52,040 nucleotides of DNA from Sphingobacteriales bacterium (GTDB lineage: Bacteria; Bacteroidota; Bacteroidia; CAILMK01; JAAYUY01), in NCBI GenBank assembly GCA_012517435.1, contig JAAYUY010000147.1, positions 1 to 52,040 on the forward strand. Direction: 5' to 3'. The notes beneath the pieces were generated by a model. That model was not told the DNA's origin and did no database searches. It saw only the letters and a program-made list of their open reading frames with translations. The first letter of the stretch is position 1. Every line of letters starts with the position of its first letter. The position numbers and the translations under genes were made by a program. Of this stretch, positions 1 to 52,040 are shown piece after piece.

Positions 1-174
1 TATTTGTATTCCTGTATTCTTTTTCAGCTCGGTTTTAAACTGAATATGTTTTTGATACCATTCTTCCCATTTTTCGTCAAACAGCTCAATATCGTCAACT
101 GTTTCAAGCAGAAGTGGATATTGTTCGGGCAGATAAAACGGAAGGATAACCTGATTTGGAGTGGAACGAGCCAT
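1..174 (-). CDS. Hypothetical protein, N-terminus only (cut by left edge)
   Basis: An ATG at 174-172 on the minus strand opens a frame that stays open for 58 codons to the window edge. The peptide begins MARSTPNQVILPFYLPEQYP and continues with an acidic, aromatic-rich stretch (DDIELFDEKWEEWYQKH). I do not recognise the family, and the rest of the gene lies outside the window. Support for a real gene is the clean start, a TATTTTTG promoter-type box 12 bases upstream (187-194), and a protein-like composition. The forward frame over the same bases (4-186) has no such support and is a shadow. Confidence 0.6.
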   Translation of the reverse strand, partial: MARSTPNQVILPFYLPEQYPLLLETVDDIELFDEKWEEWYQKHIQFKTELKKNTGIQI

Positions 175-186
175 AGTTTTTTATAA

Positions 187-194
187 CAAAAATA
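187..194 (-). promoter_or_regulatory. Bacteroidota -7 box TATTTTTG upstream of the left-edge gene
   Basis: On the minus strand the box TATTTTTG (TAnnTTTG consensus) ends 12 bases before the ATG at 174. It is part of the first unit of the hairpin repeat array, and the same octamer recurs in the next two units (230-237 and 275-282). No TTTG lies at the expected -33 position. Promoter activity is inferred. Confidence 0.4.
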
Positions 195-425
195 TCACCC
201 CTTCGGGGTTCTATTGTATTTTTTCGTTACAAAAATATCACCCCTTAGGGGTTCTATTGTATTTTTTCGTCTTACAAAAATATCACCCCTTCGGGGTTCT
301 TTTGTCTTTTTTCATCTCCAATAAATAATGTCACCCCTTCGGGGTTCTAATGTATTTTTTCATCTCCAATAACAATAATGTCACCCCTACGGGGTTCTAT
401 GGGTGTATGTCACCCCTTCGGGGTT
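187..425. repeat. Tandem array of six short hairpin repeats (ACCCC-nnn-GGGGT)
   Basis: Six copies of a 5-bp-stem palindrome ACCCC/GGGGT with a 3-base loop lie near 197-209, 240-252, 285-297, 333-345, 382-394 and 412-424. The loop is TTC in four copies, TTA in one and TAC in one, while the arms are invariant. The first three units also share the flanks ACAAAAATATC and TTCTATTGTATTTTTTC, giving a period of about 43-50 bases; the last unit is shorter. The array fills the gap between the stop of the aldehyde dehydrogenase and the start of the left-edge gene, so it may be transcribed. It is REP-like in form. It is not a CRISPR array because the intervening bases are themselves repeated. Confidence 0.85.
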
Positions 426-456
426 TAAGTGGCATTTATCATGATTAACCCTCAAA

Positions 457-1896
457 TCAAAACTGTTTCTCGCATTTTACACGGATCAGATCGGCTTCAA
501 CGCTTTCATCTGAACAGGACAGGTGATCGCAGGTAACGCAGGTATTTACCCTTCTTCTGGCAATACGCTGAATGTTGAGCAGGTGCTGAACACTGATATT
601 GTCGGTGGTAATGTTTTTTCCGCCACTGCCACAGGCAAGTGTCATGGAAGGTTGAAGCATGTTAAACGTCCCTCCCAATGCTCCCTGCGAGGCGGGTGTA
701 TTGACAAGAATTCTGCCGGCATTCATGATGGTTGCAAATTCCTTTATCTTTTCCTCATCATTTGAAAAAATGCTGACCGTATGCCCAAGTCCACCCATTT
801 TATTGATTTTTCTGCACATTTCAATGCCTTCCCTGAAACTTCCTACTTCATAAAAGGCAAGAATGGGTGCCAGTATTTCCAGCGATAGCGGATAATCAAA
901 ACCAACCTGATCTTTCTGATATTCAGCAATCAATACTGATGTATCTTCAGGAACATCAATACCTGCCATTTTTGCTATTTTCCATGCAGGCTGCCCTATT
1001 ACTTCTGCGTTCATCACCCTGTCGCTCTGATTTATGGCTATTTTTCCAACCTTTATTTTCTCTTCCTCATTGAGGAAATAAGCCTTTCGCCATCTGAATT
1101 CTTCTCTGACGTTTTCTGCATTGTTTGAGCTCACAACCACTGCCTGCTCGCTCGCACATACGGTACCATAATCAAACAACTTGGAATGAAGTATCTGATC
1201 CACAGCAAGTTCTACATTTGCCGATTTCCCGATATAAACGGGAACATTTCCCGGTCCTACACCAATCGCTGGGTTTCCTGAATGATAGGCAGCCCTGACA
1301 AGGCTAACCGAACCTGTAGCCAAAACCAAAGCAACTTTTTTATGCCCCATCATTCTGATGGTTTCTTCCTGCGTGGAACGGGGAATCCACTGGATGCAGT
1401 TTTCTGGTGCACCTGCTTCGAGTGCAGCCTCATAACATATTCTGGCTGCTTCATTACTGCATTTTTTTGCAGCTCCATGCGGGCGTATGATAATAGGATT
1501 ACGTGTCTTGAGGGCAATTAATATTTTAAACAATACGGTGCTGGTTGGATTGGTAATTGGAGTAATACAGAAAACAGGTCCCAACGGACGGGCTATTTCA
1601 GTAATATAATCGCTTTCTGCAACAACCCCGACCGTTTTTCTATCTTTGATGTCTTCATAGACAAACCGGGTAGCGATGGTGTTTTTACGGGCTTTGTCCT
1701 CCCATCTGCCCAGCTTTGTTTCTTCATAAGCCATTTTTGCCAGCCTGATACGGTTGTTGAATCCTGCCCGGTAAACTGCTGCCACAATTTTATCCGTTTC
1801 TTCCTGACTATAGGTGGCAAAATGTTCTGCTGCCACTGCAGCATTTTGCATTATTTCTTCGATGTCAAGCCCCGGAGTCGTATAAGTATTTTTCAT
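457..1896 (-). CDS. CoA-acylating aldehyde dehydrogenase (AdhE N-half/EutE-like), stand-alone
   Basis: This 479-residue protein matches the aldehyde dehydrogenase half of AdhE and related acetylating acetaldehyde dehydrogenases, which interconvert acetaldehyde plus CoA and NAD+ with acetyl-CoA and NADH. The nucleotide-binding segment GVGPGNVP is at residues 212-219. The catalytic cysteine is Cys247 in FDYGTVCASEQ; AdhE usually has FDNGTICASEQ. The iron-dependent alcohol dehydrogenase half of AdhE is absent. Where AdhE continues into its linker, this protein instead ends in a tail with Cys453, Cys456, Cys461 and Cys475 (CX2CX4CX13C), which could bind a metal. It starts at an ATG and is transcribed alone. 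Substrate preference (acetaldehyde, propionaldehyde or other) cannot be read from the sequence. Confidence 0.88.
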   Translation of the reverse strand: MKNTYTTPGLDIEEIMQNAAVAAEHFATYSQEETDKIVAAVYRAGFNNRIRLAKMAYEETKLGRWEDKARKNTIATRFVYEDIKDRKTVGVVAESDYITEIARPLGPVFCITPITNPTSTVLFKILIALKTRNPIIIRPHGAAKKCSNEAARICYEAALEAGAPENCIQWIPRSTQEETIRMMGHKKVALVLATGSVSLVRAAYHSGNPAIGVGPGNVPVYIGKSANVELAVDQILHSKLFDYGTVCASEQAVVVSSNNAENVREEFRWRKAYFLNEEEKIKVGKIAINQSDRVMNAEVIGQPAWKIAKMAGIDVPEDTSVLIAEYQKDQVGFDYPLSLEILAPILAFYEVGSFREGIEMCRKINKMGGLGHTVSIFSNDEEKIKEFATIMNAGRILVNTPASQGALGGTFNMLQPSMTLACGSGGKNITTDNISVQHLLNIQRIARRRVNTCVTCDHLSCSDESVEADLIRVKCEKQF

Positions 1897-1939
1897 TGCT
1901 CTTTAATTTCGGTTTGTCTGAAGGTAATGAATTAATATG

Positions 1940-1947
1940 CAAAAATA
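1940..1947 (-). promoter_or_regulatory. -7 box TATTTTTG for the aldehyde dehydrogenase gene
   Basis: TATTTTTG on the minus strand ends 43 bases before the ATG at 1896. A clear -33 TTTG is not seen. It lies in the 141-base divergent gap between the aldehyde dehydrogenase and the exonuclease fusion. Confidence 0.45.
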
Positions 1948-2023
1948 TGAATATGAATTAAACCGGCCTTTCATTTTCTATAAATCTGTTGATAAAATCA
2001 AAAATGTTACTTCATGTTTTGAG

Positions 2024-2031
2024 TAAATTTG
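2024..2031 (+). promoter_or_regulatory. -7 box TAAATTTG directly before ATG 2038 (possible leaderless start)
   Basis: TAAATTTG ends only six bases before the ATG at 2038. The TTG at 2029 that would extend the frame by three codons lies inside this box, which argues for the ATG and for a very short or absent 5' leader. Confidence 0.5.
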
Positions 2032-2037
2032 CCGCCC

Positions 2038-3405
2038 ATGTATGTCATAACAGATATTGAAACGACAGGCTTAAACCCACGCTGGGACAGAATTACAGAA
2101 ATATCTATGATTGCCTTTGACGGAGAAAAAGTTATCGAAGAATTCAGCACACTTATTAATCCTGAGCGTTTGATTCCTGCTCAGATCACACAACTGACCG
2201 GAATTACCACTTCCATGGTCGAAAAAGCCCCAAAATTTTATGAAATAGCGAGAAAGATAGTCGAATTCACGGAGGGAAAAATTATCGTTGGACATAATAT
2301 ACAATTTGATTATAATTTTCTACGCGCTGAATTTCAGCATCTTGGATATGAATTCACCCGGAAAACCCTTTGTACGGTAAAATTATCTAAAAAGCTGTTT
2401 CCCGGTTTTCGTTCCTACGGACTTGGAAACCTTTGTAAAAGCCTGAACATACAGGTTAACGACCGTCACCGGGCAGCCGGAGATGCCATGGCTACCGTGG
2501 AAGTTTTCAGAAAGCTTTTAATGATGGAAGGGAAAAACGGCCAAAGCTTTCAGGATGTTTCTGCCATCCCTTTTAAAGACCTGAATCCTGCCCTGAAAAG
2601 ACAGACAATTGAAAACCTGCCGGAGAGCTGCGGGGTTTATTACCTTTTCAATGAAAAAAAAGAATTGATTTATGTTGGTAAGAGCCTGAATATCAGGAAA
2701 AGAATCATTGAACACCTGCGCAAGCCATATGGTATCAGAGTAAACGACATGCGTCAACATATTACCGATATCAGCTATGAGTTGACCGGCAGTGAGCTGA
2801 TTGCCCTGTTGATGGAATCGGCAGAGATTAAGCTACATCAACCCTTGTTTAACCGTCAGCAAAGGAAAACCCTTTTCAATACCGGATTATATTATTTTTT
2901 CAATGAGGCAGGCTATTGTTGTTTTACGATAGAAAAAGTTAAATCAGATAAAAATCCCATTGCATTATTTACCTCAAAAATGTCGGCTCGGGGCTATCTT
3001 GAAAACCTGCAGCGTCAATATGGCTTATGCCAGAAGCTGTGTGGCCTCTACCCTGCTTCGGGAGCTTGTTTCGAATACACCATTCAGCTTTGCCGGGGTG
3101 CCTGTTGCGGTGAAGAACCGGCAGAAAGCTATAATGAGCGTGCTTTGAGAGCTATTGAAAAAACAGAAGGCCCGAAAGAAAACCTGTTTATCATCGATAA
3201 GGGAAGAACCATAAAAGAAAGAGCAGTGGTCAAAATTGAACAGGGACGGTACAAAGGATATGGATATATTGATCTCGACTGTTTTTCAGGGAGTCTGGAA
3301 GAATTAAACGATTGTGTTCATTTTCAGGAAGATAACCGCGATGTGCATTTTATTATCCGTCATTATCTGCAAAAGAATAAGGTTGAGCAAATCATCAGGT
3401 ACTGA
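2038..3405 (+). CDS. DEDDh 3'-5' exonuclease fused to GIY-YIG (Cho/UvrC-like) nuclease
   Basis: The N-terminal ~170 residues are a DnaQ/epsilon-type exonuclease: ExoI DIETTG (Asp6, Glu8), ExoII GHNIQFDYNFLR, ExoIII HRAAGDAMA. A GIY-YIG nuclease domain follows from about residue 195 (CGVYYLF then LIYVGKSLNIRKRIIEHL). A cysteine-rich stretch further on (CQKLCGLY, GACFEY, LCRGACC) resembles the cysteine region of UvrC/Cho proteins, where an iron-sulfur cluster has been reported. The UvrC C-terminal endonuclease and HhH domains are missing, so this is Cho-like rather than UvrC. The likely role is incision and trimming of damaged DNA. The architecture is known in several phyla under the name 'exonuclease domain-containing/GIY-YIG protein'. 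It is monocistronic, and the start is ATG 2038 rather than TTG 2029. Confidence 0.88.
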   Translation: MYVITDIETTGLNPRWDRITEISMIAFDGEKVIEEFSTLINPERLIPAQITQLTGITTSMVEKAPKFYEIARKIVEFTEGKIIVGHNIQFDYNFLRAEFQHLGYEFTRKTLCTVKLSKKLFPGFRSYGLGNLCKSLNIQVNDRHRAAGDAMATVEVFRKLLMMEGKNGQSFQDVSAIPFKDLNPALKRQTIENLPESCGVYYLFNEKKELIYVGKSLNIRKRIIEHLRKPYGIRVNDMRQHITDISYELTGSELIALLMESAEIKLHQPLFNRQQRKTLFNTGLYYFFNEAGYCCFTIEKVKSDKNPIALFTSKMSARGYLENLQRQYGLCQKLCGLYPASGACFEYTIQLCRGACCGEEPAESYNERALRAIEKTEGPKENLFIIDKGRTIKERAVVKIEQGRYKGYGYIDLDCFSGSLEELNDCVHFQEDNRDVHFIIRHYLQKNKVEQIIRY

Positions 3406-3508
3406 GTCGGGTATTATTTCCCCTAACTTTCTTGCATTTTCTTTCAATTCATTTATAATCAATCACTTATGATTTTTATAAAAAGATTTTCCAATGCTGA
3501 AAAGCTGT

Positions 3509-3516
3509 TATCTTTG
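3509..3516 (+). promoter_or_regulatory. -7 box TATCTTTG upstream of KAS III
   Basis: TATCTTTG matches TAnnTTTG and lies 95 bases before the ATG at 3612, implying a leader of about 90 bases. No good -33 TTTG is visible. Confidence 0.45.
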
Positions 3517-3611
3517 CAGGCATTAATAAAGTAACAGTTTTGGCTAAAATCATCAATACTTATATTAAGTTGATATTGTTAGTGAAACGAAAAAATGAAC
3601 AAAGATAAAAA

Positions 3612-4700
3612 ATGACAAAGCGGTTTTATTCAGTCATCAAAGGCACGGGAGCATATATTCCTCCGAAGAGAGTAACCAATGAAGATTTTTTAAAGAATGA
3701 ATTTTACAATCAAAACGGAGAAAAATTAGAAAAAGAGAACAGTGAAATTATCCGTAAGTTTTACGAAATCACAGAGATAGAAGAAAGAAGATACGTAGAT
3801 GACGAATATGTAACTTCAGATATAGGTTATTTTGCAGCAGCAGATGCACTCGAGTCAAGTAAAACGGATAAAGAAGAACTTGATTATCTGATCGTTGCAC
3901 ACAATTTTGGGGATGTCAGAAAAGACAATCCCCGCTCAGATATGGTGCCCTCTCTGGCTGCAAGGATTAAAGCAAAATTAGGTATCAAAAATCCGTTTAC
4001 AGTAGCTTTCGATTTACCATTCGGATGTCCGGGCTGGCTTCAGGGAGTCATTCATGCCGATTATTTCATCCGCAGCGGAGATGCCAAAAAAGTCATGGTG
4101 GTTGGAGCTGAAACATTATCAAGAATTTCCGATCCGCACGACATCGACTCCATGCTTTACAGCGATGGTGCCGGTGCTGTCATTCTCGAAAGTGTTGAAA
4201 GTGAAGTCCCTGTCGGGATTTTGAGTCACCTTACCCGTTCCGATTGTGTGGAATACAGCCGATTGCTCAGCATGGGGCCATCCAATAATCCATTTTACAA
4301 GGGAACCGAAATATTTCTGAAGATGAACGGGCGTAAGTTGTATGAATATGCTCTGAACACTGTTCCGCAAATGGTCAAGGATTGTCTGGCAAAAGCTGGC
4401 GTTCTTTTTCAGGATGTCAGAAAAATTCTGATTCACCAGGCAAACTCAAAAATGAATCAGGCCATATTAAGCAGGTTATACAAATTGTTTGGAAATAATG
4501 AAGTTTCCGGAACCATCATGCCGATGACGATCAGTAAACTGGGAAACAGCAGTGTCGCTACCATTCCGATTCTACTGGATATGATTTTTAAAAATAATTT
4601 CAGCGGTCAGCAAATAGAGCTTACAGATTGCTTTGTGATGGCATCGGTAGGTGCCGGTATGAATGTCAATGTAGTGGTATATCAAATGCCAACGGAATAA
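3612..4700 (+). CDS. Beta-ketoacyl-ACP synthase III (FabH-like)
   Basis: At 362 residues this has the length of a thiolase-fold KAS III. The Cys-His-Asn triad is intact: Cys139 in FGCPGW, His275 in ILIHQAN and Asn312 in KLGNSSVAT. The C-terminal glycine-rich strand (ASVGAGMN) is present. KAS III enzymes condense acyl-CoA with malonyl-ACP to start fatty acid synthesis. Bacteroidota usually carry several paralogues, some serving polyene, aryl-polyene or lipid side pathways, and this copy has no fab neighbours, so it may be a specialised paralogue rather than the housekeeping FabH. The start is the ATG at 3612, followed by the conserved GTGAYIPP motif at residues 11-18. Confidence 0.9.
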   Translation: MTKRFYSVIKGTGAYIPPKRVTNEDFLKNEFYNQNGEKLEKENSEIIRKFYEITEIEERRYVDDEYVTSDIGYFAAADALESSKTDKEELDYLIVAHNFGDVRKDNPRSDMVPSLAARIKAKLGIKNPFTVAFDLPFGCPGWLQGVIHADYFIRSGDAKKVMVVGAETLSRISDPHDIDSMLYSDGAGAVILESVESEVPVGILSHLTRSDCVEYSRLLSMGPSNNPFYKGTEIFLKMNGRKLYEYALNTVPQMVKDCLAKAGVLFQDVRKILIHQANSKMNQAILSRLYKLFGNNEVSGTIMPMTISKLGNSSVATIPILLDMIFKNNFSGQQIELTDCFVMASVGAGMNVNVVVYQMPTE

Positions 4701-4744
4701 GTATAACATTCTCAACTGCCTTTTGTTTTTAAAGAAATAAGATT

Positions 4745-4835
4745 GTAAATGGTGATGAGTGATGAGTGATGAGTGATGGGTTCAGTTTCACGGATTTTTG
4801 TGCCAACTGAAAACTGCCTACTTTTTAATTACCTT
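4745..4835. repeat. Heptamer tract (GTGATGA)n plus shared flank, copy 1
   Basis: Positions 4752-4780 hold consecutive GTGATGA/GTGATGG units. They are followed by CAGTTTCACGGATTTTTGTG and then CTGAAAACTGCCT. The same order (heptamers, CAGTT, CGGATTTTTGTG, CTGAAAACTGCCT) recurs at 46915-46980, so this is a dispersed composite repeat and not chance simple sequence. It lies between the KAS III gene and the end of the signalling operon. Confidence 0.75.
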
Positions 4836-4976
4836 CTGCCTGTTTCAGAGAATCATGTAATATCCCTGATAAAAATTCAAGATTAACCAACTGTGTATTA
4901 CGCTGTTCTGCCGGTCACACTCTGTTAACCATCATTGAACCAATGCTCAATTAATTCAGCTTTAACAATAATGGCT

Positions 4977-5378
4977 TTATACCGGTGCTTGCAGAAATTT
5001 ATTGACCATTTCGTGCAATTCTTCCATTTTAATAGGTTTTGCCAGATAGTCGTTGCAGCCTGCTGCCAGAATATCTTCCCTGTCGCCCGACAAGGCATAG
5101 GCTGTTACTGCTATCACCGGCACTTCCGGCCTTATTTTTTTTATTTCCCTTGTGGCATCCAGACCATTCATCCCGCTCATCTTAATGTCCATCAACACCA
5201 GACGAATGTCGGGATTTTCCTTAAATACCCTGACAGCCTCTGCCCCGTTTTCGACATGTATCACTTCCACGTTCAGGTATTTAAGCATTTTAAACACCAC
5301 CAGATAATTGTAATACTCGTCTTCGGCAAATAATATCAAAGCCGGTTTCTGCGTTTCCTGACTCATTTCTCCTACCAT
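4977..5378 (-). CDS. Single-domain response regulator (CheY-like)
   Basis: A 133-residue receiver domain with nothing attached. The acidic pocket is AEDE (residues 18-21), the phospho-acceptor is Asp64 in VLMDIKM, the switch residue lies in VTAYA, and the conserved lysine is in LAKPIK. It starts nine bases after the hybrid kinase stop, so it is co-transcribed with it, and hybrid kinases of this type often signal through such stand-alone receivers. It is the last gene of the signalling cluster. A second in-frame ATG at 5366 (MSQETQKP) is an equally plausible start. No output domain is present, so it acts by protein contact or as a phosphate shuttle. Confidence 0.9.
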   Translation of the reverse strand: MVGEMSQETQKPALILFAEDEYYNYLVVFKMLKYLNVEVIHVENGAEAVRVFKENPDIRLVLMDIKMSGMNGLDATREIKKIRPEVPVIAVTAYALSGDREDILAAGCNDYLAKPIKMEELHEMVNKFLQAPV

Positions 5379-5387
5379 TGCTTTATG

Positions 5388-8102
5388 TTAATTTTTTATC
5401 GGTATCGTAACATGAAAAACAGTACCTTTTCCAAGCTCAGATTCCACCCTGATCCGCCCATTCAGTAATTCTGTATAAGCCTTACATATTGCCAGCCCAA
5501 GACCTGTTCCCCTGAAAAGCTGGCTTTTATCGCTTTCGACCTTGGTAAATTTTTCAAAAATAAATTCATGATTTTCAGGTGCTATGCCAATTCCGGTATC
5601 ACTGACCCTGAAACACAACTCATTCTCCCGCCTTTCACACATCAGGCTTACCTCACCCTTCTCAGTGAATTTAAAAGCATTGGAAAGCAAATTGTTGATG
5701 ATTTGTTTTAGCTTGGTTTCATCGGTTAATACTTCCTTCTCAGCCTCTGAGATTGAATTAACCAGAATAAAGTTAATTTCAGGATTCTTGTTTTTGTCCT
5801 CATATTGTCTGTAAAGGTTATTTATCATTCTGTTTACATCGAACATCCGGTAAACGGCTTTTTCCTGACCCGATTCTATCATAGAATAATTTACCGTTTC
5901 GGTAACCACATCGATGAGCTGATAGCCGCAATCCTTGATAACTTCAATGTATTCCTGCAATTCTTCCATGGTCGTGCCGGGAGCAGTCAATAATTCGATA
6001 AAGCCGATTATCCCGTTGAGAGGTGTCCGTATTTCATGAGAAATATTATTGAGGAATGAAGATTTGAGCCGGTCGCTTTCTTCTGATTTTTCCTTGGCGG
6101 CAATCAGATCTTCTATCATTTGTTTTTTCTCGGTAATATCTTCTTTTACGCCCAGAAAATGTGTAATTTCTCCATCTGCAGAAAAGATAGGGGCTATTCT
6201 GGCTGATTCCCAGTAAAATTGCCCGTTTTTCTTCCTGTTGTAAAATTCCCCCTGCCAGATTTTTCCTGATGTAATAGTTGACCATAGTTCCTGGTAATAG
6301 GCCTGGGGATGAAATCCTGATTTTAAAATCCCCGGCTTCTTCCCTTCCACCTCTTCAAATGAATAACCTGTAAATTCTTCGAATTTCGGATTGACATACT
6401 CGATGAGCCCATCTTTATCGGTTATTACAATAGCTGCCGGACTTTGAACAACAGCTGTCGAAAGTTTTTTGGCTTCTTCTTCTGCCCGTTTAAGGTTAAG
6501 ATAAATGCTGAACTGGTTGGCAATGATTTCAAAAACATCGAGGTCTTGCAGGCTGTAAGCATCCGGATCATGATAATTCTGGGTTACCATGGCTCCCAAA
6601 ACATTATTTTCGTTGATTAAGGGAACACCCATCCAGCACTCAGAGCGTGAGCCAAGATGTTTTATAAGCCCTTTTTCTGCAAGATCATCAATATCCTTCT
6701 TTTTTAACAGCAACGGACGTTTTTCATGTATCAGGTAACCTGTGAGTGATTTTTCTGCCGGCCACTCCTGAATATTGTCTTTTTCATCTGTCAGGAAGGG
6801 AGTTGACAACATGCCTGTTTTTGGATTGTAAAGTGCTACATAAAAATTGGAAGTATCAAATAACCTGTTTAAAACGGATTTCACTATTTTATAGAGTTCA
6901 TGGGCAGTTTTTGCCATCAGAACGGCATCGGCAATGGCATATTGCACCATCATAATGAGGTCGTTACGATGTTTTTCAGTTACATCCCTGATAATGGCCC
7001 CAATACCCGGTCTGTTTTCCGATAATGTCAGCGGGAATTTGGTCGTTTCAAACACCTTTTTTCCGATGTTTTCATAATTCACCACTATTGTTTTTTCATT
7101 TATGACCCTTTCGTCAGATTTCAGGCAGATACTAGCCTGCTCTTCACTCATCAGCTCAAAATCCGTTTTCCCGATGATTTCTTCCATGCTCCGTTTAAAA
7201 AACTTTTCTGTCGCTCCGTTCACGATTAAATACTTCTTGTTTTCATCCTTGATAAACATCAGATCATTACTGGCCTCCACAAATGAATTATAGATATTTT
7301 CCTTTTCCCTGAGCAATTCCTTTGTTTTTTTCATGGAGGTCATGTCCATGACGGTTACAATCAGTCCTTTTTGTTTATCAGCCGGATTGAGGTGGTTGGC
7401 TGAAAGATAAATATGCATCGGCTCTCCGCTTTTTCTGATCCAGATGGTTTCTGTTTCTGCAATTTCATCCCTCTCCATTTCAGCGATTATCTTACCTATT
7501 CTGTTGTACTCTTCTTCATCCGGATAAAGAAAGCGGGCATTTCTGCCAATCAACTCTTCCCGGCTATAACCTGTTATTTTACAAATTGCTTCATTGATCT
7601 CGATGATAACTCTGTTGATCAAATGACAAATGCCCATGGTTGAAGCATTGAAAATGCTTTTAAGCTTTTCATGGTTAATTTTGTTTTCCTCCTCAATCCT
7701 GATTTTTTCTTTTCTGAGCTCTTTTTCTTTTAAGGCATGTCCCATGGCTGAACCAAGCCTGCGGATATGCTCCTTGATGACATAATCCCAGGCCCCTGCT
7801 TTCATGCATTCCACTGCGGTCTCTTCGTTCAGTGAGCCTGTCAGCATGATGAAGGGTAAAGTCGGATCTTTTTCAATGACTATTTTAAGTGCCTGCATGC
7901 CGGTAAAGGCAGGCATATTGTAATCGCTTAACACGATATCAGGTTGAAATTGTTCGAGGGCTGATATTAAGCCCGCTTCATTATCGGTAACCAGAAGGTC
8001 AGCATCAGGAAAACTGTGTTTTATTTCTCTTTCAGCAAGTGTGATATCTGCCTGAAAATCCTCCAGTAAAAGTACTTTTAAGACATTTTTCATCAGAAAC
8101 AT
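5388..8102 (-). CDS. Hybrid sensor histidine kinase: REC-PAS-PAS-GAF-PAS-HisKA-HATPase
   Basis: A 904-residue cytoplasmic kinase with no membrane segment. In order: N-terminal receiver (Asp60 in VLSDYNM), PAS near 145-260, PAS near 267-378, GAF near 385-540, PAS near 545-660, HisKA with phospho-acceptor His689 in NNISHEIRTPLNG, and a HATPase with N-box NNLLSNAFKF, G1 DTGIGIAPE and G2 GTGLGLAI. The N-terminal rather than C-terminal receiver suggests it receives phosphate or is allosterically gated by another kinase, fitting the neighbouring kinases. ATG 8102 and ATG 8093 (MKNVLKVLLLED) are both usable starts. Its own promoter lies upstream (8129-8160), and the small response regulator directly downstream is the likely partner. 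Confidence 0.92.
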   Translation of the reverse strand: MFLMKNVLKVLLLEDFQADITLAEREIKHSFPDADLLVTDNEAGLISALEQFQPDIVLSDYNMPAFTGMQALKIVIEKDPTLPFIMLTGSLNEETAVECMKAGAWDYVIKEHIRRLGSAMGHALKEKELRKEKIRIEEENKINHEKLKSIFNASTMGICHLINRVIIEINEAICKITGYSREELIGRNARFLYPDEEEYNRIGKIIAEMERDEIAETETIWIRKSGEPMHIYLSANHLNPADKQKGLIVTVMDMTSMKKTKELLREKENIYNSFVEASNDLMFIKDENKKYLIVNGATEKFFKRSMEEIIGKTDFELMSEEQASICLKSDERVINEKTIVVNYENIGKKVFETTKFPLTLSENRPGIGAIIRDVTEKHRNDLIMMVQYAIADAVLMAKTAHELYKIVKSVLNRLFDTSNFYVALYNPKTGMLSTPFLTDEKDNIQEWPAEKSLTGYLIHEKRPLLLKKKDIDDLAEKGLIKHLGSRSECWMGVPLINENNVLGAMVTQNYHDPDAYSLQDLDVFEIIANQFSIYLNLKRAEEEAKKLSTAVVQSPAAIVITDKDGLIEYVNPKFEEFTGYSFEEVEGKKPGILKSGFHPQAYYQELWSTITSGKIWQGEFYNRKKNGQFYWESARIAPIFSADGEITHFLGVKEDITEKKQMIEDLIAAKEKSEESDRLKSSFLNNISHEIRTPLNGIIGFIELLTAPGTTMEELQEYIEVIKDCGYQLIDVVTETVNYSMIESGQEKAVYRMFDVNRMINNLYRQYEDKNKNPEINFILVNSISEAEKEVLTDETKLKQIINNLLSNAFKFTEKGEVSLMCERRENELCFRVSDTGIGIAPENHEFIFEKFTKVESDKSQLFRGTGLGLAICKAYTELLNGRIRVESELGKGTVFHVTIPIKN

Positions 8103-8128
8103 TTATTTATTGAGAATACAGGATTGAG

Positions 8129-8160
8129 CAAAGGTAAAGTTATGTGATAGCAAAAGCAAA
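8129..8160 (-). promoter_or_regulatory. Promoter TTTG-N20-TACCTTTG for the hybrid kinase and its response regulator
   Basis: On the minus strand TTTG (8160-8157) is separated by 20 bases from TACCTTTG (8136-8129), close to the Bacteroidota consensus. The ATG at 8102 is 26 bases further on. This would give the last two genes of the signalling cluster expression independent of the main operon promoter. Confidence 0.6.
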
Positions 8161-8175
8161 TTAAATTTTTTTTGT

Positions 8176-8619
8176 TTATTTAGATGGTTCATTAATCAGC
8201 AGCCAGTAGAGGCCAAGATTTTTCACCGTTTCAAAAAAAGTATCAAATTCGACAGGTTTGACCACATAACTATTGGCACCAAGCTCATAGGCTTTTTTTA
8301 TGTCGGGGTCTTGCCTTGAAGAAGTAACAATGACCACGGGAAATTTTCTGGTTTCGGAGTTGTTTTTCAGAATCTGAAGCACTTCCAGCCCGCTGATTTT
8401 AGGGAGTTTCAGGTCGAGGAAAATCACTTTCAGATTTTTGTTTTTGGGAACACCTGAATATTTTCCTCTTGAGAAAACAAAATCAAGTGCTTCGGCACCA
8501 TCTTCCACCAGAAAGATTTTGTTCATTAGCCCACCTTTTTTCAAGGCTCTCAGCATCAGTTCGGCATCTGCCGGATTGTCTTCCACTATCAGAATTTCAA
8601 CTGCCTGAATGTCTTCCAT
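8176..8619 (-). CDS. Rcp1-like single-domain response regulator
   Basis: A 147-residue receiver beginning VEILIVEDNPADAELMLRAL, with the phospho-acceptor Asp69 in IFLDLKLPK, the switch serine in VTSSRQ and the lysine in VVKPVEF. The extended loop before the aspartate and the phrase DLKLPKISGLEVL are typical of the Rcp1/CheY family that partners phytochrome-type kinases. That fits the phytochrome-type HisKA (SVSHDLKAPLR) of the kinase encoded just upstream, 54 bases away. There is no output domain. The start is the ATG at 8619. Confidence 0.92.
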   Translation of the reverse strand: MEDIQAVEILIVEDNPADAELMLRALKKGGLMNKIFLVEDGAEALDFVFSRGKYSGVPKNKNLKVIFLDLKLPKISGLEVLQILKNNSETRKFPVVIVTSSRQDPDIKKAYELGANSYVVKPVEFDTFFETVKNLGLYWLLINEPSK

Positions 8620-8673
8620 AAAACATTTATTTTTAAGTTGAAAAAATGAATCTCTATTTAAAAAATAATTTTT

Positions 8674-11600
8674 TCATCCTTCCAAAGGTAATGAAAAATA
8701 AAATTTAGCCCCCTCCCCTGGTTTTCCTTCCGCTTTTACATTTCCCCCATGTTTGCTGACTATTTGTTTGACAATTGCCAGGCCTACTCCTGTTCCTTCA
8801 AATTCTCTTTTGTTGTGTAAGCGCTGAAAGACCTTGAACAAATTCCCTTTAAAGCGATTATCGAATCCGACTCCGTTGTCCTTTACATAGAATTCACAAG
8901 TTCCTTCTTTTTTTGCACATCCGATTTCAATGACAGGATCTGAAACATTGGCACTGAACTTCAGTGCATTGCTGATCAGATTGATCCATACCTGTTTGAG
9001 CAGAATGTAGTCTCCTCTGACCTTGCTCAATTTATGAATTTTAACCTGATATTTACTTTTTTGTTCTTCATTCATGATTTCATTCAGTATTGATTTAACC
9101 AATGTTTCATTATTAACTTCCTCTTTCTGAAGCTCTGCCCTTCCTACTCTCGACAAGCGAAGAAGGTCTTCAATCAGATGCCCCATTTCCAATGCGTTTT
9201 CCGCAATGATCCTGCAGTAATGTTTTCCCTCATTGTCCAGATTTTCCGCATATTCATTCAAAAGAATTTTGGCAAAACCATTGATTGCCCGTAAAGGTGC
9301 CTTGAGGTCATGTGAGACTGAATAAGTAAATGCTTCCAGTTCCCTGATCGTATTTTCCAGCTGGATTGTCCGCTCTTCCACCAGCTTTTCCAGCTCTTTT
9401 CTGTATTTTTCCAGTTCTTTTTCTGCTTTAACCTTTTCGGTAATGTCCTGAATGATACCACCCAGAAGTATTTCATCTTCTGCCACCTCTATTCTGAATT
9501 TCTGAGTAAAAAGTACATGTTCAACACCATATTTGTCTTTCCACGTTTCTTCATAACTGCAATATCCCTTTTCAAGAGCCTCTGTGTCTTTTGCTATCAT
9601 TACGCTGGCTATTTCAGGCGGAAAAGTTTCCTCTGGTCTGCGGTTTTTCCATTCCTCGAAAGGAAAATAATGGCAGAATTTTTCATTGGCATAAATAGGC
9701 CTCAGTTCCGCATCTTTTATCAATATCATGGCCGGGATGTAGTTCAGCAAAGCATTGAGCTGTGCCTGATTTTCGCGTAGTGTAGCCTCTATCTTTTTGG
9801 ATTGAGTGATGTCGGAAATGACATGAACGGCACCCTGAAATTCCCTGTTTTCATTTAAAATCGGGTCAACCGTAATCAGATAGGTGTTTCCATTGATAAC
9901 CATCTCCATTACTTCCCTTTCCAGGCTTTTTTTCATCCTGACAAAGGGGCAGCCTTCGATGGGGCAAGTGGTCTGGTGAACCTTCTCATAACAATATACA
10001 CATTTTCCGTTTCCTCCGTTGTTCCCGAACATCTTATCAAAAGCATGGTTCGTTTTCAGTATTTTCTGATCACTGTCCAGCAATATAATTCCGTCCTGAA
10101 TGGCATCAAATGTAATACGCCATTGTGTTTCAGAGCGTTTCAGCTCAGTTTCCCTGATATATTTTTCAGTTACATCCTGGTCAAAAACAAGGAAGGCAGG
10201 TCTTCCTTCCCATTGTATATTGGTAACTTTCCTGTCAAGCCACCTGATCCGGCCGCTTTTATCAATGATTCTGAACTGATAGTTTTCAGGGATATTCAAA
10301 CCAGCCGTCCTCTTTTTCAAATAATCAGTAACCATTGGCCTGTCATCGGAGTGAATGATTCTTAAAGGATCGCCATTGTTCAGTTCTTCAATCGTATATC
10401 CTGTAATATTTATCAGATTAGGATTAGAAAACCTGATTTTCCCGTCCTGAACAACTGAAATTGTTTCCATGGCATTTTCAACCAAAGCGCGGTATTTTTC
10501 TTCACTTTCCCGTAGTGCCTTTTCAGTATTTTTTAGCGGTGTGATATCGAGCATGGAAACAATAATAAAATCTAATTCGGGAGCATGTCCTATGGTTAAA
10601 ATAGCGTCCCTGATCTCCCCGCTGGCATGAATCAGGCGTGCTTCATATCGCTTGGGAATGTTTTCCCTGGCAGTAAAACGTTTCTGAAAATAATCCAACA
10701 TCAATGGAAGACTTTCAGTCGCCACATATTTTTCCCATTTTGTCCCTATCAACTCCTGCTGTGAATAACCTGTTATCCGGTAACATTCCTCATTTGCCAT
10801 TGTAATGACGCCATCCTCCCTGACAATAATGGTTGCTGTTCCGGTGTTCTCAAAAAGGTTCCGGTAGAGAATATGCGATTTTTCCAGTTCCTGACGTGCT
10901 GCTATTCTCTCTGTGATATCCTGAATAACGGCCAGAAAAACCTTTTTCCCTTCAAAATCAGACAATTGCAGATTGACCTCCACAGGATATTCGCTTCCGT
11001 CTTTCCGTAAGTGAAAGGTTTCAAACCTGACAACTTCTTCTCTCCTGTTTTTTAACGGCTCTAATAATTCATTGAATGTCTTTTGATTAAACCTCTTTTT
11101 TAAATCAAGTGGTGTCATTTCACGGAGTTGCTCCATGCTATAGCCCAGATTCCGTAATGCTCCCTGATTGACATAAATAAACTTGAGAGATTCAGCATCG
11201 AAAATATAAACTTCATTGACCGATCGGTCAATGGTAAATGTCAACATTAATTTCTCCTGAAGCAAAGCCTTTTCATCTTCCAGTATGCTTAAAAGTGCCT
11301 TGCGTGATCTTTCAGCTTCCTCAAGTAAATTTTTTTGCTGTTCGAGCAGATTCAGGTTGCTTACTTTCTCGCTCTGCAGCTTGTCAATCATTTCGTTTAG
11401 TTGTTCCTGATGTAAACTACTTTCGGCCCGAAGATTCCGTAATTCGAGGTGAAGGTTAGCCCTGAGCACCAGCTCTTCGGTATCGACCGGCTTTGCCAGA
11501 AAATCAACTGCTCCTGCCTGATATGCTTTTAACCTGTTTTCTATGTGGCTATAGGCACTCAGCATAATTACCGGCAAATTATTAAATTTCTTATCCGAAA

Positions 11601-11811
11601 GCAAAGATTTACAAAATTTAATGCCATCGCTATCAGGGAGTTTGATATCGAGGAGAACGAGATCGGCCATGTCATCCGACAAAATTTGGCGTGCTTCGGC
11701 AGCACTTCCGGCTACTATTGTCTGAAAACCATTGATTAACAGGACTTTTTTAATTAATTCCACCCATTCGGCTTCATCATCAACTATCAGGATTTTTCTT
11801 TCTTTTTCCAT
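8674..11811 (-). CDS. Multi-PAS histidine kinase: REC-coiled coil-5xPAS-HisKA-HATPase
   Basis: A 1045-residue soluble kinase. It has an N-terminal receiver (residues 4-118, Asp55 in LVLLDIKLP), a coiled coil near 125-185, and five PAS domains ending near 300, 425, 550, 670 and 792. The fourth PAS has Cys604, Cys607, Cys616 and Cys621 (KCVYCYEK...TCPIEGCPF), a cysteine set seen in some PAS_4 domains. A long coiled coil leads to a phytochrome-type HisKA (His834 in SVSHDLKAPLR) and a HATPase (NLISNALKFS, DNGVGFD, GTGVGLAI). The frame stays open to 11925, but the receiver begins at the ATG at 11811, ten bases after the preceding gene's stop, so that start was chosen. The receiver at the front suggests it takes phosphate from the small PAS kinase upstream. 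Confidence 0.92.
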   Translation of the reverse strand: MEKERKILIVDDEAEWVELIKKVLLINGFQTIVAGSAAEARQILSDDMADLVLLDIKLPDSDGIKFCKSLLSDKKFNNLPVIMLSAYSHIENRLKAYQAGAVDFLAKPVDTEELVLRANLHLELRNLRAESSLHQEQLNEMIDKLQSEKVSNLNLLEQQKNLLEEAERSRKALLSILEDEKALLQEKLMLTFTIDRSVNEVYIFDAESLKFIYVNQGALRNLGYSMEQLREMTPLDLKKRFNQKTFNELLEPLKNRREEVVRFETFHLRKDGSEYPVEVNLQLSDFEGKKVFLAVIQDITERIAARQELEKSHILYRNLFENTGTATIIVREDGVITMANEECYRITGYSQQELIGTKWEKYVATESLPLMLDYFQKRFTARENIPKRYEARLIHASGEIRDAILTIGHAPELDFIIVSMLDITPLKNTEKALRESEEKYRALVENAMETISVVQDGKIRFSNPNLINITGYTIEELNNGDPLRIIHSDDRPMVTDYLKKRTAGLNIPENYQFRIIDKSGRIRWLDRKVTNIQWEGRPAFLVFDQDVTEKYIRETELKRSETQWRITFDAIQDGIILLDSDQKILKTNHAFDKMFGNNGGNGKCVYCYEKVHQTTCPIEGCPFVRMKKSLEREVMEMVINGNTYLITVDPILNENREFQGAVHVISDITQSKKIEATLRENQAQLNALLNYIPAMILIKDAELRPIYANEKFCHYFPFEEWKNRRPEETFPPEIASVMIAKDTEALEKGYCSYEETWKDKYGVEHVLFTQKFRIEVAEDEILLGGIIQDITEKVKAEKELEKYRKELEKLVEERTIQLENTIRELEAFTYSVSHDLKAPLRAINGFAKILLNEYAENLDNEGKHYCRIIAENALEMGHLIEDLLRLSRVGRAELQKEEVNNETLVKSILNEIMNEEQKSKYQVKIHKLSKVRGDYILLKQVWINLISNALKFSANVSDPVIEIGCAKKEGTCEFYVKDNGVGFDNRFKGNLFKVFQRLHNKREFEGTGVGLAIVKQIVSKHGGNVKAEGKPGEGAKFYFSLPLEG

Positions 11812-11821
11812 GTATTCAGGA

Positions 11822-13042
11822 TTAGTTTTGACTAAATTTATTGGAAAGCGGCAGGTAAAAACCAAAAACACTTCCTTTTCCCTCCTCACTTTTAACCTCC
11901 ATGTAACCATGGTGGGCTTCCACAATTTTTTTTACAATATAAAGCCCCAGCCCTGTGCCTTTCTCCCCTGAAGTTCCTTTAGCACCAAGGGTCTGAAAGG
12001 GTTGAAACAAGAGTTTCATGTTTTCAGGGCTTATTCCTTTTCCATGGTCAGCCACAGAAATATGGATAAAATCTCCTTTTTTCCTGCACTTAATTTCCAC
12101 CACGGAGTTTTCAAAAGAAAATTTAACGGCATTGCCAATGAGGTTATTAAGAACCTGTGTCAGCTTTCTGCTATCTGCCTGAATTTCAATTTTTTTCAAA
12201 GAGGATTCGAATTTCAGGTTAATCTTTTTTCCGGAAGAAAGTACCTGATTCAACTCAACATTTTGCCGGATAAATTCCACCAAATCAATCTTTTCAGGGA
12301 TGATTTCAATTTTCCCGGATTCAATTTTCGAAAAATCAAGCATATCTTCTAATAAATTCACCATGAAACGGGATGATTTTTCAATAATCTTCAGGAACTT
12401 AAGTTGCTCTTCTGTCAGGTTGTTTCCGGCATCAAAAATCAGAAATGAAGCATAGCTGGAAATAATACTCAATGGATTTCGCAGGTCGTGGGCAGCCATC
12501 CCGAGAAACTTGTTTTTCAAATCATTCAATTGAATAAGCTCTGCATTTTTCTTTTCGAGTTGCCGGTGAAGATTGATAAGTTCATTGTTGAGCTTTGAAA
12601 TTTCATAAAAAATTTCGTTAATATCTCCCTTATCCGGAATACTTTTTTGCCGGTTCCTTTCCTTTATCAGTTGCCTGATCTGATTGGCCTGCTCGTTACT
12701 CAGATTGAATAGCTGCTCAACCCAGTTGTCCGGCCCTCTGTCGAATTCTGCTCCGAAAATTAACACTTCCCCATCGAGGACTGCCCCTGTGAATTGCAGC
12801 ACTTTCAATCCTTCTGGCGTTACGACAACCAATTCATATCCCTGAACATACCTCTCTTCCTTGATTTTAATGAAAAAATCGAGTGCTTTGGATTGTGAAC
12901 CCGGATCAAAAATTTTCGAAAACAAATGGCCTTCTATCTTTTCTTTCTTAAAACCAAAGTCATTTTTTACCAACTCAACGACAAAACCGTTGTCGTTGCA
13001 CAACATGGAGAATATCTTTGTTTTAAGCATTGTCTGACTCAT
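11822..13042 (-). CDS. PAS-type histidine kinase (small, soluble)
   Basis: A 406-residue kinase with no membrane segment. Residues 1-105 look like a divergent PAS fold, followed by a coiled coil near 145-178. HisKA has His185 in GMAAHDLRNPLSIISSY, and the HATPase has NNLIGNAVKFS, ADHGKGISPE and GTGLGLYIVKKIV. Its ATG overlaps the stop of the B12-binding gene by ATGA, so the two are translationally coupled and probably act together. The most economical reading is that this kinase reads the state of the B12-binding protein and/or the kinase-less sensor. No periplasmic or obvious ligand-binding residues can be seen in its N-terminal domain. Confidence 0.9.
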   Translation of the reverse strand: MSQTMLKTKIFSMLCNDNGFVVELVKNDFGFKKEKIEGHLFSKIFDPGSQSKALDFFIKIKEERYVQGYELVVVTPEGLKVLQFTGAVLDGEVLIFGAEFDRGPDNWVEQLFNLSNEQANQIRQLIKERNRQKSIPDKGDINEIFYEISKLNNELINLHRQLEKKNAELIQLNDLKNKFLGMAAHDLRNPLSIISSYASFLIFDAGNNLTEEQLKFLKIIEKSSRFMVNLLEDMLDFSKIESGKIEIIPEKIDLVEFIRQNVELNQVLSSGKKINLKFESSLKKIEIQADSRKLTQVLNNLIGNAVKFSFENSVVEIKCRKKGDFIHISVADHGKGISPENMKLLFQPFQTLGAKGTSGEKGTGLGLYIVKKIVEAHHGYMEVKSEEGKGSVFGFYLPLSNKFSQN

Positions 13043-14100
13043 ATTTCAACCATTTTTTCAGCTTCACAGACAGCTCCGAGTGCATCGGAGGCATAGGCAT
13101 CGGCACCGAAAATATTCCAGTTTTTACTGAATTCGTTAATAGCCACCCCGCCAATTATAATTTTCAGGTCTCTGGCATATTTGCTTTGACGAATTTGAGA
13201 AATTGTGTCTTTTAATAAAGAGCGATGGTAAGGCAAAGCTACCGAAAGCCCCAGCACATCGGCCTGATATTCTTCGGCAGCATTGATCAGAACGGAGGCA
13301 GGTGTATTGGCACCCAGATAATAAGTATCCCATCCTTCCATTTCGAAAAAATCGGCTACCATGCGTATGCCTATTTCGTGAAGTTCTCCGCCCACACAGG
13401 CACCAATAAAGGTTTTGCCTTTTTTTTCATTGTTGAAAATATAGGGATACAACTGCGACATAATCATCTGGGTGGCTGCTGAGCAAAAGTGCTCCTTAGC
13501 CACACTGATCTGATTCGACATCCAGAGCCTTCCTACTTCATACTGTGCAGGTTGAAAGATTTTCAGGTAAATGTCTTTAACGGGGCAACCTTTCATAAAT
13601 GTTTCCATAATCAGGGAGGCAGCTTTATTTTTATCTCCCGAAAGCAAGGCATTCAGATAGGCTTTCAGCACATCTGCAAGTGGTTCATCTTCCTGAATAT
13701 AAGAGGAAATACTTTGCAAAGGCTTATTCAATTCATTCAAGCCTGCCTGAATAAAAACGGCAGTGATCTGTCCATATTCCGGTGAGGCTTCTTCAATAGC
13801 CAGTTGTGTGCATTCGAGCGTTTTGGGCACTACATCATCCGGAAATTTCAGATTATGGAATAAAGTTTTCACCCATACCACATATTTGCTGAAAATCTCC
13901 GGATTGTTTTCGGCAATGGCCTCACCCAGAAAAGGCAAATGATATCCGGCATCACGAATACTGAGTTTTTTACCCTCATCACCATAGGTTTTCCAGAAAT
14001 CAGGCTGCATGCCATACTGTAATTCCACTATCCTGACGGCCAGATCATTTTTTCTGACTTCGAGAAAATCTTTAATCTGCTTGCTTTTTTCCATTATCAT
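13039..14100 (-). CDS. Cobalamin-binding sensor with CarH-type Wx9EH motif
   Basis: A 353-residue soluble protein. Residues 1-130 are an unrecognised helical domain. Residues ~135-220 match the helical B12-binding cap, and ~228-350 the Rossmann-like cobalamin domain. Trp193 followed by Glu203-His204 is the Wx9EH signature of AdoCbl photoreceptors such as CarH, in which the Trp and His cap the upper axial face. Glu239-Leu-His241...Gly244 is the ExHxxG lower-ligand motif. The MerR DNA-binding domain of CarH is absent, and no methyltransferase or mutase domain is attached. It overlaps the sensor gene before it and the kinase gene after it by ATGA each, so a role as an input module for the kinase is inferred. 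It could sense light through AdoCbl, or cobalamin itself. Confidence 0.88.
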   Translation of the reverse strand: MIMEKSKQIKDFLEVRKNDLAVRIVELQYGMQPDFWKTYGDEGKKLSIRDAGYHLPFLGEAIAENNPEIFSKYVVWVKTLFHNLKFPDDVVPKTLECTQLAIEEASPEYGQITAVFIQAGLNELNKPLQSISSYIQEDEPLADVLKAYLNALLSGDKNKAASLIMETFMKGCPVKDIYLKIFQPAQYEVGRLWMSNQISVAKEHFCSAATQMIMSQLYPYIFNNEKKGKTFIGACVGGELHEIGIRMVADFFEMEGWDTYYLGANTPASVLINAAEEYQADVLGLSVALPYHRSLLKDTISQIRQSKYARDLKIIIGGVAINEFSKNWNIFGADAYASDALGAVCEAEKMVEI

Positions 14101-17100
14101 ATTTCTTTGTATTTAGGAGGCTGACCCAGCTTTGTTAACAATTCGTTCACTTCTTTTTTCAATTCAATATTCCTGCTCTCCCTGCCGACAGTCACGGAAT
14201 ACCAGCGCTGGAGTTCGTCCAGTTTTTCTCTCAGCTCTTTTTCCATCTTTCTCTTTTCGGTGATATCTACCATATAGCTCAGCACCAGTTTTTTACCACC
14301 TGCCTGAAGTAAAGATGAAAACATGATAAATTCTCTTGACATGCCATGATCTTTACTTTCAATTACAAAAGGAAAATTCAGGCTGTATCCTTTTTGCCTG
14401 AGTTCTTCAAAATGCCTGAAATGTTGCTCTTTCACCTGATCGCTCAAATTAAGAAACGGAACATCTTTCACATTAAAGCCGATAATAGCCTCTTTTTTCA
14501 TATTCAAGGCATTCAGCAAAGCATCGTTGACATCAACGAATTGCATATTTTGCATATCTATCATAGCTCCCGGCAAAGGGCTCCCATGAAATGCCTTCGA
14601 GAATCTCTCCTCATTCTCGCTGAGCAGTTCTGCCATGCGTTTCTGATAAACCACTTCATACAATACATCAGCCATGTATTCAACAATTTCGAGATCGTTT
14701 TGGGTATAGTCTGCGGCTTTGTTTCCCACTCCCAGAACCGCAACAATTTTATTATTCCTGAAAACAGGGACAACCAACTCGCGGATCACTTCAGCATGCC
14801 CTTCAGGCATTCCTTTTTTGTTTGGTAACGACTGATAGTCATTATGAATGATGGCTCTTCGTTCCCTGATACAATCGACCCAAACGCCTGCTTCATTAAT
14901 ATTATAATGCAGCCCTGAGCCTTCAGCCTTGCAAAATTTCTCCTTTGTCTGCGTTGACCATGCCTGCAACTGCAGGTGTTGTTCATCTTCAGCCACGAAA
15001 TGATAAAATCCTATATTGCTATCAACAAGATTTACAGTTTCATCCAGCATTTTCGTACAGGTTTCTTCAACATTATGATGAGCAGCGTATTCGAACAATC
15101 TGAGCCTGATATCTATCATTTTCTGTGCAAGACGCTCTTTGGTCTGGTCTCTGAACACGAGGACAACACCTAAAATATTACCATTTTCATCTTTGATAGG
15201 GGCGCCACTGTCGGCAATGGGTATTTCCTTTCCTGCTCTGGAAATCAGCAAGGTATGATTAGCCAGTCCGACCACCGTGCCCTCTCTTATAACTTTATCG
15301 AAGGGGCTTTCCACTTCCTGACGGTTTTCTTCGTTAATGATCCGGAAAACTGTCCTCAGGTGTTTGTGCCTTGCTTCTTTTTCGGAATAGCCGGTCAGGC
15401 GGGCAGCTTCCTCATTCAAACGCGTAACAATCCCTTTTTCATCAGTAATGATAACACCATCACCTATGCTGTAAATAGTTGTTTTCAGTAACTCTTCACT
15501 TTCTTTCAAGGCCAGTTCAGCCTGTTTTCTGATGGTAATATCCTGAAATGCGGTAGCAAACCTGTCAGGAGCAGGACAAAAGACACTGATGGAAAAATAC
15601 TTGTTCAAAGGTTCAAAAAAGGTCTCAAAATGATAGGGGTCAGCGGTCCGGGCAACCTTTAAATATGTTTCAAAGTAAGGTGGTTCGTTGGTTTGATATG
15701 CTTCGGTTGCCAGTTTACCCACCACCTCAGAAGCTTTCAGATTTAGCAACTCCTCATATTTTCTGTTTACATTGAGGATTCTGTAATTGACTGCCTCGCC
15801 TTGCTCATTGTAAACAATCTCATGCAGGCAAATGCCATCATTGGTCGATTCAAACAAAGACCTGTATTTTTCTTCACTTTCTTCAATTGCTTTCTGTAAT
15901 CTTCTTTCATCTGTCTGATCCCGGAAAACGAGGATGGTGCCTGTTATATTTCCACTTTCATCTTTTACAGGTGCGCCACTGTCGGCTATGGGAATTTCAT
16001 TACCATCCCTCGAAATCAGTAAGGTATGATTGGCTAATCCAACAACAGAGCCTTCCCTTTTCACCCGATCAATAGGATTTTCAACTTCCTGCCGCGTATC
16101 TTCGCTGATGATCCTGAAAATCTCCGGAAGCTGACGATCAATGGCCTCTTGTTCACTATAGCCTGTAAGCCTTTCTGCTTCAGGATTCATGATTTCAATG
16201 AAGCCGTCCTTGTTTACAACCATTACGGCATCTCCGATGCTGTATAGTGTGGCTTTAAATTCTCCCTGAGTAGTGTAAAGTTTTCTGTAAATACCCGCCT
16301 GCCTTGATTTCATTATGAAAAGGCCGGTGAAAACAATAAAACCAAACAAAACGGCAAACAATACAATCAACAATGCAAGTTCATGATAAACATCATTATA
16401 TAGTTCCTTCCTGTCTGTTTTAGCCACCATTACCCATGATGTGCCGGGGATTTGAGCCAGATAGGCAATGACCTTCACCCCACGGTAATCTTTTCCTTCA
16501 AACATGCCGGTCTGACCTCTCAATGCCCTGACGGCAGGTAAATTTGTGTTGCTTAAGGGAAATTTTATTTTCAAAGCAGCATCCTCATTAAACCTTAGCC
16601 TGTTCAGGAAAACCACACTGTCGCCATCCGCACGGGCAATAAGGGTTTCGGAAGATTTACAAGGAACCGGCCATTTGCTTAGCACGGGATATAGAAAAGA
16701 ATCCGGAGAAACCCTGCAAACCAGCACTGCCAGAATATTTTGGTTATCATCATACACGGGGGACATAAAATCAATATGAATCTGCCGGTGAACCTTGCAG
16801 GAATAGAGGTCTGATGATATAACCTGCCTTTTCATTGCACACTCTTTTATTTTCTGTCTGAAAACCACATCGGTTTGAGCCGAATCAGGAACTGCAGAAA
16901 GCAGGATATTTCCATTCGTATCGGCAAGCAAGATGTTCTGTAAACTATGTAGCTTCTTGTTAATCAGCAGATTATAACAGATATCGAGACTGTCTTCAGA
17001 GAGTTTTTTTTCCAGCCATCGTTTAAAATAAAACTTTCGCAATTTGCCTTCTGATAACAATTTTGTGTCATGTAACTGGTCATTATACCATTCCGAAATA

Positions 17101-17276
17101 TCATCTATTTTTAACCGTGCAATGGCTTGCAATTCATTCTTAAGCACCCGTTTTTCACTGTTTATTTCATTTTGGATATATATTACGGCACTTACAGTCA
17201 GAATGATAAGCAAAGAAATATACAGCAGTTTAAAGAGGGGGTTTTTGCTTTGTGGTAATTTTATATGGTTACTCAT
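14097..17276 (-). CDS. Membrane Cache-PAS-PAS-PAS-GAF-PAS sensor lacking a kinase domain
   Basis: This 1059-residue protein has transmembrane helices near 15-35 and 300-325 enclosing a periplasmic dCache-like region. The cytoplasmic part holds PAS (about 338-460), PAS (467-585), PAS (590-715), GAF (725-882) and PAS (890-1010). It ends in a coiled tail with QRWYSVTVGRE and then stops; there is no HisKA, HATPase, GGDEF or other output. The first and third PAS are near copies of each other, also at DNA level. The frame opens further up only at a TTG (17315). The ATG at 17276 is preferred because a promoter box lies at 17326-17333 and the usual short basic N-terminus follows. It is the first gene of the operon and must act by contact with a partner kinase. 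Confidence 0.9.
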   Translation of the reverse strand: MSNHIKLPQSKNPLFKLLYISLLIILTVSAVIYIQNEINSEKRVLKNELQAIARLKIDDISEWYNDQLHDTKLLSEGKLRKFYFKRWLEKKLSEDSLDICYNLLINKKLHSLQNILLADTNGNILLSAVPDSAQTDVVFRQKIKECAMKRQVISSDLYSCKVHRQIHIDFMSPVYDDNQNILAVLVCRVSPDSFLYPVLSKWPVPCKSSETLIARADGDSVVFLNRLRFNEDAALKIKFPLSNTNLPAVRALRGQTGMFEGKDYRGVKVIAYLAQIPGTSWVMVAKTDRKELYNDVYHELALLIVLFAVLFGFIVFTGLFIMKSRQAGIYRKLYTTQGEFKATLYSIGDAVMVVNKDGFIEIMNPEAERLTGYSEQEAIDRQLPEIFRIISEDTRQEVENPIDRVKREGSVVGLANHTLLISRDGNEIPIADSGAPVKDESGNITGTILVFRDQTDERRLQKAIEESEEKYRSLFESTNDGICLHEIVYNEQGEAVNYRILNVNRKYEELLNLKASEVVGKLATEAYQTNEPPYFETYLKVARTADPYHFETFFEPLNKYFSISVFCPAPDRFATAFQDITIRKQAELALKESEELLKTTIYSIGDGVIITDEKGIVTRLNEEAARLTGYSEKEARHKHLRTVFRIINEENRQEVESPFDKVIREGTVVGLANHTLLISRAGKEIPIADSGAPIKDENGNILGVVLVFRDQTKERLAQKMIDIRLRLFEYAAHHNVEETCTKMLDETVNLVDSNIGFYHFVAEDEQHLQLQAWSTQTKEKFCKAEGSGLHYNINEAGVWVDCIRERRAIIHNDYQSLPNKKGMPEGHAEVIRELVVPVFRNNKIVAVLGVGNKAADYTQNDLEIVEYMADVLYEVVYQKRMAELLSENEERFSKAFHGSPLPGAMIDMQNMQFVDVNDALLNALNMKKEAIIGFNVKDVPFLNLSDQVKEQHFRHFEELRQKGYSLNFPFVIESKDHGMSREFIMFSSLLQAGGKKLVLSYMVDITEKRKMEKELREKLDELQRWYSVTVGRESRNIELKKEVNELLTKLGQPPKYKEI

Positions 17277-17325
17277 CCGGTAAATTTTTAATGCTCGTTC
17301 AGGAAAATGCCTCAAAAAATCAGTT

Positions 17326-17357
17326 CAAAGTTAAATAACACGAAAATAAAATACAAA
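17326..17357 (-). promoter_or_regulatory. Promoter TTTG-N20-TAACTTTG for the signalling operon
   Basis: On the minus strand TTTG (17357-17354) is followed after 20 bases by TAACTTTG (17333-17326). It leaves a leader of roughly 45 bases before the ATG at 17276. It is the only good promoter upstream of the first four genes of the cluster. Confidence 0.62.
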
Positions 17358-17478
17358 TTTTTTTATAAGTAAGAAAACATCAACGTTTTACCTTAGTATG
17401 AATAAAAATTTTACTGATAATATAGAAATACCCGAGAGAATTACTCCACTAAAAAACATCTGTTTCCATTAATTGATT

Positions 17479-17486
17479 TAACTTTG
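17479..17486 (+). promoter_or_regulatory. -7 box TAACTTTG upstream of the 250-residue lipoprotein
   Basis: TAACTTTG on the plus strand lies 52 bases before the ATG at 17538. The -33 region has no TTTG. It is divergent from the signalling operon promoter, about 120 bases away. Confidence 0.4.
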
Positions 17487-17537
17487 AAACGAAATAAAAC
17501 GGAGTAAATACAGAAAAAACCTATTAAAATCAAAAAT

Positions 17538-18290
17538 ATGAAAAGGAAAATGCTTTTTTTACTGGTAATTGCCCTGACAGGATGCAAAGTAAGCAATTAC
17601 TATCAGCTTTACACGACATCACCGGAAAACGGACAGTTAAGTGCGTCCAGTATCAGCTTTGAAGATGAGAACCTGCTGGTCAGCTACAATCTCTGGGGCG
17701 TTGGCGGGGATTTCAGCTTCAGTATTTATAACAAATCCTCAGAAGATGCCGTGATTGAACTCAGCAAATCATTTTATGTGATGAACGGGTATGCCAATGA
17801 TTATTTTAAAAACAGGGTCTATACCAAATCAACCAACACGGGTGTTGTCAGTCCGCTGGTAACCACACCGGTGGCCGGTTCTATGTCGGGCTATTCCACT
17901 TCCTATTCCGAAAACCCGGAATTAATTATTCCGCCACAAACCAAAAAACTCGTTTCGGAATATACCATCAACAGCAGCTACTACGACCACTGTGATTTAC
18001 CAAAATTCCCCCCGAGAAAAAACAACCACTCGCTGACTTTCACCAAGGAAACCTCCCCTTTTGTGTTTTATAATATCATTACCTATAGCCTCAATGGCAT
18101 TGAAAAAAGAATTGAAAATCATTTCTTTGTCAGTGAGATTATCAACTTGCAGCAAAAAGATATGGTTAAACTGGAAGAAGTGAAAAGATGCGGGAAAAAA
18201 ACAGGACTGATGACTCAGGTTTTTACCAAAGCCTCCCCTGAAAAGTTTTATATCCCCTATCTGAACCTGAGTACACCTCCCAAAAAATAG
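17538..18290 (+). CDS. Hypothetical lipoprotein
   Basis: A 250-residue protein with a lipoprotein signal: basic MKRK, a hydrophobic run, and the lipobox LTGC with the lipidated cysteine at residue 16. The mature part is Ser/Tyr/Asn rich, has beta-strand character and shows no motif I can assign. It contains a Ser/Gly/Thr-rich stretch (VAGSMSGYSTSYSENPE) and ends in a short basic KK. Membrane anchoring follows from the lipobox; which membrane it sits in cannot be told. It appears monocistronic and divergent to the signalling operon, but nothing in it points to a signalling role. Confidence 0.8.
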   Translation: MKRKMLFLLVIALTGCKVSNYYQLYTTSPENGQLSASSISFEDENLLVSYNLWGVGGDFSFSIYNKSSEDAVIELSKSFYVMNGYANDYFKNRVYTKSTNTGVVSPLVTTPVAGSMSGYSTSYSENPELIIPPQTKKLVSEYTINSSYYDHCDLPKFPPRKNNHSLTFTKETSPFVFYNIITYSLNGIEKRIENHFFVSEIINLQQKDMVKLEEVKRCGKKTGLMTQVFTKASPEKFYIPYLNLSTPPKK

Positions 18291-18356
18291 ACCGGCAGAA
18301 GAAAGGTCAGATTTTTAACAAAACGTCATAGCGAATTGATTTTGAGAATTATCTGA

Positions 18357-18403
18357 TATGGGTAATGGGTAATGAGTGATGGGTGATGTGTGATGGGTGG
18401 GTG
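18357..18403. repeat. Heptamer tract (GTGATGR/GTAATGR)n, copy 2
   Basis: About six units of 7 bases (GGTAATG, AGTGATG, GGTGATG, TGTGATG and similar) follow each other. The unit is the same as at 4752, 46916 and 51248, but the CGGATTTTTGTG flank of copies 1 and 3 is missing. Confidence 0.7.
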
Positions 18404-18569
18404 GAGATCAATGAATGTTTTCAGAAAGCTTTGGAAAAAGAATGTTGAAATATTAATGAATAAAGCTAAAAGGTTGTTAAGGAAAAACTATCTGATGTTC
18501 TGACTTTATCTTTATTGCAGGTGAATCGCAAAAAAGAATCACTGCGATTGTCAATCGGTAAAATTCATG

Positions 18570-18599
18570 TTGTATAATTTCCGGTTACAGTTATTTTTG
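18570..18599 (+). promoter_or_regulatory. Promoter TTG-N19-TATTTTTG for the OB-fold lipoprotein
   Basis: TTG (18570-18572), a 19-base spacer and TATTTTTG (18592-18599) match the Bacteroidota consensus well. The ATG at 18641 is 41 bases downstream. Confidence 0.6.
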
Positions 18600-18640
18600 C
18601 AGGCCAATGAAAAGTAAAAATTTTTAAATTAAATTAAATT

Positions 18641-19258
18641 ATGAGAAAAACAGCATTATTCAGCCTGATGATTTTAGTCATGATTTCCTGTGGAAAAAAA
18701 CAGGCAAAAGTTACTGAAATCGACATCAACAAATTTGAAGAGCAAGCTGCTACCCTGGTGGATCAGCAAGTGAGTATGACCGGCATGGTAGTTCATATCT
18801 GCAAACATGGCGGGAAAAAAATGTTCCTTGTTGGTGAAAATCCGGACAATAAAATTGTTGTATTTGCCGGAGAGCAGATCAGTGAATTTCCTGTGGAACT
18901 GGAAGGCAAGAAAGTGAAGGTTTTTGGAATTATAAAAGAAGAAATCATCACCGAAGATACTATCAGGCAATGGGAAGCCGAAGATGCCGCCAACGACACA
19001 GCAAACAAAAGCATAGAAGTCAATGCCGGAAACGCCCAACCTGTTGATGCCAAAGCAGTGAAGGAAGGAAAAGTGGAAAATGTAGCTGTAAAAGATACAG
19101 CAAAATCAGAATGTATAGATGAGTCAGCCGAACATAAGGAAGGAAAATGCGAAGACGACCGCTATGCTGCCATCCGTCAGAAAATTGCCGAAAGCAAAGA
19201 CGGCAAATACAGACGCTACTGGATAGAAGTAACTAAATTCGAAGAAGTTAAAGAATAA
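18641..19258 (+). CDS. Lipoprotein with OB-fold-like domain
   Basis: A 205-residue protein with a lipoprotein signal peptide (MRKTALFSLMILVMISCGKK, lipidated Cys17). Residues ~28-105 fit a small OB-fold: a strand pair around VSMTGMVVHICKHGGKKMFL, then a strand-loop pattern ending in KVKVFGIIKEE. The HxCxHGGKKMFL phrase is typical of short Bacteroidota OB-fold lipoproteins. After it comes a charged Lys/Glu/Ala-rich linker (about 110-180) and a short C-terminal strand region (RYWIEVTKFEEV). The function is unknown. It precedes a PepSY-type membrane protein by 68 bases with a terminator hairpin between them, so the two may be only partly co-transcribed. Confidence 0.78.
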   Translation: MRKTALFSLMILVMISCGKKQAKVTEIDINKFEEQAATLVDQQVSMTGMVVHICKHGGKKMFLVGENPDNKIVVFAGEQISEFPVELEGKKVKVFGIIKEEIITEDTIRQWEAEDAANDTANKSIEVNAGNAQPVDAKAVKEGKVENVAVKDTAKSECIDESAEHKEGKCEDDRYAAIRQKIAESKDGKYRRYWIEVTKFEEVKE

Positions 19259-19280
19259 CGACCTACCTTTAAAACATCCA

Positions 19281-19316
19281 AAGAGCTGTTTCCTCCGGAG
19301 ACAGCTCTTTTTTTGA
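19281..19316 (+). terminator. Rho-independent terminator
   Basis: The perfect stem AAGAGCTGT/ACAGCTCTT (19281-19289 with 19301-19309) has further pairing inside (TCC/GGA) and is followed by a run of seven T. It sits 22 bases after the OB-fold lipoprotein stop and just before the PepSY gene start. Confidence 0.85.
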
Positions 19317-19326
19317 ATTTTTTGCC

Positions 19327-19878
19327 ATGAAAATAAACTGGAGAAAATGGAACAGGGTGATACACCGCGATTTGGGGTATTTCTTTTTTGGTGTTACCCT
19401 TATTTACGCCATTTCAGGTATCGCCATCAACCACAATGAAATCTGGAATCCCAATTACATCATTAAAGGGAAAGATATTTCGGTTAAACCTGTTGCAAAG
19501 GAAAGCATATCAAGAGATTATCTCGACAGTCTGATTACCGCTCATGGCGAAAGGGGTCTGAAAGGTTTTTATTTTCCGAAAGCCGGATTGGTAAAGGCTT
19601 TTTTCAAAGAAGGACAGATTGTTATTGATTATTCTACCGGAGAAGCACGGATAGAAAGCATAAGGAAAAGGCCTTTTTTCAATCAGATCAACTTTCTGCA
19701 TTATGACCCGGGACGCTGGTGGACTTATTTTTCAGACATTTATGCCATTTCGCTGGCATTGATGGCTATCACAGGGCTTTTTATTGTCAGAGGTAAAAAC
19801 GGACTGCTCTGGCGCGGACTCATTCTTGCCCTGGCCGGACTGACCATCCCCATTATTTTCCTGTTGTTTTTCAGGTAA
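19327..19878 (+). CDS. PepSY-associated transmembrane protein
   Basis: A 183-residue membrane protein. A basic amphipathic start (MKINWRKWNRVIHRDLGY) leads into a first membrane helix (FFFGVTLIYAISGIAINH) with an H-x3-E segment, then a ~95-residue extracytoplasmic part. Two more hydrophobic helices follow (about 137-155 and 160-181), with WWTYFSDIYAISLALMAITG between them. The order (RxxHRDLG, AISGxxxNH, FLHYDPGRWWTYFSD) is that of the PepSY-associated TM family, related to the membrane domains of iron-uptake reductases such as FoxB/PiuB. No cofactor or function can be assigned with certainty. The start is the ATG, right after the terminator. Confidence 0.82.
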   Translation: MKINWRKWNRVIHRDLGYFFFGVTLIYAISGIAINHNEIWNPNYIIKGKDISVKPVAKESISRDYLDSLITAHGERGLKGFYFPKAGLVKAFFKEGQIVIDYSTGEARIESIRKRPFFNQINFLHYDPGRWWTYFSDIYAISLALMAITGLFIVRGKNGLLWRGLILALAGLTIPIIFLLFFR

Positions 19879-19956
19879 ATACAAACAAGCTTCAGTAGAA
19901 ATAATCAACCAAAGGCAGGCAGATTTCCCTTCAAAACCATTATCAGGTTTCCTTTA

Positions 19957-22900
19957 CTAAAATATATTGATTTTAAAGATTCTGCTTCCACGCTCAGTAT
20001 CCACCCTGACCAGATAAATCCCCTGCCGGGCAGACGGAATTTCCATATAAAGCTGATTGCCCTGAACAAAATGTTTATCCGTTATCATCACTTTCTGCCC
20101 AATGGCATTGAAAACTTCGGCAGAGATAATGTTTTCCTCCGAAAGAATATAAAACTTCCCGTTATTCGGATTGGGATAGAGTGAAATATTCAGCTGTCTA
20201 TTTTCTTCTGAAATACTGCCACATTCATACACATTCACATAACGGATAACAGAATCTGCCACATTCCCGCTGGCATCCTTTGCATGATAAACGATGTTGA
20301 AAAGCCCGACATAACGATTGGGCAAATATTCCTTGTAATAAGTACCTGTTACCAAGGCAGACGGATTCTTGTCATAGTTATCGGTTACATCGAACAACAG
20401 GTCTGACGTATCGGCTGTTTTATACCTGCATACATTCAAAACGCTGGCTCCCTTGAGTTTGATGACAGGCTTTATCCTGTCAACCACCTGAATGGTAAAG
20501 TTCAGATAGGCCTGATTTCCAGCTTTGTCGGAACAATAATAGATTAAAGTATAAAATCCAAGTTGCCGGGCAATACCATCCGGAAATGCCTGATAATAGC
20601 TGCCGGCAGAATCAATGTTAACAGATGGATCATAATTGTCGGTGGCTTTCACTTTCAGCCATGGGATTGCATGATCGACATCCACAATTACAGTATCCTG
20701 GTCATTGTATAAGGCTGTGAACTGAGGCCTGATGTCGTCATACACCACGACCACACGGGAAACAGAAACCGGACCGTTGCCACAGGAATCGCTGACGCTG
20801 TATTTTAAAACATAAGTGCCTGTTTTTGCTACATCTACATTGCCGGATATAGTAATACTGAGTTTTTTATCATAATTATCGGTTGCCGAAGCACCCGGAT
20901 CAGACCATGTTGTAAAGACTCTGACAGAGTCAACAGACTTGCCAATCAGGTTTATCGCAGGAGGAATTCTGTCAATGACATAAACATCCCTGAGCACCGA
21001 AGCAATGTTTCCGGCCATATCCATCACCTGATACTGGATTTGATATTTGCCTAAAAATTTGTTTTTCAGCATGTTATTGATAATCGTATCGTAAATACCG
21101 CTACAGGAATCATAGGTTAAAAATCCCGGATCGAAATAAGTATCTCCTACATCAATGGTATCAGGATTGTTACCCAGTAATTTCAGATAAGGTGCATGTT
21201 TTTCAGGTGTGATAATGACAGTTCTTGTAGCCTGGCCATGGTTTCCGAAACTATCACGAACTGCATAATTTATCTGGTACGTACCAGGGGAAGTCCAGTC
21301 AACATTATCTGTTTTTAAAATCTGAGAGGTCATATTTCCGAAAAGATTTGAAACAGCAGTAGCTCCCGGATCATTGAATAAGGAGCATTGTTCAACAGAA
21401 ACGGTATCGTTTCCTATCAGCGTCACAACGGGTGCCAGGGAATAATTCCTGATAATTACTTTATAGTCTTCAAATTCACCAATGAGATTTGTTCCGCAAG
21501 GCAGATTGGGAAATCCTGCAATACAGACCCCTATTCTCATTTTAGTCGGGCCTGTCTGAGCGTAGCCGGGTACCCTGATGGTATCCGTATATGAAAGTGA
21601 AGTACCGGAAGGCTGATATAGTACTTCTTCCCCCTGATCGTTGAAATCACCGTCAATATTCCAGTCAATCCAGACTTTTCGTGTCATGGCATTTAAATTT
21701 GTATTTCTGGAAATGGTGATGACATGTTTGGCATATTTGTCAAGGTATGTATAATAATCTTTGGAATAATCGCTATAAGCTTTTGATCCTGAAGAAGAGC
21801 TGCAATTGATAGTGCCTATTTGAACACGGTTTATACCGATATCACTGTTCAGGTTGTTGACCACCGGAATACAGTAATCAATCGGATAAACATAACAAGT
21901 TCTGGTAAATGTATCTTTGCTGCTCCCGTATGAAGCAATGAGGGTAATGGTATAACAGGTAGTTTCATTGAAGATAATCTTAGGATTGTTACCGTTCGGA
22001 TAATCCGAAACAGGGGTAAAACTGGAAGGATTGATGTCCCATTTAAAACTATTGGCACAGCCTTTTGTCAGGTTGGTGAATAATACCTCATCTATTGATT
22101 TTCTTGGTTTTACATTGTCAGCAATGAAATCAGCCTGAGGAACTGTAGTCGGAGAAATAATGACAATATTTTTGACAAATACAGAATCGCCACCGCAGTT
22201 TTTAACTTTCAGTTTTACCGGATAAACCCCCGATGAATTAAAGGTATGTAATCCATCTTTTGCTGTTGACTGAGCAATACCGGTTCCTTCAAAATCCCAT
22301 TCATAAATCAGGTCGCTTCCGGTGGATAAGTTCTGGAAAGCAATCTCAACCCCTACACAACCTGAGTCAGGGCCGGTAAAATAAGCCGCAGGTTTTGATA
22401 CCTGAGACTGAGTTCCAAACCATTCTCCCAAAAATCCCTTGTTAGTGCCGTTTGCGTTGGTGGTAAACTGGAAAAACATTCTGCCGCTGGTAGCGGTAAG
22501 TGTTTTCGGAAAAGTACTGCTCGACAGGCTTCCGGTGAGTCCATTGGCTCCATAGGTATTGAAATCCCATAAAGGTGTCCCCTGACTTCCTGTGCCATCA
22601 TATACTTTGAGATAATCACCCGAAGAAAGTTCAAATTCATAAAAGGTAAATGTCAGGGTATCGACACAGGGAGTCAGCTGGAGGGTACAATTCAGATTAT
22701 TGGAATAGTCGCCCTGAGGTCCGGAGTCATCTGTCAGGAGTCCAAATGGAGAAATGGCAACTTCCGGCAAAACATACTGACACATGTATTGTAACGGTTT
22801 GACAATGATATATTTATTCACCCTGACGCTATCAACACCTTTTGAATTTTTCACGATCAGCCTGACATCATAAGCACCAGCCACTTCAAATCTGATGATA

Positions 22901-25518
22901 GGATTCTGGCTGTAACGATCGGTAAAATTGATAAAATAGAAGGTAGGAATATTACCGAGATAAGGATCGTTAAAGGTTTCAGGAAAAATCTTCCATTCCC
23001 ATTCGGAGGGGCAGCCGGTGGAAGCATCAAAAAAATTGACCTCATCAAAAGGAGATATAATATTTTTATCACTGAGAAAAGCGGGAACAGGCTTACTCAG
23101 AGGTGCACGTATATATACCGTATGGGTAAATGTATCGCTTCCGTAACAATTGGTACTGATAAGCATGATGGTTGCCGAGGTCATATTCTTTGGAAAAACA
23201 TGAACAAGGTTCAGTGAATTTGTATCATAAACTCCGTTAATATACCAGGCATGGCTGACCGGATCAAGAGCAGTGTATTTATTGAAAAAGGCCACAGGCG
23301 ATTCATTGCAGATGGTATCCTGCGTGATAAAGCCTGCGGTTGGCTTTATCCCCTGATAGGTCGGTTCATCAGCTCCCAGAAATCCGGCATAGGGGCAACG
23401 TGAATCACCATCCACATCTTTACTGAGCCATGTTTTCTTTCCGATATACGGGGGCTGTGTGGATACCAGATGTAAATTAGCGGAAGAAATAAAATTGGGA
23501 TTTTTCTGATCATAGGAATATTTGTCGTGCGGTACGGCAAAGTATGTATTATCTGTTTTGAAACCTGTCAGGTTCAGATAAGATTTGTTGTTGATAAAAA
23601 ACTTACGGTTGGTGGTTCCGACATAATAATATAAATTAAAATCGAGCTGAGGCAATATGGTATATGAAAGCACCGTCATTGAAACCAGCAGGTTTTTATT
23701 GGAGCTGACAAGAATATTGTTGAAAATTTCGGAACCTCTCGTATAAAACAGACAGATAGCACTCGAAACGCTGTCATCATTCGTACCGTTAACCACAATA
23801 GAGTTGTTGTAAATTCTCAGCATTAAATCGTAATAGGAATAAATACCCTGTTGTAGGGCACTGTTGGAAAAATTGTAAATCATATTATTGATAATAAATG
23901 AGCTATCCGAAATAGCCGCATTTTCGGCATTCAGGGAAATACCACAACGCCCCGGATTGATAATATTCCCGTCAATGACGGTTCCTCCACAATAATAATC
24001 AGACATAATGCCTACGGCCTGAGCTGATTTCATATTGGTAATGGTATTGTACTGAATAGTCGTTCTGACCATACCCGACTGTAATATTGCCGCATAATAA
24101 TGTTCGGAAAAATTATTTCCGATGACCTTGTTGTAATAGCCTAAAGATGAAGCTCCACCACTTAATCTGACACCGGTATGACCTCCGGTAATGCTGTTTT
24201 GATAAATCAGGTTGTTGTTGATATTCATATTCTGCCCGCTGCTGCCGTTTTCATCAAATGCAAGCAGAATGCCCGCCACAGTTGAACTGCTATAATTTCC
24301 GACCACAATCGAGCATTCTCTGATGGTGTTGTGATGAGAATTATTTCCGATATACACCCCCAGTTCATAGGAAGTTCCTGTGTTAATTATTTTCATTCTT
24401 CTGAAAGTTACATAGGAGCATCCGTTTAAAACCACTGTAGCCCTGTCGGAAGAAGAAACTCCGGCATAACTCAGGCTTACTTTAGTTACATCCTGTCCGT
24501 CAAAAGTAACCGTATTGGTGGATGACATCCCTGAAATATCAGGGATAACCACTCTCCCGTTGTAAGTTCCCGGCAATATGTTAAAAGTAACCGGACCTGA
24601 AATACCACAGTTTTGCATAGCGGCCACTGCAGCTCCAAAAGTCTGAAAATCACCATTGGTGCCAATAGTATAGGTTCCGCTGATGCCTGTGCAGATACCT
24701 TTAAGGATGGTATCATTGGTAGGATCAGAATCAGCACCTGTTCCATTCGGATTTGCAACCCAGACCTTTAACTGATGAGAGCCGGATGTACTTACATTTA
24801 ATGAAGTGGTAAATTTATAAGATTTTGTTTCTCCCGGGGCAAGAGATGTTGTTATATTTGTTAAGGTTACAGGAGTTGAATTGTCAAGCTTAAATCCTGC
24901 ATCAAATTTTGTGATGGTGTTTGTTGAGAGATTGGAGTATTTTATCCAGATAGTATTGGCTCCTGTTCTAAATACGATGGGGCTGTCAATACTGGTAAGT
25001 GCCAGATCAGTACCTCCGGGCTTTACAATGGTCAGGTTAAAATCTTCGGTTTCCCCATAAAACTGAGAAACACAAGGATCTGTCGGTATTGAATAATAAT
25101 TTGTCCTGATTCGCACTCTCTTCACACCTATGGATACAGAAGAAGGCACGTACATGGTTCCGGTAGCGGAAGTGGAACTGGTTGTTGTACTGAAAATACT
25201 TTCGCCTGCATCGGCAAAATCCCCGTCATTGTTCCAGTCGGCCCAGATAATAATACCGGTCTGTAAAAGACCAGCCAGGCCTATCGTAAAAGTGATGGTA
25301 TCGGATGGAACTCCCACAAACATGTCTTGATGAAGCACATAGGAATTAGCAGAACATCCATTGTTGGGAAGGTTCAGATTGGTTACCGCTCCTGAGGTAA
25401 CGACAGTGAGGATGGGGGCATAAAAACAATTGCTTGACGGAATACAATAATTTTGTGCAAGCAAAAAATGAGTATTAACAAATAATACTAAAGCCAATGA
25501 TGATAAAAGTCTTTTCAT
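19957..25518 (-). CDS. Giant secreted mosaic surface protein with T9SS type A sorting domain
   Basis: 1853 residues. A signal peptide (cleaved near residue 21, LLAQ-N) is followed by a GEVED domain (WADWNNDGDF..GETEDFNLTI), a CARDB-like module and a long parallel beta-helix region (about 280-700). Next come two PKD-like modules, a CUB-like domain (about 925-1040), two more PKD-like modules and a second GEVED domain (WIDWNIDGDFNDQGEE). About five HYR/DUF5011 Ig-like repeats (VTLIGNDT.., INLIGKSVDSV..DPGA..DNYD) follow. The last ~75 residues are a type A T9SS sorting domain (ISLYPNPNNGKFYI...IFNAIGQKV-like...GIYLVRV). It is therefore exported by the Por/T9SS machinery and displayed or released as an adhesin-like protein. 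No enzyme active site was identified. It is monocistronic. Confidence 0.92.
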   Translation of the reverse strand: MKRLLSSLALVLFVNTHFLLAQNYCIPSSNCFYAPILTVVTSGAVTNLNLPNNGCSANSYVLHQDMFVGVPSDTITFTIGLAGLLQTGIIIWADWNNDGDFADAGESIFSTTTSSTSATGTMYVPSSVSIGVKRVRIRTNYYSIPTDPCVSQFYGETEDFNLTIVKPGGTDLALTSIDSPIVFRTGANTIWIKYSNLSTNTITKFDAGFKLDNSTPVTLTNITTSLAPGETKSYKFTTSLNVSTSGSHQLKVWVANPNGTGADSDPTNDTILKGICTGISGTYTIGTNGDFQTFGAAVAAMQNCGISGPVTFNILPGTYNGRVVIPDISGMSSTNTVTFDGQDVTKVSLSYAGVSSSDRATVVLNGCSYVTFRRMKIINTGTSYELGVYIGNNSHHNTIRECSIVVGNYSSSTVAGILLAFDENGSSGQNMNINNNLIYQNSITGGHTGVRLSGGASSLGYYNKVIGNNFSEHYYAAILQSGMVRTTIQYNTITNMKSAQAVGIMSDYYCGGTVIDGNIINPGRCGISLNAENAAISDSSFIINNMIYNFSNSALQQGIYSYYDLMLRIYNNSIVVNGTNDDSVSSAICLFYTRGSEIFNNILVSSNKNLLVSMTVLSYTILPQLDFNLYYYVGTTNRKFFINNKSYLNLTGFKTDNTYFAVPHDKYSYDQKNPNFISSANLHLVSTQPPYIGKKTWLSKDVDGDSRCPYAGFLGADEPTYQGIKPTAGFITQDTICNESPVAFFNKYTALDPVSHAWYINGVYDTNSLNLVHVFPKNMTSATIMLISTNCYGSDTFTHTVYIRAPLSKPVPAFLSDKNIISPFDEVNFFDASTGCPSEWEWKIFPETFNDPYLGNIPTFYFINFTDRYSQNPIIRFEVAGAYDVRLIVKNSKGVDSVRVNKYIIVKPLQYMCQYVLPEVAISPFGLLTDDSGPQGDYSNNLNCTLQLTPCVDTLTFTFYEFELSSGDYLKVYDGTGSQGTPLWDFNTYGANGLTGSLSSSTFPKTLTATSGRMFFQFTTNANGTNKGFLGEWFGTQSQVSKPAAYFTGPDSGCVGVEIAFQNLSTGSDLIYEWDFEGTGIAQSTAKDGLHTFNSSGVYPVKLKVKNCGGDSVFVKNIVIISPTTVPQADFIADNVKPRKSIDEVLFTNLTKGCANSFKWDINPSSFTPVSDYPNGNNPKIIFNETTCYTITLIASYGSSKDTFTRTCYVYPIDYCIPVVNNLNSDIGINRVQIGTINCSSSSGSKAYSDYSKDYYTYLDKYAKHVITISRNTNLNAMTRKVWIDWNIDGDFNDQGEEVLYQPSGTSLSYTDTIRVPGYAQTGPTKMRIGVCIAGFPNLPCGTNLIGEFEDYKVIIRNYSLAPVVTLIGNDTVSVEQCSLFNDPGATAVSNLFGNMTSQILKTDNVDWTSPGTYQINYAVRDSFGNHGQATRTVIITPEKHAPYLKLLGNNPDTIDVGDTYFDPGFLTYDSCSGIYDTIINNMLKNKFLGKYQIQYQVMDMAGNIASVLRDVYVIDRIPPAINLIGKSVDSVRVFTTWSDPGASATDNYDKKLSITISGNVDVAKTGTYVLKYSVSDSCGNGPVSVSRVVVVYDDIRPQFTALYNDQDTVIVDVDHAIPWLKVKATDNYDPSVNIDSAGSYYQAFPDGIARQLGFYTLIYYCSDKAGNQAYLNFTIQVVDRIKPVIKLKGASVLNVCRYKTADTSDLLFDVTDNYDKNPSALVTGTYYKEYLPNRYVGLFNIVYHAKDASGNVADSVIRYVNVYECGSISEENRQLNISLYPNPNNGKFYILSEENIISAEVFNAIGQKVMITDKHFVQGNQLYMEIPSARQGIYLVRVDTERGSRIFKINIF

Positions 25519-25550
25519 AATCTGATTGATTCTAATAAAGATTGAACTTA

Positions 25551-25558
25551 CAAATATA
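25551..25558 (-). promoter_or_regulatory. -7 box TATATTTG for the giant surface protein
   Basis: TATATTTG on the minus strand ends 32 bases before the ATG at 25518. It lies within the short gap after the M14 peptidase stop. TTG at 25583-25581 is 22 bases upstream, a slightly long spacer. Confidence 0.5.
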
Positions 25559-25559
25559 A

Positions 25560-27347
25560 TTATTTAAACGGGAGTCCGGTCAATATTTCTTCATCCATGA
25601 TTCGACCAACAGGATAAAGGCCAATACGGTTGTCCCAGTAAGGTGATTTGCTGTAAAACCAGTTAAGTATTTCAAAACTGTTGCCGGCAAATTTTTCATC
25701 TTTCATCTTTTCCTGAAATTCTTTTTTCAGATTTTCGTCTTTTGCCAGCATTTCCCGTGCTAATTTCTCCATGACATAGCTTTCGCTGTATTCCTTTTGT
25801 TCAAAAATACTGTTAAAAAAGCCCCAGAAAACATAACTGGAAGGCCCCTGAGGTTCAAGTGCGTGAATAGCCACCTGAGCCGAAGGCTGCCTGAGTCTGA
25901 TAATGGCAGAGCCTTTGGGAAATGTTACCACTTCAGTGGAGGATGTCAGATCAAAGCGGGTTACGGTTTGTCTGCCTTCATAAGGTTTGTTACTGAATTC
26001 AGGGTTGTTCAGGCGGTATAACTCTACTTTAATTTTTGCAGATTGTGAAAGGTAATCCATTCTGACTCCCAGTATTTCAAGCCTTTTAATGACTTCTTGC
26101 CATTGAGGCGGAATGATGTAAGCTGCCGGAAGGTCAATCATTACCGAAGGCAATTGACGGTTGAAATAAGGAATCTTAAACTCTTTTGGTTTATTGGAAT
26201 ATCTGAACCAGTCTCCCCCACTTAAATCACTCTTAACCACCTCATAATCAAAACCTTTAAAGCTAACAATGGTGCTGTCGGGTGATGGTGTCCATTTTAA
26301 AATATATTTGCTTTGCATGAAAGATTTTGACCCTACATAAAAATCAGCTTCCCGTATAAGATTTTTAAGGTTTCTTGATTCTTTGTTCAATACCTCAAGG
26401 GTATATTTCAGCATGCTGATGGTGGCATCAACCCTTGTTTTGTAATCTTTCAACATGTGGTTCTCAATCAATAAGCCAGGCCTGTTTTGAAGGGCAGTAT
26501 AGCCATGAGATAAAACCGGACTTCCGACCCAACTAATCAATCCGCTTCGCGGATCATGCCATTTTCTGAAAATCACATAAGGGAAAATGGGGATTTTATC
26601 CTTTTCCATTTTATCGCTGACATATTTCAGAAACACATTTTTCTGCCAGTCGGTCAGTGATTCTTTCATGTTTCCGAAAATTTCGAGATGATAGGTCAGA
26701 ACATACTGATAGTCAGCACCATCAGTGGAGTGTATATCTATAAAAAAATCGGGGAGCCATTCGTTAAACAAGCTATGCCATGCCTGAATCTCAGGCGCAT
26801 CTGCTTTGAGGTAATCACGGTTGAGATTGAGGTTGGTGGCATTGGTGCGGAAGCCCATTTCCTCCGGCCCGTTTTGATTGATTCTGTTGTATTTACCAAA
26901 ATGTTCATGTCCGTCAACATTCAGGATAGGAATAAACAAAATGGTAACATTTTTTAGTAATTCGCTGTATTTTTTATCAATGACCATATCCCTGAAAAGT
27001 ACCAGTCCTGCATCTTTTCCGTCAATCTCTCCGGCATGAATTCCTGCCTGTATCAATACGATAATCTTTTCAGTCTGTTTTACTTCCAGTGGTTTTTTCA
27101 TTCCGTCACGGTCGATAATCAGCAAAGGAAGATCCCTGCCTTCGGGCGATTTGCCAAAAGAGGTGAAATAAACCCAATCGGAGGCTTTATCGAGCCGTTT
27201 ACAAAACTCAATGGTTTCATCATAGCGGGGAGTTGCCTTGAACCCCGATTTTTCGTAAAAAGTTTGCCAGTCTTCTTTCTGCGAAAATGCACTGAAAGAA
27301 CCTAAAATAATGCTGAAAGCAAAAAATGATTGTAAAAACAGCCTCAT
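25560..27347 (-). CDS. Secreted M14-family zinc carboxypeptidase-like metallopeptidase
   Basis: With the ATG at 27347 the protein has 595 residues and a clear signal peptide (MRLFLQSFFAFSIILGSFSA, cut near FSQ). The peptidase domain has the zinc motif HAGE (His104, Glu107), the substrate-anchoring NLNRDY, and the third zinc ligand His206 in DIHSTDG. GLLIENH, further on, is a good candidate for the catalytic glutamate. The C-terminal half (about 385-595) is an accessory region without an assigned fold. It probably trims peptides in the periplasm or outside. The frame opens 30 codons further up, but those codons overlap the preceding gene and would bury the signal peptide. It lies ten bases after the membrane protein gene and is likely co-transcribed with it. 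Confidence 0.88.
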   Translation of the reverse strand: MRLFLQSFFAFSIILGSFSAFSQKEDWQTFYEKSGFKATPRYDETIEFCKRLDKASDWVYFTSFGKSPEGRDLPLLIIDRDGMKKPLEVKQTEKIIVLIQAGIHAGEIDGKDAGLVLFRDMVIDKKYSELLKNVTILFIPILNVDGHEHFGKYNRINQNGPEEMGFRTNATNLNLNRDYLKADAPEIQAWHSLFNEWLPDFFIDIHSTDGADYQYVLTYHLEIFGNMKESLTDWQKNVFLKYVSDKMEKDKIPIFPYVIFRKWHDPRSGLISWVGSPVLSHGYTALQNRPGLLIENHMLKDYKTRVDATISMLKYTLEVLNKESRNLKNLIREADFYVGSKSFMQSKYILKWTPSPDSTIVSFKGFDYEVVKSDLSGGDWFRYSNKPKEFKIPYFNRQLPSVMIDLPAAYIIPPQWQEVIKRLEILGVRMDYLSQSAKIKVELYRLNNPEFSNKPYEGRQTVTRFDLTSSTEVVTFPKGSAIIRLRQPSAQVAIHALEPQGPSSYVFWGFFNSIFEQKEYSESYVMEKLAREMLAKDENLKKEFQEKMKDEKFAGNSFEILNWFYSKSPYWDNRIGLYPVGRIMDEEILTGLPFK

Positions 27348-27357
27348 AATCAATCGT

Positions 27358-27840
27358 TTATTGATGAACTTTTTTATAAAATTTTTTCGAAGTATAATCA
27401 AACCGGATGGCATAGTAAAAGAAATAGATGGCTGCACTCAACATGCTGAATCCGAGTGCAAAAAAGAAAACCGAAAGCGGAAAATGAGGAATATTGAACC
27501 TGTAAACAGTCAGAATGCCTAACACCACCATAAATGCCATGATTCCGTAAGACTTCCAGTCGAAAAATCCAAAAATGCAGGCATAATTGGTTTTTGAGAT
27601 AATACGGAAAGTATGTTTTTTTATCAGCCTGAAGAAAACAAAATAGAAAAAGATCAGGTATGAAGGCAGGCTTAATGCAGCAAAAAGCCAGAAACTATCA
27701 GAACCCATTAAAAAATACTTTGACGACAACATCAGAATTCTGACCGAAACCATTAGCCAGAAAAGTCCGGCAACGATTAGTAATACTCTTTTGGGAACAG
27801 CCGGATTAAGTTTTTTGGCAAGACTTTTAAAATTATCCAT
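27358..27840 (-). CDS. Hypothetical membrane protein (four helices)
   Basis: A 160-residue protein with about four hydrophobic helices (near 19-39, 49-71, 92-111 and 120-142), a cytoplasmic basic N-terminus and a basic C-terminus (YTSKKFYKKVHQ). I recognise no conserved motif. It precedes the M14 peptidase by ten bases on the same strand and shares its promoter, but sequence alone gives no functional link. Confidence 0.75.
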   Translation of the reverse strand: MDNFKSLAKKLNPAVPKRVLLIVAGLFWLMVSVRILMLSSKYFLMGSDSFWLFAALSLPSYLIFFYFVFFRLIKKHTFRIISKTNYACIFGFFDWKSYGIMAFMVVLGILTVYRFNIPHFPLSVFFFALGFSMLSAAIYFFYYAIRFDYTSKKFYKKVHQ

Positions 27841-27874
27841 TGTTCTGTAAATAATGACAATGCTTTTGAACTTT

Positions 27875-27882
27875 CAAAAGTA
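27875..27882 (-). promoter_or_regulatory. -7 box TACTTTTG for the membrane protein/M14 operon
   Basis: TACTTTTG on the minus strand ends 34 bases before the ATG at 27840. No TTTG was found at the -33 position. Confidence 0.45.
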
Positions 27883-28034
27883 GAAAAAAATTACTATTGG
27901 ACATAACATTAAGAGTTCATGCACAATTTAAACCGAAGAATGTAGCGAAGAATAATCTCAGCAATCTGACATCTGACTGCGGGATAATTATACCAAAATC
28001 CGAAATTCTGTTCAATTGTCAGTCTGAAATTAAT

Positions 28035-28042
28035 TAGGTTTG
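28035..28042 (+). promoter_or_regulatory. -7 box TAGGTTTG for the GT2/flippase pair
   Basis: TAGGTTTG lies 32 bases before the ATG at 28075. TTG at 28016-28018 is upstream at a short 16-base spacing. Confidence 0.42.
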
Positions 28043-28074
28043 CCGTAAAATTAAATCCTGAAATAACCAGCCGG

Positions 28075-29172
28075 ATGCTTAATAATAAATCAGTTGCTGT
28101 GGTCGTTCCAGCCTATAATGAGGAAAAACAAATAGAAAAAGTTTTATCGACCATGCCAGCCTTCGTTGACAGAATCATTGTCGTAGATGATTGTTCAACT
28201 GATCGTACTTATCAGATAACCGAAAGTTTCAGGGAAAAACTTGGAAAATCTGACATAACACTGAAAATCAATTCTTTAAAAGAAAGAAACGGTTACAATC
28301 ATGCCGATTATATGGTTGAAGAGCTGATGAAAAAAGAATCGGAAGAGCTTCCTCCTTTTGAAATCATTGAAGGAGAAGAGAATGACCGGCTCATCAGCAT
28401 CAGACTGAAAGAAAACAGTGGTGTGGGTGGTGCCATTGCAAGGGGATATAAATGGTGTAAAGACAAAGGTATTGAGTGTTGTGCGGTGATGGCAGGCGAT
28501 GGACAAATGGACCCGGAAGAACTTGAATCCATCGTTTTGCCGGTGCTGACTGGCGAAGCTGATTACGTCAAAGGCAACAGGCTGATACACAAAAGTGCCC
28601 CGTATATCATTCCCCGAACAAGATTTTGGGGCAATTCAGTTTTATCCATACTTACCAAAATTGCTTCAGGATACTGGCATGTGAGCGATACACAGTGCGG
28701 ATATACGGCTATTTCACTTAAAGCATTGCATTCCATTGAATTACATAAGATTTACAGGCGTTATGGCATGCCAAACGATTTACTGGTTAAACTCAACATT
28801 GCCCAGTGCAGGTTAAAAGAAGTGGAAATAAAACCTGTCTATCACATCGGAGAAACATCCAAATTGAAACCTTTCAGAGTAATTCCCACCATTTCGTGGT
28901 TACTTATAAAGTCTTTCTTTCACAGGCTTTGGCAAAAATACCTTTTAAGAAATTTTCATCCACTATTTATCCTTTATCATATAGGTTTTCTCCTCTTTTT
29001 TGCCCTCATTCCCTTTATTATCTATATGGTTCCACTCATGTTCATGCCGGGACGACAAATTTCAAACAGTATTATGTTTATTGTATTGTTCATCACCATT
29101 TCCATGCTTCAGTCCATCTTATTCGCCATGTGGATGGACATTCAGGACAATGAACGTTTATATAAAGATTGA
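28075..29172 (+). CDS. GT2 family glycosyltransferase with C-terminal membrane helices
   Basis: A 365-residue GT-A fold enzyme: VAVVVPAYNEEKQIEKVL at the start, the nucleotide-binding VVDDCSTDRT at about 36-45, the DxD-like AGDGQMD and a following acceptor region (SDTQCGYTAI). Relative to DPM1-type enzymes it has an extra insertion near 75-105 (EELMKKESEELPPFEIIEGEEND). Two hydrophobic helices near 297-325 and 330-352 anchor it. It resembles polyprenyl-phosphate sugar transferases. The UPF0104 (AglD/MprF-like) membrane gene starts five bases after the stop, a pairing that suggests transfer of a sugar to a lipid carrier and its movement across the inner membrane. The sugar is unknown. Confidence 0.86.
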   Translation: MLNNKSVAVVVPAYNEEKQIEKVLSTMPAFVDRIIVVDDCSTDRTYQITESFREKLGKSDITLKINSLKERNGYNHADYMVEELMKKESEELPPFEIIEGEENDRLISIRLKENSGVGGAIARGYKWCKDKGIECCAVMAGDGQMDPEELESIVLPVLTGEADYVKGNRLIHKSAPYIIPRTRFWGNSVLSILTKIASGYWHVSDTQCGYTAISLKALHSIELHKIYRRYGMPNDLLVKLNIAQCRLKEVEIKPVYHIGETSKLKPFRVIPTISWLLIKSFFHRLWQKYLLRNFHPLFILYHIGFLLFFALIPFIIYMVPLMFMPGRQISNSIMFIVLFITISMLQSILFAMWMDIQDNERLYKD

Positions 29173-29177
29173 CCATA

Positions 29178-30119
29178 ATGCCGGCAATATTGAATAAACC
29201 TTTAAAGTTCTGGCTGAACCTGCTCATTTATCTTGCCTTTATTTTTCTAATCTGGATGCTTGTAAAATTTGATTATTTTTCATTAAAAGGATTGAAAATC
29301 AATATTTTAAATTTGATTTTATCCTTACTCTTTCTTTTTACCGGCTATCTGTTTTTACCGAAGGCATGGCAAAATATATTAAGGCATCACCGAATAAATG
29401 TATCATACAAAGAATCAGTCGTTTCTGAAGGAAAACCCATTTTTGCAAAGTATTTACCCGGAAAATTTATGGTTTTAATCGGGCGGGCCGGATACATCAG
29501 TCTGAAAGGGGCTCCCCTGACCCAAACCTCTATCATCTCATTCAAAGCACAGATGATTTCATTGATCGTTAATCTTTTAATCGGATCGGTAGTAGTATTT
29601 GTTCTGCCTGTAACTGTAACCGAAATGATAGTCTGGTTTGGCCTGACCCTTTCCATTTTCCTGATTCTTTTTATCAGACCCGTTCACAATCTGGCTGTCA
29701 GACTGGTTAAAACAATCTTCAGAAGTTCAGCAACAGTAAACTTCATCAATATCAGGGAGAGTCTGCTTGCAGGCTTTTGGTATGTTGCTGCTTATTTTTT
29801 CTGGGGGCTGGGCTTCACTTTTCTTTGTTTAAGCATAAGCGGAAAGCTGATGGCAGTTGATTTACCTTTGTTTTCACTGGCTACCTCTGTTTCCATCATT
29901 GCTTTTATTTTTCCCGGAGGACTGGGCATCAGAGAAGGAACATTGGTTTATTTTCTGGTTAAATCAGGCTTAAGCCCGGAATTATCGGCTACAATTTCTG
30001 TTTTATCCAGATTATGGTTTTTATGCGGTGAAATTTTTTATTTCGCTTTAGCCTTTTTACTGGAAAAGAGGTTAAAAAATCTCACCGGCAAAAGCATGAA
30101 TGACCTCAATGACAATTAA
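29178..30119 (+). CDS. UPF0104 / LPG-synthase-TM family membrane protein (flippase-like)
   Basis: About 313 residues with seven to eight membrane helices and conserved UPF0104 phrases: KYLPGKFM near 94-101, FIFPGGLGIREG near 249-260, and a GLxxELSAT-like SGLSPELSATISVLSRLW. The family includes the membrane domain of MprF/lysyl-PG synthases and AglD-like proteins that act in lipid or glycolipid translocation; no aminoacyl-transferase domain is fused here. The ATG at 29178 is used because the longer frame begins at a TTG overlapping the previous gene's stop. Its 3' end overlaps the convergent RMD1-family gene by 48 bases. Confidence 0.85.
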   Translation: MPAILNKPLKFWLNLLIYLAFIFLIWMLVKFDYFSLKGLKINILNLILSLLFLFTGYLFLPKAWQNILRHHRINVSYKESVVSEGKPIFAKYLPGKFMVLIGRAGYISLKGAPLTQTSIISFKAQMISLIVNLLIGSVVVFVLPVTVTEMIVWFGLTLSIFLILFIRPVHNLAVRLVKTIFRSSATVNFINIRESLLAGFWYVAAYFFWGLGFTFLCLSISGKLMAVDLPLFSLATSVSIIAFIFPGGLGIREGTLVYFLVKSGLSPELSATISVLSRLWFLCGEIFYFALAFLLEKRLKNLTGKSMNDLNDN

Positions 30120-30845
30120 AATAATAACTATCCACTCAAGTATTTCACCCTTGCGGTGATACAACATTTCGATAAAAATTTCAAGGTTGTCCCTGATAAT
30201 TTCCACATTTTGAATAATCAGATGCGTACGGGTTTTGATTTTAAAAATTTCTTTCAGTTCTTCGTCCAGGGTTTCAAGATATTCATTATCCCAAGCATTT
30301 GGCGGAGAATCAATCTCATACAGGTTTTCACTGATCCGGTTGTTGATACTCAGTGCTTTGCCCACAAATTTTTTCAGTCGTGTCATGCCAATCTTAAAAC
30401 TGCCATACTTTTCAAGTTTAAATGTGTATTGCTGTATATCTTCCAGCAATTTCTCCGTTTGTTTTTTATAATAGGTAAGTGTAACACTCTGGGCAAGGTT
30501 AAGCATAATGGTTTTAATGGCTTCATAATCAAATTCAGGAATGAGTGTTTTGTAATAACCTACTTCTATTTTCTCATTTCCGGTCAACACCTGATACACT
30601 TCTCCGATACGCTCAGGCAATGGATTGGGGCTGCACTCCAGAATTTGCTGATATAATGAGGCTACCTCCTCTTCATTGTAGCCTAAAAAACAAACTACTC
30701 CATATTTGAATAAATAAATGACCTGATTGTTCTCATTTCCCCACAATATCTCATGTCTGTTCATTTTCAATATTTGTCCGGGAAACAAATGTTCAAAATT
30801 TTTAATGTTGTTCCATTCGCTGAACTGATAAGCTATTGCTCTCAT
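30072..30845 (-). CDS. RMD1/DUF155 family protein
   Basis: A 257-residue protein of the RMD1 (DUF155) family. It has an N-terminal alpha/beta part with ILWGNENNQVIYLFKYGVVCFLG, a central helical part (YEAIKTIMLNLAQSVTLTYY), the phrase AWDNEYLETLDEELKEIFKIKTR, and a C-terminal helical hairpin ending in one membrane helix (ILEWIVIILIVIEVIHAF). In eukaryotes such proteins sit in the mitochondrial inner membrane and affect translation and cell division; the bacterial role is not established. It has its own strong promoter, and its 3' end overlaps the flippase-like gene on the other strand. Confidence 0.86.
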   Translation of the reverse strand: MRAIAYQFSEWNNIKNFEHLFPGQILKMNRHEILWGNENNQVIYLFKYGVVCFLGYNEEEVASLYQQILECSPNPLPERIGEVYQVLTGNEKIEVGYYKTLIPEFDYEAIKTIMLNLAQSVTLTYYKKQTEKLLEDIQQYTFKLEKYGSFKIGMTRLKKFVGKALSINNRISENLYEIDSPPNAWDNEYLETLDEELKEIFKIKTRTHLIIQNVEIIRDNLEIFIEMLYHRKGEILEWIVIILIVIEVIHAFAGEIF

Positions 30846-30897
30846 TTTATTTAAAATTTTTCAGTGAAAAACCGGATTGACAATCCATTTACGAAAG

Positions 30898-30928
30898 CAA
30901 ATTTACAGGTGTCATTTTCTGGTTCAAA
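30898..30928 (-). promoter_or_regulatory. Consensus promoter TTTG-N19-TAAATTTG for RMD1-family gene
   Basis: On the minus strand TTTG (30928-30925), exactly 19 bases, then TAAATTTG (30905-30898). This is the best match in the window to the Bacteroidota consensus. The ATG is 52 bases downstream. Confidence 0.68.
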
Positions 30929-31242
30929 ATTTATTTAATCACATAGCCATTTCATGTCATGTCATTATTCGTAACAAATTGATGTTGAAGTTGATCCGAA
31001 TAAGATACTGATGCCTGCTTTCAGAACATTGCGGAATATTTCGATGTGACGAAGTTAAAACTCTGCAAACTGGCCGTTAAAATAAATCTGTCTGTTGGGT
31101 TAATTTAAACTTTATTAGGGAATGATCACTGAGCACATGAAAAAAAGTCTGAAACTTTTTTAAAAAATCAAAAATCACATTTCAAAAGAATAAAATGAAA
31201 CCCCTTCTATCAAAATGAAAATCAATAATTTACAATATAGAA

Positions 31243-31275
31243 TTTGCAAAGCCTCCAAAGCAGTTTTTATTTTTG
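31243..31275 (+). promoter_or_regulatory. Promoter TTTG-N21-TATTTTTG for the secreted protein pair
   Basis: TTTG (31243-31246) and TATTTTTG (31268-31275) are separated by 21 bases. The ATG at 31302 is 26 bases downstream. Confidence 0.5.
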
Positions 31276-31301
31276 AATCGAAATTTTAAAAGTTGACGAC
31301 C

Positions 31302-33077
31302 ATGAAAACAATGAAACAAATTCTGATGGTGACAATTGTAGCAAGCATGATTAATACCAATGGACTTGCTCAGAATGTCGGTATTTCTGATGATGGAAAT
31401 TCATTCACGCCAAACAGTACATCTGTTCTTGAACTGAAATCTACTTCAAAAGGTATTCTGATCCCAAGAATGACCAATTCAGATCGTGTGGCTATCTCAT
31501 CACCTGCTACTGGTCTGATGGTTTATCAGACGGATGGGAATGCCGGATTTTGGTTCTATAACGGGACACAGTGGACCAAAATAGGTACCGAAGATGCAAA
31601 TCCTGTCAGTAAAACAGTCAGCTGTACATTAACCACCAATGAAACACTTGTACTCGCAAGCAACGACATCACTATTACCTTGCCTGCCATTAGCTCTGCC
31701 AATAACGGTTTGGCTATCACCATTAAAAATGTTGGGTCTTATAAAGATCTGATAGTAATTCAGCCTAACTCAGGCAGTTATATTGACAGTAAAAACAGTA
31801 CAAAGCTCTACAGATGGGAATCGAAAACATTTCTGGCAGTCAATGGCGAGTGGATGATTAAAGAAAAGGATTTAAGCCCGGAAAACGTTTTTGATGTATC
31901 ACCCAATGGCAGTTGGACTACACTGGATGAAATAATAGAGTTTCTGGATGAACACATGTCAAATGCTTCAATTGTCAGATTAAATTCAGGTACATATTCC
32001 ATTTCCTCAACCATTACGATTGATCTGCCCTACAGCCTGACGATAGAAGGAATCTCCTACGGCAGCGCAATCATTCAGTCTGCCTCCGGACTTGATGATC
32101 AACCCATGTTCGTCTGTGAAAGCGAATGTTATTTCAAAATGCTGACTTTTGACGGATCTGGTCTGAGCGGATATGGTTCCAGTGTCAATGAAGATGCTAT
32201 TCATTTTAACGGAAGTGGTACTTATAATGAAGTGAAAGACTGTGTATTCAGCACTTTTTACAGGGGTATTACCGTAACAACAGATGCAGAACTCTGGATT
32301 TTTGAAACTGATTTTGAAGATATGACTTTTGCAGGAATACAAATCAAAAGTTCAACGTCAGGAACTACCTTTAAAATCTCCGAATGCGACTTTATGAATT
32401 GCAGAAGAGGCCTCGAACTGAATAAAGGATCGGAAATTACGGCTTCAATCATGAATTGTGGTTTCTATAATGAACAGGGAACTGATACGGCTGTTACCTA
32501 TTATGGAGGTAATATTTCTTTTTCAGACCTGTTTTTTACCAATAATACATGGAACTATACCGGCAAATTCTTCGAAGGATACGACTTTACCAGATCTGAC
32601 GGACGCGATGCCAATATCAAAATTCTGAACAATTCAGGAATTGAAGACCAGAACCCCAAATGCAAGATAAATGTTAACAATAATTCTTCTACTACAAATA
32701 TTTCTTGTTCCGGAACATGGTATAAAGCACAGTGGACAAATACCTCATACCTCACCTGTAAGTTTGCAGTAAATAATAACAGAATCACCTATCAACCGAA
32801 CAACAAAATGTATGGCATGTTCATTATCACAGGAAATATTTCAGTAAGTTCGACAAGCCGGATAATTTCAATCGGACTCGTGAAAAACGGAAATACCGGT
32901 GTACGCTATGGCGAATGCGACCTGAGACCATCGGCTGCCAGTTCTCCCATGCAATTTGCAACGGTGATATTTGTGGGCGATATCTCTCAAAATGATTATT
33001 TTGAAGTGTATTGTGCAGCAAATGCTTCCTGTACTGTTACCTTCCAGGATGTGCAGTGGTTTACTGTAACTTATTAA
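31302..33077 (+). CDS. Secreted protein with collar-like N-terminus and beta-helix repeats
   Basis: 591 residues from the ATG at 31302, with a signal peptide (MKTMKQILMVTIVASMINTNGLAQ). Residues ~30-90 carry the Bacteroidota phrase LKSTSKGILIPRM...GLMVYQTD...FWFYNGTQWTKI, common at the start of surface proteins and tail-fibre-like proteins. Residues ~205-440 form a right-handed beta-helix of the pectate-lyase type (SDLFFTNNTW, ISECDFMNC, MNCGFYNEQG). The last ~125 residues are a C1q/TNF-like or jelly-roll-like beta domain. No T9SS sorting domain is seen, so its final location is unclear. The longer frame starts at TTG 31293. It is followed after 53 bases by a T9SS cargo gene, probably in one transcript. 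Confidence 0.82.
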   Translation: MKTMKQILMVTIVASMINTNGLAQNVGISDDGNSFTPNSTSVLELKSTSKGILIPRMTNSDRVAISSPATGLMVYQTDGNAGFWFYNGTQWTKIGTEDANPVSKTVSCTLTTNETLVLASNDITITLPAISSANNGLAITIKNVGSYKDLIVIQPNSGSYIDSKNSTKLYRWESKTFLAVNGEWMIKEKDLSPENVFDVSPNGSWTTLDEIIEFLDEHMSNASIVRLNSGTYSISSTITIDLPYSLTIEGISYGSAIIQSASGLDDQPMFVCESECYFKMLTFDGSGLSGYGSSVNEDAIHFNGSGTYNEVKDCVFSTFYRGITVTTDAELWIFETDFEDMTFAGIQIKSSTSGTTFKISECDFMNCRRGLELNKGSEITASIMNCGFYNEQGTDTAVTYYGGNISFSDLFFTNNTWNYTGKFFEGYDFTRSDGRDANIKILNNSGIEDQNPKCKINVNNNSSTTNISCSGTWYKAQWTNTSYLTCKFAVNNNRITYQPNNKMYGMFIITGNISVSSTSRIISIGLVKNGNTGVRYGECDLRPSAASSPMQFATVIFVGDISQNDYFEVYCAANASCTVTFQDVQWFTVTY

Positions 33078-33130
33078 AATGCCTGAAAGTCAGAAAAATG
33101 GTTAATTATCACCAAATAAAAATTACAGTC

Positions 33131-34867
33131 ATGAAAAAGATCATCATCATCATCGCCTGTCTGATTACACAGCTACCGGTGATAACATATAGCCAATTCA
33201 TCAACAATGGTGGGCACATCAGCCTGACAAACGGTTCAGCACTGGTAATCAATAATATGAATTTCACCAACCAAAGCAGCACATACAGCGGAGACATCAC
33301 CAATTCAGGGAAAATATTCATCAGCGGAAACTGGACTAATTCTGCAAGTGATGGCCAGCTTTTCGATTCAACTGCTTCAGCGGGTGAAGTCATATTCACC
33401 GGAAGTTCAGCTTATACTATTTCAGGTGCCCCTACCCACTTTTATAAACTGTCCATCGACCAGAACGCATCGGTTGATGTGGCTGCAGCTAATCTGATAA
33501 AAGTTTACAATGACCTGACCAACAATGGCACCTTTACCCTGAAGTCGAATACCAGCCGCACCGCCATGCTGATTGATGCAGGAAGTCCTGACAACCTCAA
33601 AGGCTCAGGGACATACCGCTTTGAACGATATATCCCTCAGGATGGCTGGCATTATGTATCCACTCCTTGTGTTTATACCAGTAACAGCGTTAACGTTTTC
33701 TGGGGGGCTGCCCTTTACGACTACAATGAAACCACCAAAAGCTGGAATAAAAAGACAAACAACCAGCAATTGGATGTCATGCGTGGCTACGATGCATATT
33801 TTAAAAACGGAGCTAAAACAGTGGTTTTTGAAGGAAAATATAATACAGGGCAGATTTCAATCAGCCTTACCAAAAACGGGGATGGATACAATTTTGTCGG
33901 GAATCCTTATCCTACAACTGTTAACTGGGATGAATCTTCAGGTTGGGTAAAAACAAATGTTGACAATGCCATTTATATCTGGGATCCTACACTCAACAGC
34001 GGACAAGGCGATTATATGGAATATGTCAATGGTGTAGGGAACCGTGGTGGTACACGCTTTATTCCGGCCACTCAGGCTTTCTGGGTAAAATGCAACAGTG
34101 CATATGGCGGATCGCTGACCATTAAAAATCAGGCAAAATGTTCCAATAGCTCAGTTTATTTCAGATCCGCTGACCAACAGAATGAAATTCTCAGGATTAA
34201 AGCCATACAACCACCTTATGATAATGAAGCCACCATCAGCCTGAATCCTGACGCCACTTCAAACTTTGACGGGCAATATGATGCCCTTAAAATCTTTCAC
34301 AACAATATTTCCATCCCGCAGATATATACGGTAAGTTCAGACAATAAAGAGCTGGCTATCAATTCGTTGAATATTCCTGAAAAGGCCGATGGCATTCCAT
34401 TGGGACTAAAACCCGGACAGGACGGAAAATGCACCCTTTCTTTCAACCTGTCTGAAATTTCTCCAATGACAGATGTTTATCTGGAAGATAAATTCAGCGG
34501 AAGGTTTATTGATCTCAGAGCCAATCCCGTCAATGTTTTTGATGTGCTGATGAGTGACAATCCTGACCGCTTTGTCATTCATTTTGCAAGAATTCAGTCC
34601 GTCAGCGGAATAGATGAAAAAAAGCCTGGTGAAAAGAATGATGTTTACAGCTATTATGCCAATGGAAATATTTATGTCTTCTCTGCCGATGAGATGCTGA
34701 ATACGACTTATAAAATCTTCGATCTGTCCGGAAGGGAAATTAAATCCGGCAAAATCAACGGGAAAGGTGTTAGTCCGGTTTTATTCAATGTAAGCAAAGG
34801 TATTTATCTGGTCAACCTGAACAATAATGGCGAGGCAGAAACCTATAAGATCGTAGTAACACAATAG
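33131..34867 (+). CDS. Secreted protein with T9SS type A sorting domain
   Basis: 578 residues from the ATG at 33131. It has a signal peptide (MKKIIIIIACLITQLPVITYSQ), beta-rich repeats starting NNGGHISLTNGSALVINN, and a central domain with the phrase GWHYVSTPC...FVGNPYPTTVNWD...IYIWDPTLNSGQGDYMEYVNG that recurs in Bacteroidota surface proteins. The C-terminus is a type A sorting domain (GNIYVFSADEMLNTTYKIFD, SKGIYLVNL). It is predicted to be exported through T9SS. The open frame begins 40 codons earlier, but that part is Cys-rich, overlaps the previous gene and would displace the signal peptide. Confidence 0.87.
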   Translation: MKKIIIIIACLITQLPVITYSQFINNGGHISLTNGSALVINNMNFTNQSSTYSGDITNSGKIFISGNWTNSASDGQLFDSTASAGEVIFTGSSAYTISGAPTHFYKLSIDQNASVDVAAANLIKVYNDLTNNGTFTLKSNTSRTAMLIDAGSPDNLKGSGTYRFERYIPQDGWHYVSTPCVYTSNSVNVFWGAALYDYNETTKSWNKKTNNQQLDVMRGYDAYFKNGAKTVVFEGKYNTGQISISLTKNGDGYNFVGNPYPTTVNWDESSGWVKTNVDNAIYIWDPTLNSGQGDYMEYVNGVGNRGGTRFIPATQAFWVKCNSAYGGSLTIKNQAKCSNSSVYFRSADQQNEILRIKAIQPPYDNEATISLNPDATSNFDGQYDALKIFHNNISIPQIYTVSSDNKELAINSLNIPEKADGIPLGLKPGQDGKCTLSFNLSEISPMTDVYLEDKFSGRFIDLRANPVNVFDVLMSDNPDRFVIHFARIQSVSGIDEKKPGEKNDVYSYYANGNIYVFSADEMLNTTYKIFDLSGREIKSGKINGKGVSPVLFNVSKGIYLVNLNNNGEAETYKIVVTQ

Positions 34868-34905
34868 ACACAGGAAAAGTAAGCACATCATACCGGAAAA
34901 GTTAC

Positions 34906-34940
34906 AGGCTGGGTCATAAATCAGGCTCAGCCTTTTTTTT
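34906..34940 (+). terminator. Rho-independent terminator after the T9SS cargo gene
   Basis: AGGCTG (34906-34911) pairs with CAGCCT (34928-34933), followed by a run of T to 34940. It lies 38 bases after the stop of the T9SS cargo gene. Confidence 0.75.
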
Positions 34941-35043
34941 AGTTTAAAATTCAGCGAGATCTAACCCGGATTAAACCTAATTATCGGACAGAGAAATTCT
35001 TTCGGTTTTTATCCCGATATAATATTGATTTTCAGGTCTAATG

Positions 35044-35255
35044 TATCAACTCACCCCCGGCCCCTCTCTTTCGAAAAGAGAGGGGAGTTCATCACGTTAA
35101 CAAATTTTGCCATGAAAAACTAAATAAGAGAAGTCTCATCAGGACGAAACTGTTAATATATCAACTCACCCCCGGCCCCTCTCTTTCAAAAAGAGAGGGG
35201 AGTTAATCACGTTAACAAATGTTGCTAAGAAAAAAATAAGAGAAGTTTCGTGTAT
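35044..35255. repeat. Tandem pair (115-base period) of a palindromic repeat, CTCACCCCCGG orientation
   Basis: Two units start TATCAACTCACCCCCGG at 35044 and 35159. Each contains a palindrome CCCCTCTCTTT/AAAGAGAGGGG (35061-35085 and about 35176-35200). They share downstream AGTT(C/A)ATCACGTTAACAAA and TAAATAAGAGAAGT(C/T)TC. The same palindrome occurs twice, in the opposite orientation, at 51403-51446 and 51537-51580. The pair fills the gap between the T9SS cargo gene and the convergent TauE/SafE gene. Confidence 0.85.
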
Positions 35256-35270
35256 AAAAATGATTTTTAG

Positions 35271-36122
35271 TTAATTGCGTTTATGAAATCCCGGCAAAAT
35301 CAGCATCAGGCTTGCCAGTAATAAAATCGAACCAAGTATTGCCTTAAGTGTATGTTTATCAGCAAATCCAAGAAAATAAACCCCTAAAATTATCCCTGAC
35401 AGTGAACCCACTGACATGATAACTGCAATGATGATAGATTTAAGTGGTAAATACCCATAGCTTCTGTACGTCAATGCTCCTGAAAATACGGTAGGAATGG
35501 ACACCAGCAGACTGATGGTGCCGGCAGTTTTAATGGGTAAGCTGAAGAGATACATCAACAAAGGGATTCTCATTTCACCACCTGCCACGCCAATTCCTAC
35601 ACTGATGGCTGCGATGAGGAAGCCTGTTACAACTGCAAATGTATATTTTACATAGCTGCTTAATGCAATTGAGGTGATTTCTTTTTGAGAAACAGCTTCA
35701 TACAACATCCACAAACCAACCACAATCAGGTAAATATAAATGAATGCAGAAATAATCCTGTTAGAAATCAGTCTTACTTTCCTGACTCCGAAATATGAGC
35801 CAATCAGCGAAGCCAGAATAAATACAACACCCAATATCCAATCATCTGTGTGTATTTGTGCAAAACTTTTCCATCTTTTAAAAAAAGCAAAAACAACTGT
35901 AAAACAGCCAACTATCAGATTTACAGCGGCTGCAGTTTTAGCATTCTTTTTAAACAACCACATCAGGTAAGGCATCCGGAACTCTCCCCCGCCTACCCCA
36001 ATCAGACCAGCAGCCACTCCGGTTGCAAATCCTACAGTCAACGTTAAAACGGATTGAAAAAATGAAAACTTACCTGAGTTTTCTGTTGGCAGCTTTGATT
36101 CGGATGTTTGCTCGTTAATCAT
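35271..36122 (-). CDS. TauE/SafE family (sulfite exporter-like) permease
   Basis: With the ATG at 36122 the protein has 283 residues and about eight membrane helices in two homologous halves. Each half contains the family's glycine-rich loop, LIGVGGGEFRMPYL in the first and GIGVAGGEMRIPLLMYL in the second. The family moves sulfite, sulfonates or related anions across the inner membrane; the substrate here is unknown. A further in-frame ATG at 36170 would add 16 residues. The promoter-type box at 36140-36147 lies between the two ATGs and favours the shorter form. The gene stands alone. Confidence 0.88.
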   Translation of the reverse strand: MINEQTSESKLPTENSGKFSFFQSVLTLTVGFATGVAAGLIGVGGGEFRMPYLMWLFKKNAKTAAAVNLIVGCFTVVFAFFKRWKSFAQIHTDDWILGVVFILASLIGSYFGVRKVRLISNRIISAFIYIYLIVVGLWMLYEAVSQKEITSIALSSYVKYTFAVVTGFLIAAISVGIGVAGGEMRIPLLMYLFSLPIKTAGTISLLVSIPTVFSGALTYRSYGYLPLKSIIIAVIMSVGSLSGIILGVYFLGFADKHTLKAILGSILLLASLMLILPGFHKRN

Positions 36123-36139
36123 AAGTTTGGATTTAACGG

Positions 36140-36147
36140 CAAAAGTA
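36140..36147 (-). promoter_or_regulatory. -7 box TACTTTTG for the TauE/SafE gene
   Basis: TACTTTTG on the minus strand ends 17 bases before the ATG at 36122. There is no convincing -33 element. Confidence 0.42.
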
Positions 36148-36248
36148 AGATATGTATGCCAAGCATTCATAAATTTTGCAGATTTCTCTCATTTTCCTGA
36201 AATTTGCCAGAAAATCAAATCTTTGAAAATTGGTCATCAGCAATCCAG

Positions 36249-36264
36249 CCTGTTAGCAAACAGG
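36249..36264. promoter_or_regulatory. Short inverted repeat CCTGTT-AGCA-AACAGG before dnaE-type gene
   Basis: A perfect 6-bp inverted repeat with a 4-base loop, 45 bases before the ATG at 36310. It has no T run, so it is not a terminator. It could be an operator, but no repressor is known for this site, and a 6-bp repeat can occur by chance. Confidence 0.3.
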
Positions 36265-36309
36265 TTCAAAACTGACAACATGCAAATAGTCCTCAACCCG
36301 ATGTAATTA

Positions 36310-39264
36310 ATGTTTTTAAACTGCCACTCATATTACAGTCTTCGATACGGAACTCTTTCCGTTGAATCACTGATAGCTGCAGCGAAAAAATTCAATATTC
36401 CGTCTCTTGCGCTGACCGACATCAACACCTCCATGGGAATACCTGATTTTGTTCGCGAATGCAATGAAAATGGCATAAAACCCATTGCTGGTATTGAATT
36501 CCGGAATCATAAGAACCAGCTTTTATATGTAGCCATTGCGAAAAACAATGAAGGATTAAGGGAGATTAATGAATTTCTCAGCCAACATAACTTATCGAGG
36601 ACACCCTTGCCTGCCTTAACACCTGAATTTAATCATGTTTATGTGATTTATCCCTTTGATAAATCCTCTGAGGTGAAACTAAGAGATTTTGAATTCATCG
36701 GAATAAAACCATCCCAACTCAACAGACTGATCACCTCCCCTATCCGAAGAATTTCATCAAAACTGATTGTTTTACAAACTGTTACATTTGACAATGAAGA
36801 AGATTATGAACTTCATTGCCATCTGCGGGCAATCGATAATAATGTTTTACTTAGCCGTCTTTCTCCGGATCAGATAGCCTCAAAAGACGAAACCTTTAGA
36901 GATCTGAACTGGATTTTAACTGTTTATTCAGCCTTTCCCATTATTATCAGAAACACGGAAAAACTTCTCGAAGATTGTGATATTTCATTTGATTTTCAAT
37001 CACATAAGAATAAAGCCACCTATACCGGTAACAGATATGACGACAGATTATTGCTTGAAAAACTTGCCATCGAAGGGCTTTATACCCGCTATGGTAAAGA
37101 CAACACTCAAGCCAAGCAACGCCTGCAACATGAGCTGGAAATCATTGATAAGCTTAATTTTTCAGCTTACTTTCTGATCACCTGGGACGTGGTGAATTTT
37201 TCGATGAACCGAGGTTTTTACCATGTCGGGAGGGGAAGCGGTGCCAACAGTATAGTGGCTTACTGCCTGAAAATCACCGATGTTGACCCTATTGAACTCG
37301 ACCTGTATTTTGAACGTTTTCTGAATCCCAAGCGAAGCAGTCCCCCCGATTTCGATATAGACTATTCGTGGAAAGACCGTGATCATGTCATTGATTATAT
37401 TTTTAAACGTTACGGTAAAGATTATACTGCCCTTTTAGGAGCCACCACTACCTTTCAGGGAAGATCCATCCTGCGGGAACTGGGAAAAGTTCAGGGACTG
37501 CCTAAGGAAGAAATAGATGAGCTGGTATCTCATCCTGAAAAAGCCGCTACCCGTGACCATATTTCAAGGAAAATCCTGCAAATAGGCCGTAAGATGAAAG
37601 ATTTTCCCAATATCCGCTCCATTCATGCAGGTGGTATTCTGATTTCTGAAAAGCCTCTTTATTATTACACTGCTTTGGATTTACCCCCAAAAGGTTTTCC
37701 AACTACCCAATGGGATATGTATGTGGCCGAAAGCATTGGTTTTGAGAAACTTGACATCCTCAGCCAGCGGGGTATCGGACATATCAACGAAAGTGTTGAA
37801 ATAATCCTGAAAAACAAAGGCGAACAAGTAGATGTGCATCAGGTCGGAATGTTTAAAAATGACCCACAGGTAAAAAAACAGCTCAGAACAGCCGAAACCA
37901 CCGGTTGTTTTTATATCGAAAGTCCTGCCATGCGTGGCTTGTTGCGAAAGCTGAGATGTGATGATTATCTGACACTTGTAGCAGCCAGCTCTATCATCAG
38001 ACCGGGGGTAGCCCGCTCGGGGATGATGCGGGAATACATCTGGCGTTTTCATCATCCCGGGGAATTCAGCTACATCCATCCTGTCATGGAAGAGCAACTG
38101 AAAGAAACCTATGGCGTAATGGTTTATCAGGAAGATGTTTTAAAAGTCTGTCACCATTTTGCCGGCCTCGACCTGGCCGATTCCGATGTGCTGAGACGTG
38201 CCATGAGCGGGAAGTTCAGAGGGAAAAAAGAATTCCAGCGTATCGTTGACAAGTTTTTCGCCAACTGCAGGGAAAAAGGCTATCCTGAAGAGATTACCAA
38301 AGAAGTATGGCGTCAGATTGAGTCATTTGCCGGATATTCTTTTTCAAAAGCCCACAGTGCATCTTTCGCTGTCGAAAGTTTTCAGAGTCTGTGGCTGAAA
38401 GCCCATTACCCGCTTGAGTTTATGGTAGCAGTCATCAATAACTTCGGAGGTTTTTACCAGACCTGGGTTTACGTGAATGAAGCCAAAAGACAGGGTGGCA
38501 TCATAGAGTTGCCGGATGTCAACAAAAGCGAATATAAAACAAGTATTGACGGAAAAAATATTTATCTTGGATTTCAGCATATTTCCAATCTGGAAAAAAA
38601 TGCCAGCCGGCAAATCATTGCTGAAAGAAATAAAAACGGTTACTTTAAAGACCTTGAAGACTTTATTGAAAGAGTAAATATAGCTGTCGAACAACTCAGG
38701 ATTTTAATCCGTACCGGAGCATTTCGTTTCACCAACAAAAGCAAGGCAAGCCTGTTATGGGAGGCTCATTTGCTGAAGGGGAAGAACGACCCTGCTCTTT
38801 ATCAATCGAAATTGTTTCATGTCCCCTCAAAAAAATTCGTACTTCCTGAACTCGAATACAGCCAGATTGAAGATGCCTATGACGAGATTGAACTGCTTGG
38901 TTTTCCGGTTAGCCTCTCCTGGTTCGACCTGCTGAAAACCAGCTACCGCTCCCCTGTTCACTCCAACAACCTGATTGATTATGTGGGAAAAAGAATTAAA
39001 ACCATCGGACAGCTTGCAACCATAAAATTTGTCAGAACCGTAAAAGGAGAAATGATGCATTTCGGAACTTTTATCGACCAGTATGGTGAAGTTTTCGATA
39101 CAACTCATTTCCCTGACTCACTGCGAAAATATCCCTACCGTGGTAGCGGAATGTATTTACTTGAGGGAATTGTAGCTGAAGAATTCGGCTATGCTACCAT
39201 CAATGTGGAAAAACAGGCTAAACTGCCATTAATCCCTGATCCGAGGGAAAAAGACGAAAAATGA
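36310..39264 (+). CDS. dnaE: DNA polymerase III alpha subunit, accessory DnaE type
   Basis: 984 residues, shorter than replicative DnaE (about 1150-1450 residues) and close to the accessory Bacteroidota DnaE2-like enzymes. The palm aspartates are in PDFDIDYSW (Asp347, Asp349, Asp351), preceded by GRGSGANSIVAYCL and the finger/thumb sequences of C-family polymerases. The N-terminal PHP domain has lost metal ligands: NCHSYYS replaces HxHxxxS, and ALTDINTS replaces ALTDHGN, so PHP-based proofreading is unlikely. The C-terminal OB region is short. Such enzymes often act in translesion synthesis with ImuB-type partners, but no imuA/imuB or lexA gene is in view. The start is the ATG at 36310, and translation may begin directly with MFLNCHSYYSLRYGT. 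Confidence 0.88.
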   Translation: MFLNCHSYYSLRYGTLSVESLIAAAKKFNIPSLALTDINTSMGIPDFVRECNENGIKPIAGIEFRNHKNQLLYVAIAKNNEGLREINEFLSQHNLSRTPLPALTPEFNHVYVIYPFDKSSEVKLRDFEFIGIKPSQLNRLITSPIRRISSKLIVLQTVTFDNEEDYELHCHLRAIDNNVLLSRLSPDQIASKDETFRDLNWILTVYSAFPIIIRNTEKLLEDCDISFDFQSHKNKATYTGNRYDDRLLLEKLAIEGLYTRYGKDNTQAKQRLQHELEIIDKLNFSAYFLITWDVVNFSMNRGFYHVGRGSGANSIVAYCLKITDVDPIELDLYFERFLNPKRSSPPDFDIDYSWKDRDHVIDYIFKRYGKDYTALLGATTTFQGRSILRELGKVQGLPKEEIDELVSHPEKAATRDHISRKILQIGRKMKDFPNIRSIHAGGILISEKPLYYYTALDLPPKGFPTTQWDMYVAESIGFEKLDILSQRGIGHINESVEIILKNKGEQVDVHQVGMFKNDPQVKKQLRTAETTGCFYIESPAMRGLLRKLRCDDYLTLVAASSIIRPGVARSGMMREYIWRFHHPGEFSYIHPVMEEQLKETYGVMVYQEDVLKVCHHFAGLDLADSDVLRRAMSGKFRGKKEFQRIVDKFFANCREKGYPEEITKEVWRQIESFAGYSFSKAHSASFAVESFQSLWLKAHYPLEFMVAVINNFGGFYQTWVYVNEAKRQGGIIELPDVNKSEYKTSIDGKNIYLGFQHISNLEKNASRQIIAERNKNGYFKDLEDFIERVNIAVEQLRILIRTGAFRFTNKSKASLLWEAHLLKGKNDPALYQSKLFHVPSKKFVLPELEYSQIEDAYDEIELLGFPVSLSWFDLLKTSYRSPVHSNNLIDYVGKRIKTIGQLATIKFVRTVKGEMMHFGTFIDQYGEVFDTTHFPDSLRKYPYRGSGMYLLEGIVAEEFGYATINVEKQAKLPLIPDPREKDEK

Positions 39265-39288
39265 AGGTCAGCTCATCATAAAACACGC

Positions 39289-40809
39289 TTAGGGTAAGAA
39301 TTTATAGAGTCGGAATTCATTATTACTGTATATCAATTTATTACGGGAAGGAAAGGCTTTCAGGTAAATAATCAGTGCAGAGTCTGGTAATTCAGTAGTA
39401 TTTTCAAGGAAGTAATTGACTTTGTATTTTTTATAAAGATAATCAAGGCGAAATGGATTTCTTTCTTTGGAATTATTGGCAAGACCATAGCGGTTTGTAT
39501 AGAGAGACAATGCTCTTGGCTTTTTGAAAACGATCACTGCATCTTCAGGAGTATTTTCAGTAATATAGCTGAAAATTTCCTGTGCAGAAGCCTGTTCTGT
39601 CCCGGAAGGATAATCTTTCGTTTCAATATGCCAGACAATTCCCGGATAGTACAATACAAGCAGCAATACCGGAATAAGAAACTGAACTTTTAACCATTTC
39701 TTATTTAAAAAGCGTGATAACCAAAGCATTCCATAATAAAAATAGATGAATAAAAAGGGCATTACCGGCAACAGATACCTGAAACCCGGGTTGGCCGGAT
39801 AAATCAGAAGAATGAAAACAGTCAGGGAAAAGAGCCAGTCGGTTAGCTGAACCGATTTCCTGATTTTATTGACTAATCCTATCAACATGAGTATGGTAAA
39901 AATGTAATAAAAAAGCAGCTGTATGCCATGGGTGATTTTTTTGAAAGTAAAAAACCATTGGAACCAATCGAGGTAATTTTTTACATTTTTGAGGATTACC
40001 GTGTTGACATCATGCTGAAGAAAGTAACTGAGGTAACCTCCTTCAGCAGGTTTGGGAAAAGCAATTTTTTTGATGATAAAAAATGTAGCAAATGAAGTTA
40101 CGACTACTACTGCTGAAAAAATAAACTGCTTTGAAAAATCGAATCTTGAAGATTTTTTATTAAAAAACCCGAAAATTCCGGGAATAAGATTAGCCAAAAC
40201 AGCAAGGGGAAAAACAATACCTATCGATCTGATATTCATCAGAAAACCAATTAAAAGTCCCATCAGCAGGGCGAAACGAATGCTATAATCCCTGTGTTTT
40301 TCAAACTGATAAATCAGAAAGAAAAAGAAGGCAATGAAGGGAATATCAGACAGGACATATTGCTTGAAATCAAGAGTAAAGCGGTGATAAACAATCAATA
40401 GTACCATTAGTACAGATATCCACACGGGAATATATTTCCTGAAGAAATAGAATAAACTGATACCGGCAAGCACTAAAAAAATGGTCATATAAACGGAAAA
40501 AGCCTTAAAATTAAGGCCAAATATCAAATAAACAGGTACCAGCAAAATACTGAAGCCCACTGACACATTGGCAATCATAACCGGATTATCTTCATTGTAA
40601 ACCAGGCGGGTATCCTGAGGACTCTGGCATTCGGCAATTTTTTTTGCCTGATGGAGGTATAGGGCAAAATCATCTCCCCAGTCGGTGTAGCCGTGAATAT
40701 TGATAAAAAACAGCGGCAATAACAGGATGAGCAAAATGACTACAGGATTCAGGCTATTGATCCTGATTTTGACTACCGTAAAAATTTGGTTCACGTTTTT
40801 CACGTACAA
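39289..40809 (-). CDS. GT-C type membrane glycosyltransferase (GT39/ArnT-like)
   Basis: Up to 506 residues with about ten membrane helices. The first extracytoplasmic loop after helix 1 has the acidic motif GYTDWGDDF expected of GT-C enzymes. The C-terminal ~90 residues are a soluble domain (SAQEIFSYITENTPEDAVIVF and on). GT-C enzymes move a sugar from a polyprenyl-phosphate donor to a protein or lipid on the periplasmic side. The donor is probably made by the GT2 enzyme encoded just upstream, whose gene it overlaps. No ATG is available near the N-terminus. TTG 40809 or GTG 40803 are the candidates, so the start is uncertain by some 20 residues. Confidence 0.82.
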   Translation of the reverse strand: MYVKNVNQIFTVVKIRINSLNPVVILLILLLPLFFINIHGYTDWGDDFALYLHQAKKIAECQSPQDTRLVYNEDNPVMIANVSVGFSILLVPVYLIFGLNFKAFSVYMTIFLVLAGISLFYFFRKYIPVWISVLMVLLIVYHRFTLDFKQYVLSDIPFIAFFFFLIYQFEKHRDYSIRFALLMGLLIGFLMNIRSIGIVFPLAVLANLIPGIFGFFNKKSSRFDFSKQFIFSAVVVVTSFATFFIIKKIAFPKPAEGGYLSYFLQHDVNTVILKNVKNYLDWFQWFFTFKKITHGIQLLFYYIFTILMLIGLVNKIRKSVQLTDWLFSLTVFILLIYPANPGFRYLLPVMPFLFIYFYYGMLWLSRFLNKKWLKVQFLIPVLLLVLYYPGIVWHIETKDYPSGTEQASAQEIFSYITENTPEDAVIVFKKPRALSLYTNRYGLANNSKERNPFRLDYLYKKYKVNYFLENTTELPDSALIIYLKAFPSRNKLIYSNNEFRLYKFLP

Positions 40810-41722
40810 TATATTTAGGTCGTTGCTTGATTTCCATGAACATTTTACCTATGTATTCACCCAGAATTCCGATCGTAATCAACTGAATGCCACCAAGAAA
40901 TAAAACTGAAATCAGGATGGATGTCCAGCCGGGCAGCGCATTGTGCAGCATAAATTTAGCAATCAATGCATAAATGATATAAACAAAAGCAATAACAGAC
41001 ACCAAAATCCCTGAAAGAGTAGCAATACGCAACGGGCGGACTGAAAAAGAGGTAATGCCGTTTATGGCAAGGCTGATCATTTTTTTCAAAGTAAATTTTG
41101 TTTTACCACTGAATCGTTTATCTGCCTCATAGTCCACTACAAAACTTTTAAAACCCGTCCATTGAACCATTCCCCGTAAAAAGAGGAAATACTCATTCAT
41201 GTTTTTAAGTTCGTTCACCACTTTGCGGTCGAGCAGGCGAAAATCGGAAACCCCTTCCTCTATCCTTGTGTCCGAAATAGAATTAATAAAAGAATAATAA
41301 AGCCGTGAGGTCAGGTTTTTGAGAAAACCTGCATGATGATTGGCTTTTCGTCTGGCGTAAACAATGTCGTAACCTAATTTCCAATGCCGGTAAAAATCAG
41401 CCAGAATATCAGGAGGATGCTGCAGATCAGCATCCATGCTGACAACGGCCTGTCCGGCAGCTGCATCCAGTCCTGCCTTGATAGCATATTGATGCCCGAA
41501 ATTTCTTGTAAAACGTATTCCTCTGACTTCCGGATGGTCATCAGCCAGGCAGTTGATACTCCCCCAGGTTGAATCGGTACTCCCATCATCAACAAAAATA
41601 ATTTCAAAGCTGGTTCTGATTTTTTCTCTGAACACCCTGCTGACTTCCTGAAAAAGTTTGTCAATGTTTTTATCTTCATTGAATACAGGAACGACTATGC
41701 TTATTTCAGGAATTTCCCTCAT
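40754..41722 (-). CDS. GT2 polyprenyl-phosphate glycosyltransferase (GtrB/ArnC/DPM1-like)
   Basis: 322 residues: a GT-A domain with ISIVVPVFNEDKNI, VDDGSTDSTW and the DxD motif in MDADLQHPP, then RRKANHHAGFLKN and FRLLDRKVV, which are family-typical. Two membrane helices at the C-terminus (about 232-255 and 268-292) have an intervening loop and an end KMFMEIKQRPKYIV. These enzymes charge undecaprenyl phosphate with a hexose on the cytoplasmic face. The ATG overlaps the preceding membrane protein by ATGA, and the 3' end overlaps the GT-C enzyme, so the three are one translationally coupled unit. Confidence 0.9.
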   Translation of the reverse strand: MREIPEISIVVPVFNEDKNIDKLFQEVSRVFREKIRTSFEIIFVDDGSTDSTWGSINCLADDHPEVRGIRFTRNFGHQYAIKAGLDAAAGQAVVSMDADLQHPPDILADFYRHWKLGYDIVYARRKANHHAGFLKNLTSRLYYSFINSISDTRIEEGVSDFRLLDRKVVNELKNMNEYFLFLRGMVQWTGFKSFVVDYEADKRFSGKTKFTLKKMISLAINGITSFSVRPLRIATLSGILVSVIAFVYIIYALIAKFMLHNALPGWTSILISVLFLGGIQLITIGILGEYIGKMFMEIKQRPKYIVREKREPNFYGSQNQDQ

Positions 41723-43215
41723 CTGACAGTGTCGATTTTTTGTAAAAACATATTTTCTATGATAAAATACAATAAAATTGCCAGTGCAATTATCGGAAAT
41801 ATTGAATTAAACGTAGAATTTCCACCTGAATAAATCAATAATGGCGTTACCGACAATGGAAAAGAGGCTATTAAAAACCAGCCAAGTTGAAATTCCTTTT
41901 TCCTGAAAAGCCAGACCATGACCGGAAACAACAGCCAGCCACAGTATCTGAAAGGCAGGGAATTGCTGAAAATCCGAAGAATTCTTTTCAAAAGAATTCC
42001 CAGGTACCAAAATGGATCATGCCTGATGTCAGACAATACTTTTTCTTTTACAATCGGCTCATATTCAGGGATTTCTTCAAATTTTACATAATAAAGGCTA
42101 TCCTGATCGTAATAGGCATCAAGGTGATATTTTCCCGAATATTTGTAGTTTATGCCGGTTTTTAGCCGGAGTAGTGGCAGGGCATAATGATAAGCTACCG
42201 TATCCTCCCATCGATAGCCGTATTTGGTATCGAAATCCCCAAGTCCGCAAAAGACAGGATGCCAGAAACTATGTGCTGAAGCTCTCTTGCCGTTGTAGGG
42301 ATGTCCGCCTTTTTCGATAACCAGCTGAGTGGTTTTATCAAATTTTTTGTCAAAATAATTTCTCACCAACATCCTCATGGAAAAAAATGAAACGGACAAA
42401 ATACTGATCAACAATATTTTATGATAAATTCTTAAGCTTTTAGATGTCAGATAAATCAAGAAAGCGGAAAAAATGACTACCAGAATTTCTCCCCTGATTT
42501 CTGTAAAAAATGCAATGATGATTCCTGAGGCTAAAGGCACTAAAAAACCTGATTTTTTTAAATTTTTACCGAAAATGAAAGAGGCATTAAGTCCGGAAAT
42601 CAACAAAAACACCGATCCCAACAATGCAAAAATATTTTTTTCCCTGAAAACGGCATACTGATAAAAAGGTGTCAGCATGACGATGAACACTATCAGCAGC
42701 CCCGGCAAGCCCTTCCCGTTTCTGTAAAAGCCAATGAAGAATATCATTAATGAAGCTATGAAAACCAGTGAATTAAAAAGTTTCAGTTTGGGATTCTCAG
42801 GGCCTTCAACAAGGGCATCAGGTAAAAAGGCAAAAATTCTGGCATTTTCTCCCATACGCGACCAGTGGCGATATTCCATGATCAGATTTTGTCCACGGGT
42901 TTGTATGAGTCTTTTAGCTCCTTCTTTTGAATAATCAGAGGGTGTCAGGGTATCAAGAGTAGCAAGCGGAAAATTTCCGGTGTAATAATAGAAATAAAGA
43001 AAATGCATGGCCATCTGATAAGAAAAACCTGTGGTATAAAGCCTGACCTGCTTTTTTTTCAGGGAAGGACCGGAAAGATATAAAATACAGCAAATCAATA
43101 ATATAAGTAACAATCCTATGTTTCTGAATTTAGTACTATATTGAAATTCCAACAGTTTGAGCTGTCTGATAATTCTGTTCACCGGATTTTTTCCTGCCTT
43201 TACCGGATTGTACAT
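41719..43215 (-). CDS. Multi-span membrane protein, GT-C-like, unassigned
   Basis: 498 residues with about ten hydrophobic helices and a large hydrophilic segment between roughly 280 and 395 (FDKTTQLVIEKGGHPYNGKR, HPVFCGLGDFDTKYGYRWED, YHLDAYYDQDSLYYVKF). That segment is likely periplasmic. The layout resembles GT-C or O-antigen-ligase-like enzymes, but I see no diagnostic motif. It starts an operon with the GT2 and GT-C genes (ATGA overlap with the next), which points to envelope glycan assembly. The start is the ATG at 43215, with a promoter box just upstream. Confidence 0.75.
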   Translation of the reverse strand: MYNPVKAGKNPVNRIIRQLKLLEFQYSTKFRNIGLLLILLICCILYLSGPSLKKKQVRLYTTGFSYQMAMHFLYFYYYTGNFPLATLDTLTPSDYSKEGAKRLIQTRGQNLIMEYRHWSRMGENARIFAFLPDALVEGPENPKLKLFNSLVFIASLMIFFIGFYRNGKGLPGLLIVFIVMLTPFYQYAVFREKNIFALLGSVFLLISGLNASFIFGKNLKKSGFLVPLASGIIIAFFTEIRGEILVVIFSAFLIYLTSKSLRIYHKILLISILSVSFFSMRMLVRNYFDKKFDKTTQLVIEKGGHPYNGKRASAHSFWHPVFCGLGDFDTKYGYRWEDTVAYHYALPLLRLKTGINYKYSGKYHLDAYYDQDSLYYVKFEEIPEYEPIVKEKVLSDIRHDPFWYLGILLKRILRIFSNSLPFRYCGWLLFPVMVWLFRKKEFQLGWFLIASFPLSVTPLLIYSGGNSTFNSIFPIIALAILLYFIIENMFLQKIDTVR

Positions 43216-43236
43216 ATTTAAACGTCAGATTAAGTT

Positions 43237-43244
43237 TATTTTTG
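43237..43244 (+). promoter_or_regulatory. -7 box TATTTTTG for the GT87-like gene
   Basis: TATTTTTG on the plus strand is 42 bases before the ATG at 43287. The opposite-strand box at 43249-43256 lies four bases away. Confidence 0.45.
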
Positions 43245-43248
43245 CATT

Positions 43249-43256
43249 CAAAAGTA
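43249..43256 (-). promoter_or_regulatory. -7 box TACTTTTG for the glycosyltransferase operon (minus strand)
   Basis: TACTTTTG on the minus strand is 33 bases before the ATG at 43215. Its transcription start would fall within the plus-strand promoter, so the two can interfere. Confidence 0.45.
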
Positions 43257-43286
43257 AGTCTGCCTGTTAAATCTGCCAGCAATAAT

Positions 43287-44570
43287 ATGAGATATAAAAA
43301 CCAGGTCGTATTTTTTATTCTGATTTTAGCAGAAAGCCTACTGCTGACCGTCTGGAGAGGAAAAACAGGTGTTTATTTGAGCCCTTTGCTCATTTTTTTT
43401 ATCTCATTATCTGTTGGGATGTTTCCACTGTTTTTCCGGTCTGAAAAATTTTCCCCAACAAAGGAAAAATCATCTATATTATTGATTATCAACATAATAA
43501 GTTTAATCTCACTTACCATTCTTATTCTGTTTTTATTTGCAGCCATTTTCAGAAAAAATCCCGTTAATCCTGCCTTATCAGATATTATTCCTACCGTTGA
43601 CATATTAAGCCACCGGCTTCTGGCAGGAGAAGACCCCTATCAGTTAATCACTGAATATGGCTATCATATCCCCCCGACTTACCTGCCTTTTCAATGGCTG
43701 CCATTTGTCATTTCATCTTTCTTCGGCTTCGGCCATCGCTGGATACCTGTTGTTTTCTGGCTCATCAGCCTGCTGTTTTATGAAATATACGTTTTTAACT
43801 CCATAAAATCTGAATTGCCCCGTTTTTTGGCTTCATTGCTGCCTCTTTTGATTTTACTGATTTTCGTGCTTGATTTTCCTCAGATGTTTGCCGTCAGCAT
43901 TGAATTGCTTCCTGCGGCTTATTACATCCTGTTTGGCTTATCTCTGCTCAGTTCAAATATCTTTCTGAAAAGTTTTGCAGTCACCTTACCCCTGTTGAGC
44001 CGTTTTTCTTTTATAGTGTGGCTTCCTGTCTGGTTTGTCAGCCTGCTGAAAACAGAAAAAATCAGGAAACTGTTACTTTTTGCAGGGATTGCAATGATGG
44101 TTATTCTGTCTGTTTATATCCTGCCATTTTTATCAAAACGCCCCGCAACACTCATAGATGGCATGAAATATTATACTACGTCTGCCCTTGGCGAATGGAT
44201 GCCAAAAGATTATCAGAAAGCCGGAGAAAAACCGGTTCATCTTTTCAGAGGTGTGGGTTTTGCCTGTTATTTCTACGATTTTTATCCGGGAAGTATCCGT
44301 AACAGACTCTCAGCCCTGAAAAAAACACAGCTTTCTCTGGTTATTTTGACATCTTTAATCTTGATTTTCTTTGTTTTAAGAAAAAAAAAACCGGATTGTC
44401 TGTCTTTATACCTGCTCTCTTCATTAAAAATATACCTGACAGTTTTTTATGCCTTCATTCAGGTGCCTTATGTTTATCTTCAGCTCGTACCGGTTTTTAT
44501 CTCTGCCATATTATTTTCAGGCTATCTGACAATACACGGCTCCAATACAAAAATTATTAGTGATGCTTAG
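43287..44570 (+). CDS. GT87-like multi-span membrane glycosyltransferase
   Basis: 427 residues from the ATG at 43287 (the longer frame starts at a TTG inside the promoter). About ten membrane helices. Residues ~105-150 contain DILSHRLLAGEDPYQ and IPPTYLPFQWLPF, the GEDPY/PP-F-W pattern typical of GT87 (PimE-like) and related polyprenyl-phosphate-dependent GT-C mannosyltransferases. It lies divergent to the other three glycosylation genes and probably belongs to the same pathway, adding a sugar on the periplasmic face. The beta-barrel gene overlaps its 3' end by eight bases. Confidence 0.78.
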   Translation: MRYKNQVVFFILILAESLLLTVWRGKTGVYLSPLLIFFISLSVGMFPLFFRSEKFSPTKEKSSILLIINIISLISLTILILFLFAAIFRKNPVNPALSDIIPTVDILSHRLLAGEDPYQLITEYGYHIPPTYLPFQWLPFVISSFFGFGHRWIPVVFWLISLLFYEIYVFNSIKSELPRFLASLLPLLILLIFVLDFPQMFAVSIELLPAAYYILFGLSLLSSNIFLKSFAVTLPLLSRFSFIVWLPVWFVSLLKTEKIRKLLLFAGIAMMVILSVYILPFLSKRPATLIDGMKYYTTSALGEWMPKDYQKAGEKPVHLFRGVGFACYFYDFYPGSIRNRLSALKKTQLSLVILTSLILIFFVLRKKKPDCLSLYLLSSLKIYLTVFYAFIQVPYVYLQLVPVFISAILFSGYLTIHGSNTKIISDA

Positions 44571-45336
44571 AAAAACGACAATATTTACTTTGCTGAACAG
44601 CATTCTTTTGTTTACGTACGGGCAAAACAAAATTGGTTTGACCCTGACAGGTGGAACATTTTCAAATTATTCATTTTCAAAGATTTATCTGATAACTGAC
44701 GGTACTTCCGACTCCAATGAATCCTGCGTCAGCCTGCGACCTTTTTATTCCTTTCAGGCCGGCCTTTGCTTCAATTATTATCCACATGAAAAATTTTTTA
44801 TCACAACAGGCTTTAATTATGTTTACCGTTATATCGACATCAATCTGTTTCCCTATAATGTTCCCTTTATTTATACAGGCACAAAACTTCAGACTTTTCA
44901 AATCCCTTTGAAAGCAGACTACATCTTATTCAGGTCGAGAAATAATCTCTCTGCAGGATTAAGCACCGGCATCAACATTTCCTTTTATAAGGCTGAAAAT
45001 CAGGAATTTGGAAAGTGGCAAAACACCATTGTCATGACCAAACTTATCCGTGATGGCTTTTTCTACACCCTGAAACTGCCTGAATCGCTAAGTCCTGAAT
45101 GGCTTGGCAGCATTGATTTTGGCTTACCCCTTACGAGCAAACTGAATTTAAGAACACATCTGTTTTTCACCTGTCCGTTTATCAAAAACCTCGGTCATGA
45201 ATTGTTTTACTACAAGCGGATTGATACTTCTGTCATAGCCGACAAGGAATTTACTTTTTATGAAAGGGACATCAGGGTGGGTCTGGAAATAGATTTTGAG
45301 TTTCGTCCTGAATGCTTTTTCAATTGTAACAAATAA
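44563..45336 (+). CDS. Outer-membrane beta-barrel protein (PorT-like)
   Basis: 257 residues. A signal peptide (MLRKTTIFTLLNSILLFTYGQ) is followed by alternating hydrophobic strands with aromatic ends (LTLTGGTFSNYSF, FYSFQAGLCFNYYPHEKFFITTGFNYVYRYIDI). The pattern LSAGLSTGINISFYKAE and the C-terminal VGLEIDFEF, ending in a strand, fit a small outer-membrane barrel of the PorT family. The start ATG (44563) lies inside the end of the GT87-like gene, so the two are coupled. PorT proteins take part in T9SS, but most family members are of unknown function, and this one is not a clear PorT orthologue. Confidence 0.75.
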   Translation: MLRKTTIFTLLNSILLFTYGQNKIGLTLTGGTFSNYSFSKIYLITDGTSDSNESCVSLRPFYSFQAGLCFNYYPHEKFFITTGFNYVYRYIDINLFPYNVPFIYTGTKLQTFQIPLKADYILFRSRNNLSAGLSTGINISFYKAENQEFGKWQNTIVMTKLIRDGFFYTLKLPESLSPEWLGSIDFGLPLTSKLNLRTHLFFTCPFIKNLGHELFYYKRIDTSVIADKEFTFYERDIRVGLEIDFEFRPECFFNCNK

Positions 45337-45390
45337 AATGATTGCATCGTTAAAATAAAACATGGTATTAATCTTTAAAAAATCTTAAAA

Positions 45391-45909
45391 ATGAATAAGC
45401 CTATGAGTCAAGGTATTTTCTGGGGCATACTGATTATCATTCTCGGTATTGTCTTATTAATCAAGCAGTTAGCTAATCTCGACATCCCTGTTTTCAGGGT
45501 CATGCTGGGTGTGTTTCTGGTCATGCTGGGCATCAGGTTATTGTTTTTCGACAGTTTTAAATTTGGCCATCAGAGTGGTGGAGATGTGGTCTTTGGCAAC
45601 AAGGAAATGAGATTTGATCCTGAAATCAAAAAATATGACTGTGTTTTCGGCTCAATGACCGTTGACATTTCGAATATTGACTACAGTCCTGAAGACAATT
45701 ATGAGTTCAATGCAGTTTTTGGTGAGCTGAACATTGTGGTCAATCCAAAGACCTATGTCAAACTGAAAAGCGATGTCGTACTGGGAAATATCGAAATTCC
45801 CCAATCTGTTCGCTCTTATGGTTATGAAGATCAGGTGGATAGCAACAGTATTATGTTCAAGGCAAAAGCAGCAGCTGTATTCGGGAGTATTAAGTTTATA
45901 GTCAAATAG
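45391..45909 (+). CDS. LiaF-like membrane protein (DUF5668 TM region plus beta domain)
   Basis: 172 residues. Two or three membrane helices lie in the first ~55 residues (GIFWGILIIILGIVLLIKQL, VMLGVFLVMLGIRLLFF). The C-terminal ~95 residues form a repeated beta pattern (CVFGSMTVDIS, AVFGELNIVV, VVLGNIEIP, AAVFGSIKFIV), the parallel-beta 'FG' repeat of LiaF C-terminal domains. In Firmicutes LiaF inhibits a stress sensor kinase; Bacteroidota homologues have unknown partners, and no LiaRS-type pair is next to it here. It is convergent with the peptidase gene, eight bases apart. Confidence 0.82.
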   Translation: MNKPMSQGIFWGILIIILGIVLLIKQLANLDIPVFRVMLGVFLVMLGIRLLFFDSFKFGHQSGGDVVFGNKEMRFDPEIKKYDCVFGSMTVDISNIDYSPEDNYEFNAVFGELNIVVNPKTYVKLKSDVVLGNIEIPQSVRSYGYEDQVDSNSIMFKAKAAAVFGSIKFIVK

Positions 45910-45916
45910 GATTCAA

Positions 45917-46738
45917 CTACTGATACCTGATTTTCCGCCCGATTTTCAGGATGGTGTTTCTATTAATCCCATTGAGGCGGCAAAGCGTATCGATGGATAC
46001 TCCATACATTCTGCTGATTTTATAAAGGGTATCGCCCTGCCTGACGGTGTGATACTTCATTGCCTTTACTTCTGCAACATGACCGAAAGTAGAAGCACAA
46101 ATGGCCAAAGTTTCATCTTTAAGCGTAAAGTTTTCAAAATCAATTAGTAAAGTAGGATCAAAGGCCTGTCCCATAAAACGTGTTTCGAAATGAAGATGAG
46201 CACCTGTAGCCCTTCCGGTAGCCCCTCCCAACCCGATAAGCTGCCCTGATCTGACAAACTGCCCGTTATACACCAGCATTTTTGAAAGATGGGCATACAT
46301 AGTTTCAATGCCGTTGTAGTGTGATACGATAACCAGATAGCCATAGCCCCTGTAATAGCGGGCAAACCTGACCATTCCGTCAAAAGCACAGTAAACACTG
46401 TCGCCCCATTTCAGGCCAATGTCCACTCCACTGTGAATACGGCCATTTCTGAACCCAAACGGGGAATTTACCTTTCCACAAACAGGCATAAAAAACCGGC
46501 AGCTATCATCAACCAGCTGAATCCAGGTGGTATCTTTTTTCTTTGTCAGGTCGATCCGGTAAGGATTGGGATGAAGAGAATCCCATATACAAATTAATAA
46601 CTCATTATCAGACTGATATGAAACCGTATCAATGATAATTTTGAAAAAAGGAGAATCAATTTCAGCAGCACGCAAATTCCATCTGATACCCAACAGACAT
46701 ACTGCTATAGCAATGAAATATTTGAATCTCTCCGGCAA
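45917..46738 (-). CDS. M23 metallopeptidase with C-terminal LysM domain
   Basis: Periplasmic or secreted murein endopeptidase. The M23 domain has the zinc ligand set of the family: FRNGRIHSGVDI (His, Asp), then MYAHLS and GATGRATGAHLHFETRF (HxH). A LysM domain (HTVRQGDTLYKISRMYGVSIDTL) follows at the C-terminus. The frame extends to 46795, but only TTG codons serve as starts. A promoter box at 46759-46766 lies inside the longer version, so I place the start at the TTG at 46738, which gives PERFKYFIAIAVCLLGI as a signal-type N-terminus. Likely role: cleaving peptidoglycan peptides during growth or division. Confidence 0.85.
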   Translation of the reverse strand: MPERFKYFIAIAVCLLGIRWNLRAAEIDSPFFKIIIDTVSYQSDNELLICIWDSLHPNPYRIDLTKKKDTTWIQLVDDSCRFFMPVCGKVNSPFGFRNGRIHSGVDIGLKWGDSVYCAFDGMVRFARYYRGYGYLVIVSHYNGIETMYAHLSKMLVYNGQFVRSGQLIGLGGATGRATGAHLHFETRFMGQAFDPTLLIDFENFTLKDETLAICASTFGHVAEVKAMKYHTVRQGDTLYKISRMYGVSIDTLCRLNGINRNTILKIGRKIRYQ

Positions 46739-46758
46739 GCCTGAATATTTTAGACGGG

Positions 46759-46766
46759 CAAAAATA
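46759..46766 (-). promoter_or_regulatory. -7 box TATTTTTG for the M23 peptidase
   Basis: TATTTTTG on the minus strand lies 20 bases before the TTG at 46738. It argues against the longer open frame being the translated form. No -33 match at the right spacing. Confidence 0.4.
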
Positions 46767-46911
46767 TGACTTTCAGCTAAATATAAAAATTTCAACCCGA
46801 AAAAATAGAAAATTTTTCACTAACTCACTCATGATCAGTTTAAGAAAAAAAATTCAGGATTTAATGTTTGTTGGGATAATCATACCTCATTGATATTGAA
46901 AGAAAATGAAA

Positions 46912-46985
46912 TCGAGGTGATGGGTGATGAGCTCAGTTCCCCGGATTTTTGTGTCTGCTGAAAACTGCCTGCTGCCTGATTTTCG
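46912..46985. repeat. Heptamer tract plus shared flank, copy 3
   Basis: GGTGATGGGTGATGAGCTCAG, then CCGGATTTTTGTG and CTGAAAACTGCCTGC, in the same order and spacing as copy 1 at 4765-4825. It lies in the 268-base gap between the peptidase and the RelA-type gene, which holds nothing else I can identify. Confidence 0.72.
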
Positions 46986-47063
46986 TACAGAAGTATTGAA
47001 AAATTCAGCTGAATGGAAGTTAGGTCTGTTCTGCCTGATGACTCAATACACTGCATTTTAGTA

Positions 47064-49226
47064 CTACTGGTCAATTCTGGCCACGCTTTTCACACCTTTC
47101 ACCCTGCGAAGACGCTCTATCAGCTGATTCAATTGCTCTGTATGTTTTACCTGAAGTTTAAACAGCCCGGAAAACTCATTTTGCCTCGATTCTATATTTA
47201 TGGAAGTGATATTCACCGAAAAGGTATTTGATACAATATTGGTCAGCCTGTTGGCCATTCCGATTTCATCCTCTCCTTTTATCATGATACTCACCTCAAA
47301 ATAATTGTCTTTGATGTCAGAAGCCCAGCATGCTTCAATCCTGCGATATGGATAATTGGTAAGTAAAAATCTTGCATTCGGGCAGTCTTCATGGTGAATG
47401 GTGATACCTTTATCTATGGTGATAAAGCCGAAAATTCTATCTCCCGGAATGGGATGACAACATTTTCCAAACTGATACGAAACATTTTTCAAGGCAGGAT
47501 CGACAATCAGAATATCCGTTTTTAAAGGCTGCTGCCGGAATTTTTCCTCTTTTACAACAGATTGCCTTGTTTCTTCTTCCCTGCTTTCCCCGCTCAGCAA
47601 TGCTTTAATCTCCAGCATATCGATACTGCCATCTGCAATACCGGAATAGAGGTCTAAGGAATGAGGAAGTTTATAATGTTCAATTAAAGAACTGACAATC
47701 ATTTCATTATATTCCAGTTTCCAGTTCTTCAGTTTCCTTTTCAGTATTTCCCTGCCCCTTTCAGCAAACTTATGTTGTTCTTCAGTCAGCCATCTTTTAA
47801 TTTTGGTTTTGGCCTTTGAGGTAACGACAAAATTCAACCAGTCTTTGGTAGGCTTCTGGTTCCGAGAAGTCAGTATTTCAATTCTGTCGCCATTCTGAAG
47901 GATGTATTTGAGCGGTACAAGTTTATTATTGACCCTTGCGCCCGTACATCGCGAGCCAATTTCCGTATGTAACTCGAAGGCAAAATCAAGCACGGTGGCT
48001 CCTTTTTTAAGCTTTTTCAATTCAGATTTTGGCGTAAACACAAAGACATCTTCCGTCCTGACAGGCTTATTGATCCCGCTCAGGGCATCAATCAGGTTTT
48101 TCTCTGGCGATTCAAGTATTTCTCTTAAAGAATTCAGCCACTCTTCATAACTTTTATCCGTTCTGATACCCTTGTATTTCCAGTGAGCGGCAAGTCCTTT
48201 TTCAGCAATCATGTCCATCCGTGCACTGCGAATCTGTACTTCTACCCAGTGGTGGTCAGGCCCGAGAACTGTCGTATGCAGCGACTCATAACCACTTGAT
48301 TTTGGTATTGTTATCCAGTCTCTTAATCTTGCGGGATTCGGCTCATAAATAGAGGTAACCAGCGAATAAGCCAGCCAACAGGCTTCTTTTTCCTTTTGTT
48401 TTTCTACCTGAAGAATAATTCTGACGGCAAAAAGGTCGAATACCTGCTCAAAATTCACATTCTGTACCTTCATTTTACGCCAGATACTGTGTATGGATTT
48501 AGTCCTCCATTTCAATTCAAACTTTAATCCGGCATTGCTCAAGGCCGTTTTTAACGGACTGCAGAACTGCTCGATGTATTCTGCTCTTTTAACAGTAGAT
48601 TTTTCAAGTTTTGACAAAATACCATAGTAATCATCAGGATGTAAGACAGAAAATGCATTATCAAGCATCTCACGGTTGAGGGAATACAAACCCAGCTGAT
48701 GTAATACGGCAGCATAAATATGATAACTGATTTGTGCAACAGACTGAACTTCAACACTATCATGATGTTCTTTTCGTAAAATTGCCAGAAATTCAGCTAT
48801 TCTGACCAGTAAAATACGGATGTCGGACAACAAATTCAGGCTGAGCTTCAGATAATTATCGGGCTGGTTGATTAGTTTCAGGGTATCAATGTTCTCAATT
48901 TTTTCGGCTTCGTGCAGCCAGTCAATGACTTCGACTGGTAAAATTTGTTTGCAATCCGATGAAAAATCTTTGTTCTTAAAAAATGGATACCATAGCAAGG
49001 CCAGGCAGATTGCTTCGCTTTTCAGCCCCATTTCATTAAAAGCTATCCTTCCGGTCTCGGTGGCTATTTCGTATTCTTGTGGTATGATGAAGTTTTCTGA
49101 AGAAAAATAATGCTTTGACAACAACTCAAAAACCTGACGCAGTACTTTTTTACAGGAAGGTGAATCCAGGTTGCTTGTTTTCAGAAACCATTTATAATCA
49201 GCGGCAATAACAGACTGGCTGTACAT
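47064..49226 (-). CDS. relA: RelA-type (p)ppGpp synthetase with inactive HD domain
   Basis: 720 residues from the ATG at 49226 (the longer frame starts at a TTG). The N-terminal hydrolase domain is degenerate: where RSH proteins have HxxxVA and the LLHDVxED pair, this has ATETGRIAFNE and ALLWYPFFKNK, and the later RLHNMRTL-type site reads LLVRIAEFLAIL. The synthetase domain keeps its signatures (DLFAVRIIL, GYESLHTTV, EVQIRSARMD, GLAAHWKYK). A TGS domain (VFVFTPKSELKKLKKGATVLDFAF), a helical/zinc-finger-like part (GKCCHPIPGD) and a C-terminal ACT domain follow. It should therefore make but not degrade (p)ppGpp, and a separate hydrolase must exist elsewhere. Confidence 0.9.
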   Translation of the reverse strand: MYSQSVIAADYKWFLKTSNLDSPSCKKVLRQVFELLSKHYFSSENFIIPQEYEIATETGRIAFNEMGLKSEAICLALLWYPFFKNKDFSSDCKQILPVEVIDWLHEAEKIENIDTLKLINQPDNYLKLSLNLLSDIRILLVRIAEFLAILRKEHHDSVEVQSVAQISYHIYAAVLHQLGLYSLNREMLDNAFSVLHPDDYYGILSKLEKSTVKRAEYIEQFCSPLKTALSNAGLKFELKWRTKSIHSIWRKMKVQNVNFEQVFDLFAVRIILQVEKQKEKEACWLAYSLVTSIYEPNPARLRDWITIPKSSGYESLHTTVLGPDHHWVEVQIRSARMDMIAEKGLAAHWKYKGIRTDKSYEEWLNSLREILESPEKNLIDALSGINKPVRTEDVFVFTPKSELKKLKKGATVLDFAFELHTEIGSRCTGARVNNKLVPLKYILQNGDRIEILTSRNQKPTKDWLNFVVTSKAKTKIKRWLTEEQHKFAERGREILKRKLKNWKLEYNEMIVSSLIEHYKLPHSLDLYSGIADGSIDMLEIKALLSGESREEETRQSVVKEEKFRQQPLKTDILIVDPALKNVSYQFGKCCHPIPGDRIFGFITIDKGITIHHEDCPNARFLLTNYPYRRIEACWASDIKDNYFEVSIMIKGEDEIGMANRLTNIVSNTFSVNITSINIESRQNEFSGLFKLQVKHTEQLNQLIERLRRVKGVKSVARIDQ

Positions 49227-49315
49227 CTTCGTTGGATAAAATTTAATGCAAATTTCGTAAATTATCAATGATTTGAAAAGCTGATTTCCCGAAGTACACT
49301 TTTGGAATTAAGGTT

Positions 49316-49323
49316 TAATTTTG
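49316..49323 (+). promoter_or_regulatory. -7 box TAATTTTG directly before the Hsp15 gene
   Basis: TAATTTTG ends four bases before the ATG at 49328, so the transcript would have little or no leader, as for the gene at 2038. Confidence 0.48.
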
Positions 49324-49327
49324 CCTT

Positions 49328-49708
49328 ATGAAAGAAATTCAATCTGTCAGGCTGGATAAGTATTTATGGGCAGTCAGGATTTACAAAACGAGGTCACTTG
49401 CTGCTGAGGCCTGCAATGGCGGGAAGGTAAAACTGAACGGAGAAGCCGCCAAACCCTCTAAAGCAGTGAAAGAGAACGATACCATTGAATTGTACAAAGA
49501 CTTTGTTCATCATCAGTTCAGGGTGATTCAGCTTTTGGAAAAACGTGTCGGACATTCCATCGTGAAAGATTACCTCGAAGACCTGACACCGCCTGAAGAA
49601 TTTGAAAACAGGAAAATAGTGGAACAATCAGCCTTTTATCGCCCGAAAGGACTTGGAAGGCCTACCAAAAGAGAAAGGAGACTTTTAGATAAAATTAAAG
49701 GTAAATAA
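49328..49708 (+). CDS. hslR: S4-domain RNA-binding protein (Hsp15 type)
   Basis: 126 residues. The N-terminal S4 domain has RLDKYLWAVRIYKTRSLA...GGKVKLNGEAAKPSKAVK, the standard Hsp15 pattern, and the C-terminal part is basic (RPTKRERRLLDKIKGK). Hsp15 binds free 50S subunits carrying stalled nascent chains and helps recycle them. It is followed five bases later by a secreted-protein gene, so the two may share a transcript, although their roles look unrelated. Confidence 0.9.
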   Translation: MKEIQSVRLDKYLWAVRIYKTRSLAAEACNGGKVKLNGEAAKPSKAVKENDTIELYKDFVHHQFRVIQLLEKRVGHSIVKDYLEDLTPPEEFENRKIVEQSAFYRPKGLGRPTKRERRLLDKIKGK

Positions 49709-49713
49709 GCAGA

Positions 49714-50439
49714 ATGAAATCTTTACAAAAATACATTTTATTATCCCTAATTTTTGTCCTTTTCTTAACAAAACCCTCATTTTCACAGAATTATGACATG
49801 GTCGTCAACGTTACGGATAAAATGATAAATAAACTTCTGGCTGCCATTGGTCCTGTTTCAGGGGAAGAAGAATACAGTGTCATGTTTATTAAAGGAAAAT
49901 ATCAGTGGAAAGTTGAAAACCCCGTTATTAAACTTGATGAAGGCAAATCATGGTTTGAAGCTGACGTAAAAGTAAATACGGGCAATCTGAGCTATTCCGA
50001 CAGGGTTAATGGGCTGATTAACATTAATTACAACAAGCAGACCGACAAACTTGAACTCAGGTTCGATCATGCCATGGTGGACATTAAAACCAAAATTCTG
50101 GGCAAAGAAAAGCTGATTACCACCATCGATATCGCCAATTATTACAAAGTGCCGTTTATTTTTGACGGTCCGGGCTCTTATGCCGAAGAATTTTCCTTTG
50201 AAATGCCGGATGGAAGCATAAAGAGACTTAAAACGGTGGTGAAAAACTGTGATATTGCAGTCAGCAAAGGCATTATACAAATGAAGGCCAATCTTGATTT
50301 TGTTGATCCGAGTAAGGTAAAACCTACAACCACAGTAAGCCAGACAACCACCCGGACAAATGTTAATGATGATGTTGCAGGAAAGACCAACACGAAAAAA
50401 GAGAAAAGAAAAAAGAGAAAAGAAAACAAAGGGAAATAA
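49714..50439 (+). CDS. Secreted protein of unknown function with lysine-rich tail
   Basis: 241 residues. A signal peptide (MKSLQKYILLSLIFVLFLTKPSFSQ) is followed by a beta-rich domain (residues ~28-195: YDMVVNVTDKMINKLLAAIG, YQWKVENPVIKLDEG, LININYNKQTDKLELRF, IIQMKANLDFVDP) of a kind I cannot name, possibly a lipid-binding or BON-like fold. A Thr-rich linker (TTTVSQTTTRTNVN) leads to a terminal run that is almost all Lys/Arg/Glu. The tail could bind nucleic acid or envelope polymers. It starts six bases after the Hsp15 gene. Confidence 0.72.
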   Translation: MKSLQKYILLSLIFVLFLTKPSFSQNYDMVVNVTDKMINKLLAAIGPVSGEEEYSVMFIKGKYQWKVENPVIKLDEGKSWFEADVKVNTGNLSYSDRVNGLININYNKQTDKLELRFDHAMVDIKTKILGKEKLITTIDIANYYKVPFIFDGPGSYAEEFSFEMPDGSIKRLKTVVKNCDIAVSKGIIQMKANLDFVDPSKVKPTTTVSQTTTRTNVNDDVAGKTNTKKEKRKKRKENKGK

Positions 50440-50467
50440 GAACTTAACCATAAAAAAAACGTTTAAA

Positions 50468-51235
50468 ATGTTGACAAATAAAACAGTTTTGATTACGGGA
50501 GCCAGCAGCGGTTTCGGGGAAGCCTGTGCCATCTTGTTTGCCCGTGAAAAATGCCGTCTGATATTATGTGCCAGACGTGAAGAAAAACTACATCAACTGG
50601 CTGAAAGGCTGAAGAAAGATAATAATTCCGAAATACTTGTCAGGAAACTGGATGTCAGAAACAGAAAAGAGGTCGAAACATTTGTCGGAGAATTACCTGA
50701 ATCATGGAAAAACATTGACATTCTGGTCAACAATGCCGGATTGGCCAGCGGGCTCGACAAGGTTCAGGAAGGTGATATTGACGACTGGGAAAAAATGATA
50801 GATACCAACATCAAAGGCCTGCTCTACCTGACCCGGGCCATTGTCCCTCTGATGATTGAAAGAGGTATCAAAGGCCATGTCATTAATATCGGCTCTATTG
50901 CCGGAATTTATGCATATCCCAAAGGGGCAGTGTATTGCGGGACAAAGGCTGCTGTCAGAATTATTTCAGACGGACTGCGAATGGATCTGGTTGAAAATGA
51001 GATAAAAGTAACCAATATTCAACCCGGTTTAGCAGAAACCGAATTCAGCATTGTTCGTTTTCATGGAGATATCGGTAAAGCAAAAGCTGTTTATCAGGGT
51101 CTTGAGCCATTGACCGCCATGGATGTGGCTGAAACGGTTGTTTTTGCTGCCAACAGACCCCCTCATGTACAAATTTGTGAGATTACACTGACACCGCGCT
51201 GCCAGGCTTCTGCTACCATTGTTTACAGGAAGTGA
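50468..51235 (+). CDS. ydfG: SDR family NAD(P)-dependent oxidoreductase (YdfG-like)
   Basis: 255 residues, a classical short-chain dehydrogenase. It has the cofactor motif TGASSGFGEA at 11-20, CARREEKL (the arginines favour NADP), NNAGLA, the catalytic Ser in NIGSIAG, Tyr-x3-Lys in YCGTK, and PGLAETEF after it. The closest group is YdfG (NADP-dependent L-allo-threonine/3-hydroxy acid dehydrogenase). The frame opens 36 codons earlier in a Lys/Arg-rich run that is the shadow of the previous gene's tail. The ATG at 50468 is 28 bases after that gene's stop. Confidence 0.9.
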   Translation: MLTNKTVLITGASSGFGEACAILFAREKCRLILCARREEKLHQLAERLKKDNNSEILVRKLDVRNRKEVETFVGELPESWKNIDILVNNAGLASGLDKVQEGDIDDWEKMIDTNIKGLLYLTRAIVPLMIERGIKGHVINIGSIAGIYAYPKGAVYCGTKAAVRIISDGLRMDLVENEIKVTNIQPGLAETEFSIVRFHGDIGKAKAVYQGLEPLTAMDVAETVVFAANRPPHVQICEITLTPRCQASATIVYRK

Positions 51236-51247
51236 AGCAAGGGAAGC

Positions 51248-51332
51248 GGGTGATGAGTGATGGGTGATGAATAATGGGTTCCGGGTTGTATGTACCGATT
51301 TACGATTTTGGATTTACGATTTATGATTTTCA
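51248..51332. repeat. Heptamer tract, copy 4, followed by (GATTTACGATTT)-type tract
   Basis: GGTGATGAGTGATGGGTGATGA and related units at 51248-51280 match the heptamers of the other three copies. Further on (about 51299-51330) ATTTACGATTTTGGATTTACGATTTATGATTT is a second, imperfect short tandem repeat. Both sit directly after the SDR stop. Confidence 0.65.
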
Positions 51333-51387
51333 GTATTCCCTGATCCGGATTCCGGTTTTAAGATTCCTGTTCCTGCTGAAGACAGTC

Positions 51388-51620
51388 CCCGAAACGCCCT
51401 TAGCTCCCCTCTCTTTTCGAAAGAGAGGGGCCGGGGGTGAGTTAGATACTGTTACCAAAATATCCTCCCTACAGGCCTTGAATGGATGTTGATCCTTTAT
51501 TTTATGAAACAATCATAAAATCCCGAAACGCCATCAGCTCCCCTCTCTTTTTGAAAGAGAGGGGCCGGGGGTGAGTTGATACATAAACAATTCCGTCCCT
51601 ACGGGACTTGATCGGTTGTT
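51388..51620. repeat. Tandem pair (134-base period) of the palindromic repeat, opposite orientation to that at 35 kb
   Basis: Two units start CCCGAAACGCC at 51388 and 51522. Each contains AGCTCCCCTCTCTTT.. pairing with AAAGAGAGGGG and then CCGGGGGTGAGTT, the reverse complement of the 35-kb copies. The second unit ends with a small hairpin GTCCC-TAC-GGGAC (51595-51607) of the same 5+3+5 shape as the units at 187-425; in the first unit the corresponding place is degraded. This and the tracts before it fill the 483-base gap between the SDR and the right-edge gene. Confidence 0.85.
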
Positions 51621-51718
51621 TTTTCCTGCTGTGCTCAGTATTCCTTATCCTTAGTATTGTTTGAAAATTCATGCAAAGAACCAAAAAGAGTTGATAAAGG
51701 AGAGGTGAATAAGCATTT

Positions 51719-52040
51719 TTACCTAATCAGGTGAATCGTTCCGGAATGAAACAGATTTTTTCCGTCTTGAAGCCTGATATTGAGCTGGAAAGAATAGATA
51801 CCAGCGGGGCAGATTCTGTCACCGGCTTTTCCATCCCAGCCTTCGTAAATACTATTACTTTCAAAGATTTTGCTTCCCCATCTGTCAAATACCCGAAGAT
51901 TAAAATCCCTGATGCTGATACCCTTGATGCTGAAAGTATCGTTGAGGCCATCTGCATTGGGTGAGAAGGCATTAGGAATCCAGATAACAGCAGTATAGGG
52001 AAGGCAAAGGACATTGCTAAGGCTTTGCTGCTGATTCCCA
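51719..52040 (-). CDS. C-terminus of a T9SS type B (gliding-motility-associated) cargo protein, cut by right edge
   Basis: On the minus strand a frame runs from the window edge to TAA at 51721-51719. It encodes about 107 residues: ...IWIPNAFSPNADGLNDTF, then IRDFNLRVFDRWGSKIF, then GWDGKAGDRICPAGIYSFQL and the end GTIHLIR. This is the gliding-motility-associated C-terminal (CHU_C) domain that marks type B cargo of the type IX secretion system. The N-terminal, functional part of the protein lies outside the window. Short forward frames over the same bases are shadows. Confidence 0.9.
   Translation of the reverse strand, partial: GNQQQSLSNVLCLPYTAVIWIPNAFSPNADGLNDTFSIKGISIRDFNLRVFDRWGSKIFESNSIYEGWDGKAGDRICPAGIYSFQLNIRLQDGKNLFHSGTIHLIR

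Follow-up and report, generated by a model that had tools for sequence, protein, structure and literature searches.

A probable stand-alone photocobilin, globin domain first, encoded beside its predicted partner histidine kinase in a Sphingobacteriales bacterium

The stretch analysed here (the window) comprises 52,040 nucleotides of contig JAAYUY010000147.1 from a Sphingobacteriales bacterium. Seven genes lie on the same strand between positions 17315 and 4977 and encode, in order of reading, a sensor, a photocobilin, a histidine kinase, a hybrid kinase, a receiver, a second hybrid kinase and a second receiver (Table 1). From strand and spacing we infer that the run is one transcript. The photocobilin gene overlaps the kinase gene by an ATGA, as the first-pass annotation had reported, and a second ATGA overlap joins the stop of the upstream sensor to the start of the photocobilin. 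DNA-binding output was not recognised in the seven-gene cluster, and no PHY domain, i.e. no phytochrome-type sensor, was found in the organism's own genome.

Table 1. Coordinates of the features at the photocobilin locus (window positions), with examples of the IsdG-like gene from two related loci.
Feature	Position	Strand	Description
Upstream sensor, 1072 aa	14097..17315	(-)	PAS/GAF repeats, sub-threshold dCache match, no kinase domain; start codon uncertain
Photocobilin gene	13039..14100	(-)	353 aa; globin N-terminal, B12 module C-terminal
Photoglobin / phycobiliprotein-like bilin domain	13726..14100	(-)	about aa 1-125; profile, PF00502 and fold matches
S47-I48-R49-D50	13951..13962	(-)	corresponds to the CxRD/CXQD bilin motif, with Ser for Cys
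W76	13873..13875	(-)	aligned with SasPcob Trp296
B12-binding_2 four-helix cap, W193 and E203-H204	13450..13668	(-)	aa 145-217; PF02607 3.3e-16
B12-binding Rossmann domain	13060..13413	(-)	about aa 230-347; PF02310 1.9e-18 at aa 231-343
Partner histidine kinase	11822..13042	(-)	406 aa; HisKA 1e-17, HATPase_c 1.9e-30; H185 in HDLRNP; no recognised membrane part
Kinase input domain and coiled coil	12518..13042	(-)	aa 1-175; common to relatives' partner kinases
Receiver-PAS-HK hybrid kinase	8674..11811	(-)	ATG at 11811
Single-domain receiver	8176..8619	(-)	Rcp1, RcpA and RcpB phytochrome regulators among better PDB matches
Receiver-PAS-GAF-PAS-HK hybrid kinase	5388..8102	(-)	domain search
Single-domain receiver	4977..5378	(-)	closes the same-strand run
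IsdG-like ABM gene, examples	L036:7679-7978; L042:7692-7991		directly precedes photocobilin

The photocobilin gene had been described as encoding a CarH-type protein without a DNA-binding domain, carrying W193-x9-E203-H204 and E239/H241/G244. All of these residues are present at those positions of the open reading frame, and Pfam finds both B12-binding parts and no MerR domain. The published light-response signature GxxW, EH, GxxH and GxxxP (PMC11796333) is complete, being represented by G190/W193, E203-H204, G238/H241 and G263/P267. A single scan of genome contigs found 80 related loci, 71 of which encode full-length proteins; in the 72 sequences formed by these and the window protein, W193, E203, H204, H241 and G244 are invariant, while position 239 is occupied by E in 55 sequences and by D in 17. 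The best PDB match (phmmer) was a solved photocobilin (1.1e-22), and the corrinoid protein 4JGI gave 4.9e-17. A full-length AlphaFold2 model (pLDDT 94.3) matched the fold of 8J2W/8J2Y over the B12 part, and TtCarH (5C8D) was also matched. H241 is the predicted lower cobalt ligand. The counterpart of CarH His132 is Met194 in the window protein, and Gln in 54 of the 72 sequences; since the bis-His residue is replaced by Met194, the bis-His light state of CarH is not expected, and one resembling the light state of SasPcob has the higher likelihood. A PduO-type adenosyltransferase is encoded in the window's own genome, and therefore AdoCbl can probably be made or salvaged there.

The N-terminal domain, which the first-pass annotation had left as unrecognised, proved to be identifiable. 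In the phmmer search of PDB, the bilin domains of the two known photocobilins gave a second alignment, over residues 47-101, which was weak and by itself not significant. Pfam searched with the window's N-terminal domain alone returned no match, so an alignment of relatives was needed. A profile built from 41 N-terminal regions of relatives detected SasPcob (8J2X, 1.3e-7), AbPcob (8J2Y, 1.7e-6), allophycocyanin (8.9e-7) and many phycobiliproteins in PDB; one designed repeat protein was also matched, merely through summed sub-significant repeats. Phycobilisome of Pfam (PF00502) matched 30 of the same 41 regions, with a best value of 1.2e-10. The full model, when used for the fold search, was aligned chiefly over its B12 half, and the N-terminal region was therefore modelled alone. 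AlphaFold2 gave a seven-helix model (pLDDT 93.7), for which the 50 best matches in the PDB fold search were all phycobiliproteins or smURFP, with query-normalised TM-scores mostly 0.65-0.78 and a lowest E-value of 8.6e-4.

The residues expected at a bilin site are conserved as well. D50 is kept in 70 and W76 in all of the 72 sequences, with the spacing of 26 found in SasPcob, and they align with SasPcob Asp270, which holds the bilin rings, and Trp296, which touches ring D and the corrin (PMC10979010). The bilin motif reads CxRD in phycobiliproteins and CXQD in photoglobins (PMC10151467). Position 47 is Cys in 17 of the 72 sequences and Ser in the window protein, so covalent attachment of a bilin there is not expected. 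Taken together, the N-terminal domain is, by sequence and predicted fold, a globin of the bilin-binding type, which places the protein with the photocobilins. Thus, from the earlier description, the CarH-like AdoCbl site and the absence of a DNA-binding domain hold, but the protein, having this globin, is a photocobilin rather than a CarH minus that domain.

Two actinobacterial proteins served to define the photocobilins in 2024 (Zhang et al. 2024, PMC10979010; PDB 8J2W/8J2X/8J2Y), and a globin-first group was mentioned from predicted structures (PMC10979010). The window protein resembles SasPcob and AbDPcob in its two domains, its full set of B12 light-response motifs and the aligned bilin-contact Asp and Trp, and it shares with SasPcob a stand-alone architecture. 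However, its domain order is reversed, its motif starts with S47 where that of SasPcob starts with Thr, and its output is a separate kinase gene and not a fused cyclase. With CarH/LitR (TtCarH, PDB 5C8D) it has in common the AdoCbl module with W-x9-EH and E-x-H, supported by a predicted fold match, whereas it lacks the MerR DNA-binding domain and has an extra bilin domain. Its N-terminal fold and the position of the bilin motif are those of phycobiliproteins (allophycocyanin, smURFP), yet it has no chromophore Cys and forms part of a sensor. As in the photoglobins and the bilin-biosynthesis-associated globins BBAG-2, a bilin-type globin is linked to a B12-binding domain. Gene clusters of a globin, a B12-binding protein and a heme oxygenase have been described (PMC10151467); unlike in BBAG-2 clusters, where globin and B12 protein are in separate genes, the two are fused in the window protein, and most candidate heme-opening neighbours of its relatives are IsdG-like or radical SAM genes, not heme oxygenase. 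The protein is therefore of a known kind, in an arrangement that has been mentioned but not characterised.

The coupling to a histidine kinase that had been proposed from the overlapping genes extends to the relatives. Among the 76 related loci that are intact and have sufficient downstream sequence, 72 carry a histidine kinase gene immediately 3' of the photocobilin, and 60 of these kinases share the N-terminal domain of the window kinase (single-sequence search). A chance neighbourhood was rejected on this count and on the finding that all 26 IsdG-like matches in the scanned flanks directly precede the photocobilin. The kinase had been called a soluble PAS kinase. It is a histidine kinase and no membrane part was recognised, but the PAS assignment is unconvincing, with PAS_9 E-values of 0.029-0.12, below the cut-off, and an hhalign probability of 5.8% to a PAS profile. 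A profile search of Pfam and PDB with the input domain gave no reliable match. Between the input domain and HisKA, these kinases have a conserved INNEQxNxLR helix and then a RLNNELxNxQREL coiled coil. At two loci (L037 and L062) the reading frame after the photocobilin encodes 173 and 200 aa, matching the input domain with no kinase match. Pairwise distances of photocobilins and kinases are correlated (r 0.54, against a shuffled maximum of 0.19), a value to which shared ancestry contributes. Because seven relatives of B12-only length retain the downstream kinase (two checked by Pfam), the kinase is suggested to read the B12 module; judging from the gene pairs, the two probably make contact.

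The pair of photocobilin and histidine kinase occurs in Bacteroidota, Chloroflexota, Acidobacteriota, Thermodesulfobacteriota, Bacillota and contigs labelled archaeal. It was not found in any of 11 other genomes of the organism's own order, as far as the photocobilin is concerned. In the tree, in which some forks are weakly supported, the window protein falls within a Bacteroidales group of radical SAM loci, beside the heme-oxygenase group. Its nearest relative is that of locus L004. The archaeal labels belong to L041, L049, L058 and L070, whose contigs are assigned to Lokiarchaeota, Methanolobus and Bathyarchaeota; for the MAGs, binning errors are possible. Short relatives without the globin (225-264 aa) followed by a kinase are those at L074, L076, L077, L078, L080, L081 and L083.

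A candidate heme-opening gene lies upstream of the photocobilin in 35 related loci, IsdG-like in 26, heme oxygenase in 5 and HutW-like radical SAM in 4. In the 26 loci a gene of the ABM superfamily directly precedes the photocobilin, mostly overlapping it or at most 20 bases away. Its closest solved structures are first a Thermus protein without assigned function, followed by others among which are HmoB, MhuD, IsdI and IsdG, and its closest NCBIfam model is HmuQ, below cut-off. In 18 aligned sequences Trp65 and His75 are invariant and the catalytic Asn is replaced by Ser6, likewise invariant, so the Asn-Trp-His triad is incomplete; by sequence likeness these neighbours are candidate heme-opening enzymes. 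Heme oxygenase genes lie about 220-275 bases upstream in L009, L010, L015 and L017, and about 1.2 kb upstream in L083, where the adjoining gene encodes a B12-only relative without the globin. The contigs of these five loci are labelled Deltaproteobacteria, Syntrophaceae, Desulfobacteraceae and Desulfuromonadales. Radical SAM genes precede the photocobilin in L005 (split in two reading frames), L006, L011 and L027; the three scanned had ChuW/HutW as the best NCBIfam model, at 241-268 bits against a cut-off of 400. At E <= 1e-60, the radical SAM profile matched in 1 of 51 genomes, the one with a linked gene. A genome-wide search with the curated HutW/ChuW model was discarded: all 46 genomes and all 14 controls matched, and 0 of the 46 reached the cut-off, which fits HemN/HemW-like paralogues. 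For this reason only the linked HutW-like genes were counted. Since three unrelated kinds of candidate heme-opening enzyme adjoin one sensor, the globin is predicted to bind a linear tetrapyrrole.

The organism's own genome (97% complete) contains no heme oxygenase detectable with two profiles, no ABM-family gene and no HutW-like gene, and a heme oxygenase was found anywhere in the genome in 6 of the 50 photocobilin-holding genomes examined. The bilin may be exogenous or come from an unrecognised enzyme, the gene may fall in an assembly gap, or the globin may work without bilin. Against a two-chromophore reading, with no recognisable heme-opening enzyme, the organism's own globin may be empty or externally supplied. 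The Ser that takes the place of the catalytic Asn in the IsdG-like neighbours of relatives also weighs against it.

What can be read directly from the sequences is the identity of the domains, the invariance of the chromophore residues, the gene overlaps and the conserved pairing with a histidine kinase that has a common input domain. We consider it probable that the gene product is a stand-alone photocobilin, in which a bilin-type globin and a CarH-type AdoCbl module serve as the in trans light input of the histidine kinase. Its homologues SasPcob and AbDPcob respond to light in vitro (PMC10979010). The most likely role would be that of a light sensor which switches the kinase in trans and feeds the phosphorelay of the seven-gene operon. 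In the dark, the protein would form a head-to-tail dimer, with AdoCbl lying between the Rossmann domain, whose H241 would serve as lower ligand, and the four-helix cap (W193, E203/H204). The Co-C bond would break under green light, and also under red light if a bilin occupies the globin pocket. On cleavage the dimer would open, the kinase input domain, probably touching the B12 module, would alter kinase activity, and the operon's Rcp-like and hybrid receivers would take up the phosphate.

An alternative, which we regard as unlikely, is that the protein senses cobalamin status, reporting the level or form of AdoCbl to the kinase, with a globin that is structural or ligand-free. This would agree with the lack of a recognisable heme oxygenase in its own and most holder genomes examined, with the kinase kept by the seven B12-only relatives and with the poor binding of biliverdin by AbDPcob (PMC10979010). 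However, D50 and W76 are conserved, three kinds of candidate heme-opening genes adjoin the photocobilin in relatives, and the invariant W and EH are the residues that stack on and cap the light-cleaved adenosyl group. It is also unlikely that the main target of modulation by the photocobilin is the upstream 1072-aa PAS/GAF sensor, in a three-protein complex whose kinase integrates light with other signals. In favour of this, the sensor has no kinase domain, its gene overlaps that of the photocobilin, and a PAS/HK gene occupies the corresponding overlapping position in L014, but of the 117 upstream neighbours that were scanned only 4 matched PAS_9, whereas the downstream kinase is nearly universal. 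That the protein is a corrinoid carrier of a methyltransferase system, placed in a signalling operon by chance, is highly improbable because, although MtgC is the top-scoring NCBIfam model at 66.9 bits against a cut-off of 370, every curated cut-off is missed (MtbC, 49.8 bits against 350), the solved photocobilin outranks 4JGI in PDB, the light-response signature is complete, and the partner is a kinase and not a methyltransferase.

With the light-sensor reading preferred, the relatives would form a large photocobilin branch, in bacteria and contigs labelled archaeal, in which the domain order is reversed and the partner kinase conserved. A two-gene construct would allow light control of a two-component system by B12 and bilin to be tested directly. 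The conserved pair and its candidate heme-opening neighbour suggest a widespread light-signalling system, predicted to operate partly in anaerobes; which bilin is used, and by what route anaerobes would make it, can be tested gene by gene from the linked candidates. The two open-access photocobilin papers say nothing of histidine kinases in their text, and the main one names neither heme oxygenase nor KaiC. Schneider et al., writing on photoglobins in 2022, reportedly predicted links to prokaryotic signalling domains, and given those predictions it is uncertain whether the kinase pairing is described here for the first time.

In six related loci of Bacteroidota and Chloroflexota (L006, L008, L014, L025, L037 and L059), KaiB and KaiC genes follow the photocobilin-kinase pair on the same strand; the KaiC of L008 is above the curated cut-off, and L004 has KaiB without KaiC in the corresponding downstream place. 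The link is confined to relatives, because the organism's own genome has no KaiB. It raises the possibility that clock-like proteins outside cyanobacteria receive an input from light, and in the open literature, of which our coverage is incomplete, no report of KaiC joined with B12 photosensors was found. We put forward only tentatively, as a doubtful possibility, that the family's bilins are made locally by three unrelated heme-opening routes (IsdG-like, heme oxygenase and HutW-like radical SAM), so that part of it senses light with non-biliverdin bilins, formed without O2 in anaerobes, and in some lineages feeds KaiB-KaiC. Elsewhere in the organism's own genome (L003:1105-2028, minus strand), a MerR-like protein with W-x9-EH is encoded next to an ECF-like sigma factor, both named from sequence without a family search; it is probably a second B12 light regulator.
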